64,000 bases of DNA from Cryomorpha ignava (GTDB lineage Bacteria; Bacteroidota; Bacteroidia; Flavobacteriales_D; Cryomorphaceae), in NCBI RefSeq assembly GCF_010686655.1, contig NZ_JAAGVY010000019.1, positions 1 through 64,000 on the forward strand, in the 5' to 3' direction. A program made the position numbers and the translations under genes. The notes below the pieces were generated by a model. That model had not been told where the DNA came from. It searched no databases and worked only from the letters and a program-made list of their open reading frames with translations. The number at the start of each line of letters is the position of its first letter. Within the stretch, counting starts at the first letter, position 1. This document shows, piece by piece, positions 1-64,000 of the stretch.

Positions 1-110
1 CAAAGCGAAGCGACGTGAAACCCTGTGTATTAGATAAAGTGACAGTCTAAAGCCCTGAAAGGGTGACATCAAGCTGCAAAGTATGAGAGATGAATTATAT
101 TTTTCGCGAC
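1..110. repeat. Intergenic repeat-like sequence beside RHS remnant
   Basis: This stretch lies just past the premature stop of the RHS-like gene. It contains the short palindrome CCCTGAAAGGG (53-63) and a GTGAAACCCTG motif (17-27). From memory, such motifs resemble short intergenic repeats found in many Bacteroidota genomes. One minus frame is open through it but does not look like protein. The repeat assignment is an inference; no second copy was found in this window. Confidence 0.3.
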
Positions 111-347
111 TTAAATGGATAACCCTATTAAAGTTATTGGGATTTGAGTTTCGAGAAGATCAAGATTAAATAACGGGATTGAAATCTGCATTGCACCATT
201 CGCGAGATTAACATTTGAGTTTTGCATTGAAGCCTTATTCATTGCATTATTTTGTTCAAATGAGAAAACTGGATCATCAGCTTGACCGAAAAGAATAGAA
301 AACTGAATCAAGAGCGGTATTAATAATATTGCTTTTTTCATAATCAT
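111..347 (-). pseudogene. Truncated N-terminus of an RHS/YD-repeat type secreted protein
   Basis: The 78-codon frame begins with a signal peptide (residues 1-22, ending near FGQA). A segment resembling the start of large Bacteroidota RHS/YD-repeat proteins follows, with NLANGAMQISIPLFNLDL near residues 48-65 and PITL at 70-73. In that family the chain continues for a thousand or more residues. Here it stops at 111 and the downstream DNA does not resume the family in any frame I could read. The ATG overlaps the upstream gene's stop (ATGA, 344-347), so the two were translationally coupled. I read it as the leftover start of a broken RHS gene; a genuine short secreted protein is the less likely alternative. 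Confidence 0.5.
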
Positions 348-1824
348 CGTCCAATTAAAAATCCAACCTTAAAGTCGAATTGGGGTTTAATATTATTTTT
401 TGAATTTAAATCATACCGAAATTCGATATTCGTACTGTTTGCGCCGCTTATTGGTAAAAGCACTCTAAATATTAACGGTACTCCAAAAGTGTATTTCGAA
501 TTTTCAAGCCTGTCAATAAGTTCTTCTGCCGGTGCTTCTAAATTGTTTATTATAAACTCGGAGCCTACCCCGGCAAAGAATATTTTCCAGATTCTGTAGT
601 CAATATTGGCACCAAGCGTGTAATTTGAAACAAGGGTAGATTCAAAGCGCTTGTCATTTGCCCATCCCATTTTTGAAGCGTTAAAAACTGTTTCCAATTC
701 GATAGTTAATCCGGAGTTATCTGAAATGTGGTACCCACCATTAAGCGTAACTCCAAGCCCATCCGGGTAGTAGCCAGTACTATTTTCCCAGTCAAAATCA
801 CCTCCGCCATAAAGCCTGTCCCAAAATCGCTTAGACAATTTACCATCTATTTTTACCGGCTTTTCCTTGGCTTCTTTCTTATCCGCTTGGCTAGTGGTAT
901 CGCTAACCTCTTGTTTAACTTCTTGCAGTTTTGCAAATAGTTCCTTCACATTCTTAACCCCATTTACTTGGTCAGGCGAAAGCAAACCGTCGGCTGTTAT
1001 CTTATTCTGCAACATATCAAGCAGCTTTGTCTGGCTAAAACTGGAAGCATCCATATTAGGGTCCAGTTGGGTGCCGGAGTAGTCAGCCATTTGCGGCTTC
1101 ATAACAGAAGCAAATTCGGGGTTAGCTTCAAGCGATTTCATTATTCCGAGATGCTTATCAGCAAATCCTGCTAGCAATTTAGAATCCTGCTCTTTATATG
1201 ATTGCCACAGTAAGGCGCGTTTTTTTAATTTGTGCAGCATTTTCTTCTGTTGCTTTGAGCCTTCTTTAAAAGTGGTTTTATAAAGGTGTACACGCTTCTT
1301 CATATAGTCGGCATAGAAGCGTGAGGCGTACTTTTTCTGATTCTCTATATGTCTTACTTCAGCTGTGTTGGAATTAGGTGCACCTAAACCAGGAATATTC
1401 TCTTCACTAAGTTTAACAGCTGCTGAAAGAACTTTCTGCTTTTTGTTTTTTGAAACTTCAGGTTTGTTATTTCTATCGCTTTCCATCTTTCCAAAGCTGG
1501 CAGCCGCAGAGCGCATCAATGCATTTGCGCGAAAGGCATTGCTGTCGCATAAAGTGTATAGAAGCTTATCTTCTAAATCAATAAATTTTAAGAAGCTCTT
1601 TCTGTAAGCCGTCTCACTTCTTCTATCCAAGATGGCGAGCTGTTTCCCATACCCTTTAGTAAACTTTTTAAGTCATTTACTTTAGGTATTTTGAATGCTT
1701 TTAGGTGACCGTTTCGGGCATCATTCAAGGATGGAAAACGGAAGTTTCCTTGTGCAAAACCTGTCTGACTTAGAACCAGAAAAATTACTATAGTGGATAT
1801 GCGTCTCACCGAAATCATGAGCAC
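344..1824 (-). pseudogene. Secreted protein with C-terminal beta-barrel-like domain, split by a frameshift
   Basis: Two overlapping frames look like one gene. The first (1824 down to 1588) has a clear signal peptide (residues 1-25, ending GFAQ) and then KVNDLKSLLKGMGNSSPSWI before it runs out. The second (about 1630 down to 344, 428 codons) lacks a signal peptide, has no ATG (only TTG), and continues with a helical, Lys-rich region. It ends in a domain of alternating beta strands typical of outer membrane barrels (about the last 160 residues, ending GFLIGR). A one-base shift between about 1590 and 1670 would join them. It overlaps the RHS-like remnant by 4 bp, fitting a secretion or accessory partner of that protein. 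Specific function is unknown. A sequencing error is possible. Confidence 0.55.
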
Positions 1825-2192
1825 AAGATAAAATTAAAAATTCGGAAATATTAACGAAAATTGAAAATAAGGATAAGTTTGTCCCGAATTTAAAACTGTG
1901 TCTAAATGACACTTAGTTTATCAATAAAGGGATTCAGAGATATTTGATTGTTGATAACTTTTTTTGAAAAAACTTGATTCGAATCCTTGAAAAACAGTTT
2001 TTATGACCTTTTTAGTATTTAAATTAGCCCTTTTTTAATCGCAGGTAAGTCGAATTTTCTCAAATCAATTTGAAATGATAGTAAAAATGTCATTTGAATA
2101 TAATCTTTCAGGATGTCATGCAGATTTCATGATCAGCCTTCAAATTTGAAAATCACAATCTGACCCTCCTCCGAAGCAACTTCAAAAACCCC
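1825..2192. other. Intergenic region, no gene seen
   Basis: These 368 bp of AT-rich DNA separate two minus-strand genes. I see no convincing coding frame, RNA gene or strong terminator. It must hold the promoter of the frameshifted secreted-protein gene, but I could not identify a full TAnnTTTG box there. Confidence 0.4.
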
Positions 2193-2945
2193 TTAAAAAT
2201 CTCCAACCCGCATAAAAACCCCATTCATAGCCTTATTATAAAGCACATATCCATCAATAAAAGTACTAAACCCCCAGTGATAAACCACAGCAACATCCTC
2301 CTCATTGTGCAGCTCACCATGCGCATCAGTCATTTTGAGTTCCGGAAAATCAAAGACAACTTCTCCCGTACTTCCCGCTTCATATAAATCGCTTATCACA
2401 TCGCAAGAATCAAAAATATTCCGCTCGATAAGCGAAATAAGCCGAACTCCTCCCCAAATTTTGAATCCATTAAAATTACTCTTTAAGGAATCAAAATTCG
2501 GAATCTCCAACTTCATTCTAATGCCGGTTTCCGTTTTTGACCACACCGCATTTAGCATGTCGTATTCTATCGCCGAAGGTATCAAATCATTGAATCTAAA
2601 GGTATTCAATACCGGAAGATTGGTACGCAAAACCCTCCACTCTCCCGGAGGATTTACGGTATCATTACGCACAACTTTTCCAAAAAGAAAACCCTGCAAT
2701 TTCGAATGAATACTCATAGGTGCACAATTGCTAAAATCAATCCCTTTTCGTAAATTCACACCTACGGTGACGGCATTGCGAAAAGCAAAGGAGTTATTCT
2801 TAGTGCCCGCCATCGCCGGATCGGTATAAATCTTTTTTTTAGTCGCTCCTCCTTTAGTCTGAACAACGATCTTTCCATTTCTTTTGTAGGCAACCAAATT
2901 CCCAACCGGGCCGGTAAACTCAATCCCTCCTTTAATAATTCCCAT
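2193..2945 (-). CDS. DUF6266-like hypothetical protein
   Basis: The start chosen is the internal ATG at 2945, giving 250 residues. From there the protein opens with MGIIKGGIEFTGPVGNLVAY, the pattern of the Bacteroidota DUF6266 family (Gly-rich opening of the form GI..GP.GNLV.Y). The reading frame upstream adds only a hydrophobic, unrelated 22 residues. There is no signal peptide or membrane segment in the chosen form. The rest is predicted mostly beta, ending GVFMRVGDF. The function of the family is not known. It stands alone between two long gaps on the minus strand. Family assignment rests on the N-terminal motif only. Confidence 0.6.
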   Translation of the reverse strand: MGIIKGGIEFTGPVGNLVAYKRNGKIVVQTKGGATKKKIYTDPAMAGTKNNSFAFRNAVTVGVNLRKGIDFSNCAPMSIHSKLQGFLFGKVVRNDTVNPPGEWRVLRTNLPVLNTFRFNDLIPSAIEYDMLNAVWSKTETGIRMKLEIPNFDSLKSNFNGFKIWGGVRLISLIERNIFDSCDVISDLYEAGSTGEVVFDFPELKMTDAHGELHNEEDVAVVYHWGFSTFIDGYVLYNKAMNGVFMRVGDF

Positions 2946-3020
2946 AAGTGAAACAGCTTTTATAAAACAATTCTTAGGGGTATAAAAAAGAAAATACAAA
3001 AGCAACATCACAGCAAATTA

Positions 3021-3083
3021 AAAGCATAGCCAGAGCATTATCAAAGCATGACCAAAGCATGACAGAAGCATGACCAAAGCATA
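3021..3083. repeat. Short tandem repeat, unit AAGCATGACCA
   Basis: Imperfect head-to-tail copies of about 11-12 bp around the core AAGCATGACCA are directly visible: AAGCATAGCC, AAGCATGACC (twice), AAGCATGACAG and AAGCATAC. It lies upstream of the DUF6266-like gene. No function is evident. Confidence 0.6.
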
Positions 3084-3530
3084 CTAATTCCTATATACTT
3101 CCGATATAACTTCTATGCAGCTTCCATTCAACTCCTCTCCAACCGTAGTGCAACTCCCATAGAACTATATATCAACTCCTTTCTAAACCCAACCATATAA
3201 AGTAAAAGCAATTCTCATGTCGAAAACCTATCGGCACATCTAAGCCGCTCCACTATCTCCCATCCGGTCAACAATACCCACCAATGCATACATTCAAAAC
3301 CCAAAATTATAGCCAATAAATCCCTATCACTAAGCTGAATAGTAAACCTTAAAAGTAAAAGGAGAGTGAACGTAATATTCCATAACGATTGTGGGCTAAA
3401 TAGTAGTCATTCCCTTCGGTCATCCATACAGAGTCATTTCCACTAACACAACCCGCCTCCCAACTTCAGTGCGTAATACTGCGGTCATTAGTAACTATAA
3501 ATATCATTATATTCCATAAGCTAAGTTCCT

Positions 3531-3584
3531 AATTCGTAATTCAAAATTCGTAATTCGTATTTCAAAATTCGTAATTCGTAATTT
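3531..3584. repeat. AT-rich tandem repeat, unit AATTCGTAATTC
   Basis: Repeated AATTCGTAATTC, AAAATTCGTAATTCGTA and variants follow one another for about 54 bp. The unit is partly palindromic. Repeats of this kind are common intergenic simple repeats in Bacteroidota and may vary in length between strains; that last point is an inference. Confidence 0.65.
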
Positions 3585-3792
3585 CCTTCCCTATTGCTAA
3601 TGCACATCCTCAATCCAAAAAAAAACAAGGAATATTCACCTACATTATTACATCTGATCTGAATTCCTTACTTTTGCTTCAATTTCTAAGCGAATTATTC
3701 GTTTATCACCCTCCAATAGTGATAATTAAAAACCAAGCGGTTGAAATCAATCAAAAAGCGATACTTTTCACTTCTGTTTTTAAAAGCTTTAA

Positions 3793-3800
3793 TAGCTTTG
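3793..3800 (+). promoter_or_regulatory. Candidate Bacteroidota -7 box (TAGCTTTG)
   Basis: An exact match to the TAnnTTTG -7 consensus lies 31 bp before the DUF4290 start codon, a sensible distance for a short leader. No clear -33 TTG was found at the usual spacing, so the call rests on one box. Confidence 0.4.
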
Positions 3801-3830
3801 CGATAGCAGTATGAATTACCTAATAATTTT

Positions 3831-4499
3831 ATGAAAATAACTTACAACAGTGCCAGACCAGATTTGGTCTTACCAGAATACGGGCGCAGCATTCAAAATA
3901 TGGTGAATTTTTGTGTCAACATTGAAGACCGCGAAGAGCGTAACAAATGTGCCATGTCAATGATTTCCATTATGGGAAATTTATTTCCGCACTTGCGCGA
4001 CATAGAAGACTTTAAGCACAAACTCTGGGATCATCTTCACATTATGTCCGATTTTCAACTGGATGTTGATTCGCCATATCCAAAACCTGATCGCGAAACT
4101 TTTCAGGAAAAACCAAAACGTGTGGCCTACCCTTCCGGGCAAATAAAATACGGACATTACGGCCAAACGATTGAGAAAATTATTGATCAGGTAATGGCCG
4201 AAGAAGATGAGGAAAAAAGAAAGGAGCTCGCCGTAAGTGTTGCCAACTTAATGAAGCGTACCTATGTGGTGTGGAATCAAAACAGCGTGCGCGATGAAGT
4301 AATTGCAAACGATTTGCGAAAACTCTCTGACGGAAAACTCATTGTAGAAAACCCCGAAGAGGCGCTTGCTTCTACAAAAGAAGTGATGCAACAAATGGGT
4401 GTAAACACGAATACCAACACAAATAAAGGCAAACAACAAAACCGCGGCCGCAAGCGTAGTAACCAGGGACGCAAAGGACCAAGAAAAAAACGCAATTAA
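3831..4499 (+). CDS. DUF4290 domain-containing protein
   Basis: The 222-residue protein matches the Bacteroidota DUF4290 family over roughly residues 1-175 (conserved stretches LPEYGRSIQNMV and PHLRDIEDFKHKLWDHLHIM). The tail from about 190 is basic and low-complexity (Asn/Thr/Lys/Arg, ending GRKGPRKKRN), which suggests nucleic acid or ribosome contact but is not proof. It has no signal peptide and is probably cytoplasmic. It sits 3 bp before murA, and this DUF4290-murA pairing is common in the phylum, so the two are probably cotranscribed. Biochemical function is not established. Confidence 0.9.
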   Translation: MKITYNSARPDLVLPEYGRSIQNMVNFCVNIEDREERNKCAMSMISIMGNLFPHLRDIEDFKHKLWDHLHIMSDFQLDVDSPYPKPDRETFQEKPKRVAYPSGQIKYGHYGQTIEKIIDQVMAEEDEEKRKELAVSVANLMKRTYVVWNQNSVRDEVIANDLRKLSDGKLIVENPEEALASTKEVMQQMGVNTNTNTNKGKQQNRGRKRSNQGRKGPRKKRN

Positions 4500-4502
4500 T
4501 AC

Positions 4503-5810
4503 ATGGGTGCATTTGAAATTATAGGTGGGAAGAAGCTCAAAGGCGAAATTATTCCACAGGGAGCTAAAAACGAAGTTCTACAAATTTTATGCGCCGTGCT
4601 GCTTACGCCCGAGCGTGTAGAAATAGAAAACGTTCCTAATATTATAGATGTCAACAAGCTAATAGACCTTTTGAGCGACCTTGGCGTAAAAGTTGAAAAA
4701 CTCGGCGATGAGCATTATGCTTTTACTGCCGAAAATGTGGACATTGAATACATGCACAGCGATACCTTTAAAAAGAAAGGCAGCGGATTGCGTGGATCTA
4801 TTATGATTGTTGGCCCATTATTAGCCCGTTTCGGAAAAGGATATATCCCAAAACCGGGCGGCGATAAAATAGGCCGCCGAAGATTAGACACACACTTCAT
4901 TGGTTTTCAAAAGCTTGGAGCCAATTTCAATTATAAATCAAAAGAAAATTTTTACGAAGTAGAGGCCAACCATTTAAAGGGAACTTACCTCCACCTCGAT
5001 GAGCCTTCTGTAACCGGTACTGCCAATATATTGATGGCGGCCAGCATGGCCAAAGGCACCACAACACTTTACAATGCCGCCTGCGAACCATATATACAGC
5101 AGCTTTGTAAAATGCTGAATAGTATGGGCGCTAAAATAAAAGGCGCCGGCTCAAACCTGCTTACCATTGAAGGTGTAGATTATTTAGGCGGTTGCAAACA
5201 CCGCGTATTGCCTGACATGATTGAGATAGGCAGCTTTATAGGCCTTGCTGCTATGACGGGCAGCGAAATTACCATCAAGGATGTGAATTACCCCATGCTC
5301 GGCATTATTCCCGATACCTTTAGAAGACTTGGAATTAAAATGGAATTAAAAGGTGATGACCTCTACATTCCCGCACAAGATAGTTACGAAATAGAATCAT
5401 ACATAGATGGTTCTATTATGACCATTTCAGACAATCCCTGGCCTGGATTCACCCCCGATTTACTAAGTATTGTGCTTGTTGTAGCCTCACAGGCAAAAGG
5501 AGCGGTACTTATACACCAAAAGATGTTTGAAAGCCGCCTTTTCTTTGTCGATAAGCTTATTGATATGGGCGCACAGATTATTCTTTGCGATCCGCACAGA
5601 GCCACTGTTATCGGCCTTGACCACAAAGTAAATTTACGCGGTATTTCTATGACCTCTCCAGATATCCGCGCGGGAGTATCGCTTTTGATTGCTGCGCTTA
5701 GCGCCGATGGAAAAAGCACGATTCACAATATCGAACAAATTGACCGCGGATACCAAAATATAGACACCCGCCTACAGGCATTAGGTGCAGATATCAAACG
5801 AATTTCGTAA
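4503..5810 (+). CDS. murA: UDP-N-acetylglucosamine 1-carboxyvinyltransferase
   Basis: MurA transfers enolpyruvate from PEP to UDP-GlcNAc, the first committed step of peptidoglycan synthesis, in the cytoplasm. The 435-residue length is normal. Seen motifs include GAKNEVLQI (residues 20-28, the substrate-binding Lys-Asn), RGSIMIVGPLLARFG (97-111) and the loop PKPGGDKIGRRRLD (116-129). In E. coli MurA that loop carries catalytic Cys115; here the equivalent residue is Asp121. Cys-to-Asp forms are known from mycobacteria and chlamydiae; they remain active and resist fosfomycin, which alkylates the Cys. The gene follows DUF4290 by 3 bp and probably shares its promoter. Confidence 0.97.
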   Translation: MGAFEIIGGKKLKGEIIPQGAKNEVLQILCAVLLTPERVEIENVPNIIDVNKLIDLLSDLGVKVEKLGDEHYAFTAENVDIEYMHSDTFKKKGSGLRGSIMIVGPLLARFGKGYIPKPGGDKIGRRRLDTHFIGFQKLGANFNYKSKENFYEVEANHLKGTYLHLDEPSVTGTANILMAASMAKGTTTLYNAACEPYIQQLCKMLNSMGAKIKGAGSNLLTIEGVDYLGGCKHRVLPDMIEIGSFIGLAAMTGSEITIKDVNYPMLGIIPDTFRRLGIKMELKGDDLYIPAQDSYEIESYIDGSIMTISDNPWPGFTPDLLSIVLVVASQAKGAVLIHQKMFESRLFFVDKLIDMGAQIILCDPHRATVIGLDHKVNLRGISMTSPDIRAGVSLLIAALSADGKSTIHNIEQIDRGYQNIDTRLQALGADIKRIS

Positions 5811-5853
5811 CTTGGAATAGATTTTGCTTAAAACGAACTAAAATTACAACTAT

Positions 5854-6423
5854 ATGAAATTGCTCAAAGTACTTATACCCGTTGCCGCAATTGCGGTTTT
5901 GGCAGCTTTTACCCTTCCAAAAGAAGAATCGGTAAGCCCCATTGAAATCAAAGCAGACCAGATTGCAAATACCGGCTTAAATATAGGCGACATCGCGCCC
6001 GATCTGGAATTTGAAAGTCCGGATGGTAAAATGATCAAACTTTCTTCCCTTCGCGGGAATATCGTTTTAGTAGATTTTTGGGCATCGTGGTGCGGCCCTT
6101 GCCGACGCGAAAACCCAAATGTGGTAAATGCTTATGAAAAATACAGCAAAGCTACCTTTAAAGATGCCAAAGGATTTGAAATTTACAGCGTCAGCCTTGA
6201 TAAGGCTAAAGACCGCTGGGTAAGCGCTATTGCACAAGACAATTTAAAGTGGCAATACCACGTAAGCGATTTAGGCGGATGGCAATCAAAACCGGCACAG
6301 ATTTACGCTGTAAACAGCATTCCACAAAGCTTCCTGCTTGATAAAGACGGAAGAATAATTGGCAAAAACCTACGTGGTGTTAATTTGCACTCAACTATTG
6401 ATGGATTGGTGAAAGGTTTTTAA
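5854..6423 (+). CDS. TlpA-like thioredoxin-fold thiol:disulfide oxidoreductase
   Basis: The protein (189 residues) has an N-terminal hydrophobic segment (about 5-20) that acts as signal peptide or anchor, then an AhpC/TSA-Redoxin/TlpA-type thioredoxin fold. The active site WCGPC is visible with Cys80 and Cys83, preceded by VLVDFWAS, and the cis-Pro region SIPQSFLLD is near 155-163. Such proteins reduce or shuffle disulfides in the periplasm. It follows murA by 43 bp and ends at a hairpin terminator. The specific client is not known. Confidence 0.9.
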   Translation: MKLLKVLIPVAAIAVLAAFTLPKEESVSPIEIKADQIANTGLNIGDIAPDLEFESPDGKMIKLSSLRGNIVLVDFWASWCGPCRRENPNVVNAYEKYSKATFKDAKGFEIYSVSLDKAKDRWVSAIAQDNLKWQYHVSDLGGWQSKPAQIYAVNSIPQSFLLDKDGRIIGKNLRGVNLHSTIDGLVKGF

Positions 6424-6446
6424 GCTTTTTTCAATTTTAATTTTTT

Positions 6447-6483
6447 AAAATCACCTATTGCGTTTGCGGTAGGTGATTTTTTT
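6447..6483 (+). terminator. Rho-independent terminator after the thioredoxin gene
   Basis: An 11-bp perfect stem, AAAATCACCTA (6447-6457) with TAGGTGATTTT (6470-6480), closes a 12-base loop and runs into a T tract (6477-6483). It ends the DUF4290-murA-thioredoxin unit. Confidence 0.85.
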
Positions 6484-6546
6484 AGTCCTGCCTATTTGTC
6501 ACACCGCAGCACTTGGCGTGCTATTTGCCAAACAGGCATGAAAATA

Positions 6547-6559
6547 TAGCTTTACAAGA
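6547..6559 (+). promoter_or_regulatory. Promoter-like element before grpE (TAGCTTTACAAGA)
   Basis: TAGCTTTA matches the TAnnTTTG -7 consensus at seven of eight positions, 12 bp before the grpE ATG. The same 13 bases recur at 59529-59541 before the Mpo1-like gene. Assignment is tentative because the box is imperfect and close to the start. Confidence 0.3.
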
Positions 6560-6565
6560 GATATT

Positions 6566-7156
6566 ATGAGTTCAAAAGATCACACAGAAGAAATGGATGA
6601 AAAGGCTACTGCTGATAATACGCAGGAAGCAACATCTCATGAAAATGAAAATATACAGAATGAGGAAGCGAATGAAGATGGCATGAGCGACACCTCTGAA
6701 AACGACGATGCACTGACGGAATTGCAGAAAAAGTATGACACGGTAAATGATAAATTTCTGCGCCTTTACAGTGAATTCGAAAATTTCCGTCGCCGTACGG
6801 CAAAAGAGAAACTCGAAGCCTTTAAAACTGATGGTGCCGATATTGCAAAGGAGCTCTTGCCGATTTTAGATGATTTTGATCGCGCCGTGGCTTCGAATGA
6901 AAATAGTGAAGACCCGGAAACTTTAAAAGAAGGTTTCGTGCTGATTCATCACAAGCTCCTAAGAATACTTCAAAACAAAGGGCTGAAACCAATGGACAGC
7001 CACGAGCAGCCTTTTGATACAGAATACCACGACGCCATTACAAATATTCCTGCACCAACAGAAGATTTAAAGGGAAAGGTAGTAGATGTGGCAGAAAAAG
7101 GATATTTCTACAATGACACAATTCTACGTCATGCCAAAGTAATAGTAGGAAAGTAA
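6566..7156 (+). CDS. grpE: Nucleotide exchange factor GrpE
   Basis: GrpE releases ADP from DnaK and so drives the Hsp70 cycle in the cytoplasm. The 196-residue protein has an acidic, disordered first 50 residues and then a long helix with the family pattern (KFLRLYSEFENFRRRTAKEK, near 64-83). The C-terminal beta domain ends in VVDVAEKGYFYNDTILRHAKVIVGK-like sequence (about 172-196). It precedes dnaJ by 39 bp, the usual grpE-dnaJ pair; dnaK is not in this window. Start codon ATG fits the family length. Confidence 0.97.
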   Translation: MSSKDHTEEMDEKATADNTQEATSHENENIQNEEANEDGMSDTSENDDALTELQKKYDTVNDKFLRLYSEFENFRRRTAKEKLEAFKTDGADIAKELLPILDDFDRAVASNENSEDPETLKEGFVLIHHKLLRILQNKGLKPMDSHEQPFDTEYHDAITNIPAPTEDLKGKVVDVAEKGYFYNDTILRHAKVIVGK

Positions 7157-7195
7157 ATCAATTTATTTTAAGAATAGCAGAGTAACCGAATAGCA

Positions 7196-8314
7196 ATGGC
7201 TAAGAGAGATTATTACGAAATATTAGGTGTATCGCGCACCGTAGAGCAGGCAGAACTTAAAAAATCGTACCGAAAGATGGCATTGAAATTCCACCCGGAC
7301 AAAAATCCGGACAATGCCGATGCGGAGCATAAGTTTAAAGAAGCTGCAGAAGCTTACGAAGTGCTGAGCAGCCCCGAAAAGCGGCAGAGATACGATCGTT
7401 TTGGGCATGAAGGAGTGCGCAGCGGAGGCGGCGGCTTTGGTGGCGGCATGAATATGGATGACATTTTCTCACAGTTCGGCGACATATTTGGCAGTGCCTT
7501 TGGTGGTGGCGGATTTAGCGGCGGTTTTAGCGGTGGCCAAAGACGAAGCAGAAAAGGAACAAATTTGCGTATTAAAGTAAAGCTCGAGCTTTCTGAAATT
7601 GTAAACGGAACCACAAAGAAAATCAAGGTTCACAAAATGGTAGCTGCCGATGGTGCTACCTTTAAAACCTGTTCAACTTGCCACGGTAGCGGACAGATTA
7701 CACGTATTGCCAATACCATTTTAGGACAGATGCAAACGGCGTCAACTTGTCCCACTTGTCACGGTTCAGGACAAATGCTTGACAAAAAACCGGCAGGCAG
7801 CGATGAAAACGGACTAGTGCGCAAGGAAGAAGTGATGAATATCGATATTCCGGCAGGCGTGGAAGAAGGTATGCAGCTAAACATCAGCGGCCGCGGAAAC
7901 GCAGCACCAATGGGTGGAGTACCCGGCGATTTGCACGTAGTAATAGAAGAGGTAGAGCACCCCACAATAAAACGAAACGGTCAAAATCTTCACACCGACC
8001 TTTATGTAAGCTTTGTTGATGCCGCCCTCGGTGGCTCTGCAGAAGTTGACCTTGTAGAAGGGAAAGCAAAAATTACCATCCAGCCTGGAACTCAAAGTGG
8101 CAAAATGGTGCGCTTACGCGGAAAAGGACTTCCACACGTTCAGCGCCATGGGAAAGGAGATATGCTTGTGAACATCAACATCTGGACTCCAAAAGAGCTC
8201 TCAAAAGACGAGAAAAAAGCCCTTGAAAAACTTCGCGAAAGCGATAATTTTAAGCCACAGGTTGATCATGATGAGAAAAACTTTTTTCAGAAAGTGAAAG
8301 ATCTTTTTGAATAG
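7196..8314 (+). CDS. dnaJ: Chaperone DnaJ with reduced zinc finger
   Basis: DnaJ stimulates the DnaK ATPase and delivers substrates. The J domain (about 4-70) has the HPD motif at 33-35. A Gly/Phe-rich linker covers about 76-115. The two C-terminal client-binding barrels span about 120-345. The zinc-finger region has only two CxxCHGSG motifs (Cys159/162 and Cys185/188), where canonical DnaJ has four and binds two zincs. The retained pair should form one zinc site; a first-motif partner and a fourth motif are missing without any frame break. As I recall, this form is typical of flavobacterial DnaJ. Total length 372 is normal. Confidence 0.96.
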
Positions 8315-8335
8315 CTTGGAATGGCTTCAAGCTAT
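8311..8335 (+). terminator. Hairpin at the dnaJ stop codon
   Basis: ATAGCTTG (8311-8318) and CAAGCTAT (8328-8335) form a perfect 8-bp stem with a 9-base loop, and the stop codon lies inside the left arm. There is no T tract after it, so it may be an RNA-stabilising hairpin and not a terminator. Confidence 0.3.
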
Positions 8336-8416
8336 AAGTCATAAGCCGCAAGATGGATGTACGCACTCGCTTTGTACGCGAGATGAGCATATGAGGTTTA
8401 TACTTCTCTAAAAAGC

Positions 8417-8607
8417 GTTCTCCGCAGTCGCCACGCCTTAAAGCGTGGGGACATTTTATCTGGCGTCTCGCCAGGTTGCTATCAATAAGTTGAAGTAAAT
8501 ATCGAAATTTGAGTTCTCCGCAGTCGCCACGCCTTAAAGCGTGGGGACTCTTTTTCTGGCGTCTCACCAGGTTCCTATATATGTTTAACTAGAATATCGA
8601 CATTTGA
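8417..8607. repeat. Two tandem copies of a 95-96 bp double-hairpin repeat
   Basis: Copy 1 (8417-8512) and copy 2 (8513-8607) both start GTTCTCCGCAGTCGCCACGC and end near ATATCGAAATTTGA. Each carries a first hairpin, CCACGC-CTTAAA-GCGTGG (8431-8448 and 8527-8544). Each then has a second one, CTGGCG-TCT-CGCCAG (8460-8474); copy 2 has one mismatch in it (8556-8570). Between hairpins the copies diverge more, as expected if the structures are what is kept. Confidence 0.8.
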
Positions 8608-8642
8608 GTTTTGGGCACAAAATTCAGCCTGGTCAAGTTTAG

Positions 8643-8657
8643 CCTGGCGAGACGCCA
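8643..8657. repeat. Inverted copy of the second hairpin of the 96-bp repeat
   Basis: CCTGGCGAGACGCCA is the exact reverse complement of TGGCGTCTCGCCAGG at 8461-8475. The two could pair over 15 bp in a transcript spanning the region. Confidence 0.7.
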
Positions 8658-8700
8658 AAGGAGGCCACCCTCGCGAGATGCGAGAATGTGCGAAAGCGAC

Positions 8701-8800
8701 TACCAATTTCATAAGAAAACAATCTCGTTGTCCGCAGTCGCTCGCGCATCACGAGCGTGTGCGAGAGCCCTCTACTACCAATTTCCCAAGAAAACAATCT
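8701..8800. repeat. 25-bp direct repeat flanking a third hairpin
   Basis: TACCAATTTCATAAGAAAAC plus AATCT (8701-8725) recurs at 8776-8800 with two mismatches. Between them TCCGCAGTCGC (8731-8741) is shared with the 96-bp repeat, followed by a hairpin GCTCG...CGAGC (8740-8756). The layout looks like a mosaic of repeat pieces. Confidence 0.65.
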
Positions 8801-8819
8801 ACCTTCTGTACTTTTACCG

Positions 8820-8827
8820 TACTTTTG
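8820..8827 (+). promoter_or_regulatory. Candidate -7 box for nadC (TACTTTTG)
   Basis: Exact TAnnTTTG match 52 bp before the nadC start, giving a leader of about 45 bases. No clear -33 TTG at the usual distance. Confidence 0.4.
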
Positions 8828-8878
8828 ATCTGTGATTTTAATTGACACTTTTTAGAGAGTACAATTTTATAAGCCAAG

Positions 8879-9712
8879 ATGACAACAGACGAATTTATTC
8901 GCAATGCGATAATCGAAGATATCGGTGACGGTGACTTCACCTCTGAGGCATGTATTCCCGCAGATGCTGTAGGAAGAGCAAGAATGTTAATAAAAGAACA
9001 TGGTATTTTGGCGGGTACAGGAATCGCCGAAAGCATTTTTCTACACATTGACCCCAGCTTGCAAGTAAAAACACTTATAGCTGATGGTAGTGCTGTAAAA
9101 GTGGGAGATGTGGTAATGACCGTTAGCGGCTCAGCCCGCGGAATTTTAAAAGCAGAACGACTTGCTTTGAATTCCATCCAGCGTATGAGTGGCATCGCGA
9201 CTTTAACAAATAAAGTAGTAAAGAAACTGGAAGGTCTTAAAACCAAAGTGCTCGACACCAGAAAAACCACTCCGGGCATTCGTTTTCTCGAAAAATTGGC
9301 TGTAAAAGCCGGCGGTGGAGAAAACCATCGATTTGGCTTATACGATATGATGATGATTAAAGATAATCATATTGATTACGCCGGCTCGATTGAAAATGCG
9401 ATAAATCTCTGCGATGAGTTTAGAAAACAAAATAACCTCAACATAAAGCTCGAAGTTGAAGCGCGTAACCTGGAAGAGGTCGATCGAATTTTGGCCGTAG
9501 GAAAGGTTGACAGAATAATGCTCGATAATTTTTCTTACCCCGATTTGCTGAAAGCGGTAAAAAAAATAGGAGACAAATATGAAACTGAAGCCAGCGGAAA
9601 TATCACCATTGAAACTGCCCGAAACTACGCCGAATGCGGTGTTGATTTCATAAGCATGGGTGCTCTTACCCACAGCGCACGGGTTCTCGACATTAGCTTA
9701 AAGGCTTATTGA
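8879..9712 (+). CDS. nadC: Nicotinate-nucleotide diphosphorylase (carboxylating)
   Basis: NadC makes nicotinate mononucleotide from quinolinate and PRPP in de novo NAD synthesis, in the cytoplasm. The 277 residues match the family throughout: EDIGDGDFTSEACI near 13-26, ALNSIQRMSGIAT near 96-108, the DTRKTTPG signature near 126-133, GGGENHRFGLYDMMMIKDNH near 144-163, and LEVEARNLEE near 191-200. The start ATG gives the usual N-terminus. No other NAD synthesis gene is nearby. Confidence 0.97.
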   Translation: MTTDEFIRNAIIEDIGDGDFTSEACIPADAVGRARMLIKEHGILAGTGIAESIFLHIDPSLQVKTLIADGSAVKVGDVVMTVSGSARGILKAERLALNSIQRMSGIATLTNKVVKKLEGLKTKVLDTRKTTPGIRFLEKLAVKAGGGENHRFGLYDMMMIKDNHIDYAGSIENAINLCDEFRKQNNLNIKLEVEARNLEEVDRILAVGKVDRIMLDNFSYPDLLKAVKKIGDKYETEASGNITIETARNYAECGVDFISMGALTHSARVLDISLKAY

Positions 9713-9818
9713 ACGAATTTTCCGGGTTTATTAAGTATTCAACTTTAATAGAATAGCCGGGGTGCCATTCCATTCATTGATTCAAAGCTTTACCTTAGCC
9801 CGTGATTGGTAGAAATTT

Positions 9819-10778
9819 ATGACGAGTATTTTAAAACGTTGGACAGTGAAGTTTATGCGATCAAAGCCGATTGCTAAAGCTACAACAGTTTCAAAAAAAC
9901 TCGTGCTTCCAGGCTTTAGCGGCTTAACTTTTTATCAGGTAATTAAGTTTTCTTGGGCGGGAATTCAAAAAGGGCGAATTACTAATAGAGCCGCCGCTGT
10001 ATCCTTTCGCATTTTGCTTTCGCTACCTCCGGTATTAATCGTTTTACTATCTATTATTCCCTTTATTCCAGTAGAAAATTTTCAGGAAAACCTCCTGTTG
10101 TATATAAGTAAAACAATGCCTGGAAATGCTTATAGCCTTGTAGAGCAGACGCTTAATGACCTGATCACCAAAAAACAACAAACACTTATAAGCATCTCAT
10201 TTATTCTGGCACTATTCTATGCCTCTAATGCTATTCAGGCTATTCTGGACGGTTTTAGTTATAGTTACAACATCGAAAAACCGCATAGCATTGTCATCCA
10301 GTACGCACGCTCCTTTGGCCTTATGCTCGTTTTTAGTTTTGCAATGATCATTGGTGTTGCACTTATTACATTTAGCGGACCGGTACTCTCCTACCTTCAG
10401 GAACTCAATATAATCGGAGGCGATTTATTTGTATTTCTTATTGAATTTGCAAAATGGATTTTCGTAATCATCCTTTTCGAAATTGCCATTTCACTTCTCT
10501 ACCGAGCGGGTCATTCAGGCAAGTGGCGCGCTATTAACGCCGGCGCCTCTTTTGCAACCCTTGGTTTCATTATTGTTTCCTCACTTTTTGGGTGGTATGT
10601 GAATAGTTTTGCCACTTACAATAAGCTTTACGGATCGGTAGGAACCGTTCTTGTAGTCATGCTATGGCTTTATTTTAATTCAATCGTACTTCTTATCGGA
10701 TTCGAAATCAATGCCGGAATAGCAAAGGCTAAAAACCAGAATGTAGGTGAAATTGAGCCGGACGATGTACTCAAATAA
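9819..10778 (+). CDS. YihY/BrkB (UPF0761) family inner membrane protein
   Basis: The 319-residue protein has a basic N-terminus and about six membrane helices. Family hallmarks are visible: RAAAVSFRILLSLPPVLIVL (near 53-72), the FYASNAIQAILDGFSYSYNI segment near 131-150, and the final helix VLVVMLWLYFNSIVLLIGFEIN. The family was once labelled ribonuclease BN, but that activity belongs to another protein; the role of YihY/BrkB proteins is unsettled. It is probably transcribed alone. Confidence 0.9.
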   Translation: MTSILKRWTVKFMRSKPIAKATTVSKKLVLPGFSGLTFYQVIKFSWAGIQKGRITNRAAAVSFRILLSLPPVLIVLLSIIPFIPVENFQENLLLYISKTMPGNAYSLVEQTLNDLITKKQQTLISISFILALFYASNAIQAILDGFSYSYNIEKPHSIVIQYARSFGLMLVFSFAMIIGVALITFSGPVLSYLQELNIIGGDLFVFLIEFAKWIFVIILFEIAISLLYRAGHSGKWRAINAGASFATLGFIIVSSLFGWYVNSFATYNKLYGSVGTVLVVMLWLYFNSIVLLIGFEINAGIAKAKNQNVGEIEPDDVLK

Positions 10779-11623
10779 ATTTCTACCCTTCCGGGAATAG
10801 ACTTTGTCAATAAAATTTAAGTCTAATTTCAGCTACACCTTATCGGTGAGGCATAAAACTATACTGGTTCATCCATTTTATTTTCTCGGGAAAACTCACC
10901 TTTCGATTCAAAATTTGCCAAGCCAAAACATATTAACCTGAGATCGACTATTCTTCAGGATTCAGAACGCCTGAAAATTATTCGTTTCTCTCACCCTTCA
11001 GGCTCCCGTTGGTCGTGATGTCGCTTCGCTCAGTTGTGAGTTTCAACTAAGAATGATGAAATAACTAAGCGTAGCGTTCCCTTTATAGCCTTTGACAAAC
11101 AAGCATAAAAATAGCGGGCTATTATGAGTCATTTTTAGGCAGAAAATCGCTGTTTTACTTGCTTCGCTGCGTGAGATCGTTTCACTAAGTTGAGGTGGTA
11201 TGCTAAAAATCTTTCCCATAAAAACCGATATACTGCATTTCCTGTTCTCGCCATAGCCCGCTATGTCTCTGAAAACGAAACTTGTATATAGTCTTTTATG
11301 GAAATCTGAATCTCCGAATAACAATCTAACTCAGGTTATTAAGATAGCACAAACAATAAAATTTTTCGTTGTGCTCAAAATCAATACCGGGATTATGAGC
11401 TATCTTTCTAAATCACTAAATATAGTTACACAATACATTTTTTCGCCAAAACCTTTTTTTCTTCCGATTAAACCTATATCTTTATATAACAAAATACAGC
11501 TATAACCAAACTAAACCTTCAGCCTATGCTATACGCTCTTGACTGATCACTCTTTCAACCCCCTCATAACCTTTCCAAAAATCGTTTAATCACTATTATT
11601 TAATCATCAAAACCAAACTCATA
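10779..11623. other. Long intergenic region, no gene supported
   Basis: These 845 bp separate the YihY gene from the small secreted protein. Short frames exist on both strands but lack family resemblance, start context or credible composition. Two degenerate GCTTCGCT...CAACT/GTTGA-like pieces (about 11020-11050 and 11160-11195) resemble each other weakly. The promoter for the surface-protein unit must lie in its right part; TATCTTTA at about 11477-11484 is an imperfect candidate. Confidence 0.4.
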
Positions 11624-11998
11624 ATGAAAACACTTAGATTTATTCTGGTCGTATTTGCTATTTTGGCATCTACCGCCTATTCGAAAGCCCAACCCGGCAA
11701 TGCTACACTGACCGAAGATGGTGCTGTAGTCGTAAACACCCAGGAGCCGCTTCAAAGCGTGTATATGCTCGATGCGAGTAATTTCAATTTTACTTCTGAA
11801 CAAGATGCAATCACGTATTTTGCTGCTAAAAATTCTGAATACGTATCGTATCGACCTGTATTGCAGAACAATGTTATTATGGTGTATCTTCAGGTCAAAA
11901 CAAGACCTGACTGGACTAAGGCTGATTGGAACGCATATTTTGTGGAAAACAAAATTAAAAGCAAAATATCAGATCCTTCTCAACAACTCACTAAATAA
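11624..11998 (+). CDS. Small secreted protein of unknown function
   Basis: The product has 124 residues with a signal peptide (about 1-23, ending SKAQ). The rest is about 100 residues with an aromatic, mixed alpha/beta look and no Cys. I do not recognise a family. It lies 8 bp before a large T9SS surface protein, so the two are probably cotranscribed; it could be a partner or an independent periplasmic protein. It has no T9SS tail itself. Confidence 0.75.
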   Translation: MKTLRFILVVFAILASTAYSKAQPGNATLTEDGAVVVNTQEPLQSVYMLDASNFNFTSEQDAITYFAAKNSEYVSYRPVLQNNVIMVYLQVKTRPDWTKADWNAYFVENKIKSKISDPSQQLTK

Positions 11999-12006
11999 TA
12001 AGCGCC

Positions 12007-15000
12007 ATGAAAAACCTCAAAAAATATATGATTGTAGTGGTCGCAGTTCTCACATCAGCTCTGGCTTTTAGTCAGATTGCGGTTGTTGACGAAACTGATG
12101 CTACCATTCTTGCGAATACATTGATAGGCTCCGAAAGTGGAGTAACAATAGTAAGTGCTACATTTACTGGCAGTGCTAATTCCAGCGGAACTTTTTCCGG
12201 GGGTGATTTCGGAATTGGAGAAGGAATTTTGCTTACGTCCGGCTCTGCTCAACTTGCTGTAGGACCCAACACGTCTTCTGGATCCGGTACCGGAAATGGA
12301 ACTCCCGGAGATGCGGATTTAAATCTTATAACTGCCCCATTTACCACAAATGATGCAGCAATATTGGAAATCACATTTATTCCCAGTGGGAACTCACTCG
12401 AGTTTACTTATGTTTTTGCTTCAGAGGAATACAATGAATATGTATGCTCAAGCTTCAACGATGCTTTTGCATTTATTGTAAATGGCGGAGCATACACAAA
12501 TCAAAATATAGCCTTGCTCCCAGGTACTACACCCCCTCTACCGGTTTCCATAAACAATGTAAACAATGGAACTGTCGGAAGTTCTGGTAGTAGTACCAAC
12601 TGTACAGAAACACAGCTCGCCAATAGCGCATTTTATGTGGATAATGCTGATGGACTAAACATTGAATATGATGGCTATACCATACCGCTGGCTGCAGTAA
12701 TTGCAGTAGTACCGGGCGTAGAGTACACCATTAAGCTGGCAATCGCTGACGCAGGCGACAGCGCTCTTGATTCAGGTGTATTTCTGGAAGGAGAAAGCTT
12801 CGTTTCAGTAATTTGTGATGCAGGTGAGATTGCTTTTGCCAATAGCGACGATACAACGATTGAATATTGTATCGATGATCTTCCATCGGCAATTAATCTA
12901 TCAAATACGGGAGACGGTATTAATGATACCTACGAGTATATTGTTACAGACTCAGACGGGTTAATTCTCTCTATCCATGCTTCAAACAGTATTAGCACTG
13001 AAGGATGGACTCCAGGTATCTATAATATCTACGGCATTAGCTATTCCGGAAATTTGATTGGAACCGGTGAAGGCGGAAACATCGAAAATATTTCAGCTGA
13101 TGGATGTTTTGAAATGGATGGGCCGCTAACAGTGGATATCGACGAATGTGAAGGAGAATTTGACTGCCCTGAGATCGGAGCAAATTTTGGTGATCCTTGT
13201 GATGACGGACATCCAGATACTGAAAACGACATGATTTCAGAAGACTGCTCGTGTATGGGAACGCTTATTGAATATGACTGTCCGGAATTAGGCCTTAATA
13301 TCGGCGACCCTTGCGAATTAGAACCAGCCAAAGGTCTTACACAAAAAGTTATGGGCATAGTAGGTCCTGGATGCGGCTGTGTACCTATTCAACCGGGTCC
13401 CGGTTGCACTAACTGGAGATATTATTTTGCTGATATTGCAAATAATGGCGTAACAGATATCTATGAAGTAACGCTAAATGGCGGCTTTGCTGACCTCAAC
13501 TTAATTGTAGTCAGCAATGAAGAAGTGCATATAGCGCTTGATGAAACGAGCAGCTTATTGTATTTAGTGAGAAAAACTGATGGTGCTTTAAGTGTCGTTG
13601 ATATTTCAGGACCTCCTCCGGTTATGAGCCCTTGGCAGCCACTCTCTATGAATATTCCGGGAGTAGTAACAGCTACAATTGCTCCAAATGGCAAACTGGT
13701 TATTGGAAGCGAGTCACAAGATCAGATATACAGTGTAAATCTTCTCACGTTTGTAGTTTCTTCTTACGACACTTATTCACCGATTTATGGTGGTGATTTG
13801 GAATTTGACTCAAACGGAAATCTATATCTCGCTGCTAATCAGGCTCTGTATTTAAACAACCCACACCCTGTTGTCGACCAATTTTTGGCTACACTAAACA
13901 ACACGCACAAGGTTACCGGATTGGCTCTTACCGCTTCAGATGACTTAATCTCATCTTATCTCGGACTGGATCAATTCCTCCTGCACGATGTTGCCGGAAA
14001 TCTTTTAGGCGATTACGATATTCGCTTAAATGGAATTCCGCATGTTGCAAATTACGGAGATATGACTTCCGGGTGTTTACCTTCACCACCGGATGAAGGT
14101 ATTTGTACGCTATTTTCAACCTTTTATGTTCATCACGGACCTGGAGTTGCTGGTTCAGATTTATACAGGGTTACATTTAGCGGTGGCGATGCCAATCTGA
14201 CTTTCTTAACCAATGTGCCTTTTGAAGCCCACATTGCCTACAATGCAATGAACGATATCATTTATTTGGTAAATAAAGATGGTTCATTCGTTCGCTTTTA
14301 CGATCCTACGTTTGATGTATTCCTTGGCGATTTACCGCTAGTAGCCGGATTGACCGAGCTCACCGCAACAGTTTACAACAAGGTGGATGGTTACCTTTAC
14401 GTAGGTTCCGGAAATCAAAACAAAGTTTTCCAGGTAAATCTCATAACTGGTGCTAACATATTCTATGCCAATGCTCCGGTTTCTGGGGGCGATCTCGCCA
14501 TCAAAAATAGTGAGTTGTACCTCGCTTCCAGATCTGGAAATACACTGTATAAGTTCGTTGCGGGTGTTCCGGTGTTGCTTGGAAACATCTTAAACAATGT
14601 TACCGGACTGGTAGAGGCCAATAATATTGCCGGACTGATTACTTCAAATAATGGATCATATGATTTCATTGAAGTTGATGCCGCGAATGGAAACCAGATA
14701 ACAACCTATCCGGCAATGCTTGGTGGTGCACCATTTTTGCTACTAAATGGCGACATGGCGGCAGGATGTGCTGACAACCCAACGGATGTGGGTGAATGCC
14801 AAGAGTTTGACTATTACTACATCGCAGACAATCATCCGGGTATTCCCCAAGGAAATGTTTATGGTGGCGCAGTTAATGGAGGTGATTTTGTTTTGACCTA
14901 CTTGTTTAATGCCGGAAATCGGGGACATATTGCCGTAAGCGAAACGAATGGTAATATATATGTTGTGAACAACAATGGCGCGAACATTAAAACGTTTAGT

Positions 15001-15789
15001 CCGGCAGGAGTATTAACTCACACAGCTGCCCTGTCTGGATTGAACAGCACTTATGCCCTTGTTTGGCATGAGGCCGACGGGAAGCTCTATGTTGGAAATT
15101 CGAGTTCAGACGAAGTCTATACTATTGACCCAGTATTGGGTACTAAAATTCTGTTTGCAAACAACATGCCTGTAAATGGTGGCGATTTAATAAGTACCCC
15201 AATAGGCGAGCTGCTTCTTGTAAAACGCGACGACAATGGTCCGTCAAAAGTTTATGACATTACCTCGGGTACTGCCGTATTCTTATACGATGTAGCCAGT
15301 GCTATCAATGGTGCTGCCCTGCTTCAAAACGGCGGATCTATTATGGCAGAAGGAGCTAACTCGCTGAACTTCCATACCTATGACGCTGCCGGTGTTCCGG
15401 GCGCGGTGCTTAACTCTGTTGACAATCTTGGCAACCCATTCCCATTATTCGATGGCGATATGGCGAGCGGATGTATGGACGGAGTTGTGCCTGTTTCCCC
15501 ATCTCCTGCAGCGATTCAAACTCAAGTTGAAAGTTTGTTGAATTCATTTCCAAACCCAACAATCGGAGAGTCGCAGGTAGTCTTTGAAACTGCTATTACT
15601 GGCCCTACTACACTTGAAGTATTCGACATGAACGGCAAAAACATTGCTACCCTGTTTAACACAGTTGCAGATCAAGGTCAGGAATACAGAATTTACTTTA
15701 ATGGAAGCTCATTGCCAAATGGAATCTATGTTTACAAACTCACTACCCAAAATGAAGTAGTAATAAGTAAATTTATGATTGCACGATAG
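12007..15789 (+). CDS. T9SS-secreted surface protein with choice-of-anchor L domain
   Basis: This 1260-residue protein has a signal peptide (about 1-22, ending AFSQ) and a choice-of-anchor L domain at about 45-265 (ILLTSGSAQLAVGPN and LEFTYVFASEEYNEYVCSSF). A Cys-rich stretch follows at about 375-465, with repeated CPE.G.N.GDPC motifs. Three tandem copies of a unit of about 220-235 residues then run from about 470 to 1165. Each opens with a Tyr-rich strand, passes through a VNGGDL-like strand and closes with GDM..GC. The repeats look like propeller-type sheet modules. The last 75 residues are a type A sorting domain (SFPNPTIGESQVVFE...LPNGIYVYKL...KFMIAR), sending it across the outer membrane. 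Ligand unknown; adhesion is an inference. Confidence 0.9.
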   Translation: MKNLKKYMIVVVAVLTSALAFSQIAVVDETDATILANTLIGSESGVTIVSATFTGSANSSGTFSGGDFGIGEGILLTSGSAQLAVGPNTSSGSGTGNGTPGDADLNLITAPFTTNDAAILEITFIPSGNSLEFTYVFASEEYNEYVCSSFNDAFAFIVNGGAYTNQNIALLPGTTPPLPVSINNVNNGTVGSSGSSTNCTETQLANSAFYVDNADGLNIEYDGYTIPLAAVIAVVPGVEYTIKLAIADAGDSALDSGVFLEGESFVSVICDAGEIAFANSDDTTIEYCIDDLPSAINLSNTGDGINDTYEYIVTDSDGLILSIHASNSISTEGWTPGIYNIYGISYSGNLIGTGEGGNIENISADGCFEMDGPLTVDIDECEGEFDCPEIGANFGDPCDDGHPDTENDMISEDCSCMGTLIEYDCPELGLNIGDPCELEPAKGLTQKVMGIVGPGCGCVPIQPGPGCTNWRYYFADIANNGVTDIYEVTLNGGFADLNLIVVSNEEVHIALDETSSLLYLVRKTDGALSVVDISGPPPVMSPWQPLSMNIPGVVTATIAPNGKLVIGSESQDQIYSVNLLTFVVSSYDTYSPIYGGDLEFDSNGNLYLAANQALYLNNPHPVVDQFLATLNNTHKVTGLALTASDDLISSYLGLDQFLLHDVAGNLLGDYDIRLNGIPHVANYGDMTSGCLPSPPDEGICTLFSTFYVHHGPGVAGSDLYRVTFSGGDANLTFLTNVPFEAHIAYNAMNDIIYLVNKDGSFVRFYDPTFDVFLGDLPLVAGLTELTATVYNKVDGYLYVGSGNQNKVFQVNLITGANIFYANAPVSGGDLAIKNSELYLASRSGNTLYKFVAGVPVLLGNILNNVTGLVEANNIAGLITSNNGSYDFIEVDAANGNQITTYPAMLGGAPFLLLNGDMAAGCADNPTDVGECQEFDYYYIADNHPGIPQGNVYGGAVNGGDFVLTYLFNAGNRGHIAVSETNGNIYVVNNNGANIKTFSPAGVLTHTAALSGLNSTYALVWHEADGKLYVGNSSSDEVYTIDPVLGTKILFANNMPVNGGDLISTPIGELLLVKRDDNGPSKVYDITSGTAVFLYDVASAINGAALLQNGGSIMAEGANSLNFHTYDAAGVPGAVLNSVDNLGNPFPLFDGDMASGCMDGVVPVSPSPAAIQTQVESLLNSFPNPTIGESQVVFETAITGPTTLEVFDMNGKNIATLFNTVADQGQEYRIYFNGSSLPNGIYVYKLTTQNEVVISKFMIAR

Positions 15790-15866
15790 TGACTTATTTA
15801 TCAGAGCAATTGACAATTACTCAACTTGCGCTGATTGACACATAATTAATAACCTAATCAAAAATT

Positions 15867-15903
15867 GAACCCCGGCAGTTTATTCTGTCGGGGTTCGTTT
15901 TTT
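15867..15903 (+). terminator. Rho-independent terminator after the surface protein
   Basis: GAACCCCGGCAG (15867-15878) pairs with CTGTCGGGGTTC (15885-15896) over twelve positions with one G-T/A-type mismatch near the loop, followed by GTTTTTTC. It could also serve the convergent M16 gene. Confidence 0.85.
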
Positions 15904-15920
15904 CAAAAGTGTGAGTTGCT

Positions 15921-17207
15921 TTATTCAGGCCATTCACCTACCACTGCGAGGGAAAAAAGATCGGTATGAAGATAAACGCGTGAGATTTCGCAAATATCAA
16001 TTGGATTTAATTCAAAGAGTGCTTTAGAAAATACGGTGTACCAATCTGCAGGTAAATTGTATGAAATTAGAGACTTTAGTCTGTCGGCAGTTGCAAAAGG
16101 GCCATCAAAACGCTTTAAAAGATTTCCGGCTATATAATGCTGAATCAATTCAAACTCATCTGCCTTAATCGGCTGCGTAGCTATGCCGTGCACTTCTTTT
16201 TTAATTTCGTTAACCGTAAGCTTTGAAAACTCTGCTCCCACTTGCGTGGAAATGCTTAAATATGACAATTCTTCAAGAGCGTTTATAGCAGAACCAATCC
16301 CGTAAGTATAGCCTTTTTCTTCTCGAATATTTTGCATTAGCCTTGATCCAAAATAGCCGCCTAGAGCTGTATTAGCAATGTAAAGAGCTGTATAATGGGG
16401 ATGATTTCGCGAAAGCGCGGGTACGCCCATGCGAATTGCGGTTTGCACCGCTTCATCCTTTTTATTCCATTTTTCACCCGGCACATAAGACCAATTTACA
16501 GCCTCGCCTGACAAAATTTCTTTTCCCCGACGCATACTTTTCTTTGAAATAGCACGACCAAGTGTTTCGGCAGCGAGCTGGGTATTCTTACCACTTATTA
16601 CACAAAACGAATCAGCAAAATTGTAAAAATTGGCAAAGAACTCTTGCAGATCAGCTGCTCTAATATTCGCATAATCTTTTAGATCATAAATATCCCTATA
16701 GGGTGTACCCTGAAACATTAATTGGCTAAAAAGCAAGCGACTTTGAAATTCCACTTTGTCTAAGTTCACCGCTAGTGTGCTGCTCGATCGCTTTTTATAT
16801 TGCTCTATCTCTTCTTCGGGAAATACGGGTAGCAGAAAAATATCTGTAAAAATATCGATTAGCTTATTCAAGTGTTTTGTCTGACAAAGCAGAGTTACCT
16901 CAGCGCGATCTTTGGTTAGGTTAGTGGCTATCTGAGCACCATAAAAATCTGTTGTGTCAGCAATCTCCTTGGCAGAATAATTCTCTGTACCTTCTTTAAG
17001 CGTATTGAGGCAAATAGTAGATGTCAGTGGTTTTTGCTCATACCGGGTTCCGGCTTTAAAAACGATATCTATTTTAACAATATCTTCTGTACCACCCTCT
17101 ACGCGATAACACTCCAGATTATCAGTCAATTTTATGGGTTGATGATTCAGTATAGGAATCGATGCCGATGCAAGCCGCTCGGGAGCAGTTTTTCTATCTA
17201 AAATCAT
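15921..17207 (-). CDS. M16 peptidase-like protein, non-catalytic subunit
   Basis: The protein (428 residues, no signal peptide, cytoplasmic) has the two-lobed M16 fold. The zinc motif HxxEH is absent: the aligned region reads STICLNTLKEGTENYSAKEI. The substrate-binding Arg/Tyr element is kept, in SRLMQNIREEKGYTYG. In heterodimeric M16 enzymes such as mitochondrial processing peptidase, one subunit supplies zinc and the other this element. The start overlaps the stop of the catalytic partner by 4 bp (17204-17207), which favours coupled synthesis of the two halves. Confidence 0.9.
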   Translation of the reverse strand: MILDRKTAPERLASASIPILNHQPIKLTDNLECYRVEGGTEDIVKIDIVFKAGTRYEQKPLTSTICLNTLKEGTENYSAKEIADTTDFYGAQIATNLTKDRAEVTLLCQTKHLNKLIDIFTDIFLLPVFPEEEIEQYKKRSSSTLAVNLDKVEFQSRLLFSQLMFQGTPYRDIYDLKDYANIRAADLQEFFANFYNFADSFCVISGKNTQLAAETLGRAISKKSMRRGKEILSGEAVNWSYVPGEKWNKKDEAVQTAIRMGVPALSRNHPHYTALYIANTALGGYFGSRLMQNIREEKGYTYGIGSAINALEELSYLSISTQVGAEFSKLTVNEIKKEVHGIATQPIKADEFELIQHYIAGNLLKRFDGPFATADRLKSLISYNLPADWYTVFSKALFELNPIDICEISRVYLHTDLFSLAVVGEWPE

Positions 17208-18448
17208 ATTTTTTCAGCTTTTTGGTACCGCAATTCTTTTAATCCTTCGGTTTGAAAAATCTCTTTTCCTACGCGTATAATATCTTCACGGGTTACTTTC
17301 CGGTATTTATCCATTTCATGATTTACTTTATCGGCATCGCCCAAGAGTTCAAAATAAGCCAGACTCATTGCCTTGCTTAGCACATTAGATTCTTGAATAA
17401 GATGGCTGGTTTCCAGTTTGTTTTTCACTTTTTGAAGTTCCTTTTCAGAAGGCCCGTTTAGTAATAGTTTTTCAATTTCTGAAAGCACTGCATTGCGAGT
17501 CGTATCAAAATCTGCATCGGCATCTACCATACCGCTTACCATGAGCAATCCTTTGTCGAGGCTTCCCAAAATATAGCATGAGAGCGAAGTAAACACGCCA
17601 CCTTGACGTACAATATTCTGATAAAAGCGAGCCGATTTACCCTGCGAAAGAATATCAGTAATCAAGTCGGCGGCATAATAATCGGGCGAAAACCTGTCGG
17701 GCATTGACCATGCCATATAGAGGGCGTCTTGTGGCACCGGCCTGATAAGTGTTTCACATTCATATCCGGTTAAACCGCTCTCCTGCGGTAGGTTTCTTTC
17801 TGTTTTTTCAATAGCCGGAATGTCGCCGTACCATTTTTTAGTCAACTCGAATATTTTCTCTGGCTCTACATTTCCTGCCACTACAAGCACTGCATTTCCG
17901 GGATGATAATGACTTTTAAAAAATGCTTTTACATCGCTTAGCGTAGCATCCTCAATATGCTTTATTGATTTGCCAATGGTAGCCCATTGGTAAGGATGTT
18001 TTTTATACGCCATTGGGCGCAAGTGCAACCATGCATCGCCGTAAGGCTGATTGAGATAGCGCTGCTTAAATTCTTCAATCACCACTTTGCGCTGCACATC
18101 AAGGCTCGCAGGGGTAAAAGCAAGACTTAGCATGCGGTCTGACTCCAGCCAGAAAGCTGTTTCAATATTCTCTTTTGGAATGGTGATGTAATAGTTGGTG
18201 AAATCATTGTTTGTAAAAGCATTGTTATTTCCACCCACCCGCTGTAGCGGGTTGTCAAAGTTTGGAATATTAATACTTCCGCCAAACATCAAATGCTCAA
18301 AAAGGTGAGCAAACCCCGATCTGTTTGGGTCTTCATCGCGTGCACCCACGTCATACAAAGTATTCACAGCCACAATGGGAGTGCTCGTATCGCGATGCAC
18401 AATTAGTCGCAGCCCGTTATCAAGTGTGTATTTTTTGAAATTGATCAT
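17204..18448 (-). CDS. M16 zinc peptidase, catalytic subunit
   Basis: The 414-residue protein has the inverted zinc motif HLFEH at 48-52 and the downstream acidic pair in VVIEEFKQRY, as in active M16 enzymes. The C-terminal lobe lacks the Arg/Tyr element (QNIVRQGGVFTSLSC in its place), matching its partner downstream, which has it. No signal peptide is present, so it probably acts on peptides in the cytoplasm. It lies 7 bp after the nitronate monooxygenase gene on the same strand. Confidence 0.94.
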   Translation of the reverse strand: MINFKKYTLDNGLRLIVHRDTSTPIVAVNTLYDVGARDEDPNRSGFAHLFEHLMFGGSINIPNFDNPLQRVGGNNNAFTNNDFTNYYITIPKENIETAFWLESDRMLSLAFTPASLDVQRKVVIEEFKQRYLNQPYGDAWLHLRPMAYKKHPYQWATIGKSIKHIEDATLSDVKAFFKSHYHPGNAVLVVAGNVEPEKIFELTKKWYGDIPAIEKTERNLPQESGLTGYECETLIRPVPQDALYMAWSMPDRFSPDYYAADLITDILSQGKSARFYQNIVRQGGVFTSLSCYILGSLDKGLLMVSGMVDADADFDTTRNAVLSEIEKLLLNGPSEKELQKVKNKLETSHLIQESNVLSKAMSLAYFELLGDADKVNHEMDKYRKVTREDIIRVGKEIFQTEGLKELRYQKAEKI

Positions 18449-18455
18449 AGTTCTT

Positions 18456-19403
18456 TTATGTCCAGCGCAAATTACTTGTTTGGTTCACTGCCTGGTTGTA
18501 TTCTTTTACTAAATCGTTTATGATTTCTTCACTTGACTCAATCTTGTCAATGAGCGAGGCCACCTGACCTATCTCAAGTTCTCCTTCTTCTAAATCGCCT
18601 TCAAAAATTCCTTTTTTAGCACGTCCCTTCCCAAGTAAATCGCTTAATTCGGCAGGTGAAAATCCGTTCTTATAGCCATCAATCACCTTATCGTAAAAAG
18701 CATTTTTAATAAGCCTCACAGGCGCGAGCTCCTTAAGCGTAAGCACAGTATCTCCCTCTTTTGCAGCAACTACGCGCTCTTTATAAATTTTATGCGCCGA
18801 GCTTTCTACAGCAGTAGCAAACCGGGTTCCTATCTGCACACCATCGGCACCCAAAACAATAGCGGCGAGAATACCTCTGCCCGTGGCAATCCCTCCGGCC
18901 GCAATAACGGGTATACTTACTGCGCGTCGCACCTCTGGTATAAGACAAAAAGAAGTGGTTTCCTCTCGTCCGTTGTGTCCGCCTGCTTCAAATCCCTCAC
19001 AAATTACTGCATCAACACCAGCGTTTTGAGCCTTGGCGGCAAATTTAGCACTGCTAACCGCTTGAATAACTTTAATTCCTCTGGATTTTAAAACTTCGGT
19101 GTATTTGGCCGGAGAACCCGCCGAGGTGATAACCACAGGAACTTTATGCTTAAAAATAGTCTCTAAATGCTCACCAATATCGGGGTACAACAATGGTAAG
19201 TTTACAGCAAATGGTTTATTGCATGCTGCCAAATATTTTTTAATGTGGATATCCAACACTTCGGAATACATTGATCCAGACCCAATCACTCCAAGAATTC
19301 CGTTTTCAGAACAGGCACTGGCCAACTTCCACCCACTACACCAAACCATACCGGCCTGAATAACAGGATATTTAATATCAAGAAGGGCAGTTATGGAATT
19401 CAT
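18456..19403 (-). CDS. Nitronate monooxygenase family flavoprotein
   Basis: This 315-residue TIM barrel belongs to the 2-nitropropane dioxygenase/nitronate monooxygenase family, FMN enzymes that oxidise alkyl nitronates. Visible landmarks are YPVIQAGMVWCSG (near 12-24), VICEGFEAGGHNG (near 132-144, with the conserved His) and IAAGGIATGRGILAAIVLGA followed by DGVQIGTRF. Relatives include enoyl-ACP reductase FabK, so the natural substrate is uncertain. It is first in a minus-strand unit with the M16 pair. Confidence 0.9.
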   Translation of the reverse strand: MNSITALLDIKYPVIQAGMVWCSGWKLASACSENGILGVIGSGSMYSEVLDIHIKKYLAACNKPFAVNLPLLYPDIGEHLETIFKHKVPVVITSAGSPAKYTEVLKSRGIKVIQAVSSAKFAAKAQNAGVDAVICEGFEAGGHNGREETTSFCLIPEVRRAVSIPVIAAGGIATGRGILAAIVLGADGVQIGTRFATAVESSAHKIYKERVVAAKEGDTVLTLKELAPVRLIKNAFYDKVIDGYKNGFSPAELSDLLGKGRAKKGIFEGDLEEGELEIGQVASLIDKIESSEEIINDLVKEYNQAVNQTSNLRWT

Positions 19404-19530
19404 AAATCTGAATTAATTATTGCAAACTGCGAATTAACGAAAAAGATCTTCGAAACCTAAGTCGTGTAAATTAACGTACTAACCTTTTAATCTCTATTAT
19501 GTTTTCATTTAACTTTCTATATTTGCCTCT

Positions 19531-20505
19531 ATGCTAAAAAAGCAAGGATACATTTTTATTGCGATTTTTTTGGGATTGAGCTCTACGCTTACAGCCCAGT
19601 ACCGCTGGGACTATGGGGTTAGTCTGGGTGCTTCAAACTACCTTGGCGAAATAGGAGGACAGGAAGAAACACGCAGAGACTTTGTGTTTGATATGAAGCT
19701 TAATCGCACACAATACGTGGTTGGCGCATTTGGAAGGTATAAATTTTCTCCTCAGCTTTCGGCGAATGTTGGTATAAATTACGGCCAGATTAAAGCCAAT
19801 GATTACAATTCTCAAAATCCGGCTCGGGTAGCGCGAAACCTTAGTTTTAGAAATAATATTATAGAGCTAACCGGTAGAATGGAGCTTACCTTGTTTTACG
19901 ACAATGATGTAGGCGGTCGTGGCTATTACAATCCAGACTTTCGGATATATGGTTTTGTGGGTGCAGGTGTAATGAAGCACAATCCAAAAATTAGATATCA
20001 GGGTCCACTTTCTGAATACGACGGAGAACTAATTGACCTTCAGCCACTTCAAACAGAAGGCGTAGAATATAAGCTATGGCAATTTACTCTGCCAGCTGGT
20101 ATTGGACTATACTTTACGCACAAAAAAATTCACCGATTTGGTTGGGAAATCGGATATAGAACTACATTTACCGATTACTTGGATGATGTGAGTACAAACT
20201 ACGTTGCTGACGATAAACTCGCTCAAGGCCAATTGGAGATTGCGCGGGAATTAGCGAATCGCACAGATGCTGAATCACTAGCAAATGCGGCGGCTTATGC
20301 AGAAGAGTACGATATGGATGTGCCAAACGCAGGCAGTTTTGCGCCGGGCGAAAAACGGGGAGATGTAACTAATAACGATGGTTATCTTTTTACACAATTT
20401 AGCTATAGCTACGTAATAAAAGGACGAAGCAGTTTCTACAAGAAGCGATATAGTTGGATTAAGAAAAAGAAACGTACCCGCAGAAAGAGCAGAGCGAAAT
20501 TCTAA
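19531..20505 (+). CDS. DUF6089 family outer membrane protein
   Basis: The protein (324 residues) has a signal peptide (about 1-22, ending LTAQ) and then a barrel-like series of beta strands (YRWDYGVSLGASNYLGEIGG, FRIYGFVGAGV). It fits the Bacteroidota DUF6089 family of small porin-like outer membrane proteins. The C-terminus is unusually basic (KKRYSWIKKKKRTRRKSRAKF-type sequence), which is odd for a barrel end. A TATATTTG box lies only 6 bp before the ATG (19518-19525), which would make the mRNA almost leaderless. Its stop codon overlaps the convergent glycosyltransferase's stop. Confidence 0.85.
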   Translation: MLKKQGYIFIAIFLGLSSTLTAQYRWDYGVSLGASNYLGEIGGQEETRRDFVFDMKLNRTQYVVGAFGRYKFSPQLSANVGINYGQIKANDYNSQNPARVARNLSFRNNIIELTGRMELTLFYDNDVGGRGYYNPDFRIYGFVGAGVMKHNPKIRYQGPLSEYDGELIDLQPLQTEGVEYKLWQFTLPAGIGLYFTHKKIHRFGWEIGYRTTFTDYLDDVSTNYVADDKLAQGQLEIARELANRTDAESLANAAAYAEEYDMDVPNAGSFAPGEKRGDVTNNDGYLFTQFSYSYVIKGRSSFYKKRYSWIKKKKRTRRKSRAKF

Positions 20506-21251
20506 CGTTTCCAAAACTGGCTTAGCTTGCGCAAAGGCTTTTTTATCAGCGTAAGTTTTCCGGGCTTCAATCCATTTAACTTCCATGCGAGACGGTCTTC
20601 GGCATTTGCCTTTAGCCTGTTTTTTGTCGACGCATTGCTTTGGCCTCCGGTTTTCATTTTTACTAATACCTGATTTAGATACACTGCGGAGGCATTGTAG
20701 CGATATAAAAATCGCAAAATCAGTTCATAGTCGGCACTGGTTTTTAAAAGCGTATTAAACGCACCAAAATCGCTATAGAGTTTTCTTTTTGCAAAAAATG
20801 CCGGGTGTGGCGGCATCCATCCGTTCAGAAAAGCTTCTTTCCGGTAGGCGCCCGAAATCCATAACCGCTTAACTTTCGAGGTGTTTAAACGATCTACATA
20901 TTCCAAATTTCCATAGCAGGTATCAGCTCCTGAATTTTGTATCGCTTCTACCACATTTCCTATTACATCGGGATTCGCGTAAGCATCATCGGCATTTAAA
21001 ATGGCAATCAAATCGCCGGTAGCCAGCGCAACACCTTTATTCATTGCATCGTAAACTCCATTATCTGGTTTTGAAATTACTTTATGGATATCAGCTTTGT
21101 GCTTTTCAATAATATTAACCGTATCATCTTTTGAAGCGCCATCGATTAAAATATACTCAATGTTTGTATACTTCTGATTGACCACCGACTGAATGGTTTC
21201 TTCGATTGTAGATGCAGCATTGTACGAAATGGTGATAACACTAACTTTCAT
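20502..21251 (-). CDS. Glycosyltransferase family 2
   Basis: This is a GT-A fold, GT2 enzyme of 249 residues. It starts with MKVSVITISYNAASTIEETI, has ILIDGASKDDT near 34-44 and PDNGVYDAMNKGVALATGDL near 62-81. The metal-binding acidic motif LNADD follows. This subgroup, in which SxPDxGxYDAMNKG is conserved, transfers sugars to lipid-linked O-antigen or exopolysaccharide intermediates at the inner membrane face. It is the last gene of the long minus-strand polysaccharide run and overlaps the acetyltransferase before it by 4 bp. Confidence 0.93.
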   Translation of the reverse strand: MKVSVITISYNAASTIEETIQSVVNQKYTNIEYILIDGASKDDTVNIIEKHKADIHKVISKPDNGVYDAMNKGVALATGDLIAILNADDAYANPDVIGNVVEAIQNSGADTCYGNLEYVDRLNTSKVKRLWISGAYRKEAFLNGWMPPHPAFFAKRKLYSDFGAFNTLLKTSADYELILRFLYRYNASAVYLNQVLVKMKTGGQSNASTKNRLKANAEDRLAWKLNGLKPGKLTLIKKPLRKLSQFWKR

Positions 21252-21796
21252 TCTATGATTCTTTCACGCAAAGCTGTGGCGGGATTACCTGCATAAATCT
21301 GATAAGGCTCAAGATTCTTTGTTGCAACAGAACCTACGCTCAATACCGAATGTGATTTGCAGGTAACTCCCGGACAAACAACTGATTTGGCACCTATCCA
21401 CACGCCATCTTCAATAATAATAGGATACACTTCCAAGTTGAATGCCGGTTTTTTATAATTGTGATTTCCGGTAAGGAGCATGGCACCTTGGGAAATAGAG
21501 ACATTGGCGCCAATAGTTACCATGGCCAAATTGTCAATCCATGCCTTCTCTCCTATCCAGGTGTTTTTATCGATTTTCAAAAACCAGGGATACTTTATCA
21601 AAACACAAGGTTTTATGACAACTCCTGAAGCTATCTTCGCCCCAAACATTCGCAGAAGCAAGCGCTTTAAGGCTGAAACCGGGAATAAATATGATTGAAA
21701 AAAGACAAGGCTCACAATATACCAAAGCCCTCTTTTTACAGCCGAGCCCGGTTTATAATGGCTATTATCATAAAGTGCGAAATCTACTTTATTCAT
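21248..21796 (-). CDS. WcaF-type hexapeptide acetyltransferase
   Basis: This 182-residue left-handed beta-helix protein resembles WcaF/colanic acid acetyltransferases: an N-terminal helical part (AVKRGLWYIVSLVFFQSYLFP) and then hexapeptide turns (GAKIASGVVIKPCVLI, TIGANVSISQGAMLLTGNH, VWIGAKSVVCPGVTC). The end is the typical NPATALRERIIE. It probably O-acetylates a sugar of the surface polysaccharide. It overlaps neighbours by 4 bp on both sides. Confidence 0.9.
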   Translation of the reverse strand: MNKVDFALYDNSHYKPGSAVKRGLWYIVSLVFFQSYLFPVSALKRLLLRMFGAKIASGVVIKPCVLIKYPWFLKIDKNTWIGEKAWIDNLAMVTIGANVSISQGAMLLTGNHNYKKPAFNLEVYPIIIEDGVWIGAKSVVCPGVTCKSHSVLSVGSVATKNLEPYQIYAGNPATALRERIIE

Positions 21797-22938
21797 TGAA
21801 AAAGCAATTTATAGGCTTCGATATTTTCTTTGAGATGAACTCTGCTTGCAGCTTTCTCGCTTAAATTCGAAAACTTAAGATCGTAATCAGCTTGGCTCAT
21901 GGCCGCAATTTGAGAAATATAATTGACAAAACCACTTGGTTCAGAAAGCGGCATTTCTACACCCAGGCCATCATTTTGCAAATTTTTCCACGGCGTTTTA
22001 TCAGAGATTAAAACAGGCAATCCATTCAGCAGCGATTCAATAATGGCATGGCCGTAGTTTTCGCCCAGCGTGGGGAGAAAAAAGAGGTGTGCTTCCGCGA
22101 ATAAACCGGCAATACTATCGGAAGGCATTGCCCCCGAAAAGGTGACGGCTACATTTGCCGGCAAGGTATCTGCAATTATTTTGCATTCCGAGAAGTATTC
22201 TGAATCGTAGACCGTTCCCACAAAATTTATCTCGACGTGAAATTTTGAATCGATATTGCGAAAACACTCCAGCGCAAAAGCGGTATTCTTCTCGCGGGCA
22301 ATGCGGGCTACCGAAATAATCTTTAAGCTGTTTTCATGTTTCTCTATTCGTTGCGCCTCCTTGCCCGGAATAGAAGGTAAATTTGGTATAACCTGAATAT
22401 CAGCTTTACGCGCAATTTCTTTTTTGATTTGGTTCGCTTCGTCGGCATTGGTAGCATGAAACCGCACTCGTCTATACAATCCCAAAAACTTGGCGAGATT
22501 CAAGAATGCTTTCTTTTTTTGGGGCTTTATACTCAAAGCTCCTTCGGCAAGCATTCCGCGTGGGGCAACGGTTATTTTTCTACCGAGTTTATTCGCTTTT
22601 ATAAGTGGGGTAACAGAGAAGTATTTGCTGAAAACCCCATTGATATAAACTTGATAATCAGAAAGATCAAGCATAATTTCTTTCATCGTAGATTGTAGTA
22701 ATCTATCTGAAGAAATGTACCACACATCTGCTTTTCCCACGTTAATCCATTTATTTGGAAGAACATTGGCGTAGGGCTCGGTTTCTAAATAATCGTGATC
22801 TAAACAAACGACTTTAAAATCAATCTCATCGCCCAGCAAATGCACCAAATTTGCACACGACCTTATTGGACCACCTGCTTTATAACCAGGCAAATACCAA
22901 TCGGTAAAAATGAGAACTTTTGCTTTAGTTGATTTCAT
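21793..22938 (-). CDS. Glycosyltransferase family 4
   Basis: A GT-B enzyme (381 residues) with GT4 features: Gly-rich N-lobe loop (YLPGYKAGGPIRSCANLVHL near 14-33), ISVARIAREKNTAFALECF in the C-lobe, and the E-x7-E nucleotide-sugar motif in FLPTLGENYGHAIIESLLNG. It should be a cytoplasmic, retaining transferase in assembly of the polysaccharide unit. Its start overlaps the asparagine synthetase end by 14 bp. Confidence 0.92.
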   Translation of the reverse strand: MKSTKAKVLIFTDWYLPGYKAGGPIRSCANLVHLLGDEIDFKVVCLDHDYLETEPYANVLPNKWINVGKADVWYISSDRLLQSTMKEIMLDLSDYQVYINGVFSKYFSVTPLIKANKLGRKITVAPRGMLAEGALSIKPQKKKAFLNLAKFLGLYRRVRFHATNADEANQIKKEIARKADIQVIPNLPSIPGKEAQRIEKHENSLKIISVARIAREKNTAFALECFRNIDSKFHVEINFVGTVYDSEYFSECKIIADTLPANVAVTFSGAMPSDSIAGLFAEAHLFFLPTLGENYGHAIIESLLNGLPVLISDKTPWKNLQNDGLGVEMPLSEPSGFVNYISQIAAMSQADYDLKFSNLSEKAASRVHLKENIEAYKLLFQ

Positions 22939-24799
22939 TTTCTGACATCCACGCTTGAAGAACGCAAAGATACCACAATCTCGACCAAGTAACTTGCGGC
23001 TTTCCTTTTAGAAAATCGTCCCATCTTTTTGATATTGCCTTGGCATTAAAAGCATCATTTGCGCCTAGCGCAGAAAGGTGATCTCCGCAAAAATCTTTTA
23101 GCTCATTGCGCATCCATGAATCCCATGGAAAGGTGAATCCCATTTTGGGTCTATTTACAATCTCTGATGGCAGGAGGTCGCCCATAGCATCTACCAGCAA
23201 TTTTTTGGGAGAAGTGGGGAATTTATACTTGTCGGGAACGGCCATTACGGCGCTCACCAATTCGTGATCTAAAAACGGAACCCGAATTTCGAGTGCATGC
23301 GCCATACTCATTTGATCTGAATCTCGAAGCAAAACAGCCTGCAAGTATGTTACTATTTCAGCATAGGTAACCCGGCTTAAAATTGGTAGTGAATATCCGG
23401 GAGTTTGATATCCCACTCCTTGTTTTACAAGGCTAAAAACACTGTTTTCTCCTCTTTTTCCATAAGGGCTCAATGTAGCGTTAATCTCTCTGGATGAGAC
23501 TTCGCGGCTGTATTGGTACACATTTTCAAGATCGAGATAATGCTCTGTAATAATCTGCTTGATTTTAGAACTGGCCACCCCGGGTCTTGCCATTTTAAGC
23601 ACATTTCCCGCAAGGGCGCGCGAAAATCTTGGAAAACTCATAATCCACCCTTTATCGCGAAGCTGATAAAACTGTTTGAAAATGGGATATCCGGCAAAAA
23701 GTTCGTCGCCACCAAGCCCTGACAAAACAGCGGTGATTCCCGCTTCTTTAGCGGCTTTTGAAACCAAGAATGTATTTATTCCATCGCCCGATGGATGATC
23801 CATCGCAGTGATCGCTGACGGTAGATTTTGGAGTAAAGCTTCGGGAGCGAGATTGATTTCTGTATGAGCTGTATCGTATTTATCTGCTATAATCTGAGCG
23901 TACTTTGCTTCGCTAAACTCGGAGTTATCAAAAGAAATTGTAAACGTTCGCAACTTTTGCTTTTGCCTTGACGCAAGCGCTACAATGGCGCTGGAATCTA
24001 TCCCACCAGAAAGAAATGCACCCATAGGCACATCAGCGATAAGCCTGCGCTGAACAGATTCGTCTAATTTTTGCCTGATTACTGCGGTAGTTTCGGCATA
24101 CGATAGTCCGGTCATGCTGTGATCTACATGCTCTACCGGATTCCAAAAAGATGATAGCTTTATTTCATTATCGGCCATCTTCATAACGCCTCCAGCTGGA
24201 AGCATAAAAATACCTTTTAAAATTGTGTTTGTTCCATTAACAGTTTGGTAGCGAAGGTACTCGCCCAGCACATCCAGGTTTAATTCACCCTGCACCATTT
24301 CGCTTTTAAGCAAGCTGCGAATTTCGCTTGAGAAAATAAGGTGCTCGTTTGTTCTCGCGTAATACAAGGGTTTTATTCCCATTCTATCTCGTGCGAGAAT
24401 AAGTTCTTCTTTTTGAGCATCCCAGAAAGCAAAGGCAAACATACCATTGCACCGGCTTAAAAAAGAAGTGCCCCATTTTATTAATCCGGCGAGTAAAACT
24501 TCGGTATCGCAATTCGTCTTGAACTCATAATCTGAAATTGATTCTTTGAGCTTTCGGAAATTGTAAATCTCGCCATTAAAAATCAGCGTATAGCGACCGG
24601 TTGGATCTTCCATTGGCTGATTTGCAGCGCTCGACAGATCAATAATACTCAGCCTTCTGTGGCCCAGCAAAATCATTGATTTTTGAATAGCTCCTTTTGC
24701 ATCAGGCCCTCGGTGAGCCAATGCATTATTCATTTTGGCAATTTTACGTTGTCCGTCACTTTGTGAAAGACTTCCGTAAATACCATTGATTCCGCACAT
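22925..24799 (-). CDS. asnB: Asparagine synthase (glutamine-hydrolysing)
   Basis: The 624-residue protein has a class II glutaminase domain with the N-terminal nucleophile Cys2 (MCGINGIYG) and RGPDAKG, GEIYNFRKL and NCDTEVLL motifs. The ATP-pyrophosphatase synthase domain follows from about 240 (GAFLSGGIDSSAIVALAS, SGLGGDELFAGYP). Canonical members amidate aspartate. Copies inside polysaccharide clusters are thought to amidate uronic acids or other sugar carboxylates; the location supports that but does not prove it. It overlaps the epimerase gene by 1 bp. Confidence 0.94.
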   Translation of the reverse strand: MCGINGIYGSLSQSDGQRKIAKMNNALAHRGPDAKGAIQKSMILLGHRRLSIIDLSSAANQPMEDPTGRYTLIFNGEIYNFRKLKESISDYEFKTNCDTEVLLAGLIKWGTSFLSRCNGMFAFAFWDAQKEELILARDRMGIKPLYYARTNEHLIFSSEIRSLLKSEMVQGELNLDVLGEYLRYQTVNGTNTILKGIFMLPAGGVMKMADNEIKLSSFWNPVEHVDHSMTGLSYAETTAVIRQKLDESVQRRLIADVPMGAFLSGGIDSSAIVALASRQKQKLRTFTISFDNSEFSEAKYAQIIADKYDTAHTEINLAPEALLQNLPSAITAMDHPSGDGINTFLVSKAAKEAGITAVLSGLGGDELFAGYPIFKQFYQLRDKGWIMSFPRFSRALAGNVLKMARPGVASSKIKQIITEHYLDLENVYQYSREVSSREINATLSPYGKRGENSVFSLVKQGVGYQTPGYSLPILSRVTYAEIVTYLQAVLLRDSDQMSMAHALEIRVPFLDHELVSAVMAVPDKYKFPTSPKKLLVDAMGDLLPSEIVNRPKMGFTFPWDSWMRNELKDFCGDHLSALGANDAFNAKAISKRWDDFLKGKPQVTWSRLWYLCVLQAWMSENEIN

Positions 24800-25737
24800 T
24801 AGCTAAGTATATAAGAGGTGTTTTCGAGTATTTTTGAAATTCCGGCGTGAAGCGGAAGTAAATCACGGCCTAAGATAGACATCATCTTAGAATTATCGGG
24901 CATTCTGCGGGTCATATCACCTTCTTTTAATGGTGGAAGATGGGTAATTTTAGATTTTGAACCAGTGATTTCAATGATGGTTTTTGCCAGCTCTAAAATA
25001 TTCATTTCCACATTTGATCCTACGTTCATTACGTCGTTCACACATTCATTTCCATAAAAAGCTCCAAGGACGGCATCTGTATTGTCGTCAACGAAGCAAA
25101 ATGTGCGCGTTTGGTCGCCTTCGCCAAATACGGTGAGGTCGTGGCCTTGGAGGGCAGACCGAATGAATTTTGAGATCACAAAATCGGGGCTCTGCTTTAC
25201 ACCATAGGTATTAAAAAATCGGAAAATGGTATAATTCAGGTCGTATTCTACCTGATAAGAACGTAGAAATGCTTCGCCAATATTTTTCACAATGGCATAC
25301 GGTAATTTCGAGTTGAGTGGAGTCGTATCTTCATTTTGTGGAATTTCTACAGGCTCGCCATATACTTCAGAACTGCTTGAAAAGAAAACGCGGCTCACAC
25401 CGGTGTTTTTACTCAAATCGAGAATATTTCGAATTCCGTTTATATCATCCAGCACTTTTACCGGATTCTCGAGTGTACGTCGCACGCCTACTGTAGCTGC
25501 GTAGTGAAACACATAATCAAACTTATATGCAAAAAAGACCGCGGAGATATCCTTAAATATATTTACATCGCATTTTATAAATTTTATGTTTTGATACATC
25601 CCTTCAGGAACTTTTATACGCATTCCGGTTTGCAAATTGTCTACCACTACAATCTCGTCCTCTTTTTTATGAGAGAGTTTTTCTGCGAGTTCGCTCGCTA
25701 TAAATCCGGCTCCGCCGGTTACCAATATTCTACTCAT
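24799..25737 (-). CDS. NAD-dependent epimerase/dehydratase, extended SDR
   Basis: The protein has 312 residues with the Rossmann motif TGGAGFIASELAEKL (7-21), the catalytic Ser and YxxxK (SSSSEVYGEP near 119-128; YAIVK near 147-151), and NAD binding of the extended SDR type. It resembles UDP-glucuronate decarboxylases or UDP-glucose 4-epimerases, but I cannot separate these by eye. It should make a nucleotide sugar for the cluster. It overlaps the following gene by 1 bp and the preceding one by 8 bp. Confidence 0.88.
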   Translation of the reverse strand: MSRILVTGGAGFIASELAEKLSHKKEDEIVVVDNLQTGMRIKVPEGMYQNIKFIKCDVNIFKDISAVFFAYKFDYVFHYAATVGVRRTLENPVKVLDDINGIRNILDLSKNTGVSRVFFSSSSEVYGEPVEIPQNEDTTPLNSKLPYAIVKNIGEAFLRSYQVEYDLNYTIFRFFNTYGVKQSPDFVISKFIRSALQGHDLTVFGEGDQTRTFCFVDDNTDAVLGAFYGNECVNDVMNVGSNVEMNILELAKTIIEITGSKSKITHLPPLKEGDMTRRMPDNSKMMSILGRDLLPLHAGISKILENTSYILS

Positions 25738-26779
25738 CCTCGTTTTCTAAATAGTTTAATGCGGTATTAACCCACAATTCTATATTCATTTTAGCCGCCA
25801 GCTTTTTACTTTGTCTTCCCATCTCAATTAAATCTCTATCCGGCATATCTACTATACTTTGCATAGCTTCTGCAAGTTGCATTTCGTTTTTTGGATTCAC
25901 CAGGATTCCGTTCACTCCAGGTTGCAAAAAAGCGGTTGCGGCCCCTACAGTCTTAGAGCAAATTAGCGGATAGCCAGCTGCAGCAAATTCGTGAACTACC
26001 ACTCCCCAAGGCTCATTATGGCTCGGCAAAACAAATACCCCTCCTTTGGCCACAAATTTATACAAATCGGCAGGTTGAACAAACCCAAGGTGCTGTATTC
26101 CTTCATGCTGCATGCGCGATTCGTAAAGCGCTCCATGTCCCGCGCAATAGAGTTGCCAGTCGCCGGCATTTATCCGCTTAAAAGCATTCCATAGTTCTAT
26201 TACGCCTTTAAAGTCAACATATCTACCTACAAATACAAATCGATGCGGAAATTGGGTTTCGGGATACTCCCATTTTATTTCGCTCCATTTTTTTACATCG
26301 ACAGTATAAAATCCGGTTTGAATCTCGTTTTTTTTAAAACCCAGCTTCCGGGCGTATTCGCGTTGCGGATTGCCGGGCACCCATGCAAAGCGAAATGCAG
26401 ACTTGAAAAAAAGCTTTGCTCGCAGAAGTGCGAGTCTGGCTTTCAATCCCTTTTCAAGCTGATTATCCAGGGCAATTATTGTTTTTGTTGTATTGTGCAA
26501 CGAATGACATATTGCCACATACCCTCTATCTATCCAACCGCTGCACACAATGGCGCCCGGTGATATACTTTCTATTTTTTGTTGCAAGGCTCGGTTTGAA
26601 AAATCAGAACGCAGGTAAAAATGACATTCCGATTTTTTAAAATCAAACTCAAAAGGAGCTTCAGCATTTACGGGATAATGAAATACATTTACCTCAACAC
26701 CATCATCAGCCAATCTATCAAGGCAAACCTTGATATAATCAGCAAGCTCGGTATAGAGAAATACAATGCTCTTTTTCAT
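25730..26779 (-). CDS. Glycosyltransferase family 4
   Basis: A 349-residue GT-B enzyme. The C-lobe shows FVFVGRYVDFKGVIELWNAF and the donor-binding FVLPSHNEPWGVVVHEFAAAGYPLI with the E-x7-E pattern. The N-lobe is short and less typical. It has no membrane segment. It sits 1 bp from the SGNH hydrolase gene and shares the operon; acceptor and donor are unknown. Confidence 0.88.
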   Translation of the reverse strand: MKKSIVFLYTELADYIKVCLDRLADDGVEVNVFHYPVNAEAPFEFDFKKSECHFYLRSDFSNRALQQKIESISPGAIVCSGWIDRGYVAICHSLHNTTKTIIALDNQLEKGLKARLALLRAKLFFKSAFRFAWVPGNPQREYARKLGFKKNEIQTGFYTVDVKKWSEIKWEYPETQFPHRFVFVGRYVDFKGVIELWNAFKRINAGDWQLYCAGHGALYESRMQHEGIQHLGFVQPADLYKFVAKGGVFVLPSHNEPWGVVVHEFAAAGYPLICSKTVGAATAFLQPGVNGILVNPKNEMQLAEAMQSIVDMPDRDLIEMGRQSKKLAAKMNIELWVNTALNYLENEDE

Positions 26780-26780
26780 T

Positions 26781-27689
26781 CTAATTCTTCAATAGTTTAC
26801 GTATTTCGGGTAAAATGGCATTTTCGATTTTTACCAATCCGGATGGTTTTGGATGAATTTCATCACGGTAGTCATCAAGCTCAAAACCCGAATCAAGCCC
26901 CGAAATTACAGCTATATTATTCTGTTTTAGGAAATCTTCGAGCTGCATTCCCATTTCTGAAAAGGTTTGGTTTTCAAACTCATTTTTATCAGCATGATGA
27001 TAAACCAATAATGGAATATGATGGGTTGATGCGTAATTTACAAAATCGCCCCATCCTTTATCGTGCTCGTATTTATTTGGCTTTCCGCCTTTTACAACAC
27101 CCAGTTTATCCCAATTTACGGTATCAAACATTCGGGTGTAAGCCCAATATAGTGCATCACTAATAGCGAGTGAAGGATTTTTTTCGGGATAGTAAGGTGT
27201 ATTTCCCACCACATTCTCAAAAGTCATTTGATCTTGCCAGTCATGGCTGCTAAAGAGCAGCACGATTGCTTCTGCATCGTAATCGCCATGCTCTTGCATC
27301 CATGCAAATGCATTGTCGGGCCCCCAGCTTCCTGCCGAAATATTTAAGACCTGATAATCGCTTCCGTCGCTGTTCAAATCTTTTTCGAGTAATGTGCTCG
27401 TCAGTTCAGATTGATCTGTGCCAACACCACCATTGAGCACAGAATCACCAAATTTGAGAATTTTTACCGCGTTGGGACGCAATTCATCACTGCGCATGCC
27501 TTCGCTATTTATGTAAATATAATTCCCAAAGCGGGTCATTTCCTGATTGGGTTTTAAGGCATATTCATAATTTAGCGATACATTGTAACGGGGAATTTCT
27601 CCAAAGCCCAACAATAGTCGCAGCGCTATCTCTATTGCCAGAAGGCTAAGGACAACAATGACAATATTACGCCAGAATCGCTTGCTCAT
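26781..27689 (-). CDS. SGNH/GDSL-type hydrolase with N-terminal membrane anchor
   Basis: The 302-residue protein has one membrane helix (about 8-28) and then an SGNH-like domain. Seen blocks are KILKFGDSVLNGG (GDS nucleophile Ser), NISAGSWGPDN (block II/III Gly-Asn), and a C-terminal DEIHPKPSG (DxxH). It probably faces the periplasm and removes or adds an acyl group on the glycan. It overlaps the polymerase/ligase gene by 23 bp, which suggests tight coupling. Confidence 0.8.
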   Translation of the reverse strand: MSKRFWRNIVIVVLSLLAIEIALRLLLGFGEIPRYNVSLNYEYALKPNQEMTRFGNYIYINSEGMRSDELRPNAVKILKFGDSVLNGGVGTDQSELTSTLLEKDLNSDGSDYQVLNISAGSWGPDNAFAWMQEHGDYDAEAIVLLFSSHDWQDQMTFENVVGNTPYYPEKNPSLAISDALYWAYTRMFDTVNWDKLGVVKGGKPNKYEHDKGWGDFVNYASTHHIPLLVYHHADKNEFENQTFSEMGMQLEDFLKQNNIAVISGLDSGFELDDYRDEIHPKPSGLVKIENAILPEIRKLLKN

Positions 27690-29004
27690 CGGGAGTTTGA
27701 AGTGAAGTTAGTTCGCCACGAATATAAAGTTGAAACAGTGGATCGGTCATCATAGTAATAATCATAACGAGCATAATAGTATATGGATTTAGCGAAGCTG
27801 CCAACCAAGGTTCGAGCATAATGCTAAACATTACCATCCACAAAATCGGGAAAGCGACGCTAAGATTTTTTGATGCTTTAATAAAGAGTAAAATGAGAGC
27901 GCGAAGAAATAAGGTAAGGCCAATAACCCCGGCATTAAGCCAAATTATAAGGTAGGTGTTATGGACTCCACCCTGATGACCAAGATCGCTTAGAAACTCT
28001 TGATTTTTGTTCATCAGCCATTCGTCAAAAGCAAAACCTCTGCCCAGCCAGAAATTATCTTGAATGGCATCCCAGGCAAAGTTCCATGCTATATATCTTC
28101 CCGAGCCACCTGCAAGCGTTTCAATTCTGAAAAAATCTGACAAACCGATAGCTTCAACTATTGCAACCAAATTTTGGGTAACAAGCTCTGTGGCAAATAA
28201 TACGGAGAGGAAGAAAATAAAACCCAAAAATGGTGATAACCGGTAAAACCGGGTCATAATAAAAAACATGGCCACTGCGATCACGGCAGTACGCGATCCA
28301 GAAAGCACCATGGCTAAAAGGATGGTAATAAAAATCCAGCGCAAATCAGCTTTTGAGAAAAGCTCTTTAAAATATTCGCGGCTCACATAGGCGAGTCCAA
28401 AAATCAAAATCGTGAATATTCCAAGACCATTCGGATTACCGAAAACAGCTCTAAACCTGCCATGGTGGGAAAAAGCGAAATTGTAATCTACAAATTGCAC
28501 GAGGTATCCAAAAACGATTAAAAAGATTCCGAAAAAGATGAAGTCTTTAACGATTGCAGGACCACGATCTGAAATGGATTTTAAAAATAATTGGGGTACA
28601 GTGTAAAGCAATAAAACATATGATAGGGTTTTTTGGAAACCTGTAAAAATATAAGGTGAAAATGCAAGCGAAATCAAGGCAACACCGATAAATGGAAGAA
28701 AATACATTAGAAGTGGATTGACCGGTGGAAATTTTCTGCGATCGAGAATGGCTATAACTGCGAGAATAACGATGTATGCATTCTTAAAAACTTTAGCAAA
28801 ATCAGTAGCCGAGCCCAGATTGTCGCTTAAAATAAGGATATAAAAGAAGCCGAGAAGAATTTCAAAATACATGCCTTTGCGCCAAAGAAGCAATATACTT
28901 AACCCACCAACGGCAAAAAAAGCGGGCACACTAAAGGATCCAACGATATACCAGAGACCGAAAAGAAGTAAAACAACCTTATTTCTTGAAATGAATTCAA
29001 CCAC
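27667..29004 (-). CDS. O-antigen ligase or polymerase family membrane protein
   Basis: This 445-residue, very hydrophobic protein has about ten to twelve membrane helices and one larger loop in the second half (FRIETLAGGSGRYIAWNFAWDAI, near 295-317). That loop is the Wzy_C/O-antigen ligase signature region, and LGRGFAFDEWL follows. It could be a Wzy polymerase or a WaaL-type ligase; sequence alone does not decide. With an ABC exporter in the same locus, ligase is at least as likely as polymerase. Confidence 0.85.
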   Translation of the reverse strand: MVEFISRNKVVLLLFGLWYIVGSFSVPAFFAVGGLSILLLWRKGMYFEILLGFFYILILSDNLGSATDFAKVFKNAYIVILAVIAILDRRKFPPVNPLLMYFLPFIGVALISLAFSPYIFTGFQKTLSYVLLLYTVPQLFLKSISDRGPAIVKDFIFFGIFLIVFGYLVQFVDYNFAFSHHGRFRAVFGNPNGLGIFTILIFGLAYVSREYFKELFSKADLRWIFITILLAMVLSGSRTAVIAVAMFFIMTRFYRLSPFLGFIFFLSVLFATELVTQNLVAIVEAIGLSDFFRIETLAGGSGRYIAWNFAWDAIQDNFWLGRGFAFDEWLMNKNQEFLSDLGHQGGVHNTYLIIWLNAGVIGLTLFLRALILLFIKASKNLSVAFPILWMVMFSIMLEPWLAASLNPYTIMLVMIITMMTDPLFQLYIRGELTSLQTPDEQAILA

Positions 29005-29010
29005 AGTTTC

Positions 29011-30198
29011 TTAGCTCGTTTTCTGATTTTCCTTTTCAAGTTGATTTATTGAATAAGTAACTCTTCTAATCGCTTCGAGCGTTTTATCGGCCACACTATC
29101 CCAACTGAACTTTTGATTAACCAATTTGATGCTTTCCATTCTGAGCTTCATTAGTTCATCTTCAGGCATTTCGGCCAGTTGACGTATCGCTTTTTGCAAT
29201 AGCTTTTCGTTAGCTGGAGGAATTAGCCTTCCGTTAATATCTGAAATCATGTCGGGAATAGCACCTACTTTCGTAGAAATAACTGCCAGTCCACGCGCCA
29301 TCGCCTCCAGAATTACATTTGGCATTCCTTCCGAATGGCTTGGTGCAATAAGCACCTGGCATTTATCAATAATACTTTTCAGCTCTTCCGAGTCGCGTAT
29401 TTCTCCATGAAAATAATGGAAGTTGTTCGCTGTCGCCTTCGACTGGTAAACGGGACCAACCCAATGCATTTCGGTTTTCGTTTCCGCAAATACATCAGAG
29501 ACTGCCATTAATTCTTTTACCCCTTTTCTACGTTCATCGCGACCAACAAAAATAAATTTCCTAACGTAGCTTTCCGGCTTTGGCTCGTTCACTATCCAAT
29601 TGTCATCTACACCTGAACCAATTTCGATAATTTGATTTTCGGCAACGCCAATCTTTCGAATTATTTCAGTAATCTGTCCTCCGTATGAAAATACCACATT
29701 GGCATTTCTGTTATTAAAAACCACAGGTGGGCGAAGCATATACTGTTCAAGCCGGCCTTTGAGATTAGCCGATTTTTGAAACATTTCATAACCGTGAAAT
29801 TTCACTCCTACAGGAGCTGAATGAAATCCTTTTTTCTTTCTCTCCAAAAGGCACCATGCTGAAAAACCTTTCGCATAAATGAAATCAAATTTTACCCATT
29901 CATCTTTTAGCGCTTCAAAGATAGCGCAAGAATACTGATAGGATTCACGCAGGTAATGTCCTGGCATTCGCATCCCTTTCGGGAAATGCAAACCCACAAC
30001 ACTCAGCATTCCCTCAGGCGCATTAAGCACTTCTTTTACAGTTCCTTCAGATGGTATTTCATCTGAATGATCAACCGCGTGAACAAGGGTGATTTTCACC
30101 CCCCGAGCTAAAAGCTTTTTTGCTAAATGATAGGAATGACGCTGCATTCCACCAGTAACGAAAGGACTTATACCATCTGTAAGCAGAGCTATATGCAT
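29011..30198 (-). CDS. Glycosyltransferase family 4
   Basis: A GT4 enzyme of 395 residues. The N-lobe begins MHIALLTDGISPFVTGGMQR with the usual Gly-rich loop. The C-lobe has FIFVGRDERRKGVKELMAV and LIAPSHSEGMPNVILEAMAR with the E-x7-E motif, then VISTKVGAIPDMI. It overlaps the next upstream gene by 10 bp. Donor and acceptor unknown. Confidence 0.94.
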   Translation of the reverse strand: MHIALLTDGISPFVTGGMQRHSYHLAKKLLARGVKITLVHAVDHSDEIPSEGTVKEVLNAPEGMLSVVGLHFPKGMRMPGHYLRESYQYSCAIFEALKDEWVKFDFIYAKGFSAWCLLERKKKGFHSAPVGVKFHGYEMFQKSANLKGRLEQYMLRPPVVFNNRNANVVFSYGGQITEIIRKIGVAENQIIEIGSGVDDNWIVNEPKPESYVRKFIFVGRDERRKGVKELMAVSDVFAETKTEMHWVGPVYQSKATANNFHYFHGEIRDSEELKSIIDKCQVLIAPSHSEGMPNVILEAMARGLAVISTKVGAIPDMISDINGRLIPPANEKLLQKAIRQLAEMPEDELMKLRMESIKLVNQKFSWDSVADKTLEAIRRVTYSINQLEKENQKTS

Positions 30199-31367
30199 AG
30201 AGTAAGTGTTTTTTTCGCCGCAGCATCCCAGGTATAATTCTGCATGACTTTTTGATGCCAGTTAGCAGCAATCAGTTTGCGACGCGTTTCGTCAGAGATG
30301 AGTTTCATCATTGCTGCATAAAAGTCATTTACATTGGGTTCCACAAGTTCACCATCGTCAGCACCCATTACGTCGTGCATGGGCACCTCGTTGGGGGCAA
30401 TAACGGGCTTTTGCAAAAGTCCGTATTCAAATATTTTAACCGGCGAACCGTACCAATTGCTTTTTGGCATACAGCAAATATCCATTAATTCTATGTTGGC
30501 ATACACCTCACGATGGGGTAAACTTCCTGTAAAAATAACTTTTTGAAACACATTGAGCGACTTTGCCAAAGCCTTCAAGTCGGGCAAAATAGCTCCATCG
30601 CCCACAATTAACAGACGAACATTCTTTTCTTCGGGTATTTTGGCAAATGCCTTAATCAAAACATCTACTCCGTGATACGGAAACATGGAGCCCACAAATC
30701 CCACAACAATTTCATTATCAATATTATAATCAACCCGCAATTTTTCATTTTTTTCTAAGGATAATTCTGCCGAGGCGGGATTAACTGAATTGGGAACAAC
30801 CAGAATCTTTGATTCAGCTTCGGGAAGAATTTTTGAGAGATACTTTTTCAAGGCAGAACTCACAACCGAAATACCGTTAGAATGTATCAGAATTTCACGC
30901 TCCATTTTTCGTGCTTTCGCTAGAAAAAAGGAATCGCCTGAAAAAGAAATACGCTCCTCAGGGTAGGGAGCATTGATTTCAGCAATATGCTTAATGCCAT
31001 ATCTCTGGGCCGTTCTTATTCCTGAATTTTGAAGGTAGGCTACACGTTCGTAAATTATATCGGGCTTGAAAATTTCAATTTGTGATTCAAGAATTTTCTG
31101 CTGTTCTCTATCAAACCGCATAAGTGAAAAATCGCGTAGCGATTGCCATACAAAGCCCGGGATCAATTTTTTAGCAGTACCAAATTTACCTTTCCCGGTA
31201 TTTTCGGCAGATTGGTATTCGCCCTGATCCAAATCGCCCGCAATAAATGTTCGAACTTCAATATCCATTCTACGCCATGCGGCAATCATCTCTCTAATAT
31301 GGGTACCATACCCCGTTGGGGCATACATACTAAGCTGTGGATGAGGCGAATAATAGAGTATCTTCAT
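30189..31367 (-). CDS. Glycosyltransferase family 4
   Basis: A GT4 enzyme of 392 residues with an N-lobe starting MKILYYSPHPQLSMYAPTGY and a C-lobe with VVGFVGSMFPYHGVDVLIKAF and PVKIFEYGLLQKPVIAPNEV (acidic motif in the donor site). Its start shares one base with the wecB stop (TAATG-type overlap), so translation is coupled. It probably acts on the cytoplasmic face of the inner membrane. Confidence 0.93.
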   Translation of the reverse strand: MKILYYSPHPQLSMYAPTGYGTHIREMIAAWRRMDIEVRTFIAGDLDQGEYQSAENTGKGKFGTAKKLIPGFVWQSLRDFSLMRFDREQQKILESQIEIFKPDIIYERVAYLQNSGIRTAQRYGIKHIAEINAPYPEERISFSGDSFFLAKARKMEREILIHSNGISVVSSALKKYLSKILPEAESKILVVPNSVNPASAELSLEKNEKLRVDYNIDNEIVVGFVGSMFPYHGVDVLIKAFAKIPEEKNVRLLIVGDGAILPDLKALAKSLNVFQKVIFTGSLPHREVYANIELMDICCMPKSNWYGSPVKIFEYGLLQKPVIAPNEVPMHDVMGADDGELVEPNVNDFYAAMMKLISDETRRKLIAANWHQKVMQNYTWDAAAKKTLTLCI

Positions 31368-32479
31368 TAAAAACCGTTGTTAAAAAAAGAATCAATTCTC
31401 GCCATAATTCGCTCTGTTGCTTTTCCGTCCCAATAGGCAGGCACCGATCCTTTCTTAAATCTTCCGGCCACAATATCGTCAATAAAAGGAGTTATTGCAT
31501 TTACATCAAAAGGAAGCAAAACATTGGTGCCCACTTCTATTGTAGAAGGCCTTTCGGTATTTGGTCTTAGCGTAAGGCAGGGCTTTTGCAAAAAGGTGGT
31601 TTCCTCCTGAATACCGCCACTATCGGTTAGCACAAACGCACAATCAGCTACGAGCTTTTGAAAATCAAGATAGCCAAGTGGCTCAGTTAAAATTAAATTT
31701 TCAATTTGATCAAGTTCAGCATTCAAGCCCATTTCAGTTATTTTATTTCGCGTACGCGGATGGATGGGGAATACGAGCTGCATATACGAAGCAGCAGCTT
31801 TTAAAACGCTGATCAGCTTGTGCACTCCTTCCGAAGTATCCACATTCGATGGACGGTGGAGGGTCACTAGAGCAAATTTGCCAGTTGCAAGATTCAGATC
31901 CTTTAGAATTATCGATTCCGAAATGTCATCCTTGAAAGCTACAAGCGTGTCTATCATGGTATTTCCCACAAATGCGATACCCGCTTCCGGTTTTTGCTCA
32001 TTCCTAAGATGTTGAAGACCAGAATCTTCGGTAACAAAATGTAGGTCAGCCAGATTATCTGCCACTAAGCGATTGTGCTCCTCGGGCATATTACGGTCGA
32101 AGCTACGCAGACCACTTTCAAGGTGAGCAATCGGAATATCACATTTATTGGCTGCTATGGCTGCGGCCAAGGTTGAATTTACATCTCCAACAACGATTAC
32201 CAAAGCCGGATTAGAATTTAGAAACAAGTCGGTAAGAGCCGTAAGGATATCTGCAATTTGTTTTGCGGGATGGTTGGGTTGAATGTCTAAAAAAACATCG
32301 GGGCGCAATTGAAACTGATCGAAGAACACATTTGCCATTTTCTCATCGTAGTGCTGGCCGGTATGAACTATTTTTATGGTAAGGTGATCATAATTTTTTG
32401 CCACACGCTTAAACTGGGTAACTTTTATAAAGTTTGGGCGCGTGCCAACTACGATCCATATTTCTTTTTTATTCTCCAA
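31367..32479 (-). CDS. wecB: UDP-N-acetylglucosamine 2-epimerase (non-hydrolysing)
   Basis: WecB converts UDP-GlcNAc to UDP-ManNAc. The 370-residue sequence carries the family landmarks: VVGTRPNFIKVTQF (11-24), HTGQHYDEKMANVFF (40-54), HLESGLRSFDRNMPEEHNR (118-136), VTLHRPSNVD, and LTDSGGIQEETTFLQKPCL near the C-terminus. It supplies ManNAc or a derived sugar to the polysaccharide. The WecC dehydrogenase is not in this window. Confidence 0.95.
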   Translation of the reverse strand: MENKKEIWIVVGTRPNFIKVTQFKRVAKNYDHLTIKIVHTGQHYDEKMANVFFDQFQLRPDVFLDIQPNHPAKQIADILTALTDLFLNSNPALVIVVGDVNSTLAAAIAANKCDIPIAHLESGLRSFDRNMPEEHNRLVADNLADLHFVTEDSGLQHLRNEQKPEAGIAFVGNTMIDTLVAFKDDISESIILKDLNLATGKFALVTLHRPSNVDTSEGVHKLISVLKAAASYMQLVFPIHPRTRNKITEMGLNAELDQIENLILTEPLGYLDFQKLVADCAFVLTDSGGIQEETTFLQKPCLTLRPNTERPSTIEVGTNVLLPFDVNAITPFIDDIVAGRFKKGSVPAYWDGKATERIMARIDSFFNNGF

Positions 32480-33710
32480 TCTCTATACTTCCTTTTTCTT
32501 CTAAAATTCCTACCAGTTCATTCGTAATCTTGTCTAAGCGGTGGTTTTCAATCCAGGTAAGGTCTGGTTTAAATTTAGAAAGACGTTTTAGCGCAGGTTC
32601 AAATTCTGTTTCTAATTTATCTAATGCTACGAATGTACCAAGACCTTTTTGAATAATCTGCTCACTAAGCGTTCCGGCATATCCCACTGCAATTATAGGT
32701 TTACCTGTAGCGGCAAATTCCAGAATTTTGGTTGGAAAACCATCTTTCAATCCTTCGGGAATAAGCAGTATTAAATTTTTAGTTTGCTGAATTCGATTGA
32801 AAAAATCTTTAACGGGTATTGCATTTCGAACTTTCATGTCTCCCCTGCTATTTAAAAGCCTCTTCGGAACTTCCGACTTGCTGTAAACTTCTATTCTCAA
32901 CCTTTTATCGGCTGAAAATCTGAAAAGGAATGCCAAAAGTGGCTCAAATCCTTTGTAAAGATTTCCACCATATATTAAGTCAAGTTCAGGCTTTAACTTC
33001 TTATCAATCTGAATATCGTCCTGATCCCAGCCATGCGGAAGCAATCGAAATTTTGATTTTTTCGCTGGATACCTATTCTTAAAACCGTCCACCACCAATT
33101 GCCACGGTGACACAATTTTATCATATTCGCCAACTATGAAATTTTCTTTTGCTTTTTCTGCCTCAAGTGCCTTTGTTCGCAAATTTCCATAGCCATAAAA
33201 ATCACCATCCAGCCAGGGATCCCGAAAATCTGCGATAAACTGAATCTCCGGATATTTGCTTCTAATTTTAGCGGCATAAAAAACCAAATTAACCGGTGGA
33301 CTCGAAACAATAAGTGCGTGCGGATTAAACGCAGTTAGCCTCTCTTCCAGAATTTCCAGAAAAGCCTTTTCATCGTAAAGAGCTCTATCGTATGGAGTTC
33401 CATCTGCTTTAAGCATTGCTTTAGTTAGCGACCAGCGGTAGCTTAGCTTCTGAAAAATATTACTTGGAGTTTTAGATAAAATAGCCGGATACTTGTTGCG
33501 ATAATGGTATTGCTTGATCTCCTTTGCATCATCCAACCACAATTGTGACGATGATTCGGGAAGCTTCGCAGAAATCACTTCAATTTCTACACCTTTTCGC
33601 TTTAAATACTTAGCAAACTTGGCCCACCGCCTACCACCAATTCCATCGGCCGGCGGAAAGGTGTGCGATACAATCAAAACACGCTTTTGTATATCGCCGG
33701 GTCTTTGCAA
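32469..33710 (-). CDS. Glycosyltransferase family 4-like protein
   Basis: This 413-residue GT-B protein has the N-lobe loop SHTFPPADGIGGRRWAKFAK (near 15-34), the IADFRDPWLDGDFYGYG motif near 160 typical of a GT4 subgroup in LPS clusters, and a C-lobe LIPEGLKDGFPTKILEFAAT with the acidic donor motif. It overlaps wecB by 11 bp. Donor and acceptor unknown. Confidence 0.88.
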   Translation of the reverse strand: MQRPGDIQKRVLIVSHTFPPADGIGGRRWAKFAKYLKRKGVEIEVISAKLPESSSQLWLDDAKEIKQYHYRNKYPAILSKTPSNIFQKLSYRWSLTKAMLKADGTPYDRALYDEKAFLEILEERLTAFNPHALIVSSPPVNLVFYAAKIRSKYPEIQFIADFRDPWLDGDFYGYGNLRTKALEAEKAKENFIVGEYDKIVSPWQLVVDGFKNRYPAKKSKFRLLPHGWDQDDIQIDKKLKPELDLIYGGNLYKGFEPLLAFLFRFSADKRLRIEVYSKSEVPKRLLNSRGDMKVRNAIPVKDFFNRIQQTKNLILLIPEGLKDGFPTKILEFAATGKPIIAVGYAGTLSEQIIQKGLGTFVALDKLETEFEPALKRLSKFKPDLTWIENHRLDKITNELVGILEEKGSIEIGE

Positions 33711-33711
33711 A

Positions 33712-34128
33712 TCAGATGTTTTTAAGTCTTTCCGCCACTTTGGTTAATATCGCGGTGGTACTATACCCGTGGCTTCTGTCGAGATAGTGAATTTTTGGGA
33801 TAGCTTCTCCAGCTGTTATTGGCTTACCGCGGTAATCGTCGCCGAGAAAGCGAATATCGAAACTTCCCTTTTTCATCAAATCAGTAAGCTCGTCTTCACT
33901 GGTGTAAAATTTCACTTCATCAACATATTTAATTGACGAGATAATCATTTTTCGTTCTTCAGCTGAAAAAACCGGTTTCCGTTTTCCGGGATTAATTTTC
34001 TCATCGAAATTATCAGCCGTGTTAATCGCTACGGTCAAATGGTCGCAATTTGCAGCGCACTCTTGTAGCATAAGCACATGCCCGGGATGATAAAAGTCAA
34101 AGACGCCACAAGCAAATCCACGTATCAT
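33712..34128 (-). CDS. TagD-like cytidylyltransferase family protein
   Basis: This 138-residue nucleotidyltransferase activates a phosphorylated substrate with NTP. It has the HxGH motif (GVFDFYHPGHVLML, near 8-21), RKPVFSAEERKMII, and a C-terminal LGDDYRGK plus RSHGYSTTAI. The last two match glycerol-3-phosphate cytidylyltransferase (GDDWEGK, RTEGISTT) better than the HldE adenylyltransferase domain, though HldE also ends GCSTTNII. CTP use is therefore an inference. It overlaps the epimerase by 4 bp and completes a kinase-isomerase-epimerase-nucleotidyltransferase cassette. Confidence 0.85.
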   Translation of the reverse strand: MIRGFACGVFDFYHPGHVLMLQECAANCDHLTVAINTADNFDEKINPGKRKPVFSAEERKMIISSIKYVDEVKFYTSEDELTDLMKKGSFDIRFLGDDYRGKPITAGEAIPKIHYLDRSHGYSTTAILTKVAERLKNI

Positions 34129-35042
34129 TTTATACTTTCTTTTATAAAAGTCTCAAGATCGTGCTTTGGAGTCCAGCCTAATATGCTTTTCGCTTTTGTA
34201 ACATCGGCAAAGGTAATTTCTGCTTCGCCATCCCTTTTGGGAATAAACTCGCATTTGTCAGAAATAAGTTTTGCCAGATCAAGCACCGACATGGTATTTG
34301 AGTGACCAATATTAAATGCGGTATTCAACTTTTCTGCATGAATTGCAGCCATATAATTCGCTCTCGCCAAATCTCTTACATGAATAAAATCGCGCTTTTG
34401 AGATCCGTCTCCAGTGATTAATAGCGGCTGGTTGTTTTTTGCCCGATCCAGAAAAATTCCGATAACGCTGCTATAAGCATTAAACTTATTATCAGGATTA
34501 AAGCTACGCGGGCCATAAGGATTAAAATACCGCAAATGCACAAAATCAAGCGGATAGCGCGTAGCGAGCATCTCAAAATATTTTTCTACTTCGTATTTTT
34601 GGAATGCATAAGGGCTAAGACATTCAATACGCTCATTTTCGGGTGTTGGAATTATTTTTGGTGTGCCGTATATGGCGCTCGACGAGCTATTTACAATTCT
34701 CGGAAAATGATTTTCGGCAATCATAATCTCAATGAGGTGCATGCTGCTCATGAGATTGGCATGAATATGCTCGTTAATCAACTCAAAGCTCGGCTGTATT
34801 CGCGGAAGCGCCGCCAAGTGAAAAACACACTCGTATTTTTTGAGTGATTTTAAATTAAAAAGCGTGTCTTCCACAAATTCAAATTGATTGTGGCCGAGCT
34901 GGAGCTCAATATTCTTTTTGTTTCCGGTACTTAAATCGTCAATTCCTGTGATTTGCCAATCTGTTGTTTCAAGCAGAAAATCGAGCAGGTTGCTTCCAAT
35001 AAATCCCGCTACACCGGTTATTAATACGTTTTTAATTTTCAT
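34125..35042 (-). CDS. NAD-dependent epimerase/dehydratase of the heptose-like cassette
   Basis: The ATG at 35042 is preferred. It gives 305 residues starting MKIKNVLITGVAGFIGSNLL and overlaps the SIS gene's stop as ATGA. A start 45 bp upstream would add a Ser/Arg-rich tail outside the Rossmann fold. Extended SDR features: GVAGFIGS, DDLSTGN, SSSSAIYGTP and the catalytic YAFQK. It looks closer to GalE/WbpP-type 4-epimerases than to HldD (ADP-heptose 6-epimerase). It lies inside the tightly overlapped four-gene cassette, so it may act on the sugar nucleotide made there. Confidence 0.88.
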   Translation of the reverse strand: MKIKNVLITGVAGFIGSNLLDFLLETTDWQITGIDDLSTGNKKNIELQLGHNQFEFVEDTLFNLKSLKKYECVFHLAALPRIQPSFELINEHIHANLMSSMHLIEIMIAENHFPRIVNSSSSAIYGTPKIIPTPENERIECLSPYAFQKYEVEKYFEMLATRYPLDFVHLRYFNPYGPRSFNPDNKFNAYSSVIGIFLDRAKNNQPLLITGDGSQKRDFIHVRDLARANYMAAIHAEKLNTAFNIGHSNTMSVLDLAKLISDKCEFIPKRDGEAEITFADVTKAKSILGWTPKHDLETFIKESIK

Positions 35043-35554
35043 ACCAGTTCGTCGAGTATTGCGTGAAGAATTACTTGATGAAAACATTCTACTATACCGT
35101 AATTTCTGCCGGGTGTGTTAAAATTGATGTCGCCAAGTTTTGAGAGCGAGTTTTCTGATTCAAAACCACTTAGGGTCACAACCTTTCCACCATTATTGCG
35201 GTGTTTATTTACTGCGTTGAGAATACTTGCCGATTCGCCTGATGAGCTAATTGCGACAAGAATATCGCCCGGTTGGAAAGAGAAGTTAACCCACTCAGCC
35301 ATGGCACTCTCGTATCCATAATCATTTGCAAAACAAGTAATTAAGGCAGCATCGGTAAAACTAAGGGTTTGCTTGGAAGCTATTTTCATATAATCTTCCA
35401 TCATATGGCTACATATCGCATTGCTGCCTCCATTCCCGATAAAAATCACTCGTTTTGCAGGTTTTATCATATGGACGGCTTCTGAAATTCCATTTCGGAT
35501 ACTTTCAGAGGCAAAATATTCGGCGAAAGCCTTATTATACAAATCTATCTGCAT
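35039..35554 (-). CDS. SIS-domain sugar isomerase, GmhA-like
   Basis: The 171-residue protein is a single SIS domain. It has IFIGNGGSNAICSHMMEDY (near 37-55), VAISSSGESASILNAV (near 97-112) and the C-terminal ECFHQVILHAILDEL, which aligns with the metal-site His helix of GmhA. GmhA turns sedoheptulose 7-phosphate into D-glycero-D-manno-heptose 7-phosphate. It is about 20 residues shorter than E. coli GmhA. It overlaps the kinase gene by 20 bp and the epimerase by 4 bp. Another ketose-aldose pair is possible. Confidence 0.82.
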   Translation of the reverse strand: MQIDLYNKAFAEYFASESIRNGISEAVHMIKPAKRVIFIGNGGSNAICSHMMEDYMKIASKQTLSFTDAALITCFANDYGYESAMAEWVNFSFQPGDILVAISSSGESASILNAVNKHRNNGGKVVTLSGFESENSLSKLGDINFNTPGRNYGIVECFHQVILHAILDELV

Positions 35555-36440
35555 GCGCTTTCAATTTTTCTTTAGTTACTTCCTCCTGATTGCACAGCCA
35601 GGTACACGACAAGCTGGCGGCCAGTGAAGGAACAAGCATTACATTGTCAATTTCCTTATAGTTTAATTCTGCTCCAAGGGCTGCAAAAGCATAAAAAGTA
35701 TCGCCGGCACCGATGGTATCCATTACAGGCCCTTTAAAAACCCGCTGATGTACATAATTTTTTCCATCGAAATAGACTGACCCTCTTGCTCCCAAAGTTA
35801 AGAAAAGCTTATCGGCCTGGAGCTCATAATTATACAAATTAGCAATAGCCGTGCGCTCACTAAAATCGGTTTTTGAATTTACTTGCAGACTCGCTTCGCG
35901 CAAATCCATGCAGGCACTCTTCTTTTCCCAATCTTTCCACTTACTCATTCGGTTATAACCAAAATTGTTGCTATTGGTCTGTGTCATAAAATGAAACTTT
36001 CCGTTAACTTTTAGTTTATCGCAAAAACCATGGCCAAAATCGGCAACGATAACCACATCATAGCCTGCAGAATCTATCTCAACCTCTCCAAAATTCCTGC
36101 TGTCAAATTTATTAATCTCAACGTGTTTCTTTTTGTCGTCTTTGTCTATCAGCCTCGTTTTTACAATCTCACCCTTCTTATTGGTAACAAGATCGACCTT
36201 TTCGACAAAATCTTCAAGGTGCTTAGCAATTGCCGCGGCACCGCCAAGCTGCTGCTCTTTTCCTCCGTCCGCATTCGTGTACCGAAATACCGGACAAAAC
36301 GATTTCATGCTCTGACCTTCGTATTCAACTTCAATAAATTCATCTATAATTGTTTCGCCAATTACACAGACTTTCATGTCTTTAACTTGATGAATAAAAC
36401 TTTCTATTTCACTTTTAATATTGGTCATTCCTTGTATCAC
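35535..36440 (-). CDS. PfkB/HldE-kinase-like sugar kinase
   Basis: This 301-residue ribokinase-fold kinase resembles the first domain of HldE (heptose 7-phosphate kinase). It has VCVIGETIIDEFIEV (near 24-38), EQQLGGAAAIAKHL (near 62-75) and the C-terminal anion hole/catalytic motif DTIGAGDTFYAFAALG, which includes the catalytic Asp. It lacks the fused nucleotidyltransferase domain of HldE; a separate TagD-like gene two genes downstream could provide it. It starts the four-gene cassette, about 97 bp after the preceding operon gene. Confidence 0.83.
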   Translation of the reverse strand: MIQGMTNIKSEIESFIHQVKDMKVCVIGETIIDEFIEVEYEGQSMKSFCPVFRYTNADGGKEQQLGGAAAIAKHLEDFVEKVDLVTNKKGEIVKTRLIDKDDKKKHVEINKFDSRNFGEVEIDSAGYDVVIVADFGHGFCDKLKVNGKFHFMTQTNSNNFGYNRMSKWKDWEKKSACMDLREASLQVNSKTDFSERTAIANLYNYELQADKLFLTLGARGSVYFDGKNYVHQRVFKGPVMDTIGAGDTFYAFAALGAELNYKEIDNVMLVPSLAASLSCTWLCNQEEVTKEKLKAHADRFV

Positions 36441-36537
36441 TGAATTACAAACCTCATTATCTGGAGATTATATTTTATTGCTTTCCGCGAAATAAATAAC
36501 TTCGGGATAAATAAATTAAAAATTTATGCTCTACTGG

Positions 36538-37560
36538 TTATAAATTTCCCGAAGCAGCAAAGTTCTCAATTTCCTGCATATTTAAAGCATAGTTTAATGA
36601 TTGTGAGGTTAGATTTTTGCGAAAGCGCACCGTATCCATTAATCCTTTAACTGGGGGCGACCCTTTGAAAATGATTAAAACGGGTGTTTTAACGTAGGCA
36701 CCCAGATGAACTGCACCGGAATGCTGTGTAATGATTAATCTGGCATTCGCACAATATTTCAGCGTATCGGCATTATCTGAAGATACCTTGAGTTCAATAT
36801 TTCCTCCTGAATTTACAACTGCGCTAAAAGATGGATGGCCCACCAGCAAAACCTTATCAAAATAGGGAGATACACGGCGTGCAATTTCTTCGTAATCCCA
36901 TGACTCACCATTGTTAGGAGTAACTTTGCCTCCTTTTTTTCGAGGAAAAATTACGCATATATTCTCTTTAGATTTTCCATACACTTTTGAAAGATCATAA
37001 ATACTCTGCTTCCCTTCGAGTTGCCAATTTCGAAAAACATACCAATACATATTGTTTTGCGAGATGTCCAGAATGGGCTTCCCTTCTGCTCTTGCCACGG
37101 CTTTAAAACCTTCAACAATTCCCCTGAATCGTTCAGGAAGAATGGTGGCGTTGGCATTGGGTGCTGATTCTGCAAAAAAATCGGGTAAAGGATACCATTT
37201 ATAAATTATGGAATCACCATTTTCATCAATAAGAAATGGCTTATGAAGCTCCATTCCACAATAGTGAATCTTAACGCCTTTTTTATGCAAATGAACTAAA
37301 AACGGTAAGTTATGGAGTAAAAAATGACCAAACTCACCTTTAAACGGGCCGTAATAGCATTCCTTTTGCTGTAAAGCATTTTTATAAAAGCTCTTAATCT
37401 TTCTGTAAGACTGCCATATTATTAATCGGTAATGGAGTTTCCCCTTCCAGTTTAATCCTTGCATACCATAGGCTACAGTAGATGCGCCATCTGTCGAAAT
37501 CAGAAATTCTTCTCTCGGGCTAAGCGATACAATTTCTTTAGGCATTTGGGAAAAGGGCAT
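36538..37560 (-). CDS. Glycosyltransferase-like protein (GT-B, possibly GT61 or GT9 related)
   Basis: The 340-residue protein has GEFGHFLLHNLPFLVHL near 75-91, like the YGHFLLE region of GT61/DUF563 enzymes. It also has CANARLIITQHSGAVHLGAY near 280-299, where GT-B enzymes bind the nucleotide sugar. The match is partial and the family is not certain. No signal peptide or membrane helix. It overlaps the GT4 gene before it by 23 bp and lies in the polysaccharide run. Confidence 0.6.
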   Translation of the reverse strand: MPFSQMPKEIVSLSPREEFLISTDGASTVAYGMQGLNWKGKLHYRLIIWQSYRKIKSFYKNALQQKECYYGPFKGEFGHFLLHNLPFLVHLHKKGVKIHYCGMELHKPFLIDENGDSIIYKWYPLPDFFAESAPNANATILPERFRGIVEGFKAVARAEGKPILDISQNNMYWYVFRNWQLEGKQSIYDLSKVYGKSKENICVIFPRKKGGKVTPNNGESWDYEEIARRVSPYFDKVLLVGHPSFSAVVNSGGNIELKVSSDNADTLKYCANARLIITQHSGAVHLGAYVKTPVLIIFKGSPPVKGLMDTVRFRKNLTSQSLNYALNMQEIENFAASGNL

Positions 37561-38719
37561 TTTTTACTGCATCGGGGCCGAACCGCTCTTTTACAGAATC
37601 AATTATTAATTCGGGATTGAACGTATTGTAGTTCTCAACCATATTAAGCATTTTTTCGGCTAGATCGTCGGCGTTATCCGGAACAAAAAAGGTTCCGTTC
37701 TGGTTATTGATGATTTCTGTCGGGCCGTCTATTCGCGAAGAAATTGCGGGGAGGCCGCGAGCCATTGCTTCTATGATTACTACGCCAAAAGTTTCGGCAT
37801 GTGAACTTAAGACAAAGCAGTGCGATTCATCTAAAAGTTCGAGTATTCGTTTTCGTGATTGAAATCCGAGAATTTGACATTGATTTGAAATACCTAAATC
37901 TTTTGCTTGCTTTTTTAAGGATTCAAATAGTGCACCATCACCGGCTATTAGGAGTTTAAACTTAGTCTGGCCTTTAAATTTTTTGGCGAAAGCATCCAGA
38001 ATAAGCTTTTGATTCTTGTTTTTATTGAGTAGCGCTACATTTATGAATTGAAAAGTATTTTCAGGTTTCTGAATGGCTGAAGGATCAATAAAAAAATCGT
38101 CAGTAATTACATTTGGACAATATTCAAAAGGGAGTTCAAAAAGGTGTGCCATTTTGTCCACATAGGCATCTGTAACTGCAAATCTGCGATCTGCATTCCT
38201 TACAAACTCTTTTTGAGTTGCCATAGAATCAAAAGAATTTGCACAAGGAAAGGCGTTTTTCGAAAGGAAAGAAGAATGTTCCATATACCACACAGGCAGT
38301 TCAAAAACGCTGCGAATGTAATTGGTTAAATAGCAATAATCAAAAACCCCATGGTGAAAAATAAGATCGGGCTTAGCATGCTTTTTAATGTAATTTTCAA
38401 TAGCCTTCTGAGCATTGCGCAATAAATTAATCTTTCGCTGTTTTTCAGGAAAAGAGTACATTCTAAGCGGTAACTTATGAATGGTAAAGTTATCTATATG
38501 GTTGATATCCAGTCTTTTTCTGAATTTCAAGAACTTGGATTTATTGAAAAGTCTGGCTGCAAAGTTGCCAAAGGTTACTTCGCTCGAAAGCAAAATTGCA
38601 CATTTATATCCCCTTGATTGAAGGGCAAGCATTTGTAATTCTACGAAAGTGCCTGCAGAGGATTCACTGGTGGGAAACCAGGAGGATATAAAAAGAATGT
38701 GCGGCCTAGTTTCTTGCAT
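37538..38719 (-). CDS. Glycosyltransferase family 4
   Basis: A GT4 enzyme of 393 residues. The N-lobe has HILFISSWFPTSESSAGTFV (7-26), with YMEHSSFLSKN near 145. The C-lobe has KLLIAGDGALFESL and CFVLSSHAETFGVVIIEAMA with the E-x7-E motif, then AISSRIDGPTEII. It overlaps its neighbours by 14 and 23 bp. Substrate unknown. Confidence 0.93.
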   Translation of the reverse strand: MQETRPHILFISSWFPTSESSAGTFVELQMLALQSRGYKCAILLSSEVTFGNFAARLFNKSKFLKFRKRLDINHIDNFTIHKLPLRMYSFPEKQRKINLLRNAQKAIENYIKKHAKPDLIFHHGVFDYCYLTNYIRSVFELPVWYMEHSSFLSKNAFPCANSFDSMATQKEFVRNADRRFAVTDAYVDKMAHLFELPFEYCPNVITDDFFIDPSAIQKPENTFQFINVALLNKNKNQKLILDAFAKKFKGQTKFKLLIAGDGALFESLKKQAKDLGISNQCQILGFQSRKRILELLDESHCFVLSSHAETFGVVIIEAMARGLPAISSRIDGPTEIINNQNGTFFVPDNADDLAEKMLNMVENYNTFNPELIIDSVKERFGPDAVKNALFPNA

Positions 38720-39794
38720 AATCGCTAAGCTTAACCCTGCAGGAGAAGTTAACAGGAGAAAAAATATAATCTCCCAAATTTTTACGAAAGCTCTTTTCTA
38801 AATATCGTTGAAGAAAACCCAGACGATTGTACATCATATTATGCTTAAACCGCAAATAGCTATAACCGACACCGTATTTGTTTTTATCAACCAAACCCAG
38901 GTCATAGGTCTGCTTCCACATTTCCAAGGCTTCCTTCAAAGCATTTTTACCAAGTGTTTTAGTATGCCAGCGCATCATTTGTGCAATGTCTAAAATATAT
39001 CTGGCGAGCAACAAACGTTCTTTTTTACCAAGTTTTTCGGCACCGGCTAATAGATCAGCGTGTCGCAGTATCATTTGAAATCGCTGGCGAAAATGGTCTA
39101 CCGATTGGGAAGATTTTCGCGGCAAACTTTCAGTGTTTTGCCGATAAAAAATATCAGGGCTCTTGTGTATATATCGATACTTAAAGCCTACTATTAAAGC
39201 TCTTACATGCAAATCATAATCTTGCTGGCTATGCAAGCTCAAATCAAAACACCCCAATGACTCTAGGGTTGACTTCCTCCAGATGGGGCCTGAAATAAGC
39301 CAAACCACATCGCGATCAAGAAAACGATGTAAATCTGGTGTTGATGTAGGGATATTTGAAATAAAATCAGAATCACCAATTGTATCATTAAAAATACCCA
39401 TTGGATAAACGATAAAATCTAAATCCGGATTGGCTTCAAAATCGCGGTTACGATCCATCAAACAGTTTTCCATCATCAAATCATCACTGTCGAGAAAAAT
39501 GATCAGCTCTGATTTTGACTGTTCAATTCCCAGATTACGTGATGCATTGCCACCTTTTATTCCTGTTGTATTTTTTAGAAACAAACACCGCTCGTCGCCA
39601 TCAGCCGATTCAATTGCTTTTTCAAAACTGCCGTCTGTAGATCCATCATCTATAAAAATAAATTCCCAATCCTCAAATGACTGATTCAAAACCGACTGTA
39701 CGCATTGAATTACGGCATCGCCTTTATTATAATTGGGAGTAATAACAGTAAGTTTTGGATTCAAATCCAGATAGCATTTTTTATGAGGTTGCAA
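38706..39794 (-). CDS. Glycosyltransferase family 2
   Basis: A GT2 enzyme of 362 residues: KLTVITPNYNKGDAVIQCVQ near 14-33, EFIFIDDGSTDGSFEKAI, NASRNLGIEQSKSELIIFLD, and the metal-binding SDD (LDSDDLM). The long C-terminal region is helical and may bind the acceptor lipid or partner proteins. It overlaps the downstream GT4 by 14 bp. Confidence 0.93.
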   Translation of the reverse strand: MQPHKKCYLDLNPKLTVITPNYNKGDAVIQCVQSVLNQSFEDWEFIFIDDGSTDGSFEKAIESADGDERCLFLKNTTGIKGGNASRNLGIEQSKSELIIFLDSDDLMMENCLMDRNRDFEANPDLDFIVYPMGIFNDTIGDSDFISNIPTSTPDLHRFLDRDVVWLISGPIWRKSTLESLGCFDLSLHSQQDYDLHVRALIVGFKYRYIHKSPDIFYRQNTESLPRKSSQSVDHFRQRFQMILRHADLLAGAEKLGKKERLLLARYILDIAQMMRWHTKTLGKNALKEALEMWKQTYDLGLVDKNKYGVGYSYLRFKHNMMYNRLGFLQRYLEKSFRKNLGDYIFSPVNFSCRVKLSDYARN

Positions 39795-39796
39795 AG

Positions 39797-40756
39797 CTAT
39801 TCATAAAAATCAAAACTCTGTTTAACAGTTAAGTGGAAAATCAAGTTTCTGAAGTACTTTACTCTGGGATCTTTTAGTAGTGCAGGGTCTATTCGCCAAA
39901 GTTTTATTAAAAGAGAAATATCCGAACGCTTTTTTGTAAGCATATCTTTATCGCTCAAGTTATTGAGTTCATAATGGTATTTAAGTAAAACTTTGGTGAG
40001 TATCTCTTTCACATCCTCACCCCTATTTTCTCTCACAGCCCAGTGCAACAAGGCAATACATAAATTTACCCTCGACCTTTTGAGACGTTCAATATCTCTA
40101 CTGCTATTGTCGCGGTGAAACCGTCTTATCGCTACGGGTTGATGTATAATTCCGCCGAATAACTTGCATTTTAAGGAGAGCTTCGTCATCCACTCTGTAT
40201 CTTGCGTAAGCCAAAGCGTGTTTGAGAAATACCCTATTTCATCAATGACTTTTCGCTTTACCGTTAAACCTATCAAGGCAAAAAATCCGTCATTCCCAAA
40301 AGGACTATAGCTAAAAAAAACTTTATCCGGTATAGGATTAGTTCGGATCATGGTCAGACCGGAATTGTCTATTTCTCCATTCCAGTCTTCCGTTGCCCTC
40401 GCCTCATACACACCATCGGCATCTGCATGTTTTGAGAATAGCCTCTGCGTTTCCGCAAATCGATTCTCTTTCCAGTAATCATCTGCATCTAAAAAGGCGA
40501 CATACTCTTGAGTCGCTGTTTTCAACCCAAGATTTCGCGCCGGCCCGGGACCGAGATTTGCACGTTTGGGATGGTGCAACACAATAATACGCTTGTCCTG
40601 TGAGGCAAATTCTTCGATAATATGGAGCGATTTGTCGGTACAACCGTCGTCAACGACAATACATTCCACCACTTCCTTCTGGATTAATACAGATTGCAAA
40701 GCCGCAGCAATAAATGCAGAAGCGTTATAAACTGGGATTATTACAGAAACTTTCAA
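39797..40756 (-). CDS. Glycosyltransferase family 2
   Basis: A GT2 enzyme of 319 residues beginning MKVSVIIPVYNASAFIAAAL, with VVDDGCTDKSLHII, GPGPARNLGLKTATQEYVAF and the metal-binding LDADDYW. It is the first gene of the 20-kb minus-strand polysaccharide run. A perfect TATCTTTG promoter box lies 24 bp upstream, so it probably opens the operon. Confidence 0.94.
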   Translation of the reverse strand: MKVSVIIPVYNASAFIAAALQSVLIQKEVVECIVVDDGCTDKSLHIIEEFASQDKRIIVLHHPKRANLGPGPARNLGLKTATQEYVAFLDADDYWKENRFAETQRLFSKHADADGVYEARATEDWNGEIDNSGLTMIRTNPIPDKVFFSYSPFGNDGFFALIGLTVKRKVIDEIGYFSNTLWLTQDTEWMTKLSLKCKLFGGIIHQPVAIRRFHRDNSSRDIERLKRSRVNLCIALLHWAVRENRGEDVKEILTKVLLKYHYELNNLSDKDMLTKKRSDISLLIKLWRIDPALLKDPRVKYFRNLIFHLTVKQSFDFYE

Positions 40757-40772
40757 GATATTTGAGCAGAAT

Positions 40773-41447
40773 TTGGCAACAAAGATAAACGCATTGACAA
40801 CTCCCCAAAATAAAGCTTTTAATCAGAAAGTTTTTTGCATTGGTCTTAATAAAACAGGAACTACTTCTCTGGAGCAATTTATGCGAGAAAATGGTTTTAA
40901 ATGCGGAGATCAGGCTGAAGGAGAATTGCTTATTAATGCTTACACCGATAAGCGATGGGACGAGATAGTTTCATTTTGCAACTCGGCAGAATTTTTTCAA
41001 GATTTACCGTTTAGTGCGCCTAAAACAGCGGAAGTTTTACTTAAAAAATTCCCGGATGCCAAGTACATTCTTACCATTCGCGAAAGCGCTGAAGTCTGGT
41101 ATAAATCAATTACTGAATTTCATAAAATCAAGTTTGGCAAAGCAGGAAACTTACCGACTAAAGCAGATTTAAACCGGGCGCTATACCGCTACAAAGGCTT
41201 TGCATGGGATGCCAATCGGGCGCTCTATGATTCTCCCGAAAAGGAACCATATCAAAAAGTCACTTTAATCAAAGCTTACGAAGATCACATCCACAACGTA
41301 AATCAGCTTTTTAAAGGAAAGCAGAATTTGCTTATCATTGATATCGGTAAACGTGATGCGGTACAGCACCTGAACGATTTTTTAGGTATCAAATCGAATT
41401 TAAACACAATGCCCTGGCTAAACAAAACATCTGAAGCGAAAAAATGA
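40773..41447 (+). CDS. Sulfotransferase family protein
   Basis: The 224-residue protein shows the two PAPS-binding parts of sulfotransferases: the 5'-phosphosulfate loop FCIGLNKTGTTSLEQFM (near 21-37) and the 3'-phosphate region YILTIRESAEVWYKSI (near 96-111). It likely transfers sulfate to a sugar or similar group of the polysaccharide. No ATG fits before residue 37, so a TTG start is used, 17 bp from the divergent operon; the start is uncertain. It overlaps the aminotransferase gene by 4 bp (ATGA). Confidence 0.85.
   Translation: MATKINALTTPQNKAFNQKVFCIGLNKTGTTSLEQFMRENGFKCGDQAEGELLINAYTDKRWDEIVSFCNSAEFFQDLPFSAPKTAEVLLKKFPDAKYILTIRESAEVWYKSITEFHKIKFGKAGNLPTKADLNRALYRYKGFAWDANRALYDSPEKEPYQKVTLIKAYEDHIHNVNQLFKGKQNLLIIDIGKRDAVQHLNDFLGIKSNLNTMPWLNKTSEAKK
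40780..40787 (-). promoter_or_regulatory. Candidate -7 box for the main polysaccharide operon (TATCTTTG)
   Basis: The reverse complement reads TATCTTTG, an exact TAnnTTTG match, 24 bp ahead of the first GT2 start on the minus strand. It lies inside the first codons of the divergent sulfotransferase gene, whose own start is a weak TTG. Confidence 0.4.
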
Positions 41448-42520
41448 TTCCGGCTACAAAACCATATTTGCCCGAAAGGGAAAAATACGATGCCCTTCTG
41501 AATGGAATCTGGGAGCGCAACTGGATTACAAATCATGGCCCGCTGGTACGAGAATTTGAAAAAAAGTTATCAGACCATCTTGATTTAGAACATGTTTCTT
41601 TTGTAAGTAGCGGCACCATGGCCTTGGAGCTTATGCTAAAAACGCTACCTGAAAATGGTGAAGTCATCACCTCCCCATTTTCTTATGTAGCTACTGCAAA
41701 TGCAATTTCCTGGCAAGGACACACACCTGTTTTTGCTGATATCTTGCCCGGAAAACTGACCATTGATCCGCAGAAGGTACGCGAGAAAATCACTTCGGAT
41801 ACTCGTGCCATTCTCGCAACTCATATTTACGGAAATGCCTGCGAAATTGAAGATTTAGAGTCTATCGGCAAAGAATTTAACATTCCTGTTTTTTATGACG
41901 GAGCACATTGTTTTGGGAGTAAATACATTGGCAAATCTCTCTTAAATTACGGCGATATGGCGGCGCTAAGCACGCACGCCACAAAGATTTTTCACACAGT
42001 AAATGGCGGAGTAGTTGTATCTCAAAATGCAGCCCAGAAAACGAAAATTGACCTGATGCGGAATTTTGGCCACAACGGCTTGAATAATTTTGAAGAAATT
42101 GGAATAAATGGAAAAAACAGCGAGTTTCACGCCGCAATGGGTCTCGCTATTCTGGAAGATGCAGAAATGCTGTTGGAGAAGAGAAAAAAACAATCTGCGT
42201 ATTATTTTAAAAATCTAATAGACAGCAATTTCGAATTGATTCAAATAAAAAATGAAGGCGAAACAAACGGCTCTTATTTTCCGTTAATTTGCAGGTCGAA
42301 ACAAAAATCTGAAGATCTGATTGCCCTGGCAAATGAAGCAGGAATAGAACTAAGAAGGTATTTCAACCCTGCTTTGAATACGCTTAAGTTTCTGAATCAA
42401 TCTTCATGTCCTGTTGCAGAAGATATTTCTGCAAGGATAATTTGCCTACCATTATACCACGATCTTAGCCAACTCGAACAGGACAAAATTTTAAATGAAA
42501 TTAAAAAGTTCCATGGCTAA
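41444..42520 (+). CDS. DegT/DnrJ/EryC1/StrS family PLP-dependent sugar aminotransferase
   Basis: The 358-residue protein is a fold type I aminotransferase of the sugar (AHBA/StrS) family. It has SFVSSGTMALELMLKTL near 52-68, VFYDGAHCFGSKYIGK (PLP Asp) and the STHATKIFHTVNGG motif with the PLP-binding Lys. Such enzymes put an amino group on a keto sugar nucleotide. The needed dehydratase is not obvious here unless one of the epimerase-like SDR proteins does it. It overlaps both neighbours. Confidence 0.92.
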   Translation: MIPATKPYLPEREKYDALLNGIWERNWITNHGPLVREFEKKLSDHLDLEHVSFVSSGTMALELMLKTLPENGEVITSPFSYVATANAISWQGHTPVFADILPGKLTIDPQKVREKITSDTRAILATHIYGNACEIEDLESIGKEFNIPVFYDGAHCFGSKYIGKSLLNYGDMAALSTHATKIFHTVNGGVVVSQNAAQKTKIDLMRNFGHNGLNNFEEIGINGKNSEFHAAMGLAILEDAEMLLEKRKKQSAYYFKNLIDSNFELIQIKNEGETNGSYFPLICRSKQKSEDLIALANEAGIELRRYFNPALNTLKFLNQSSCPVAEDISARIICLPLYHDLSQLEQDKILNEIKKFHG

Positions 42521-43409
42521 TCCGCTTGTATCGGTAATCGTACTCACTTATAATCATGCGGCATTTATTGAGCAATGCCTCAGTTCAATTTTAGATCAGG
42601 AATCTGATTTTGATTTTGAAATAATCGTGAGTGATGATTCTTCAACAGATAGCACTTCTGCTAAGATCAACAAAATAAGTCAGATTGTTAGCCTGCTACA
42701 TTCGCACGAAACCGAAAAAAACCTGGGTGCAGCCCGAAATTTTGAGTCAGCTTTCGCGAAATGTCGCGGTGAGTACATCGCATTTTGCGAAGGAGATGAC
42801 TATTGGTGTGACCCAAAAAAGCTGGCGAAGCAAATCGAAATTTTAAAGAATGACTCGTCGGCCACATTGGTTTATGCCAATTATGGCAAAGTAGAAGAAA
42901 GCGGTAAACTGATTGAAGCATCGGTTCTAAATCCGCTCAAAAACTCCTTTGGGCTCCATGATTTTATCGATGGCCACGGCCCCACTATACACAGCATGGT
43001 GGTGCGAAGAGAAATTTTTCCTGCGAAATTTCCTTCAGCTTTTTTTCAGGTTGAAAATCCGGATGTTTTCATTATCGGGTGGGCGCTTACAAAGGGTCGG
43101 GGAGCGTACATTCCCGAAACACTCTCGATGTACCGCATCCACGAAAGTGGGATTTATGCTTCGAAAACCAGAACGGAAAAAAACTTGCTGCGCTACGCTA
43201 CCCGGATGGAATTTTTTGGCACAATGCCACTTTCTTACCGCTCATTTTACCAAACTGCAATTACGAAATTTGAAGAGTCACTGGCACGGACTAATCGAAA
43301 TGGTGATAAACGGTTGTTTGCAAAATACGTAAAGCTTTTACCTTTGGGAAGACGAGTAATCTTTGGTTTGAGACGCAATTACTACCGCGCAAGAACGAGA
43401 GGCAAATAA
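42513..43409 (+). CDS. Glycosyltransferase family 2
   Basis: The ATG at 42513 is chosen because the chain then starts MANPLVSVIVLTYNHAAFIE, as in GT2 relatives; an ATG 18 bp upstream is also possible. About 298 residues. Motifs are IIVSDDSSTDSTSAKI, the RGEYIAFCEGDDYW acidic motif, and a conserved MYRIHESGIYA near the C-terminus. It overlaps the aminotransferase stop by 8 bp and is the last gene of the plus-strand islet. Confidence 0.9.
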   Translation: MANPLVSVIVLTYNHAAFIEQCLSSILDQESDFDFEIIVSDDSSTDSTSAKINKISQIVSLLHSHETEKNLGAARNFESAFAKCRGEYIAFCEGDDYWCDPKKLAKQIEILKNDSSATLVYANYGKVEESGKLIEASVLNPLKNSFGLHDFIDGHGPTIHSMVVRREIFPAKFPSAFFQVENPDVFIIGWALTKGRGAYIPETLSMYRIHESGIYASKTRTEKNLLRYATRMEFFGTMPLSYRSFYQTAITKFEESLARTNRNGDKRLFAKYVKLLPLGRRVIFGLRRNYYRARTRGK

Positions 43410-43449
43410 TTATTAGAAGAGTAATTTGTAAGTGGGAATCGGCAAGTGG

Positions 43450-44022
43450 TTAGTCCGCGTCGTTAGATTTTCGCAGGTCTTCTTCCAATTTAAAGAGATC
43501 AGCTTTTCGCTCTTTTACCACTCGACATGGTTGGCCGGTAGCAATTACTTTTTCTGGAATATCCATTCCTACGAGTGCGTAAGCGCCAATTGCAGAACCC
43601 ACTCCTACCGAAACGCCTGGCAAAATAGTAGCACAGGTACCTACTATAACGTGCTTATGAAGATGCACAGGTGCAGAAGCCACATTCTTATATTTTTCGG
43701 GAACAGTGGGGTTAGTAAGGGTAGCACCGCTATAATCATCTGAAGATGAATAGATAAAGACACGAGATGACAAACCTGAAAAATCATCCATTTTGATTTC
43801 CGCAGCTCCCATCAACCCACAAAAACAAGCAACATGAACATAATCACCAAGAATAATTCCATCATTCCCTGCCGAAAGAATGGCGAAATCGTCAATGCGT
43901 ACATGACTACCAATAGAGATTTGGGATGAATTGTAAATAGAAGCTTTGTCAGAAATTTTCACGTCGGTTCCTAACTTTTTAAATCCCATTGCATTCAGCT
44001 GATCCTTATCTAAATATCCCAT
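43450..44022 (-). CDS. Hexapeptide-repeat acyltransferase
   Basis: This 190-residue left-handed beta-helix protein has hexapeptide turns (SISIGSHVRIDDFAILS, GIILGDYVHVACFCGLMG, VIVGTCATILPGVSVGVGS) and the NAT/LAT-like end VIATGQPCRVVKERKA. It has a central loop around 90-110 that may bind the acceptor. It is likely an O- or N-acetyltransferase on a sugar of the polysaccharide. It follows the ABC ATPase gene by 12 bp. Confidence 0.88.
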   Translation of the reverse strand: MGYLDKDQLNAMGFKKLGTDVKISDKASIYNSSQISIGSHVRIDDFAILSAGNDGIILGDYVHVACFCGLMGAAEIKMDDFSGLSSRVFIYSSSDDYSGATLTNPTVPEKYKNVASAPVHLHKHVIVGTCATILPGVSVGVGSAIGAYALVGMDIPEKVIATGQPCRVVKERKADLFKLEEDLRKSNDAD

Positions 44023-44034
44023 TTCAAGATTCTT

Positions 44035-45237
44035 TTATTTTACTGTAATGTTCCAGTTTAAATGTGGCAAAAAATGACTTTTCGCTTGTCCCATCCACGA
44101 TTCAGGATTGCGCCCGGCAGCGGTAAATCCGAGTTTAAATAAATCATCAAAGCGATGCACCACGGTCTTCCTGTTTTCTAATAGCAAACAATTGATGCGA
44201 TAAGTACTTTGGTTAAAAATATTTGCAGGAATCAAACACGAAAACAATGTCATATTTCCTTCTTTATTTGCTTTGAGTTCTGAATCCGAAATTTGAAAAG
44301 TAGATGTAGCTGCGAGAAAATCACCGGCTTCGCTCATCAATTGAAACGTAATGTCAAGCCTTTCTGCTTTTTGCACTGATTCTATTTCTACTTCTATTGC
44401 AATTGAATCTGAAGTGGAAAGTGGCTCTTCAAAGGTTTTTCCTTTAGCAACAATTCTGGCTGCCCGCAATTTATAATCGGCATTTCCGGGAGCAGATCCC
44501 GTGATCCACACTTTATTTCTATCAGACATTTGAGTGTCGTAGCCCATGTACCTGGAAATGGCTTTATCTATATCACCGTCATAAATAAGCTTGCCTTTTT
44601 CAAGCAATAAACAGCGGTTGCAAAGACTTTTTACAGAAGCCATATTGTGACTTACAAAGAGAATGGTCTTAGCACCATCTGCAGTGATTTCTAAAATTTT
44701 TTGAATGGCTTTTGATTGAAATTCAGCATCGCCAACTGCCAAAACTTCATCTATTATAATAATTTCGGAATCTAAAAAGGCTGCAACTGAAAACCCCAGC
44801 CGCACTTTCATTCCCGAAGAATAACGCTTTATGGGCGTATCAATAAACGCTTCACATCCCGAGAAACGCACTATTTCATCAAACTTAGATTTTATTTCGG
44901 CTTTACTCATTCCCAAAATTGCTCCATTGAGAAAGACATTTTCCCGACCGGTTAAATCGGGATGCATTCCGGTACCCACTTCCAGCAAGCTTGCAATTTT
45001 ACCTTTGGCTCGAATAATTCCAGCAGTAGGCATGGTGATCTGCGAAAGCAACTTTAGCAAAGTAGATTTACCGGCTCCATTTTTTCCTATTATTCCAACT
45101 ACCTCACCACGGTTTACTTCAAAACTCACATTTTGAAGTGCATCAATATTCTCGTTTTGGTTTTGCACACCAATGCCGCCATACTCACCAATTTGATACG
45201 ACTTACCCAAATTTTCTATTTGAAGAACCTTGCTCAT
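44035..45237 (-). CDS. Polysaccharide ABC transporter ATP-binding protein, Wzt-like with extra C-terminal domain
   Basis: The 400-residue protein has an N-terminal ABC ATPase: Walker A GIIGKNGAGKSTLLKLL (near 49-65), signature RYSSGMKVRLGFSVA (near 138-152), Walker B IIIIDEVLAVGD, and the switch His in FVSHN. From about 245 a beta-rich domain of some 150 residues follows. In Wzt of the ABC-type O-antigen route such a domain binds the modified non-reducing end of the chain. It works with the permease gene before it, whose stop shares one base with this start. Confidence 0.94.
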   Translation of the reverse strand: MSKVLQIENLGKSYQIGEYGGIGVQNQNENIDALQNVSFEVNRGEVVGIIGKNGAGKSTLLKLLSQITMPTAGIIRAKGKIASLLEVGTGMHPDLTGRENVFLNGAILGMSKAEIKSKFDEIVRFSGCEAFIDTPIKRYSSGMKVRLGFSVAAFLDSEIIIIDEVLAVGDAEFQSKAIQKILEITADGAKTILFVSHNMASVKSLCNRCLLLEKGKLIYDGDIDKAISRYMGYDTQMSDRNKVWITGSAPGNADYKLRAARIVAKGKTFEEPLSTSDSIAIEVEIESVQKAERLDITFQLMSEAGDFLAATSTFQISDSELKANKEGNMTLFSCLIPANIFNQSTYRINCLLLENRKTVVHRFDDLFKLGFTAAGRNPESWMGQAKSHFLPHLNWNITVK

Positions 45238-46103
45238 TAAATTGTATCAATAAAGTTTCGCTCAGTTTTTTCAAATAATTTCAGTCCTATCCAAAACAAT
45301 AAAATGGCAAATAATGCACTGTACGCCAAAAACATACTATCAAAAACGCCCTGCCCCAGAAACGAATAGCGAACTGCTTCGATTATTGGAGCGAGTGGAT
45401 TGAACAGCAAGGCATTAAAAAAACTTCCTTGGGCAATGCTAAGCGGATAGATAACCGGTGTAAGGTAAAAAATCACTTGAAGACCAGTGTCAATGACAAA
45501 GCGAAGATCGCGGTATTTAACTGTAAGCGCAGACAGTATAAGTCCACCTCCTAAGCCGAGTAAAGCAATAATCAGCAGGAAAACAGGAAGAGCTATCAGA
45601 AAAAGATTTGGACTTATTGCTCCCTGCACAAGGTAATAAATCCAGACGATAAAAAACAATGAAAACTGTATAGCCAGCTTAACCGCAGATGAGACCACGG
45701 CGGCAAAAGCAGCTATCATTCGCGGAAAATAAACCTTCCCAAAAATATGTTGGTTTGCGGTAAATACATCTGCTGATTTTTTTAGAATTGTTGCAAAAAA
45801 TTCCCAAAAGGTCAATCCCGTAAGGTAAAACAATACAGCAGGAACACCATCGGTAGAAATACCGGCTAGTTTTCCAAAAACAAAATAAAAGATGGCTACT
45901 TTTAAAACAGGTTGGATAAGTAGCCAAAGTGGGCCCAAAATGGTTTGCTTATAAATTGTAACCAGGTCGCGCTTAACCAGCAGGGAAAGCAAATCGCGGT
46001 TATTGAAAAAATCTTTAAAATGGTTTCTGTTCGATGATTTTTTGGCATCGATTATTAAATCCCACGATTCATCTTGGTTTGCAGAAGAATCCGGCGTGCG
46101 CAT
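45237..46103 (-). CDS. Polysaccharide ABC transporter permease, Wzm-like
   Basis: The 288-residue protein is an ABC-2 permease with about six helices. Conserved ABC-2 features are LLSLLVKRDLVTIYKQTILGPLWLL-type sequence at the start (about 37-62), a Gly-rich helix region in the middle, and a PL-rich segment (LLFNPLAPIIEAVRYSFLG) near the end. It moves the lipid-linked glycan across the inner membrane with the Wzt-like ATPase. It shares one base with wzc upstream. Confidence 0.93.
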   Translation of the reverse strand: MRTPDSSANQDESWDLIIDAKKSSNRNHFKDFFNNRDLLSLLVKRDLVTIYKQTILGPLWLLIQPVLKVAIFYFVFGKLAGISTDGVPAVLFYLTGLTFWEFFATILKKSADVFTANQHIFGKVYFPRMIAAFAAVVSSAVKLAIQFSLFFIVWIYYLVQGAISPNLFLIALPVFLLIIALLGLGGGLILSALTVKYRDLRFVIDTGLQVIFYLTPVIYPLSIAQGSFFNALLFNPLAPIIEAVRYSFLGQGVFDSMFLAYSALFAILLFWIGLKLFEKTERNFIDTI

Positions 46104-48469
46104 TACTTCGTTTTATTAGATGTACCGTAGCCCTTTCCATACCCGTATCCATAACCATAACCGTAGTTATAACTGTACCTTCCGTAATAATATCTCCACT
46201 TTTGAAGCTTAACATTATTGAGAATTAGGGCAGTATGCATCAACTTATTCGACTCTACAATTTCTTCGAGGTGTCGCACTCCCGATCGTGTGGCTTTCTC
46301 GGTATTCATTACAAACATTCCGATATCAACGGCGCGCATAAGCACCATAGAGTCGGAAATGAGCATAAGAGGCGGCGTATCTATAATGATGTAATCGTAG
46401 ATTTCTTTGAGTTTTGCCAACAATTCATCAACGCGAGGGCTCAGTACCAGTTCAGAAGCATTTGGTGGAACAGGGCCGGCCGTAATTACATCAATACTTG
46501 CCAGTTCTGATTTCTGAATGACCTCTTCGAGGGTACTTTTGCCAACAATAAAAGAAGAGAGGCCAATGTCGTTATTCAGTTCAAGCGATTGATGCACTTT
46601 TGGCTTGTGCATGTCAAAATCGAGCAATAACACCTTTTTATCCGCGCTGGCAATAATCGCTGCAGTATTGATGCTGCAAAAGGTTTTTCCTTCTCCCGGA
46701 TGCAGCGATGTGAGTAAAATTGTTTGGCTGCCCTCCTGATCGCTGAAGTATTGCAAATTGGTACGAATACTCCTAAAAGATTCAGCAATATTAGATCTGG
46801 AATGCTTGGCCACAACCAACCTTTCGTCTCCGCCCTCGTTTGATTTGGGAACGCTGCCCAAAATGGGAAGATTTGTAATTTGTTTGAGTTCGCGTGTATT
46901 TTGAATACGGTCAAAAAAGAGCGACCTAACAAATGCCACAATCAGCGATAACAACAATCCGACTGCCAGAAAATAATAGACAATTTTCATTTTCTGCGGA
47001 CCGATAACGCCAATGCTTCTGGCGACTTCTATTATTCCAACTTCTGGAACAATTGCTGCACGTGCAATAATTGTATTTGCTTTTTTCTCAAGCAAATAGA
47101 CATACATTTTCTCGTTTACACTCAGATTTCGCTCTATGTTCAAAATCTCGCGTTCCGACTGTGGAAGCTTTCGCAAGAGATTTTCGTAATACGAAATTTC
47201 CTTATTCAGGTCTTTGACTCTATCGTCAATGGCTTTTCTCAAATTTTTGATGTAAACCATAATATTTGAGCGAAGCTGCTGAATGGTTTTAGCGATGCGC
47301 TCAGAGCCGGGGCTCACATCTTTTGCATCGTAGGCAGCTTGTGTGCGCTGCACTTCCATATTATAGAGCTCAGTGAGCGATGACTTTAGAAATTCATCAT
47401 CGGTAATATAAAGAGCAGGCGGCAATAATCGCTCATCTGTTTTGGTAACCAAGTATTCTTCAAGAGATTCGAGGGTCTCGAGCTTTAAATTCTGCTGTCG
47501 CTTTTCGCCTTCATAAGAGAGAAGTTTTTGAAAAAATTCAGTTTGCTCACGCGATAAATCGAGAATATCCTTTTCTTTTTTATAAACTTCGAGATTCGTT
47601 TCTATCGAGTCGAGAATATGAGTTATTCCTATAAGCTGACGATCAATATAGCTAAGCGTATTTTCGTTTAGATGCACTTGCGACTGAATGGTATAATCGA
47701 TATACGTATGTGAAAGTGTATCTAAAAACATTTTTGCTTTAGATGCCAAATTGTCTTTTACGGAGATAGCAAGAATACTCGTCCCCTCTTCATTCACAAT
47801 TTCAAGTGCGGCCTTATACGAGCTGATTAAATAATTTTTGCTGTTAACAACAAATCGGTAATTATTGTCTTTCAGTTTTGTAAAAGTTTCATCGCTCAAG
47901 AATGTATTTCTGTCTAGTCTTAGCAAATATTCGTTTTCAACAATAGCCGTATTAAAAGGATGTGTTCGCTGTATGGTTTGACCTGCATGTTCAAACGATA
48001 GAACGAATGATTTCTTATCGAGAATTTTTACATCAAACGGCACCCCAAACAGCTCTCCGAGCGATTCCATAACCGTCACATCCACGCTAAAAGCATCAAC
48101 TTGCTTTATTTCGGTGGTTTTGACCCTCCCTACTATATAATATGAAATTTGGAAATTGAGCTTATCAAGAGTTTTGGAAATAAGGTCGTGCGATTGCAAA
48201 ACCCGAATTTGGTTTGTAATCTGATTTACTCCCCCGCTGTATCCCGTAAGGTTGCGGTATATTTGCGATTGATATTCGTAGCCGGTACCACTGCCGAGAA
48301 GAATCTCGGTTTTCGCCCCGTATTCATCGGCCATTCGGTGCACGTACAAATAGGCTGCGACCCCTGCAATGATTGGAAAAAGAAGAATGATAAGCCAATT
48401 CTTCGATAGAAATTTCCAAACGATCATTAGATCATCAACATCTACAATGCTGCTTTTCTTTTCTGCCAT
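46103..48469 (-). CDS. Polysaccharide copolymerase with tyrosine autokinase (Wzc-like)
   Basis: The ATG at 48469 (MAEKKSSIVDVDD) is preferred over one 51 bp upstream, giving 788 residues. The N-terminal Wzz domain with a first helix near 25-45, a long periplasmic coiled-coil region, and a second helix near 500-520 form the copolymerase part. The cytoplasmic kinase has Walker A SLHPGEGKT near 585-595, A' VLLLDFDMHKP and Walker B YIIIDTPPLM. The tail is very Tyr-rich (YGRYSYNYGYGYGYGYGKGYG), the autophosphorylation cluster. It normally controls chain length in the Wzx/Wzy route; here it heads an ABC exporter operon. Confidence 0.95.
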   Translation of the reverse strand: MAEKKSSIVDVDDLMIVWKFLSKNWLIILLFPIIAGVAAYLYVHRMADEYGAKTEILLGSGTGYEYQSQIYRNLTGYSGGVNQITNQIRVLQSHDLISKTLDKLNFQISYYIVGRVKTTEIKQVDAFSVDVTVMESLGELFGVPFDVKILDKKSFVLSFEHAGQTIQRTHPFNTAIVENEYLLRLDRNTFLSDETFTKLKDNNYRFVVNSKNYLISSYKAALEIVNEEGTSILAISVKDNLASKAKMFLDTLSHTYIDYTIQSQVHLNENTLSYIDRQLIGITHILDSIETNLEVYKKEKDILDLSREQTEFFQKLLSYEGEKRQQNLKLETLESLEEYLVTKTDERLLPPALYITDDEFLKSSLTELYNMEVQRTQAAYDAKDVSPGSERIAKTIQQLRSNIMVYIKNLRKAIDDRVKDLNKEISYYENLLRKLPQSEREILNIERNLSVNEKMYVYLLEKKANTIIARAAIVPEVGIIEVARSIGVIGPQKMKIVYYFLAVGLLLSLIVAFVRSLFFDRIQNTRELKQITNLPILGSVPKSNEGGDERLVVAKHSRSNIAESFRSIRTNLQYFSDQEGSQTILLTSLHPGEGKTFCSINTAAIIASADKKVLLLDFDMHKPKVHQSLELNNDIGLSSFIVGKSTLEEVIQKSELASIDVITAGPVPPNASELVLSPRVDELLAKLKEIYDYIIIDTPPLMLISDSMVLMRAVDIGMFVMNTEKATRSGVRHLEEIVESNKLMHTALILNNVKLQKWRYYYGRYSYNYGYGYGYGYGKGYGTSNKTK

Positions 48470-48488
48470 TCTCAAATTTGAAGATTTA

Positions 48489-48496
48489 CAAAGGTA
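48489..48496 (-). promoter_or_regulatory. Candidate -7 box for the wzc-ABC operon (TACCTTTG)
   Basis: The reverse complement TACCTTTG matches TAnnTTTG, 20 bp ahead of the chosen Wzc start. This position argues against the upstream alternative start at 48520, which would lie before the promoter box. Confidence 0.4.
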
Positions 48497-48585
48497 AAAT
48501 TTAGGCGTTACGAATTGCACTCTTTTAAATATGGATAATTTCAGATTGAACCTTTTACGAAGAATTCACTTCTAATCTTATTATG

Positions 48586-48593
48586 TAGCTTTG
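48586..48593 (+). promoter_or_regulatory. Candidate -7 box for the PRiA4-miaA unit (TAGCTTTG)
   Basis: Exact TAnnTTTG match, 16 bp before the ATG at 48609. It overlaps the possible TTG start at 48591, which makes the ATG the better start. Confidence 0.45.
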
Positions 48594-48608
48594 CATTTTA
48601 ATACAAGA

Positions 48609-49142
48609 ATGAGAATTTTCCACATACGTGTTTTATTAGATAGTTCACAGGATATTTTTCGCGATATCGAAATTGAAGAAAAATCTACTTTTCTGGATTT
48701 GCACAATACCATAATAGAAGCTTTTAAGTTTTCGGGAATGGAAATGGCTTCTTTTTACAAAAGCAATGAACATTGGGACAAGGGAGAGGAGATTGCGCTA
48801 ATAGATATGATGAACGACCCTGATCAGGAGCCGGTTCGCGCAATGTCTGATACGCCAATTCACGAACTCATGCATGACACGGGCGATAAAATGCTGTATC
48901 TCTACGACTTTATGCGCATGTGGATTTTTTACGTTGAGTTTATTAACGAAGTAGAAAGGAGAAATGAGGTGACCTATCCCGAGATTGTGCTTTGGGTAGG
49001 AAATGCACCTGCCGAAAACTCAAAAGTAGCCGGGCCTATGGAGGCCGACTTTGAAGAAGGCGATACTATAATTGATTCAGACTACGGATTTGACGAAGAC
49101 GATGGTGGTTTTGAGCATTACGACGATTCTTTTGAGTATTAA
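48609..49142 (+). CDS. Plasmid pRiA4b ORF-3-like (PRiA4) family protein
   Basis: The ATG at 48609 (MRIFHIRVLLDSS) gives 177 residues. The first 130 match the PRiA4/ORF3-like fold seen in many bacteria (IRVLLDSSQDIFRDIEI, LDLHNTIIEAFKF, YLYDFMRMWIFYVEF). The tail is acidic and Asp/Glu/Tyr-rich. The family name comes from a plasmid gene, but here it is a chromosomal gene paired with miaA, 18 bp downstream. Function unknown. Confidence 0.88.
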   Translation: MRIFHIRVLLDSSQDIFRDIEIEEKSTFLDLHNTIIEAFKFSGMEMASFYKSNEHWDKGEEIALIDMMNDPDQEPVRAMSDTPIHELMHDTGDKMLYLYDFMRMWIFYVEFINEVERRNEVTYPEIVLWVGNAPAENSKVAGPMEADFEEGDTIIDSDYGFDEDDGGFEHYDDSFEY

Positions 49143-49160
49143 TAAATCCCCGCTTAGAAT

Positions 49161-50102
49161 ATGACTGACACCACAAAACCTTTACTCATTGTTATTTTGG
49201 GCGCCACTGCCGTGGGAAAAACAGCTCTGGCGCTGGCTATTGCCAAAAAATTCAACTGTGAAATAATTTCTGCCGACTCCAGGCAATTTTACCGTGAGTT
49301 AACCATTGGAACTGCAAAACCTTCAAAGGAAGAATTGGCCTTAGTACCACACCATCTAATAGATATGCTCAGCATTTCTGAAGATTATACTGCCGGAAAG
49401 TTTGAAAATGATGCGGTGAGAGTGATTGACCAGATTCTCGAAACTGGAAAAATACCGATTATGGTAGGCGGATCTGGTTTGTATGTCAAAGCCGTATTGG
49501 AAGGTTTAGACAGCCTTCCTTCTAACCCGAATCTGCGCACCGAAATTGAAGACTTTTACGAGCGTGAAGGCTTGGAAGCACTACAAAACCGATTAAAAGC
49601 TGTTGATCCGGTTTATTTAAGCCAAATAGACCAGCATAATCATGTAAGGCTGATCAGGGCTATTGAAATATTAGAACTTAGCAAGGTTAAGATGAAAGAT
49701 CTTTTGCGCGACAGTGCTAAACGAAGGAATTTTTCGCCCTTGATTATTGGTCTTGAAAAGCCCCGCCCCATACTTTATAAGACAATTGATAAACGTGTGG
49801 ACGCAATGATGAAAGCCGGATTGGAAGCCGAAGCCAAGAATGTAATAGCATTTAAAGACAATCAGGCCTTGCAAACTGTAGGCTACAAAGAGCTGTTTGC
49901 CTACTTTGACGGCGAGTATAATTTAAAGCGTGCTGTAGAACTTATCAAAAGAAATACCCGCCATTACGCCAAGCGTCAAATGACCTGGCTGAGAAAAGTT
50001 GACGATATAAACTGGTTTACACCCGCCGACCAAGACAAAATTATCGATTTAATAAAATCAGAGCTCAAAACGAGAAGGCAGAAAAATAAAACGGTGGATT
50101 AA
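49161..50102 (+). CDS. miaA: tRNA dimethylallyltransferase
   Basis: MiaA adds a dimethylallyl group to A37 of tRNAs that read UNN codons. The 313-residue protein has the P-loop LGATAVGKTALA (near 14-25), ISADSRQFYRELTIGTAKPS (near 36-55), PIMVGGSGLYVKAVLEGLD (near 97-115) and the C-terminal KRNTRHYAKRQMTWLRK, all family hallmarks. Cytoplasmic. It probably shares the promoter upstream of the PRiA4 gene. Confidence 0.97.
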   Translation: MTDTTKPLLIVILGATAVGKTALALAIAKKFNCEIISADSRQFYRELTIGTAKPSKEELALVPHHLIDMLSISEDYTAGKFENDAVRVIDQILETGKIPIMVGGSGLYVKAVLEGLDSLPSNPNLRTEIEDFYEREGLEALQNRLKAVDPVYLSQIDQHNHVRLIRAIEILELSKVKMKDLLRDSAKRRNFSPLIIGLEKPRPILYKTIDKRVDAMMKAGLEAEAKNVIAFKDNQALQTVGYKELFAYFDGEYNLKRAVELIKRNTRHYAKRQMTWLRKVDDINWFTPADQDKIIDLIKSELKTRRQKNKTVD

Positions 50103-50223
50103 ACCGTTGAAAACTTCACACCTTATTGTGGAAAGCGGCTATGAGATGCCGATGAATAGCCGTAAATTTGGTTTTAATACGTGAACGATCTCTGCGATTT
50201 ATTAACCCCTAAGAATGTAACCC

Positions 50224-50559
50224 ATGAGTATCAACCGAATGGAAATGATTACAGAAATGCTCGAAAAGAATCCTGACGACACCTTTCTGAACTATGCGGC
50301 AGCTCTGGAGCATAAAAAGGCTAAAAAGCCTAAAAATGCAATTCGTATTTTTAAGAAAATAGTTGCTCAGGACCCTGATTATCTCGCCACCTACTATCAA
50401 TTAGGTAAATTGCTCGAAGAAGTTGGAAAAACAGATGAAGCGATTGAAGTCTACAAAGCCGGACGCCAATTAGCCAAAAAAACCAATGATGTGAAAGCCA
50501 CTGGCGAGCTATCTGAAGCACTGATGATTTTAGATGCCGGCGATGGATCAGCCTTTTAA
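50224..50559 (+). CDS. Tetratricopeptide-repeat protein
   Basis: The 111-residue cytoplasmic protein consists of about two and a half TPR units, the clearest near 58-91 (YLATYYQLGKLLEEVGKTDE). No other domain or signal is seen. TPRs mediate protein contacts; no partner can be named. It stands 121 bp after miaA, with no clear terminator in between. Confidence 0.82.
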   Translation: MSINRMEMITEMLEKNPDDTFLNYAAALEHKKAKKPKNAIRIFKKIVAQDPDYLATYYQLGKLLEEVGKTDEAIEVYKAGRQLAKKTNDVKATGELSEALMILDAGDGSAF

Positions 50560-50712
50560 AATAAAGGTTAACACCCGAGACGTAATTATTTGAGTTTCGG
50601 TTTTGGATGACGGTATTTATAGTGTTATCTACTTTTGTAAATATTTCATACTGTAATCAAAGGTTCCCAAAATATTAGCCATACCCACTCCATCTCTGCA
50701 AAAATCTCTTTT

Positions 50713-51093
50713 TTGATAGGCGTTTCGGCTATCGCCACGTCACTTATTGCCATAGCATTTATTATTCTTGGCATCTTTATGTCTGGTTATGTAGCTGATA
50801 TATCCGGAAAATACTTTTTTATTGCAGGATCTGTCTTAGTCTTTGTTTCTGTTTTCTTTACAATTGGCCTTTTCTCATTAAAGAATCAGAAACCCAAAGG
50901 CCGAATATGGGTGATTTTAGCCTCCATCGGTTTAATCGTAATTCTTGGGCTTTCGGCAATCCAAATTTTAACAGCATCGCCCGGGTGGAAATTAACTTTT
51001 CTTACCATTTTTGTTTCAGTTTTAGCAATCGCGCCTTTTGTAGGGCTGATCACCTATCTTTGGCGTTTTCAAAATAGCAAAAAGCCATCTTAA
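50713..51093 (+). CDS. Small membrane protein of unknown function
   Basis: About 126 residues with four membrane helices (near 5-27, 36-57, 67-88 and 95-115). No ATG is available: the first usable codon is TTG at 50713, and the frame stays open upstream to a stop near 50647, so the start is uncertain. I recognise no family. It is 11 bp before the prolyl oligopeptidase gene and probably cotranscribed with it. Confidence 0.65.
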   Translation: MIGVSAIATSLIAIAFIILGIFMSGYVADISGKYFFIAGSVLVFVSVFFTIGLFSLKNQKPKGRIWVILASIGLIVILGLSAIQILTASPGWKLTFLTIFVSVLAIAPFVGLITYLWRFQNSKKPS

Positions 51094-51104
51094 CCTATTA
51101 CATT

Positions 51105-53252
51105 ATGAAAAACAATTTACTTATTGCTGCCTGCCTTTTGGCCATGGCCTGTACTTCTGAATCAAAAATGGAAAAAACCGAAAAAATAGCATATCCTGAA
51201 ACACGTAAAGATTCTGTTACTGACAATTACTTTGGAACCGAGGTGAGCGATCCATACAGATGGTTGGAAAACGATACTGCGGCAGAAACTGAAAATTGGG
51301 TTATAGCTCAAAATATAGTTACCAATGACTATTTATCAAAAATTCCTTACCGCGAAGAAATCAGAAATAGATTGACTGAACTTTTTGATTATCCGCGAAT
51401 TTCGTCTCCATTTAGAGTAGGAGAGTATTTTTTCTTTTACAAAAACGACGGACTTCAAAACCAGGCAGTTATTTATTATCAAAAAGGAAGAGATGGTGAG
51501 CCCCGGATATTTATAGATCCTAATACACTTTCAAAAGACGGCACGGTATCAATAGGACTTCTTGGCGCTTCAAAAGATGACAAGTATATGGCTTACAGCC
51601 AATCAAATGCCGGCTCTGACTGGTCTGATATCTACATCAGAGAAATAGAAACGAATAAAACGATGGATGACAAGCTGGAATGGGTAAAATTCTCGGGGGC
51701 ATCGTGGTACAAAGATGGCTTTTACTACAGCCGTTACCCTGAACCTGCGCCGGGAACTGAACTTTCTGCCGACAATAAAAACCATAGCATTTACTACCAC
51801 AATTTAGGAGCCGATCAAAGCGAAGACAAGCTTTTTTATCAAAATGAAGCAAAGCCTAATTTGTATCATTATTGTAACATTACCGAAGATAAAGACTATT
51901 TGATAATGTACGCCGCGGCCGGAACAGATGGCTTTGAGACCTTTGTGAAAGACCTGAAAAACGATGGACCACTGACTAAAGTGTGTAGTGGCTTTGACAA
52001 CAAAACCAATATTATAGATTTCTACAACGGGCAGTTTTATGCTACAACAGATATTGGCGCACCAAACTACCGCCTGGTAACTTTCAAACCGGGAAATTTT
52101 GACCAATCGGCATGGAAAGATTTAATTCCCGAAACCGAAGAAACACTTGTGAACGTGAGTACAGGCGGTGGCTTCTTATTTGCCGAATATTTGAAAAACG
52201 CCCAATCACAAGTTTCGCAGTATAAATACGATGGCACAAAAGTGCGCGACATTGAATTTCCGGCACCGGGAAGCGCCGGAGGATTTAGCGGCGAGCGCGA
52301 TGACAAAACACTATTTTACAGCTTTACTTCATTTACTTATCCTACTACCATTTTTGAGTTTGATGTTGAAAGCGGAGAGTCAACAGTTTTTAATCAACCC
52401 GATTTAAAATTCAATCCATCCGATTTCGAAAGCAAACAAGTATGGTTTGACAGCAAAGACGGAACAAAAATCCCAATGTTTTTGGTTTACAAAAAAGGTC
52501 TGGAACTGAATGAAAACAACCCTACCCTGCTTTATGGTTACGGCGGATTCAACATTAGCCTTACCCCGAGTTTCAATACTTCAAACATTGTCTTTTTAGA
52601 AAATGGCGGTGTTTATGCACTTGTAAATCTTCGCGGTGGTGGCGAGTTTGGAGAAGAATGGCATCAGCAGGGAATGAAAGAGAAAAAACAAAATGTATTT
52701 GATGATTTTATTGGAGCTGCAGAATATCTGATTGCAGAAAAATATACTTCTTCTAAAAAATTAGCGATAAAAGGTGGTTCAAACGGCGGACTTCTGGTAG
52801 GTGCAGCCATGACCCAACGACCCGATTTGTTTGCAGTTGCACTACCAGCGGTTGGAGTTATGGATATGCTTAGATATCAAAAGTTTACGGTTGGAAAAGG
52901 CTGGGTGCCCGAATTTGGATCTGCCGACAGCAGCAAAACCCAGTTTGAATATCTACACGCTTATTCTCCGCTTCACAATTTAAAAGATGGCACCAGTTAT
53001 CCAGCTACCATGGTTACAACTGGCGATCATGACGACCGCGTAGTCCCGGCTCACTCATTTAAGTTTGCCTCCAGGTTGCAAGCCGCCCATGCAGGCGATG
53101 AACCGGTCTTGATTCGCATTGAAACCGATGCCGGTCACGGTGCCGGAAAACCAATGAGCAAATACATTGACGAGCAGGCAGATGTGTGGGCTTTTACACT
53201 GTACGAAATGGGGGTTGATTCGTTGATAAACGTCGCTCCGATTAAAGATTAA
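51105..53252 (+). CDS. Prolyl oligopeptidase (S9A) lipoprotein
   Basis: Prolyl oligopeptidases cut short peptides after proline. The 715-residue protein has a lipoprotein signal (MKNNLLIAACLLAMAC, Cys16 lipidated), an N-terminal propeller from about 30 to 440, and a C-terminal hydrolase. The catalytic Ser559 is in KGGSNGGLLVG. The Asp is in TGDHDDRVVPAHSF, the His in TDAGHGAGK. It should sit on the periplasmic side of a membrane. The gene starts 11 bp after the small membrane protein. Confidence 0.96.
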   Translation: MKNNLLIAACLLAMACTSESKMEKTEKIAYPETRKDSVTDNYFGTEVSDPYRWLENDTAAETENWVIAQNIVTNDYLSKIPYREEIRNRLTELFDYPRISSPFRVGEYFFFYKNDGLQNQAVIYYQKGRDGEPRIFIDPNTLSKDGTVSIGLLGASKDDKYMAYSQSNAGSDWSDIYIREIETNKTMDDKLEWVKFSGASWYKDGFYYSRYPEPAPGTELSADNKNHSIYYHNLGADQSEDKLFYQNEAKPNLYHYCNITEDKDYLIMYAAAGTDGFETFVKDLKNDGPLTKVCSGFDNKTNIIDFYNGQFYATTDIGAPNYRLVTFKPGNFDQSAWKDLIPETEETLVNVSTGGGFLFAEYLKNAQSQVSQYKYDGTKVRDIEFPAPGSAGGFSGERDDKTLFYSFTSFTYPTTIFEFDVESGESTVFNQPDLKFNPSDFESKQVWFDSKDGTKIPMFLVYKKGLELNENNPTLLYGYGGFNISLTPSFNTSNIVFLENGGVYALVNLRGGGEFGEEWHQQGMKEKKQNVFDDFIGAAEYLIAEKYTSSKKLAIKGGSNGGLLVGAAMTQRPDLFAVALPAVGVMDMLRYQKFTVGKGWVPEFGSADSSKTQFEYLHAYSPLHNLKDGTSYPATMVTTGDHDDRVVPAHSFKFASRLQAAHAGDEPVLIRIETDAGHGAGKPMSKYIDEQADVWAFTLYEMGVDSLINVAPIKD

Positions 53253-53257
53253 AGAAT

Positions 53258-54310
53258 GTGAAGCGAATAGCTCGAAAGAATATTGGCGTTCTGCTTTTAT
53301 TGATCGCTCTGGCTATTCGCTTCATTTTTTCATTTTCAGAAGGAATATTTGAAACTGTTTATTTTAATGGTCTCTTTCCGGTAATTCGGAAAACACAGTC
53401 GGCACTTTCCTTTCTGTGGATTCTTCCGGGATACTACGCTTTGCTTATTCTGCTTATAGCCTGGTTTATCTGGCGCTTTCCGCGAAAGAAGAATTTTAGA
53501 TTGTTCCTTAAGCAATTACTCAATCTTATCTCTGGCATTGCAGCCGTTTTTTTACTTCTTTGGGGTTATAATTATGTCGATAAAGGATTTGCAAAGCGAA
53601 TAGAACTTCCCGAAACAGCAAAACTGATTGACATTAGTGAGCACTACCTCAGCACTATGGATTCGGCTATGATATACCGCAGAGCCGTGCCAGAGATTGG
53701 AACAGTTCAAAATATTGTGGAAATCAAAAATCTGCCCACAGATTCTGCGATTAACGAATGGGTAAAGAACGTGCTTCACGAATCGGGTTACCCCATAAAA
53801 TCAACTATTCGGGTACAACATATAAAACCATCGGGCACGCTTCGTAGAATCAACATTGCCGGTATTTACAATCCGTTTACAGGCGAGGCAAATTTAGACA
53901 ATGCCCTGCCTTCGCTTCCGCGAATTTTCACTACCGCTCATGAAATAGCCCATGGATACGGAGTTACAAGCGAAGCAGAGGCTAATTTTGTAGCATTTCT
54001 GGCTTGTTATAAAAGTGGTGATGCGCTTGGCAAATATGCGGCAGCGTATTCGTTGTGGCGGCAAATGGCCAGCGAAATCAATAAGACTTACCCACCAGAA
54101 TCGATAGAAATACTCGCTGCACAAATTCCCCCTCAACTATGGGACGATCGCCAGGCTATTTTAGAAAGCTACTATAAATACAAAGGCTATTTTCCAAATC
54201 TTAGTGACGCCCTAAACGATACCTATCTCAAGATACAGGGAATTGAAAAAGGGACAGACGATTACGATGGTTTCTTACAACTCTATTTCAGATGGCTGGA
54301 AACCCTTTAG
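53258..54310 (+). CDS. DUF3810 family putative metalloprotease
   Basis: The 350-residue protein starts with GTG at 53258 (an ATG two bases earlier reads straight into a stop). About three membrane helices lie in the first 110 residues, and the rest is probably periplasmic. It has an HExxH zinc motif, TAHEIAHGYGVTSEAEANFV (near 227-246), with the downstream Glu as possible third ligand, fitting the DUF3810 family. Substrate unknown. It follows the oligopeptidase by 5 bp. Confidence 0.88.
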   Translation: MKRIARKNIGVLLLLIALAIRFIFSFSEGIFETVYFNGLFPVIRKTQSALSFLWILPGYYALLILLIAWFIWRFPRKKNFRLFLKQLLNLISGIAAVFLLLWGYNYVDKGFAKRIELPETAKLIDISEHYLSTMDSAMIYRRAVPEIGTVQNIVEIKNLPTDSAINEWVKNVLHESGYPIKSTIRVQHIKPSGTLRRINIAGIYNPFTGEANLDNALPSLPRIFTTAHEIAHGYGVTSEAEANFVAFLACYKSGDALGKYAAAYSLWRQMASEINKTYPPESIEILAAQIPPQLWDDRQAILESYYKYKGYFPNLSDALNDTYLKIQGIEKGTDDYDGFLQLYFRWLETL

Positions 54311-54488
54311 AAAAAGGGATGGATATTAATTATTCCGCTTGGTCGCATTTCGCTCCGCCGCATTTGCAATGCTACGGAATGATTCGATCAAGTTCTTAAA
54401 TTTTTCCATACTCGAAAGTCTAAACCCGACATGGCTTTGCCGAAAAGCGTAATTCCGCAGCATCTCAGATGCAACGAACCTGAGGAAA

Positions 54489-54827
54489 ATGGCGTCGTTC
54501 GGGAAAAAAGTTAGAGAGTGCTGGGATACAAAAGGTATTTCTCAAAATGAACTCGCAAAGCTCATTGAAGCGCATCATTCCATTATTGGAAAGTACGAGC
54601 GCGACGAGGCCAGCCCGTCTATTGAAGCAGCTAAAAAGATTGCCGATACGCTTGGCGTTACGCTCGATGCGCTCGTAGGCGATGGCATAAATGCCGCTTT
54701 TGATAAAATTACACTTGCACGGATGCAGGCGGTTATGGAAATGGATGAAAGCAAGAAGAATGTCCTGATTGATCTCATTGATACATATATCCGAGATTAT
54801 AGAGCTAAAAAAGCGTATGCGTCATGA
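54489..54827 (+). CDS. XRE-family helix-turn-helix regulator
   Basis: The 112-residue protein has a Cro/C1-type HTH at about 5-62 (ISQNELAKLIEAHHSIIGKY, then SIEAAKKIADTLGVTLDALV) and a short helical C-terminal part that may dimerise. It could repress its own operon. The next gene, a small lipoprotein, overlaps it by 4 bp, so the two form a pair. It begins the accessory patch that also holds an RHS fragment. Confidence 0.9.
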   Translation: MASFGKKVRECWDTKGISQNELAKLIEAHHSIIGKYERDEASPSIEAAKKIADTLGVTLDALVGDGINAAFDKITLARMQAVMEMDESKKNVLIDLIDTYIRDYRAKKAYAS

Positions 54828-55258
54828 AGGCCAACTATACTAAGATATATATTTTGATGGCAATAATTCTTATAATGACATCATGTAACTATACTGCTGA
54901 AGAAAAGAAAGATGTCATTAATACTACAGAAGCAGAAGTTTATCAATCAAGACAAAATATTCTTACCACATTGGATTCTTCTGAAGTATTTTTTCATTAT
55001 ATAATTAAAAGAATTGAAAACCAACCAGATAGTTTAAGTGAGATTAAAAAGCAATTTGAAGTTGTTTCTCTAAAATTGGAAAAAGAAGTTTCAAAGGAAC
55101 TGAAAAAAATAAATAAACTCGGATTAGAAAACAAAATAACCAATTCAGAGGCAGATAAATGGTTGAATGACATTCAAGAATCTAAATCAATAGTAGCTTA
55201 CAAAAAAATCAAACATTTATTGGATTCTTTGGAGAGTTCGGAATCACAATCAGATTAA
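54824..55258 (+). CDS. Small AT-rich lipoprotein of unknown function
   Basis: The 144-residue protein has a lipoprotein signal (ILIMTSC, Cys21 or so, by the pattern) followed by a charged, helical and probably coiled region with no known domain. Base composition is visibly more AT-rich than its neighbours, a sign of recent arrival. The ATGA overlap with the XRE gene means coupled translation. An immunity or stress role would only be a guess. Confidence 0.75.
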   Translation: MKANYTKIYILMAIILIMTSCNYTAEEKKDVINTTEAEVYQSRQNILTTLDSSEVFFHYIIKRIENQPDSLSEIKKQFEVVSLKLEKEVSKELKKINKLGLENKITNSEADKWLNDIQESKSIVAYKKIKHLLDSLESSESQSD

Positions 55259-55260
55259 GG

Positions 55261-55449
55261 TTATTTTTTCTTTCTTCGTTTGGCCTGTATAAAAAATATT
55301 AATATTAGCAATACTCCGAGCGCAAATAAGGCCATTCCACCCCATAAATTTACAACCGGATCTGAAAAGGAATTTCGTTTAACCAATAAATATGATCCCG
55401 CTATGATAAAAGCACTTGCTTGATAAAGTAGGTAGAAATCGCCCTTCAT
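55261..55449 (-). CDS. Small two-helix membrane protein
   Basis: The 62-residue protein has two membrane helices (about 5-23 and 32-53) and a basic tail (QAKRRKKK). It lies 9 bp after the RHS tip gene and ends 2 bp from the convergent lipoprotein. Its position right behind an RHS C-terminus is where an immunity protein would be expected, but the sequence shows nothing specific. It could equally be unrelated. Confidence 0.6.
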   Translation of the reverse strand: MKGDFYLLYQASAFIIAGSYLLVKRNSFSDPVVNLWGGMALFALGVLLILIFFIQAKRRKKK

Positions 55450-55458
55450 TTAAGTAAG

Positions 55459-56271
55459 CTATTTATTTTCAGGTAGTTGATCATTGCTATTCGTTTGAGG
55501 CTGTGCTGAGTCATCGTCAGGGATCAAGTCAATAGCTTCCTTAACTCCAGATGAAATCACAGTTTTAGCTCCCCATTCCAAAACTCCTGAACTGGGAACC
55601 CAAGGTGTTATTACGGTTACAGTAGCTTTCATGATTCTTTTCCCATCATCAAAAGGTACCTTATCTGAGAATGATGGCTGTTTTTTCTCTAAACCTTCAT
55701 CAAATGAAAAGCCGTAAGGATGAAATTGTTCTTCTTCAGATAAAACATCAATACCACCTTGATCAAGTGCCGGAATGAATCCGACTCTATCTATTCTCTT
55801 ACTCAAACCTAAATACGTATTGCCAGCGCCCGCGCTAATCGAAGTTGCTGTGAAAACTACTGGGTCTACCATACCTTCTGCGAATGACTTAACAACTCCC
55901 ATTGTGGCTGAGCCAACTATTTGAGCATCTTCCATAAAATCTTCTGCTGTCTGTTTGATAATTAGAGTTGTACCATCATTTTCAAGATAATTTATGAAGC
56001 GTTCCCACTCCAAACCTTCCAATTCGACTCCGTCAATAACTCTATTTTCTGAAAATGCGTAAGGTGAATTATGTGGATAGTCCTTGAATAAAGGGTCAAT
56101 ACTCATGAATCTTCCAATTCGCGGATCATGCATACGATACTTATAATTCACAGAATTTCCAACGCCTTTAATTTCGTTGTCCATTTCTTGATTCTGAAAT
56201 CCGTAACGGTAGCTGTCAGCGTTGTAAGACCTTCCTGGCATGATCGCACCGAATGGATAGTAATTTCTTAC
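55459..56271 (-). pseudogene. Orphan RHS repeat-associated core with C-terminal tip
   Basis: From the ATG at 56241 there are 260 residues, but RHS homology extends upstream of it to a stop at 56272-56274: the DNA there reads RNYYPFGAI, the familiar YYPFG of the RHS core. The core follows (RYGFQNQEMDNEIKGVGNSV, YRMHDPRIGRFMSIDPL, SPYAFSENRVIDGVELEG). From about residue 80 a variable tip region starts, with Gly/Ala-rich hydrophobic stretches and no toxin motif I know. RHS proteins normally carry over a thousand residues before this core; none are present. It is therefore a remnant or a spare C-terminal cassette. Confidence 0.75.
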
Positions 56272-56292
56272 TTACCTAATCGTAACTTTCTA

Positions 56293-57396
56293 TCAATAAC
56301 GTATATTCAACGCTGTGCGATTTCCGGAATACACTTTCCCGTCTATTCCAACCGCGCGATAAGTTACAAAGTACATCGCTCCAACCTGTCCATGCACGGC
56401 CTGATCAAAATTCCACTCGCGATTTATGTCACGCGATTCAAAAACCTTTTTATCATTCTGATCAGTAATGACCATGTAAAACTCGGATATGTTTAACGCT
56501 CCACTTATTTTATATGTATCGTTTTTACCATCACCATTTGGCGTAAAGGTATTCTGAATGTAAAATTTAGAACCTTCTTTTACAGTTATTTGGACATAAT
56601 CTTCTGCAATTTCACCTTCCTCATTTTCTACCGAAAGGTAAACTGTATAAATTCCCGGTTCGTCAAAAATCACTTCGGGAGCTTTATCAAAAGATTCGGT
56701 CATGTATCCAAATTCCCAATAGTACCTTTCTCCCTGACCTTTGTTATCAAAATGTACCGTAAGCGGCGCATATCCCGAAATTCTATCAGCCATTATCTGG
56801 GCTTTTGGTGCCGGCACATTGGGGCTTTGAGTTGCAGCTTTGCCTTCTTTTGCAGAACTTCTGGAAGCTAACTTACGCGCGCTCTGCTTTTCTGAATTTC
56901 GCGAATCTATTTCAGCATCGGTATTGGCACTTATAGGTTCAAATGTTAACACTTCGCGAGTCGCAACTTCAGAATTTGAATTGTTTTGAACTTCAGATTT
57001 CTCTGTCGCTGCTTGTGGTGAATCATTTACCAATTCAGATTTTTCTACCACTTCAACACTTGCACTTGCAGGTGTCTCGTTTTCTTTTTGAACAACTGTT
57101 ACCGGCGATTTGCGCTCTGTAACTGTCTCTGGTTTTAATAATTCGACCCCTTGTTCAACTGAATAGCGCCGCACATTCTCATGACCGCTATAAAGCGCCA
57201 GAGAAATGAACATAGCCGCCCCGACAATAATTCCAACCACAAAACCCGCATTTGAAAACGGGGCTGCATTTTGAACAGGCAATCCGGCTGGCGATTTAAT
57301 CCCCGCCCGAATAGCATCCCACGATCCTACAGGCACTTCTGCCTGAGTGGTACGTAGTCGTTTTCCTATTTCTATTTCAAATTTATCTTTAATCAC
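56293..57396 (-). CDS. Membrane-anchored PKD-domain protein with gliding-motility-type C-terminus, likely anti-sigma-type partner
   Basis: The 367-residue protein has a cytoplasmic N-terminus of about 48 residues (KFEIEIGKRLRTTQAEVPVG, then SWDAI), like that of Bacteroidota proteins encoded behind ECF sigma factors. One membrane helix follows (about 50-70), then a Ser/Glu-rich linker, a PKD domain (about 197-275, YAPLTVHFDNKGQG, EPGIYTVYLSVEN), and a CHU_C/gliding-motility C-terminal domain (FTPNGDGKNDTYKI). It overlaps the sigma factor gene by 8 bp. An anti-sigma role is inferred from this context and the N-terminus. Confidence 0.82.
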   Translation of the reverse strand: MIKDKFEIEIGKRLRTTQAEVPVGSWDAIRAGIKSPAGLPVQNAAPFSNAGFVVGIIVGAAMFISLALYSGHENVRRYSVEQGVELLKPETVTERKSPVTVVQKENETPASASVEVVEKSELVNDSPQAATEKSEVQNNSNSEVATREVLTFEPISANTDAEIDSRNSEKQSARKLASRSSAKEGKAATQSPNVPAPKAQIMADRISGYAPLTVHFDNKGQGERYYWEFGYMTESFDKAPEVIFDEPGIYTVYLSVENEEGEIAEDYVQITVKEGSKFYIQNTFTPNGDGKNDTYKISGALNISEFYMVITDQNDKKVFESRDINREWNFDQAVHGQVGAMYFVTYRAVGIDGKVYSGNRTALNIRY

Positions 57397-57976
57397 TTAC
57401 TGATTTATTTAATTCTTCTTCTATCAAATTTCTCATATAGGCTTTCGCCTTTCTATACTGGGTTTTAGAGGTGCTTTCAGTAATTCCGAGCTGCTCTGCA
57501 ATCTCTTTATGACTGTAATCTTCAACCACATACATATTAAAAACTGTTCTATATCCGGTAGGCATTGTTTCAATTAAAGCCGTGAGTTTTTCATTAGTTA
57601 ATTCATTCTCATCGTCATTAAAAAGCTCAAACTCCGTCTCGTGCTCATATTTAAATTCTACCTGATATGACTCTTCGTGAACTTTTTCACGCTTATTTTT
57701 GCGAATTTGGTCAAGTGCATTATTGGCAATTGTTCGTCTGATCCAGGCTCCCAATGGCCCTTTGCCATTATACATGTCCAGTTTTTGAAACACTTTTATA
57801 AATCCATCCTGAAACATGTCCCGGGCTTCTTCATAATCTCTGCCATAACGCAGACAAAGTGCCATCATCTGGCCAGAGTACTGATCAAACAGTTGTGCTT
57901 GTGCCTTTTCATTGCCGGTAAGGCAAGCTTCTGCCAACTGCATGTCTTCCACTTCGCTTTTTGTTCCTTTTTTCAT
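57389..57976 (-). CDS. ECF-type RNA polymerase sigma factor
   Basis: The 195-residue protein has region 2 (AQLFDQYSGQMMALCLRYGR and DMFQDGFIKVFQKLDMYNG) and region 4 (TGYRTVFNMYVVEDYSHKEI and AEQLGITESTSKTQYRKAKA), as in group 4 sigma factors of Bacteroidota. It should direct transcription of its own operon and unknown others, with the membrane PKD protein as partner. A perfect TAGCTTTG box lies just upstream. Confidence 0.94.
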   Translation of the reverse strand: MKKGTKSEVEDMQLAEACLTGNEKAQAQLFDQYSGQMMALCLRYGRDYEEARDMFQDGFIKVFQKLDMYNGKGPLGAWIRRTIANNALDQIRKNKREKVHEESYQVEFKYEHETEFELFNDDENELTNEKLTALIETMPTGYRTVFNMYVVEDYSHKEIAEQLGITESTSKTQYRKAKAYMRNLIEEELNKSVSD

Positions 57977-57986
57977 TATGACTCCA

Positions 57987-57994
57987 CAAAGCTA
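57987..57994 (-). promoter_or_regulatory. Candidate -7 box for the sigma factor operon (TAGCTTTG)
   Basis: Reverse complement gives an exact TAnnTTTG match 11 bp before the sigma factor ATG. A TTG lies at 58008-58010 (minus strand), closer than the usual -33 spacing. The leader would be very short. Confidence 0.35.
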
Positions 57995-58099
57995 AAGAAG
58001 TTGTCTGCAATTCGGCCGGTTTCGAAATTCTAAATTTACGCTTGTAAATCAGAATTAGATATTCCGTTATAAAAAATGAAATAAGATTTCGTGTGTACT

Positions 58100-59371
58100 T
58101 TATTCCTTTCGTTTATATGGCCTGATTATCAACCTGATATCTCGATTATAACTAAAGAAATTGATCATCCAGTTAAAGAACACCACTACCCGGTTTCTGA
58201 AACCCACAAGTGCTATCAGATGTACAAAAGTCCAAATAAACCAGGCCAGGGTACCTTGTGTTTTATAATGTGGCAAATCTGCCACTGCTCTTGATCGGCC
58301 TATGGTAGCGAGCGATCCCTGATCCTTATACTTAAATGGCTTCATAGCTTTACCACGAACCAGACTGCTCAAATTTTTGGCAAGAAGTTTTCCTTGCTGA
58401 ATGGCGGGTTGAGCAACTTGTGGGTGCCCTTTCGGGAAATCTTTAGTCTCCATATAAGCCAGATCGCCCAATACGTAAAGCCCTTCATAAGCTTCCACCT
58501 GGTTAAAGTGATTTACTTTTATGCGATTTCCCTTCACAAGGTTAGCTGCCGGAATCCCATCAAGCGGCTGGCATTTCACACCAGCAGCCCAAATGAGTGT
58601 TTGCGTAAGCATGGGCTTGCCGGAAGTGACAATCGTTTTACCATCGTAATCTTTTACCATGGTATTGAGCCAAACGTTTACGCCGAGCGTCTCCAAATAT
58701 TGCAGCGCTTTTTTAGAAGCTTCTTCCGAAAATGGAGGCAAAACACGCTCTGTACCTTCCACCAGGTGGATGCTCATACGTCTGAAATCCAGATCGGGAT
58801 AGTCTGTGGGGAGAACATGTTTTTTCAATTCAGCTATCGCACCCGCCAGCTCAACACCGGTAGGGCCACCGCCTACAATTACCACATTCATTAAGCTCTC
58901 GCGCTCTTTTAAATCATCGGTTAAAAGTGCAGCTTCAAAATTTTGCAAGATAAGGGAGCGGATGTTAAGTGCTTCAGGAACGAATTTCATTCCCATGGCG
59001 CGCTTTTCAATCTCTTCGTTTCCGAAAAAATTGGTGACTGTGCCCGTGGCGAGTACCAGATGGTCGTACTCCAACTCGCCAATTGTGGTACGTAGACATT
59101 TCTTTTCAGGAAATACCTCAAGCACCTCCGTCATGCGGAAGTAGAAATTTGGAATTTTATTAAATATTTTTCGAAGTGGGTATGCAATGCTATCAGGCTC
59201 AAGCCCCGCCGTAGCCACTTGATAGAGTAATGGCTGAAACGTGTGATAGTTATGCCGGTCTATGAGTACAATCTGAAACTTATCATGGCGCAGGTTTTTG
59301 CAAAATTTGAGTCCGGCAAAGCCTCCTCCCACAACTACTACTCTTGGCAAACTGGTATCTGAAATATTCAT
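58100..59371 (-). CDS. Type II NADH:quinone oxidoreductase (NDH-2)
   Basis: NDH-2 passes electrons from NADH to quinone without pumping protons. The 423-residue protein has two dinucleotide-binding motifs: VVVVGGGFAGLKFCKNL (near 10-26, FAD) and VVIVGGGPTGVELAGAIAEL (near 163-182, NAD). Also seen are the NYHTFQPLLYQVATAGL region and the C-terminal FAD motif YVLGDLAYME. The tail has a hydrophobic stretch (about 370-400) for membrane attachment. It is transcribed alone, with a TAATTTTG box 17 bp upstream of the ATG. Confidence 0.94.
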   Translation of the reverse strand: MNISDTSLPRVVVVGGGFAGLKFCKNLRHDKFQIVLIDRHNYHTFQPLLYQVATAGLEPDSIAYPLRKIFNKIPNFYFRMTEVLEVFPEKKCLRTTIGELEYDHLVLATGTVTNFFGNEEIEKRAMGMKFVPEALNIRSLILQNFEAALLTDDLKERESLMNVVIVGGGPTGVELAGAIAELKKHVLPTDYPDLDFRRMSIHLVEGTERVLPPFSEEASKKALQYLETLGVNVWLNTMVKDYDGKTIVTSGKPMLTQTLIWAAGVKCQPLDGIPAANLVKGNRIKVNHFNQVEAYEGLYVLGDLAYMETKDFPKGHPQVAQPAIQQGKLLAKNLSSLVRGKAMKPFKYKDQGSLATIGRSRAVADLPHYKTQGTLAWFIWTFVHLIALVGFRNRVVVFFNWMINFFSYNRDIRLIIRPYKRKE

Positions 59372-59387
59372 AGATGAAATTCTCCGA

Positions 59388-59395
59388 CAAAATTA
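59388..59395 (-). promoter_or_regulatory. Candidate -7 box for the NDH-2 gene (TAATTTTG)
   Basis: Exact TAnnTTTG match on the minus strand, 17 bp before the NDH-2 ATG. No further element could be assigned. Confidence 0.35.
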
Positions 59396-59528
59396 ACATT
59401 TTGAAAGAGAGTAGGCTGGAAAACTGTGGTATATGAAGTTAAATTAAGTGATTAAATCAGGAAAAAGACTGTCTATTGAAAAGGTAAAGCGGTTATTATT
59501 CATCTCTTGCAAATCAATCATTAAATAA

Positions 59529-59541
59529 TAGCTTTACAAGA
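59529..59541 (+). promoter_or_regulatory. Promoter-like element before the Mpo1-like gene (TAGCTTTACAAGA)
   Basis: TAGCTTTA matches TAnnTTTG at seven of eight positions, 28 bp before the start. The whole 13-base string is identical to the one before grpE (6547-6559). Confidence 0.3.
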
Positions 59542-59563
59542 ATAAACCCTGCAAGGCAATTTT

Positions 59564-59878
59564 ATGGAAGAAGAATACAAATCGTTCGAGGCTTTTTATC
59601 CTTACTATTTGCGCGAGCATAGAAAAAAGGGCACACGAATAATGCATTTTTTTGGAACCACGTTGGTTTTTTGTTGGCTCATTCTCGCTGCAGTTTTTCT
59701 CAATCCATGGTTTATTCTTTACGCTGCCATCAGCGGTTATTTCTTCGCCTGGGTAGGACACTTTTTTATTGAGAAAAACAAACCTGCAACTTTCAAGTAC
59801 CCTTGGTGGTCGTTGAAAAGCGATTTTAAATTATATTTTGAAATGCTTTCGGGTAAAGAAAAATTTACCGGTAAATAA
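59564..59878 (+). CDS. Mpo1-like (DUF962) membrane protein
   Basis: The 104-residue protein has two membrane helices and the family pattern: FYPYYLREHRKKGTRIMHFF (11-30) and GYFFAWVGHFFIEKNKPATF (57-76), with conserved His residues. Yeast Mpo1 is an iron-dependent dioxygenase in phytosphingosine breakdown; whether the bacterial relatives share the activity is not known here. It stands alone between divergent and convergent neighbours. Confidence 0.9.
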   Translation: MEEEYKSFEAFYPYYLREHRKKGTRIMHFFGTTLVFCWLILAAVFLNPWFILYAAISGYFFAWVGHFFIEKNKPATFKYPWWSLKSDFKLYFEMLSGKEKFTGK

Positions 59879-59938
59879 AAAACCACGCTATTACACGTGG
59901 CCTTATCAATTCCATTAAAAAAATTTAAAGTGCTTCTA

Positions 59939-61267
59939 TCACTTTTTCAATTTTTCCATCTTTACCGGCTGCAAAAAGAATTCGGGTTTTACTAAGGCTT
60001 CTTTACCGAGGTAAGTCCAGTAAATTTGATCGCCATATTTCTGCATAATGGCATTTAGATCAGACACATCGGTCTCCAGAATCTCTTTGGTGTAGGTGTC
60101 CATTTTCTCCCAGCCGCCGTTCATTTCATTCACGCCAAGCCCCATAGCGATTGAGCTATTTGTTTCCTGACCCATATAATAACGTGTAAGATAAGATTGC
60201 TTTTTACCGGCGAGTTCCTTTTCGGTAAAACCGTCCTTTTTCACCTTGTTAATCTCATCTACCATTACCTGCAAGCTCTGCTCTGGATCGGTAGTAGAAA
60301 TATAAACTATGTTCATCGGGTGAGCCATATTTCCTGTTCGCGATGCCGCGGGCGCGTAACTCAAGCTGCGCTTAGTGCGCAATTCTTCAAAAAAGCGATC
60401 GCCAAGAATGCTCATTGCGAGATCATTTTCAACAGCTTCTTCTGTACCACGCTTTGGCGCATCAAAAATTCCAAGAATATAATTGGTTTCGAGCTCTCTG
60501 TTTTCTACAGACAGGCCTTCCTTAACTTGAGAATCGTTCTGTGCAACAGCTGCCGGTTTGCCCTTTGGCAAATTTGCCAGAGATTCAGTAATTTTCTTTT
60601 TCAGGTCTTCTACGCTGATATCACCCACAACTACCAAAAACACATTGTCTTTTACAACAACCTTATTATAATGCTTTTTTAAGTCTTCGATAGTAAGTGC
60701 TTCCAAACTTCCGGGAGTTCCATCCGGAATATTTGCATAATTGGTTCCACTCCATGCATTTTCAAAAGCAATGTTTCTCAAGTGAGCATCAGCATTGGTT
60801 TTTGACTGCTTGCTCGCAGTAACCATTTGGTTTTGAAGAATAGTAAATTCCTCTGGTCTCCAAGCCGGATTCACAATCGCATCTGAAAAAAGTTTCCAAG
60901 ATTCATCCCAGTAAATTTTAACGCAATTGAGCGACATAGTTCCGTAATCGTAACCCGAATTTGCAGACATCTGCGCTCCAACAGCTTCTGCTGCTAAATT
61001 AAAAGCATCATTGGTCATATCTGTCGGCCCTGATTGCATAACCAGTGAAAGCGCAAGTGATTCAACACCCTCTTTACTTTTATCATAACCCGAAGTACCG
61101 CCTTTTACGAATAAGCGTGCGCTTACAGTCCCTTTCACCGATTCGCGCAAAATCACTTTCAAGCCGTTTACTTCAAATTCGGTTGTTTTTGGTTCGGACT
61201 CCGCATTTGCGCTTATCACGCCGATAAGCATAATAAGCGTTAAGAATCCTGTTTTAAATTTCATCAT
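59939..61267 (-). CDS. Secreted M16 peptidase-like protein, non-catalytic subunit
   Basis: The 442-residue protein has a signal peptide (about 1-23, ending ANAE), so it works outside the cytoplasm. The zinc motif is missing (GVESLALSLVMQSG aligns at the HxxEH place), while the Arg/Tyr substrate element is present (FFEELRTKRSLSYAP). Its partner upstream has the zinc site but no such element. The two are 20 bp apart and should form one heterodimeric peptidase in the periplasm. Confidence 0.9.
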   Translation of the reverse strand: MMKFKTGFLTLIMLIGVISANAESEPKTTEFEVNGLKVILRESVKGTVSARLFVKGGTSGYDKSKEGVESLALSLVMQSGPTDMTNDAFNLAAEAVGAQMSANSGYDYGTMSLNCVKIYWDESWKLFSDAIVNPAWRPEEFTILQNQMVTASKQSKTNADAHLRNIAFENAWSGTNYANIPDGTPGSLEALTIEDLKKHYNKVVVKDNVFLVVVGDISVEDLKKKITESLANLPKGKPAAVAQNDSQVKEGLSVENRELETNYILGIFDAPKRGTEEAVENDLAMSILGDRFFEELRTKRSLSYAPAASRTGNMAHPMNIVYISTTDPEQSLQVMVDEINKVKKDGFTEKELAGKKQSYLTRYYMGQETNSSIAMGLGVNEMNGGWEKMDTYTKEILETDVSDLNAIMQKYGDQIYWTYLGKEALVKPEFFLQPVKMEKLKK

Positions 61268-61287
61268 TTTAGTAAGGTTTTAAAAAA

Positions 61288-62673
61288 TTACATTTTTAGT
61301 GGTTCAATAGACTCAATGGCCATCATTTTCTGCATTTCTGGCGAAAGCAGAATTCCGGTTACATTGGGCTGATCTTGAATATAGGTTTCCACATATTTCT
61401 TCATATCTGCCCTGGTCACTTTCTTGAGGTTGTCGATATAATTTACATAGTAATCTAAATCGGCGGAAGCCCACCAAAACGTAAGTGAGTGAACAAAATC
61501 TGAGGTACTCTCCCGCGAGTAAATATCTTGTATAGCAAGCTGATTTTTAGCCGCCTCAATTTGCTCATCAGTAAAATAATCATCATCGTTCCATTTGGCG
61601 ACTTCCGCTTCTAAAGCTGCAATGGCTTCTTTCATTTTTTGCGGATTAGGAACAAAAAAGGTTTGGATAGGCCCGGTGTGATCAAGCGTTTGATAAGATG
61701 ACCCGGCTTGATAAGCCATACCAGATTGAACAAGGTTTTTTTGAAAATTGCTTGATTCAAGATTCAAAATCGTGTGAAATACATCGGCCGCATAAGTTGA
61801 AGCAGGATCTTTTGAAACGCTTGGCCCAAACTGTCCAATCATCATAATTGGTACCCTTGCGTTTTCGTTAAGCGTAATAAAAGATTCTGATTTTTCAAGC
61901 GGCGTCATTTCCGGAATCGGATTTTCTTCAAAAATATCAAAATCACTTTTTTTCCAGTCACCGTAAAGTGCTTTAACCTTCTTTTCAACCTCTTCGTGAT
62001 CTACAGCTCCGGCTACCACAAGAATGGTGTTGTTAGGATAGTAATATCTCTCCTGAATTGTACGCATCTTTTCAGGCGTAGCGGTAAGAATAATGTCGTG
62101 ATCGCCAATAGTGTTTTTTCGGCTGTAGTTCTCTTTCCAGAGATGGCGACTCATATCATTTAAAAGAAAAAATACCGGGTTTGATTCACTTCGCTGAAAC
62201 TCGCCATCTACAACCGGATTTTCCTTTTTCATTTCCTCTTCAAGGAAAAGCGGGTACCGAATAGCAGAATTCATAAATTCTAATCCTTCAGAAAGCTTTG
62301 TGCTGCTAAGCGTAATAAAGTAGTTAACGCGCTCGAAGCTGGTCGTTCCGTTAAACGAAATTCCAAGCTCATTTACGCGTTCCATAAACTTCTCTTGCGA
62401 AGGAATATCCTTATTCGCTTTAAAAAACATGTGTTCGTAGAGGTGAGAAAGTCCGTCGTATTCAGGTGTTTCGGTGTAAGCACCGTTGTGCACAGCTAAT
62501 TCTATTGTAGCGAGCGGTACACTTTGATCTTCTATTACCAGCAACTCCATTCCATTATCGAGTGTGCTGAAATAAAAATTTTCGGGAAGGGATTTTTGAG
62601 CATTTGCAAAGCCACCCGATATAAATAGCGCAGCAAGCAAAATGCTTTTCATTTTATTTATTTTCATTTCCAT
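61288..62673 (-). CDS. Secreted M16 zinc peptidase, catalytic subunit
   Basis: The ATG at 62673 gives 461 residues starting MEMKINKMKSILLAALFISG, a proper signal peptide ending near FANAQ. Two further ATGs just inside are possible, and one 33 bp upstream would add a non-signal leader. The zinc motif HLYEH is near 77-81, with the second-site Glu pair in NPVVDGEFQRSE. The Arg/Tyr element is absent. It is coupled with the non-catalytic partner downstream and probably degrades or processes periplasmic peptides. Confidence 0.93.
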   Translation of the reverse strand: MEMKINKMKSILLAALFISGGFANAQKSLPENFYFSTLDNGMELLVIEDQSVPLATIELAVHNGAYTETPEYDGLSHLYEHMFFKANKDIPSQEKFMERVNELGISFNGTTSFERVNYFITLSSTKLSEGLEFMNSAIRYPLFLEEEMKKENPVVDGEFQRSESNPVFFLLNDMSRHLWKENYSRKNTIGDHDIILTATPEKMRTIQERYYYPNNTILVVAGAVDHEEVEKKVKALYGDWKKSDFDIFEENPIPEMTPLEKSESFITLNENARVPIMMIGQFGPSVSKDPASTYAADVFHTILNLESSNFQKNLVQSGMAYQAGSSYQTLDHTGPIQTFFVPNPQKMKEAIAALEAEVAKWNDDDYFTDEQIEAAKNQLAIQDIYSRESTSDFVHSLTFWWASADLDYYVNYIDNLKKVTRADMKKYVETYIQDQPNVTGILLSPEMQKMMAIESIEPLKM

Positions 62674-62785
62674 ATTAGGTTTATAAGCGATTAATTGAAA
62701 ACGCAAAGTACGAATTTTAGACTTAATACCGCACTACCACTCATCACATAATGCCGCCAGCTATCCCGCTTTCGCAAACATTTTC

Positions 62786-63184
62786 CTAATCACATTCGCA
62801 GATAACTGCCTTTTCGGGCAAGGCCACATTTATAAGTGTAGCGAGTGAATCAGCTATACTAAAAGTCATGCGCACTTTGCCGGGATCCAGGTTTGAATCA
62901 ACCACGTATTTTTTTGGCTCATCATGAGTTTCACTCAATTTAAAACGCACATCTCCTTTTTGTTTAGCCAAGCGCACATCAGCTGTATCAAGATCAAAAC
63001 AAGCGAGCTGGCATAATGCCTTGTCTGTAATAAGCGGCTCTGAATTTTGTAAGACTGTAAGCACTCGGTTTCCCGGAAGCCAATCTGTAAGAATGTGAAG
63101 GCGGTCATTAAAAAAGAAAAGCACGAGCACGCTCCCCATCAAAACACCAAAAATATATAGCCTAAGCCGTCGTCCGAATTTCAT
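62786..63184 (-). CDS. DUF4258-like small membrane-anchored protein
   Basis: The 132-residue protein has one N-terminal helix (about 8-25) with a basic start and a mostly extracytoplasmic domain with three or four Cys (ALCQLACFDLD; ICECD at the end). The layout resembles the DUF4258-type proteins that sit behind alanine dehydrogenase in this phylum, but the match is from memory. Its ATG directly abuts the ald stop codon (63184/63185), so the two are likely cotranscribed. Confidence 0.6.
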   Translation of the reverse strand: MKFGRRLRLYIFGVLMGSVLVLFFFNDRLHILTDWLPGNRVLTVLQNSEPLITDKALCQLACFDLDTADVRLAKQKGDVRFKLSETHDEPKKYVVDSNLDPGKVRMTFSIADSLATLINVALPEKAVICECD

Positions 63185-64000
63185 TTAAAAAGCTGCAAAA
63201 AGTAAGTCAATATCCTTGTAAGGAAGTCTAAAAACTTCACCAAGAGTCTCATTTGTAAGGGTTCCGTTGTAAATATAGACACCATGTCGAAAACCCATAT
63301 CGCGCTTAATCAGGTTTGAGCAACCACCATTTTGACCAATATTGAGAATAAGCGGCAAAAAGATATTGCTCAGGGCAATAGATGCGGTACGGCTTACGCG
63401 CGATGCAATATTGGGAACACAATAATGTGTAACTCCGTGTTTAACGAAAGTGGGATTTTGGTGATTTGTAACCTCCGAAGTTTCAAAACATCCGCCCTTA
63501 TCTATGCTAATGTCTACAATGACAGATCCTGCTTTCATTCCAGAAACCATCTCTTCGGTTACTACGGTGGGTGTACGTCCATCGCTTCCGCGAAGAGCGC
63601 CAATAACTACATCTGCCTGACGCAATGCTTTTTTCAAATCTTCGGGCTGTATTACAGAGGTAAAAAGCCGCTGTCCCAAATCATTTTGAATTCGGCGAAG
63701 GCGATAAATAGAGAAATCAAATACTTTTACTGACGCTCCAAAACCCAGTGCTGCCCGGCAAGCGTATTCTGCAACCGTTCCAGCGCCAATTATCACTACC
63801 TCGGTAGGTGCCACTCCAGATATTCCGCCAAACATCAACCCCTGGCCTTTACCGGCAATGCTTAAATGTTCGGCAGCGACCACCACGGCTGTATTTCCCG
63901 CAATTTCGCCCATAGCGCGCACAACAGGAAAAATCTGCTCTTCGTCTTGAATATAATCCCAGGCAATGGCAGAAACTTTCTTTTCCATTAGCTTGCGAAG
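63185..64000 (-). CDS. ald: Alanine dehydrogenase, C-terminal part (runs off the window)
   Basis: Alanine dehydrogenase interconverts L-alanine and pyruvate with NAD. The frame is open to the window edge (LRKLMEKKVSAIAWDYIQ), so the ATG at 63988 is internal and the first part of the enzyme, roughly a third, lies outside. Seen here are the NAD-binding VVIIGAGTVAEYACRAALGF, the VVIGALRGSDGRTP loop, VDISIDKGGCFETSE and HYCVPNIASRVSRTASIALS. All belong to the AlaDH/PNT family. Catalytic Lys and His of the N-terminal domain cannot be checked. Confidence 0.9.
   Translation of the reverse strand, partial: LRKLMEKKVSAIAWDYIQDEEQIFPVVRAMGEIAGNTAVVVAAEHLSIAGKGQGLMFGGISGVAPTEVVIIGAGTVAEYACRAALGFGASVKVFDFSIYRLRRIQNDLGQRLFTSVIQPEDLKKALRQADVVIGALRGSDGRTPTVVTEEMVSGMKAGSVIVDISIDKGGCFETSEVTNHQNPTFVKHGVTHYCVPNIASRVSRTASIALSNIFLPLILNIGQNGGCSNLIKRDMGFRHGVYIYNGTLTNETLGEVFRLPYKDIDLLFAAF

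What the first reader, a model, noticed from the sequence alone, without database searches (positions are those of the whole stretch)
33712..36440. Four-gene kinase / isomerase / epimerase / cytidylyltransferase cassette that may make an unusual nucleotide heptose
Seen: four minus-strand genes overlapping by 20, 4 and 4 bp. They encode an HldE-like kinase, a GmhA-like SIS isomerase, an extended SDR and a TagD-like nucleotidyltransferase. Known: GmhA plus HldE (kinase and nucleotidyltransferase fused) and HldD make ADP-heptose, with phosphatase GmhB. Here the kinase and nucleotidyltransferase are separate, GmhB is absent from the window, the SDR looks GalE/WbpP-like instead of HldD-like, and the transferase has cytidylyltransferase-type motifs (GDDYRGK, RSHGYSTT). 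Inference: the product may be a CDP-heptose or a related CDP-activated sugar for the surface glycan.
Basis: partly seen in the sequence, partly recalled or inferred. Interest (0 to 1): 0.6.

Follow-up and report, generated by a model that had tools for sequence, protein, structure and literature searches.

The report
Sugar-activation cassette, probably for CDP-heptose
A bacterium carries, besides its ordinary heptose pathway, a second compact set of genes that probably makes an unusual seven-carbon sugar activated with CDP and hands it to a dedicated sugar-transferring enzyme for its surface coat; the idea is well supported by comparison but not yet by chemistry.

Summary
The four overlapping genes are real. 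They form a conserved unit: kinase and isomerase side by side in 36 of 36 related loci, transferase in 35, orthologous SDR in 29. The next gene (36538-37560) was found in 11 of 249 genomes of the order, all among the 12 with the kinase; its predicted fold matches heptosyltransferases best. The genome also encodes an ordinary ADP-heptose set elsewhere, so this is a second, specialised set. The transferase is neither HldE/RfaE2 nor TagD but its own clade on the TagD side, with cytidylyltransferase motifs. A GmhB-like phosphatase gene follows it in 3 of 39 cassettes; in 31 of 36 viral loci holding both, a domain that looks HAD-like is fused to it. Most likely product: a CDP-activated, then epimerised, heptose. 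The pathway scheme is well supported; sugar and nucleotide are inferred. Against: family scores below curated cut-offs, an altered isomerase metal-site pattern, a weakly assigned viral HAD domain, and 72 of 80 viral loci found by the transferase showing no partner in the DNA held.

The parts
35535..36440 (-). PfkB-type sugar kinase; the likely true start is the ATG at 36428. Proposed step: phosphorylates C1 of a sugar phosphate.
   Evidence: Pfam PfkB 36.4 bits. Best NCBIfam model of the window protein is rfaE_dom_I (44 of 345 bits needed); that model is matched by 9 of 9 members of A2. Own clade, 100/100, inside a 100/99 group with kinases of NT-kinase fusions, apart from HldE kinases. GAGDT motif in 9 of 9.
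35039..35554 (-). SIS-domain ketose/aldose phosphate isomerase, GmhA-like with an altered metal-site pattern
   Evidence: gmhA model matched by 37 of 37 members and best in the window protein, 73 of 209 bits needed. PDB best match GmhA, E 3e-15. H50, D54, E156, H164 invariant in 37 of 37, where the host's own GmhA has H, E, Q, H.
34125..35042 (-). Extended SDR, GalE-like nucleotide-sugar epimerase (proposed epimerisation of the activated sugar)
   Evidence: Pfam Epimerase 158.8 bits; galE 148 bits against heptose_epim 103 bits, both below cut-off. Y145 and K149 (YxxxK) invariant in 9 of 9. Ortholog in 29 of 36 related loci.
33712..34128 (-). Cytidylyltransferase-like nucleotidyltransferase with RFLGDDY and RSHGYSTT motifs
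   Evidence: Own clade, 100/96, on the TagD side of the tree, apart from RfaE2/HldE. RFLGxDY and RxHGxS[ST][ST] in 34 of 34 rows of A6. Predicted fold closest to TagD 1coz, Z 15.6; HldC Z 14.0.
36538..37560 (-). Heptosyltransferase-like (GT-B, GT9-like) glycosyltransferase that travels with the cassette; probable user of the activated sugar
   Evidence: AlphaFold2 mean pLDDT 90. Best PDB matches are GT9/WaaC/WaaF/TibC, Z 12.1-13.8. Found in 11 of 249 genomes of the order, all 11 with the kinase. In 30 of 36 related loci.
32469..33710 (-). Neighbouring glycosyltransferase-like gene, part of the same surface-glycan cluster, not of the core cassette
   Evidence: Weak Glyco_transf_4 match below cut-off; a homolog lies directly after the transferase in 4 of the 8 relatives.
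31367..32479 (-). UDP-GlcNAc 2-epimerase, same surface-glycan cluster
   Evidence: Pfam Epimerase_2, 327 bits.

Best explanation
The four genes are a nucleotide-sugar module. The SIS protein converts a ketose phosphate, probably sedoheptulose 7-phosphate, to the aldose phosphate. The PfkB kinase adds a phosphate at C1. A GmhB-type phosphatase, encoded elsewhere in this genome, removes the other phosphate. The TagD-like transferase joins the sugar 1-phosphate to CMP from CTP. The GalE-like SDR then epimerises the CDP-sugar, and the adjacent heptosyltransferase-like protein passes it to the cell's surface glycan. Shown by comparison: the gene unit, its conservation, the enzyme classes, the linkage to the glycosyltransferase, and a phosphatase gene beside some copies. 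Inferred: the order of steps, heptose as the sugar, CTP as the donor, and the position epimerised.
For: Conserved unit: 36 of 36 kinase-isomerase, 35 of 36 with transferase. Nearest named families: gmhA for the isomerase, rfaE1 for the kinase, GmhB for one cassette HAD and among the best for another, heptosyltransferases for the fold of the linked glycosyltransferase, HddA for the kinase of two viral versions. The SDR is the exception (galE). The glycosyltransferase occurs only with the kinase in 249 genomes: 11 and 12, nested. GmhB-like HAD gene right after the transferase in 3 of 39 cassettes. Of 80 viral loci found by the isomerase, 63 have an HddA-like kinase, 63 a transferase, 51 an SDR. 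CTP: TagD-like GDDY and R-x-x-G-x-S[ST][ST] motifs, while RfaE2/HldE rows show KGxDY/W and no such Arg; tree. Because an ADP-heptose set sits elsewhere in the genome, a separate product is the simplest reason for a second set.
Against: All NCBIfam equivalog scores of the four proteins are well below the curated cut-offs. The isomerase's metal-site pattern differs from GmhA (Glu to Asp, Gln to Glu) and it lacks five residues after the first pair, so the substrate may differ. The glycosyltransferase reaches no Pfam cut-off; only 6 of 29 members touch GT9, even at E up to 1, and its linkage was measured with a profile made only of cassette-linked copies. In 72 of 80 viral loci found by the transferase no partner was seen in the DNA held, though only 28 of the 80 hold 12 kb or more. 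The domain fused to viral transferases is a weak HAD assignment: below the Pfam cut-off in SynMITS9220M01, no Pfam match for the related genes of S-SSM7 and S-T4, and not detectably related to the cassette HADs. rfaE_dom_II, an adenylyltransferase model, is the transferase's best NCBIfam model by 6 bits. The STTR5 Arg that marks CTP/UTP use in heptose transferases (PMC11573728) is Tyr here.
Confidence: 0.5

Rival explanations
1. The same module, but for another sugar: a pentose or hexose (for example from ribulose 5-phosphate or fructose 6-phosphate), activated with CTP and epimerised.
For: The SIS protein has a non-GmhA metal-site pattern and a shortened loop. SIS, PfkB, HAD and SDR folds serve many sugars (general knowledge). 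The kinase's clade signature (QTNSNNFG) differs from HldE kinases.
Against: Nearest named families of isomerase and kinase are heptose enzymes, as is that of the viral kinases; the linked glycosyltransferase folds like heptosyltransferases. The SDR (galE) is neutral.
Confidence: 0.25
2. A heptose module whose transferase is loose or ATP/UTP-using, so the product is ADP- or UDP-heptose or a mixture (as for some heptose enzymes of Tang et al. 2024).
For: rfaE_dom_II is the transferase's best NCBIfam model by a small margin (67.6 against 61.7 bits for TagD). NTP promiscuity is reported for heptose transferases (PMC11573728, PMC11461863), also without STTR5 in one Salmonella enzyme (PMC11461863).
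Against: Tree and motifs place it with cytidylyltransferase-type proteins. The model fits TagD (Z 15.6) a little better than HldC (Z 14.0).
Confidence: 0.15
3. A CDP-glycerol type enzyme that happens to sit beside sugar genes (true TagD function).
For: TagD is the closest structure. Transferases annotated beside CDP-glycerol and LicD transferases fall in the TagD-side clade.
Against: Lies outside the TagD clade, 61.7 of 165.4 bits needed, and is in a near-constant unit with a sugar isomerase and kinase (35 of 36 loci).
Confidence: 0.05
4. [quoted passage not shown]
For: Same enzyme classes.
Against: Canonical set elsewhere in the genome; transferase and SDR are of other families.
Confidence: 0.05

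Closest known systems
ADP-heptose pathway (GmhA, HldE or RfaE1/RfaE2, GmhB, HldD)
   Same: Isomerase, C1 kinase, phosphatase, nucleotidyltransferase, SDR epimerase in that logic; isomerase and kinase are distant relatives.
   Different: Kinase and transferase separate and in other clades; TagD-side transferase; GalE-like SDR; a phosphatase gene in only 3 of 39 cassettes. The canonical set is also present in this genome.
GDP-heptose pathway (GmhA, HddA, GmhB, HddC; gene set recalled)
   Same: The viral version uses an HddA-like GHMP kinase with the same isomerase, transferase and SDR types.
   Different: The bacterial cassette uses a PfkB kinase; the transferase is CTP_transf_like, not an HddC-type guanylyltransferase (HddC's fold is recalled, from no call).
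NDP-heptose biosynthetic enzymes across kingdoms (Tang et al. 2024, seen only through two commentaries, PMC11573728 and PMC11461863)
   Same: Some of those transferases also made CDP- and UDP-heptose; the enzymes occur in viruses too.
   Different: Their promiscuity mark is (F/L)XXGRSTT; here R-x-H-G-x-S[ST][ST]. They report the phosphatase absent in viruses; here a domain that looks HAD-like is fused to the transferase in many viral loci.
TagD, CTP:glycerol-3-phosphate cytidylyltransferase
   Same: Fold, GDDW/Y and R-x-x-G-x-STT-type motifs.
   Different: Separate clade, sugar-pathway neighbours, score far below the TagD cut-off.
C. jejuni CDP-6-D-glucitol pathway (PMC10918830)
   Same: Cytidylyltransferase plus an SDR for a capsule sugar.
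   Different: PF01128-type transferase acting on fructose 6-phosphate; a two-enzyme pathway without SIS isomerase or C1 kinase.

Membership tests
GmhA (sedoheptulose 7-phosphate isomerase) | Scores over the curated gmhA cut-off (209.45 bits) | tested here: not met
   73 bits; the host's other GmhA reaches 238.
GmhA (sedoheptulose 7-phosphate isomerase) | Metal-site residues His, Glu, Gln, His (their role as ligands is recalled; the residues were read from the host's GmhA) | tested here: not met
   His50, Asp54, Glu156, His164 in the window and invariant in 37 of 37.
GmhA (sedoheptulose 7-phosphate isomerase) | Turns over sedoheptulose 7-phosphate | not testable with these tools
   Needs an enzyme assay.
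HldE/RfaE1 kinase | Over the rfaE_dom_I cut-off (345 bits) | tested here: not met
   44 bits; separate clade. The host's own RfaE1 reaches 336.
HldE/RfaE1 kinase | PfkB family with GAGD active-site motif | tested here: met
   Pfam PfkB over cut-off; DTIGAGDTF in 9 of 9.
RfaE2/HldE adenylyltransferase | Groups with RfaE2/HldE and over cut-off (181.5 bits) | tested here: not met
   67.6 bits, against 164 for the host's RfaE2-like protein; other side of a 98/98 branch.
TagD glycerol-3-phosphate cytidylyltransferase | Groups inside TagD and over cut-off (165.4 bits) | tested here: not met
   61.7 bits; TagD rows form their own 100/94 clade without it.
TagD glycerol-3-phosphate cytidylyltransferase | HxGH and R-x-x-G-x-STT motifs | tested here: met
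   HPGH and RSHGYSTT.
HldD (ADP-heptose 6-epimerase) | Over the heptose_epim cut-off (274.6 bits) | tested here: not met
   103 bits; galE 148 bits, also below its cut-off.
NTP-promiscuous heptose transferases (STTR5) | Arg at position 5 of (F/L)XXGRSTT | tested here: not met
   Arg-Ser-His-Gly-Tyr-Ser-Thr-Thr: Tyr at that place.
GT9 heptosyltransferase (gene 36538-37560) | Over the Pfam GT9 cut-off (22 bits) | tested here: not met
   13.6 bits, E 0.042; 6 of 29 homologs match at E up to 1.
GT9 heptosyltransferase (gene 36538-37560) | GT-B fold closest to known heptosyltransferases | tested here: met
   Z 13.8 for 3tov (rmsd 3.8, 249 aligned), 13.7 WaaC, 13.4 WaaF, 12.3 TibC; other listed glycosyltransferases at most 10.3, plant NDH subunits 12.2.

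The most novel reading that the evidence does not exclude
A dedicated CDP-heptose pathway, devoted to CTP and parallel to the ADP-heptose pathway of the same cell, exists in Bacteroidota and, with an HddA-like kinase and a fusion of a putative phosphatase domain to the transferase, in many viruses. It ends in an epimerised CDP-heptose used by its own family of heptosyltransferase-like enzymes. This would be a physiological role for CDP-heptose, which a commentary calls elusive (PMC11573728), and could supply the phosphatase reported as absent in viruses (PMC11461863).
Probability: 0.32. Interest if true: 0.72.

Novelty: new variant of a known kind. Interest (0 to 1): 0.55.

Why it matters
CDP-heptose has been made in vitro, detected in Burkholderia cells and shown to trigger mammalian ALPK1 signalling, but its role in producers is described as elusive (PMC11573728). 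A conserved operon that looks built to make it, with a linked glycosyltransferase of its own, makes that question directly testable in bacteria that are not known pathogens. The viral counterparts, if their fused domain is a phosphatase, would complete a pathway that was reported to lack that step in viruses (PMC11461863).

Tried and rejected
Considered and set aside: (1) four chance frames: conserved in sequence, order and overlap across 36 loci. (2) Redundant ADP-heptose genes: canonical set elsewhere, different families. (3) True TagD: tree and cut-off against. (4) Promiscuous STTR5 transferase: motif not met. (5) SDR as a 4,6-dehydratase: the galE model scores higher (148 against 108 bits); not tested further.

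Led nowhere: the profile search of PDB with the kinase gave only other PfkB-type sugar kinases (9 sequences). The kinase search of plasmids gave 2 distant matches. The phylum-wide kinase search matched 170 of 395 genomes at E up to 1e-3; besides the window's own kinase (572.6 bits) only G103, a 512-residue transferase-kinase fusion, was strong (135.8 bits), the next listed being 39 bits. In viral PfkB loci the transferase is mostly of another type: by motif, of 41 R-x-H transferases in the isomerase-found loci 40 go with the GHMP kinase (one of these also with PfkB), whereas 5 of 7 KGxD types go with PfkB; 15 were of neither type. Literature searches (listings) showed no report of such a cassette; the Science paper of Tang et al. 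is not held.

Rows dropped: transferase alignment A6 leaves out L048 (frame broken near the end), L054 (no transferase), L062 (near copy) and L081 (contig end). Isomerase alignment A7 leaves out L050 and L062. GT alignment A5 uses 28 of 29 full-length copies outside the window (L062 left out), from a cluster of 32. The tree dropped 5 of 70 rows; its long-branch warnings apply to fusion and phage rows. Overlaps were measured in 35 of 36 loci (not L050). The 36 loci include near copies (such as L061/L062, L073/L080).

Full report
OBSERVATION. The window holds four minus-strand genes at the stated place: kinase 35535-36440, isomerase 35039-35554, SDR 34125-35042, nucleotidyltransferase 33712-34128, overlapping by 20, 4 and 4 bases. 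The Pfam domains PfkB, SIS, Epimerase and CTP_transf_like all exceed the cut-offs. They lie in a surface-glycan cluster: glycosyltransferases on both sides, a UDP-GlcNAc 2-epimerase, a protein with the O-antigen ligase domain and a DegT aminotransferase.

A CONSERVED UNIT. Of 40 relatives searched, including the window's own genome, 9 have a close transferase (53% identity or more). The 8 others all carry kinase, isomerase, SDR and transferase in that order. Two of them have a further gene before the transferase (a Methyltransf_24 protein where tested, L032) and one a stretch without an open frame. A scan of named genomes with the kinase profile gave 36 loci, 34 of them titled Bacteroidota or a subgroup. 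All 36 have kinase and isomerase side by side, 35 the transferase (cut or broken in two), 29 an orthologous SDR. The kinase/isomerase overlap is 20 bases in 29 of 35. The SDR is the variable part: two of the seven loci without it (L052, L055) have another SDR upstream, and in L076 it follows the transferase. This fits an enzyme that works on the finished nucleotide sugar (inference).

A LINKED HEPTOSYLTRANSFERASE-LIKE GENE. The next gene, 36538-37560, has no Pfam family over its cut-off; its only weak match is GT9, E 0.042, and 6 of 29 homologs match GT9 at E up to 1. Its model from 29 sequences (mean pLDDT 90) matches GT9, WaaC, WaaF and TibC best: Z 13.8 to 12.1, rmsd 3.8-3.9, 237 to 249 residues. 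Plant NDH subunits come at 12.2 to 11.6 and other glycosyltransferases at 10.3 or less. It is in 30 of the 36 loci. In 249 genomes of the order it occurs in 11 and the kinase in 12, the 11 being among the 12 (hypergeometric 3e-18). That figure ignores kinship (7 of the 11 are of the window's family), and the profile was made of cassette-linked copies, so distant unlinked ones could be missed. The twelfth genome has its kinase on a 4.4-kb contig. A fold shows no donor, but a constant partner that looks like a heptosyltransferase favours a heptose.

NOT THE ORDINARY PATHWAY. The same genome encodes, on other contigs, GmhA (238 bits, over the cut-off), RfaE1 (336 of 345 bits), a GmhB-like protein (157.5 of 178 bits with PRK08942), an RfaE2-like protein (164 of 181.5 bits) and HldD (376 bits, over the cut-off). 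[quoted passage not shown]

THE TRANSFERASE. In the motif alignment, RfaE2/HldE rows show KGxDY or KGxDW and lack an Arg before the last motif; TagD rows show an xDW motif (GDDW in three of four) and R-T-x-x-I-S; cassette rows show RFLGxDY and R-x-H-G-x-S-[ST]-[ST], the latter two in 34 of 34 rows of A6. The tree (65 rows) gives the cassette rows their own clade (100/96), sister to other R-x-H transferases (joint clade 100/98). These join a TagD-containing clade (98/92) and are cut off from RfaE2/HldE by a 98/98 branch. The predicted fold is nearest TagD 1coz (Z 15.6), with Fom1 cytidylyltransferase 14.7 and HldC 14.0. Against this, rfaE_dom_II is its best NCBIfam model by 6 bits. CTP use is thus likely but inferred.

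THE PHOSPHATASE. A kinase acting before a sugar-1-phosphate transferase needs a phosphatase in between, as in the four-step ADP-heptose route (PMC11573728). Directly after the transferase, a GmhB-like HAD gene is present in L066, L082 and L202, 3 of 39 cassettes examined in the DNA held. In viruses, cyanophage SynMITS9220M01 has an HddA-like kinase, the isomerase, a HAD-like domain fused to the transferase, and an SDR in a row; its paper lists heptose-related LPS genes (PMC7378029, passages). Of the best 80 of 229 viral loci found by the isomerase, 63 have an HddA-like kinase, 63 a transferase, 51 an SDR, 40 such a HAD-like domain and 10 a PfkB kinase. HAD-like domain and transferase are one frame in 31 of 36. 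The HAD label of this viral domain is weak: a DxDxT motif by eye, a polynucleotide-phosphatase match just under the Pfam cut-off in one of three tested, E 0.002 with the host's GmhB-like protein, and no relation seen to the cassette HADs. The same transferase and isomerase types thus work beside a PfkB kinase in bacteria and beside an HddA-like kinase in 40 of the 41 viral loci with an R-x-H transferase, as if the HldE and HddA routes had swapped kinases. But of the best 80 viral loci found by the transferase, 72 show no such partner; 28 of the 80 hold 12 kb or more.

THE ISOMERASE AND KINASE. The gmhA model matches 37 of 37 isomerases, far below its cut-off in the window protein (73 of 209 bits). 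His50, Asp54, Glu156 and His164 are invariant, where the host's GmhA has His, Glu, Gln and His, and five residues after the first pair are missing. That these are zinc ligands in GmhA is recalled, not tested. The kinase forms a clade (100/100) within a group (100/99) that includes kinases of transferase-kinase fusions of other bacteria and viruses, and lies apart from HldE kinases. These points leave room for a different ketose phosphate.

VERDICT. A variant nucleotide-sugar pathway with a linked glycosyltransferase. The scheme of isomerase, C1 kinase, phosphatase, transferase, epimerase is well supported (about 0.8, my estimate). Heptose about 0.6, CTP about 0.7; the composite statement 0.5 or slightly less. 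Known context: CDP-heptose has been made in vitro and found in Burkholderia, role elusive (PMC11573728, text of section 0 part 1; PMC11461863, section 0 part 1; the primary paper was not seen). PMC10918830 (abstract and section 23) and PMC7729866 (passages) were used for known CDP-sugars. The listings of searches showed no report of this cassette in the open-licence library searched; subscription journals are mostly not in it.

Noticed in passing
L153:7061-7396 and L154:7906-8253: In cyanophages S-SSM7 and S-T4 the gene annotated 'phosphoheptose isomerase' does not look like an isomerase: it is 38-40% identical to the HAD-like part of the SynMITS9220M01 fusion; neither has a Pfam match.
   Followed up: partly
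L087:1477-3015 (L176:6441-7979): A 512-residue protein with the transferase first and the kinase second, the reverse order of HldE, followed by the isomerase; similar fusions in viral L084 and L085 and plasmid pDCAR1 (L150), with radical SAM genes near L150.
   Followed up: partly
L080: Record titled Candidatus Saccharibacteria carries a cassette and several neighbours shared with Bacteroidota locus L073; perhaps a mis-binned contig.
   Followed up: no
L047:7183-8004 and relatives: A family of about 270 residues without a Pfam match over its cut-off sits between the glycosyltransferase and the kinase in the window's close relatives; there is no room for it there in the window (about 100 bases) (L047 copy tested).
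   Followed up: no
L054, L072, L076, L032 (= L050), L039 (= L081): Methyltransferase genes beside or inside the cassette: Methyltransf_23 in L072 with homologs in L054 and L076, Methyltransf_24 in L032 and a similar gene by eye in L039; the sugar may be methylated in some strains.
   Followed up: partly
   Followed up: partly
window 40773-41447: A plus-strand sulfotransferase gene (Sulfotransfer_4, 72 bits, over cut-off) at the switch of transcription direction in the glycan cluster: the glycan or a lipid may be sulfated.
   Followed up: partly
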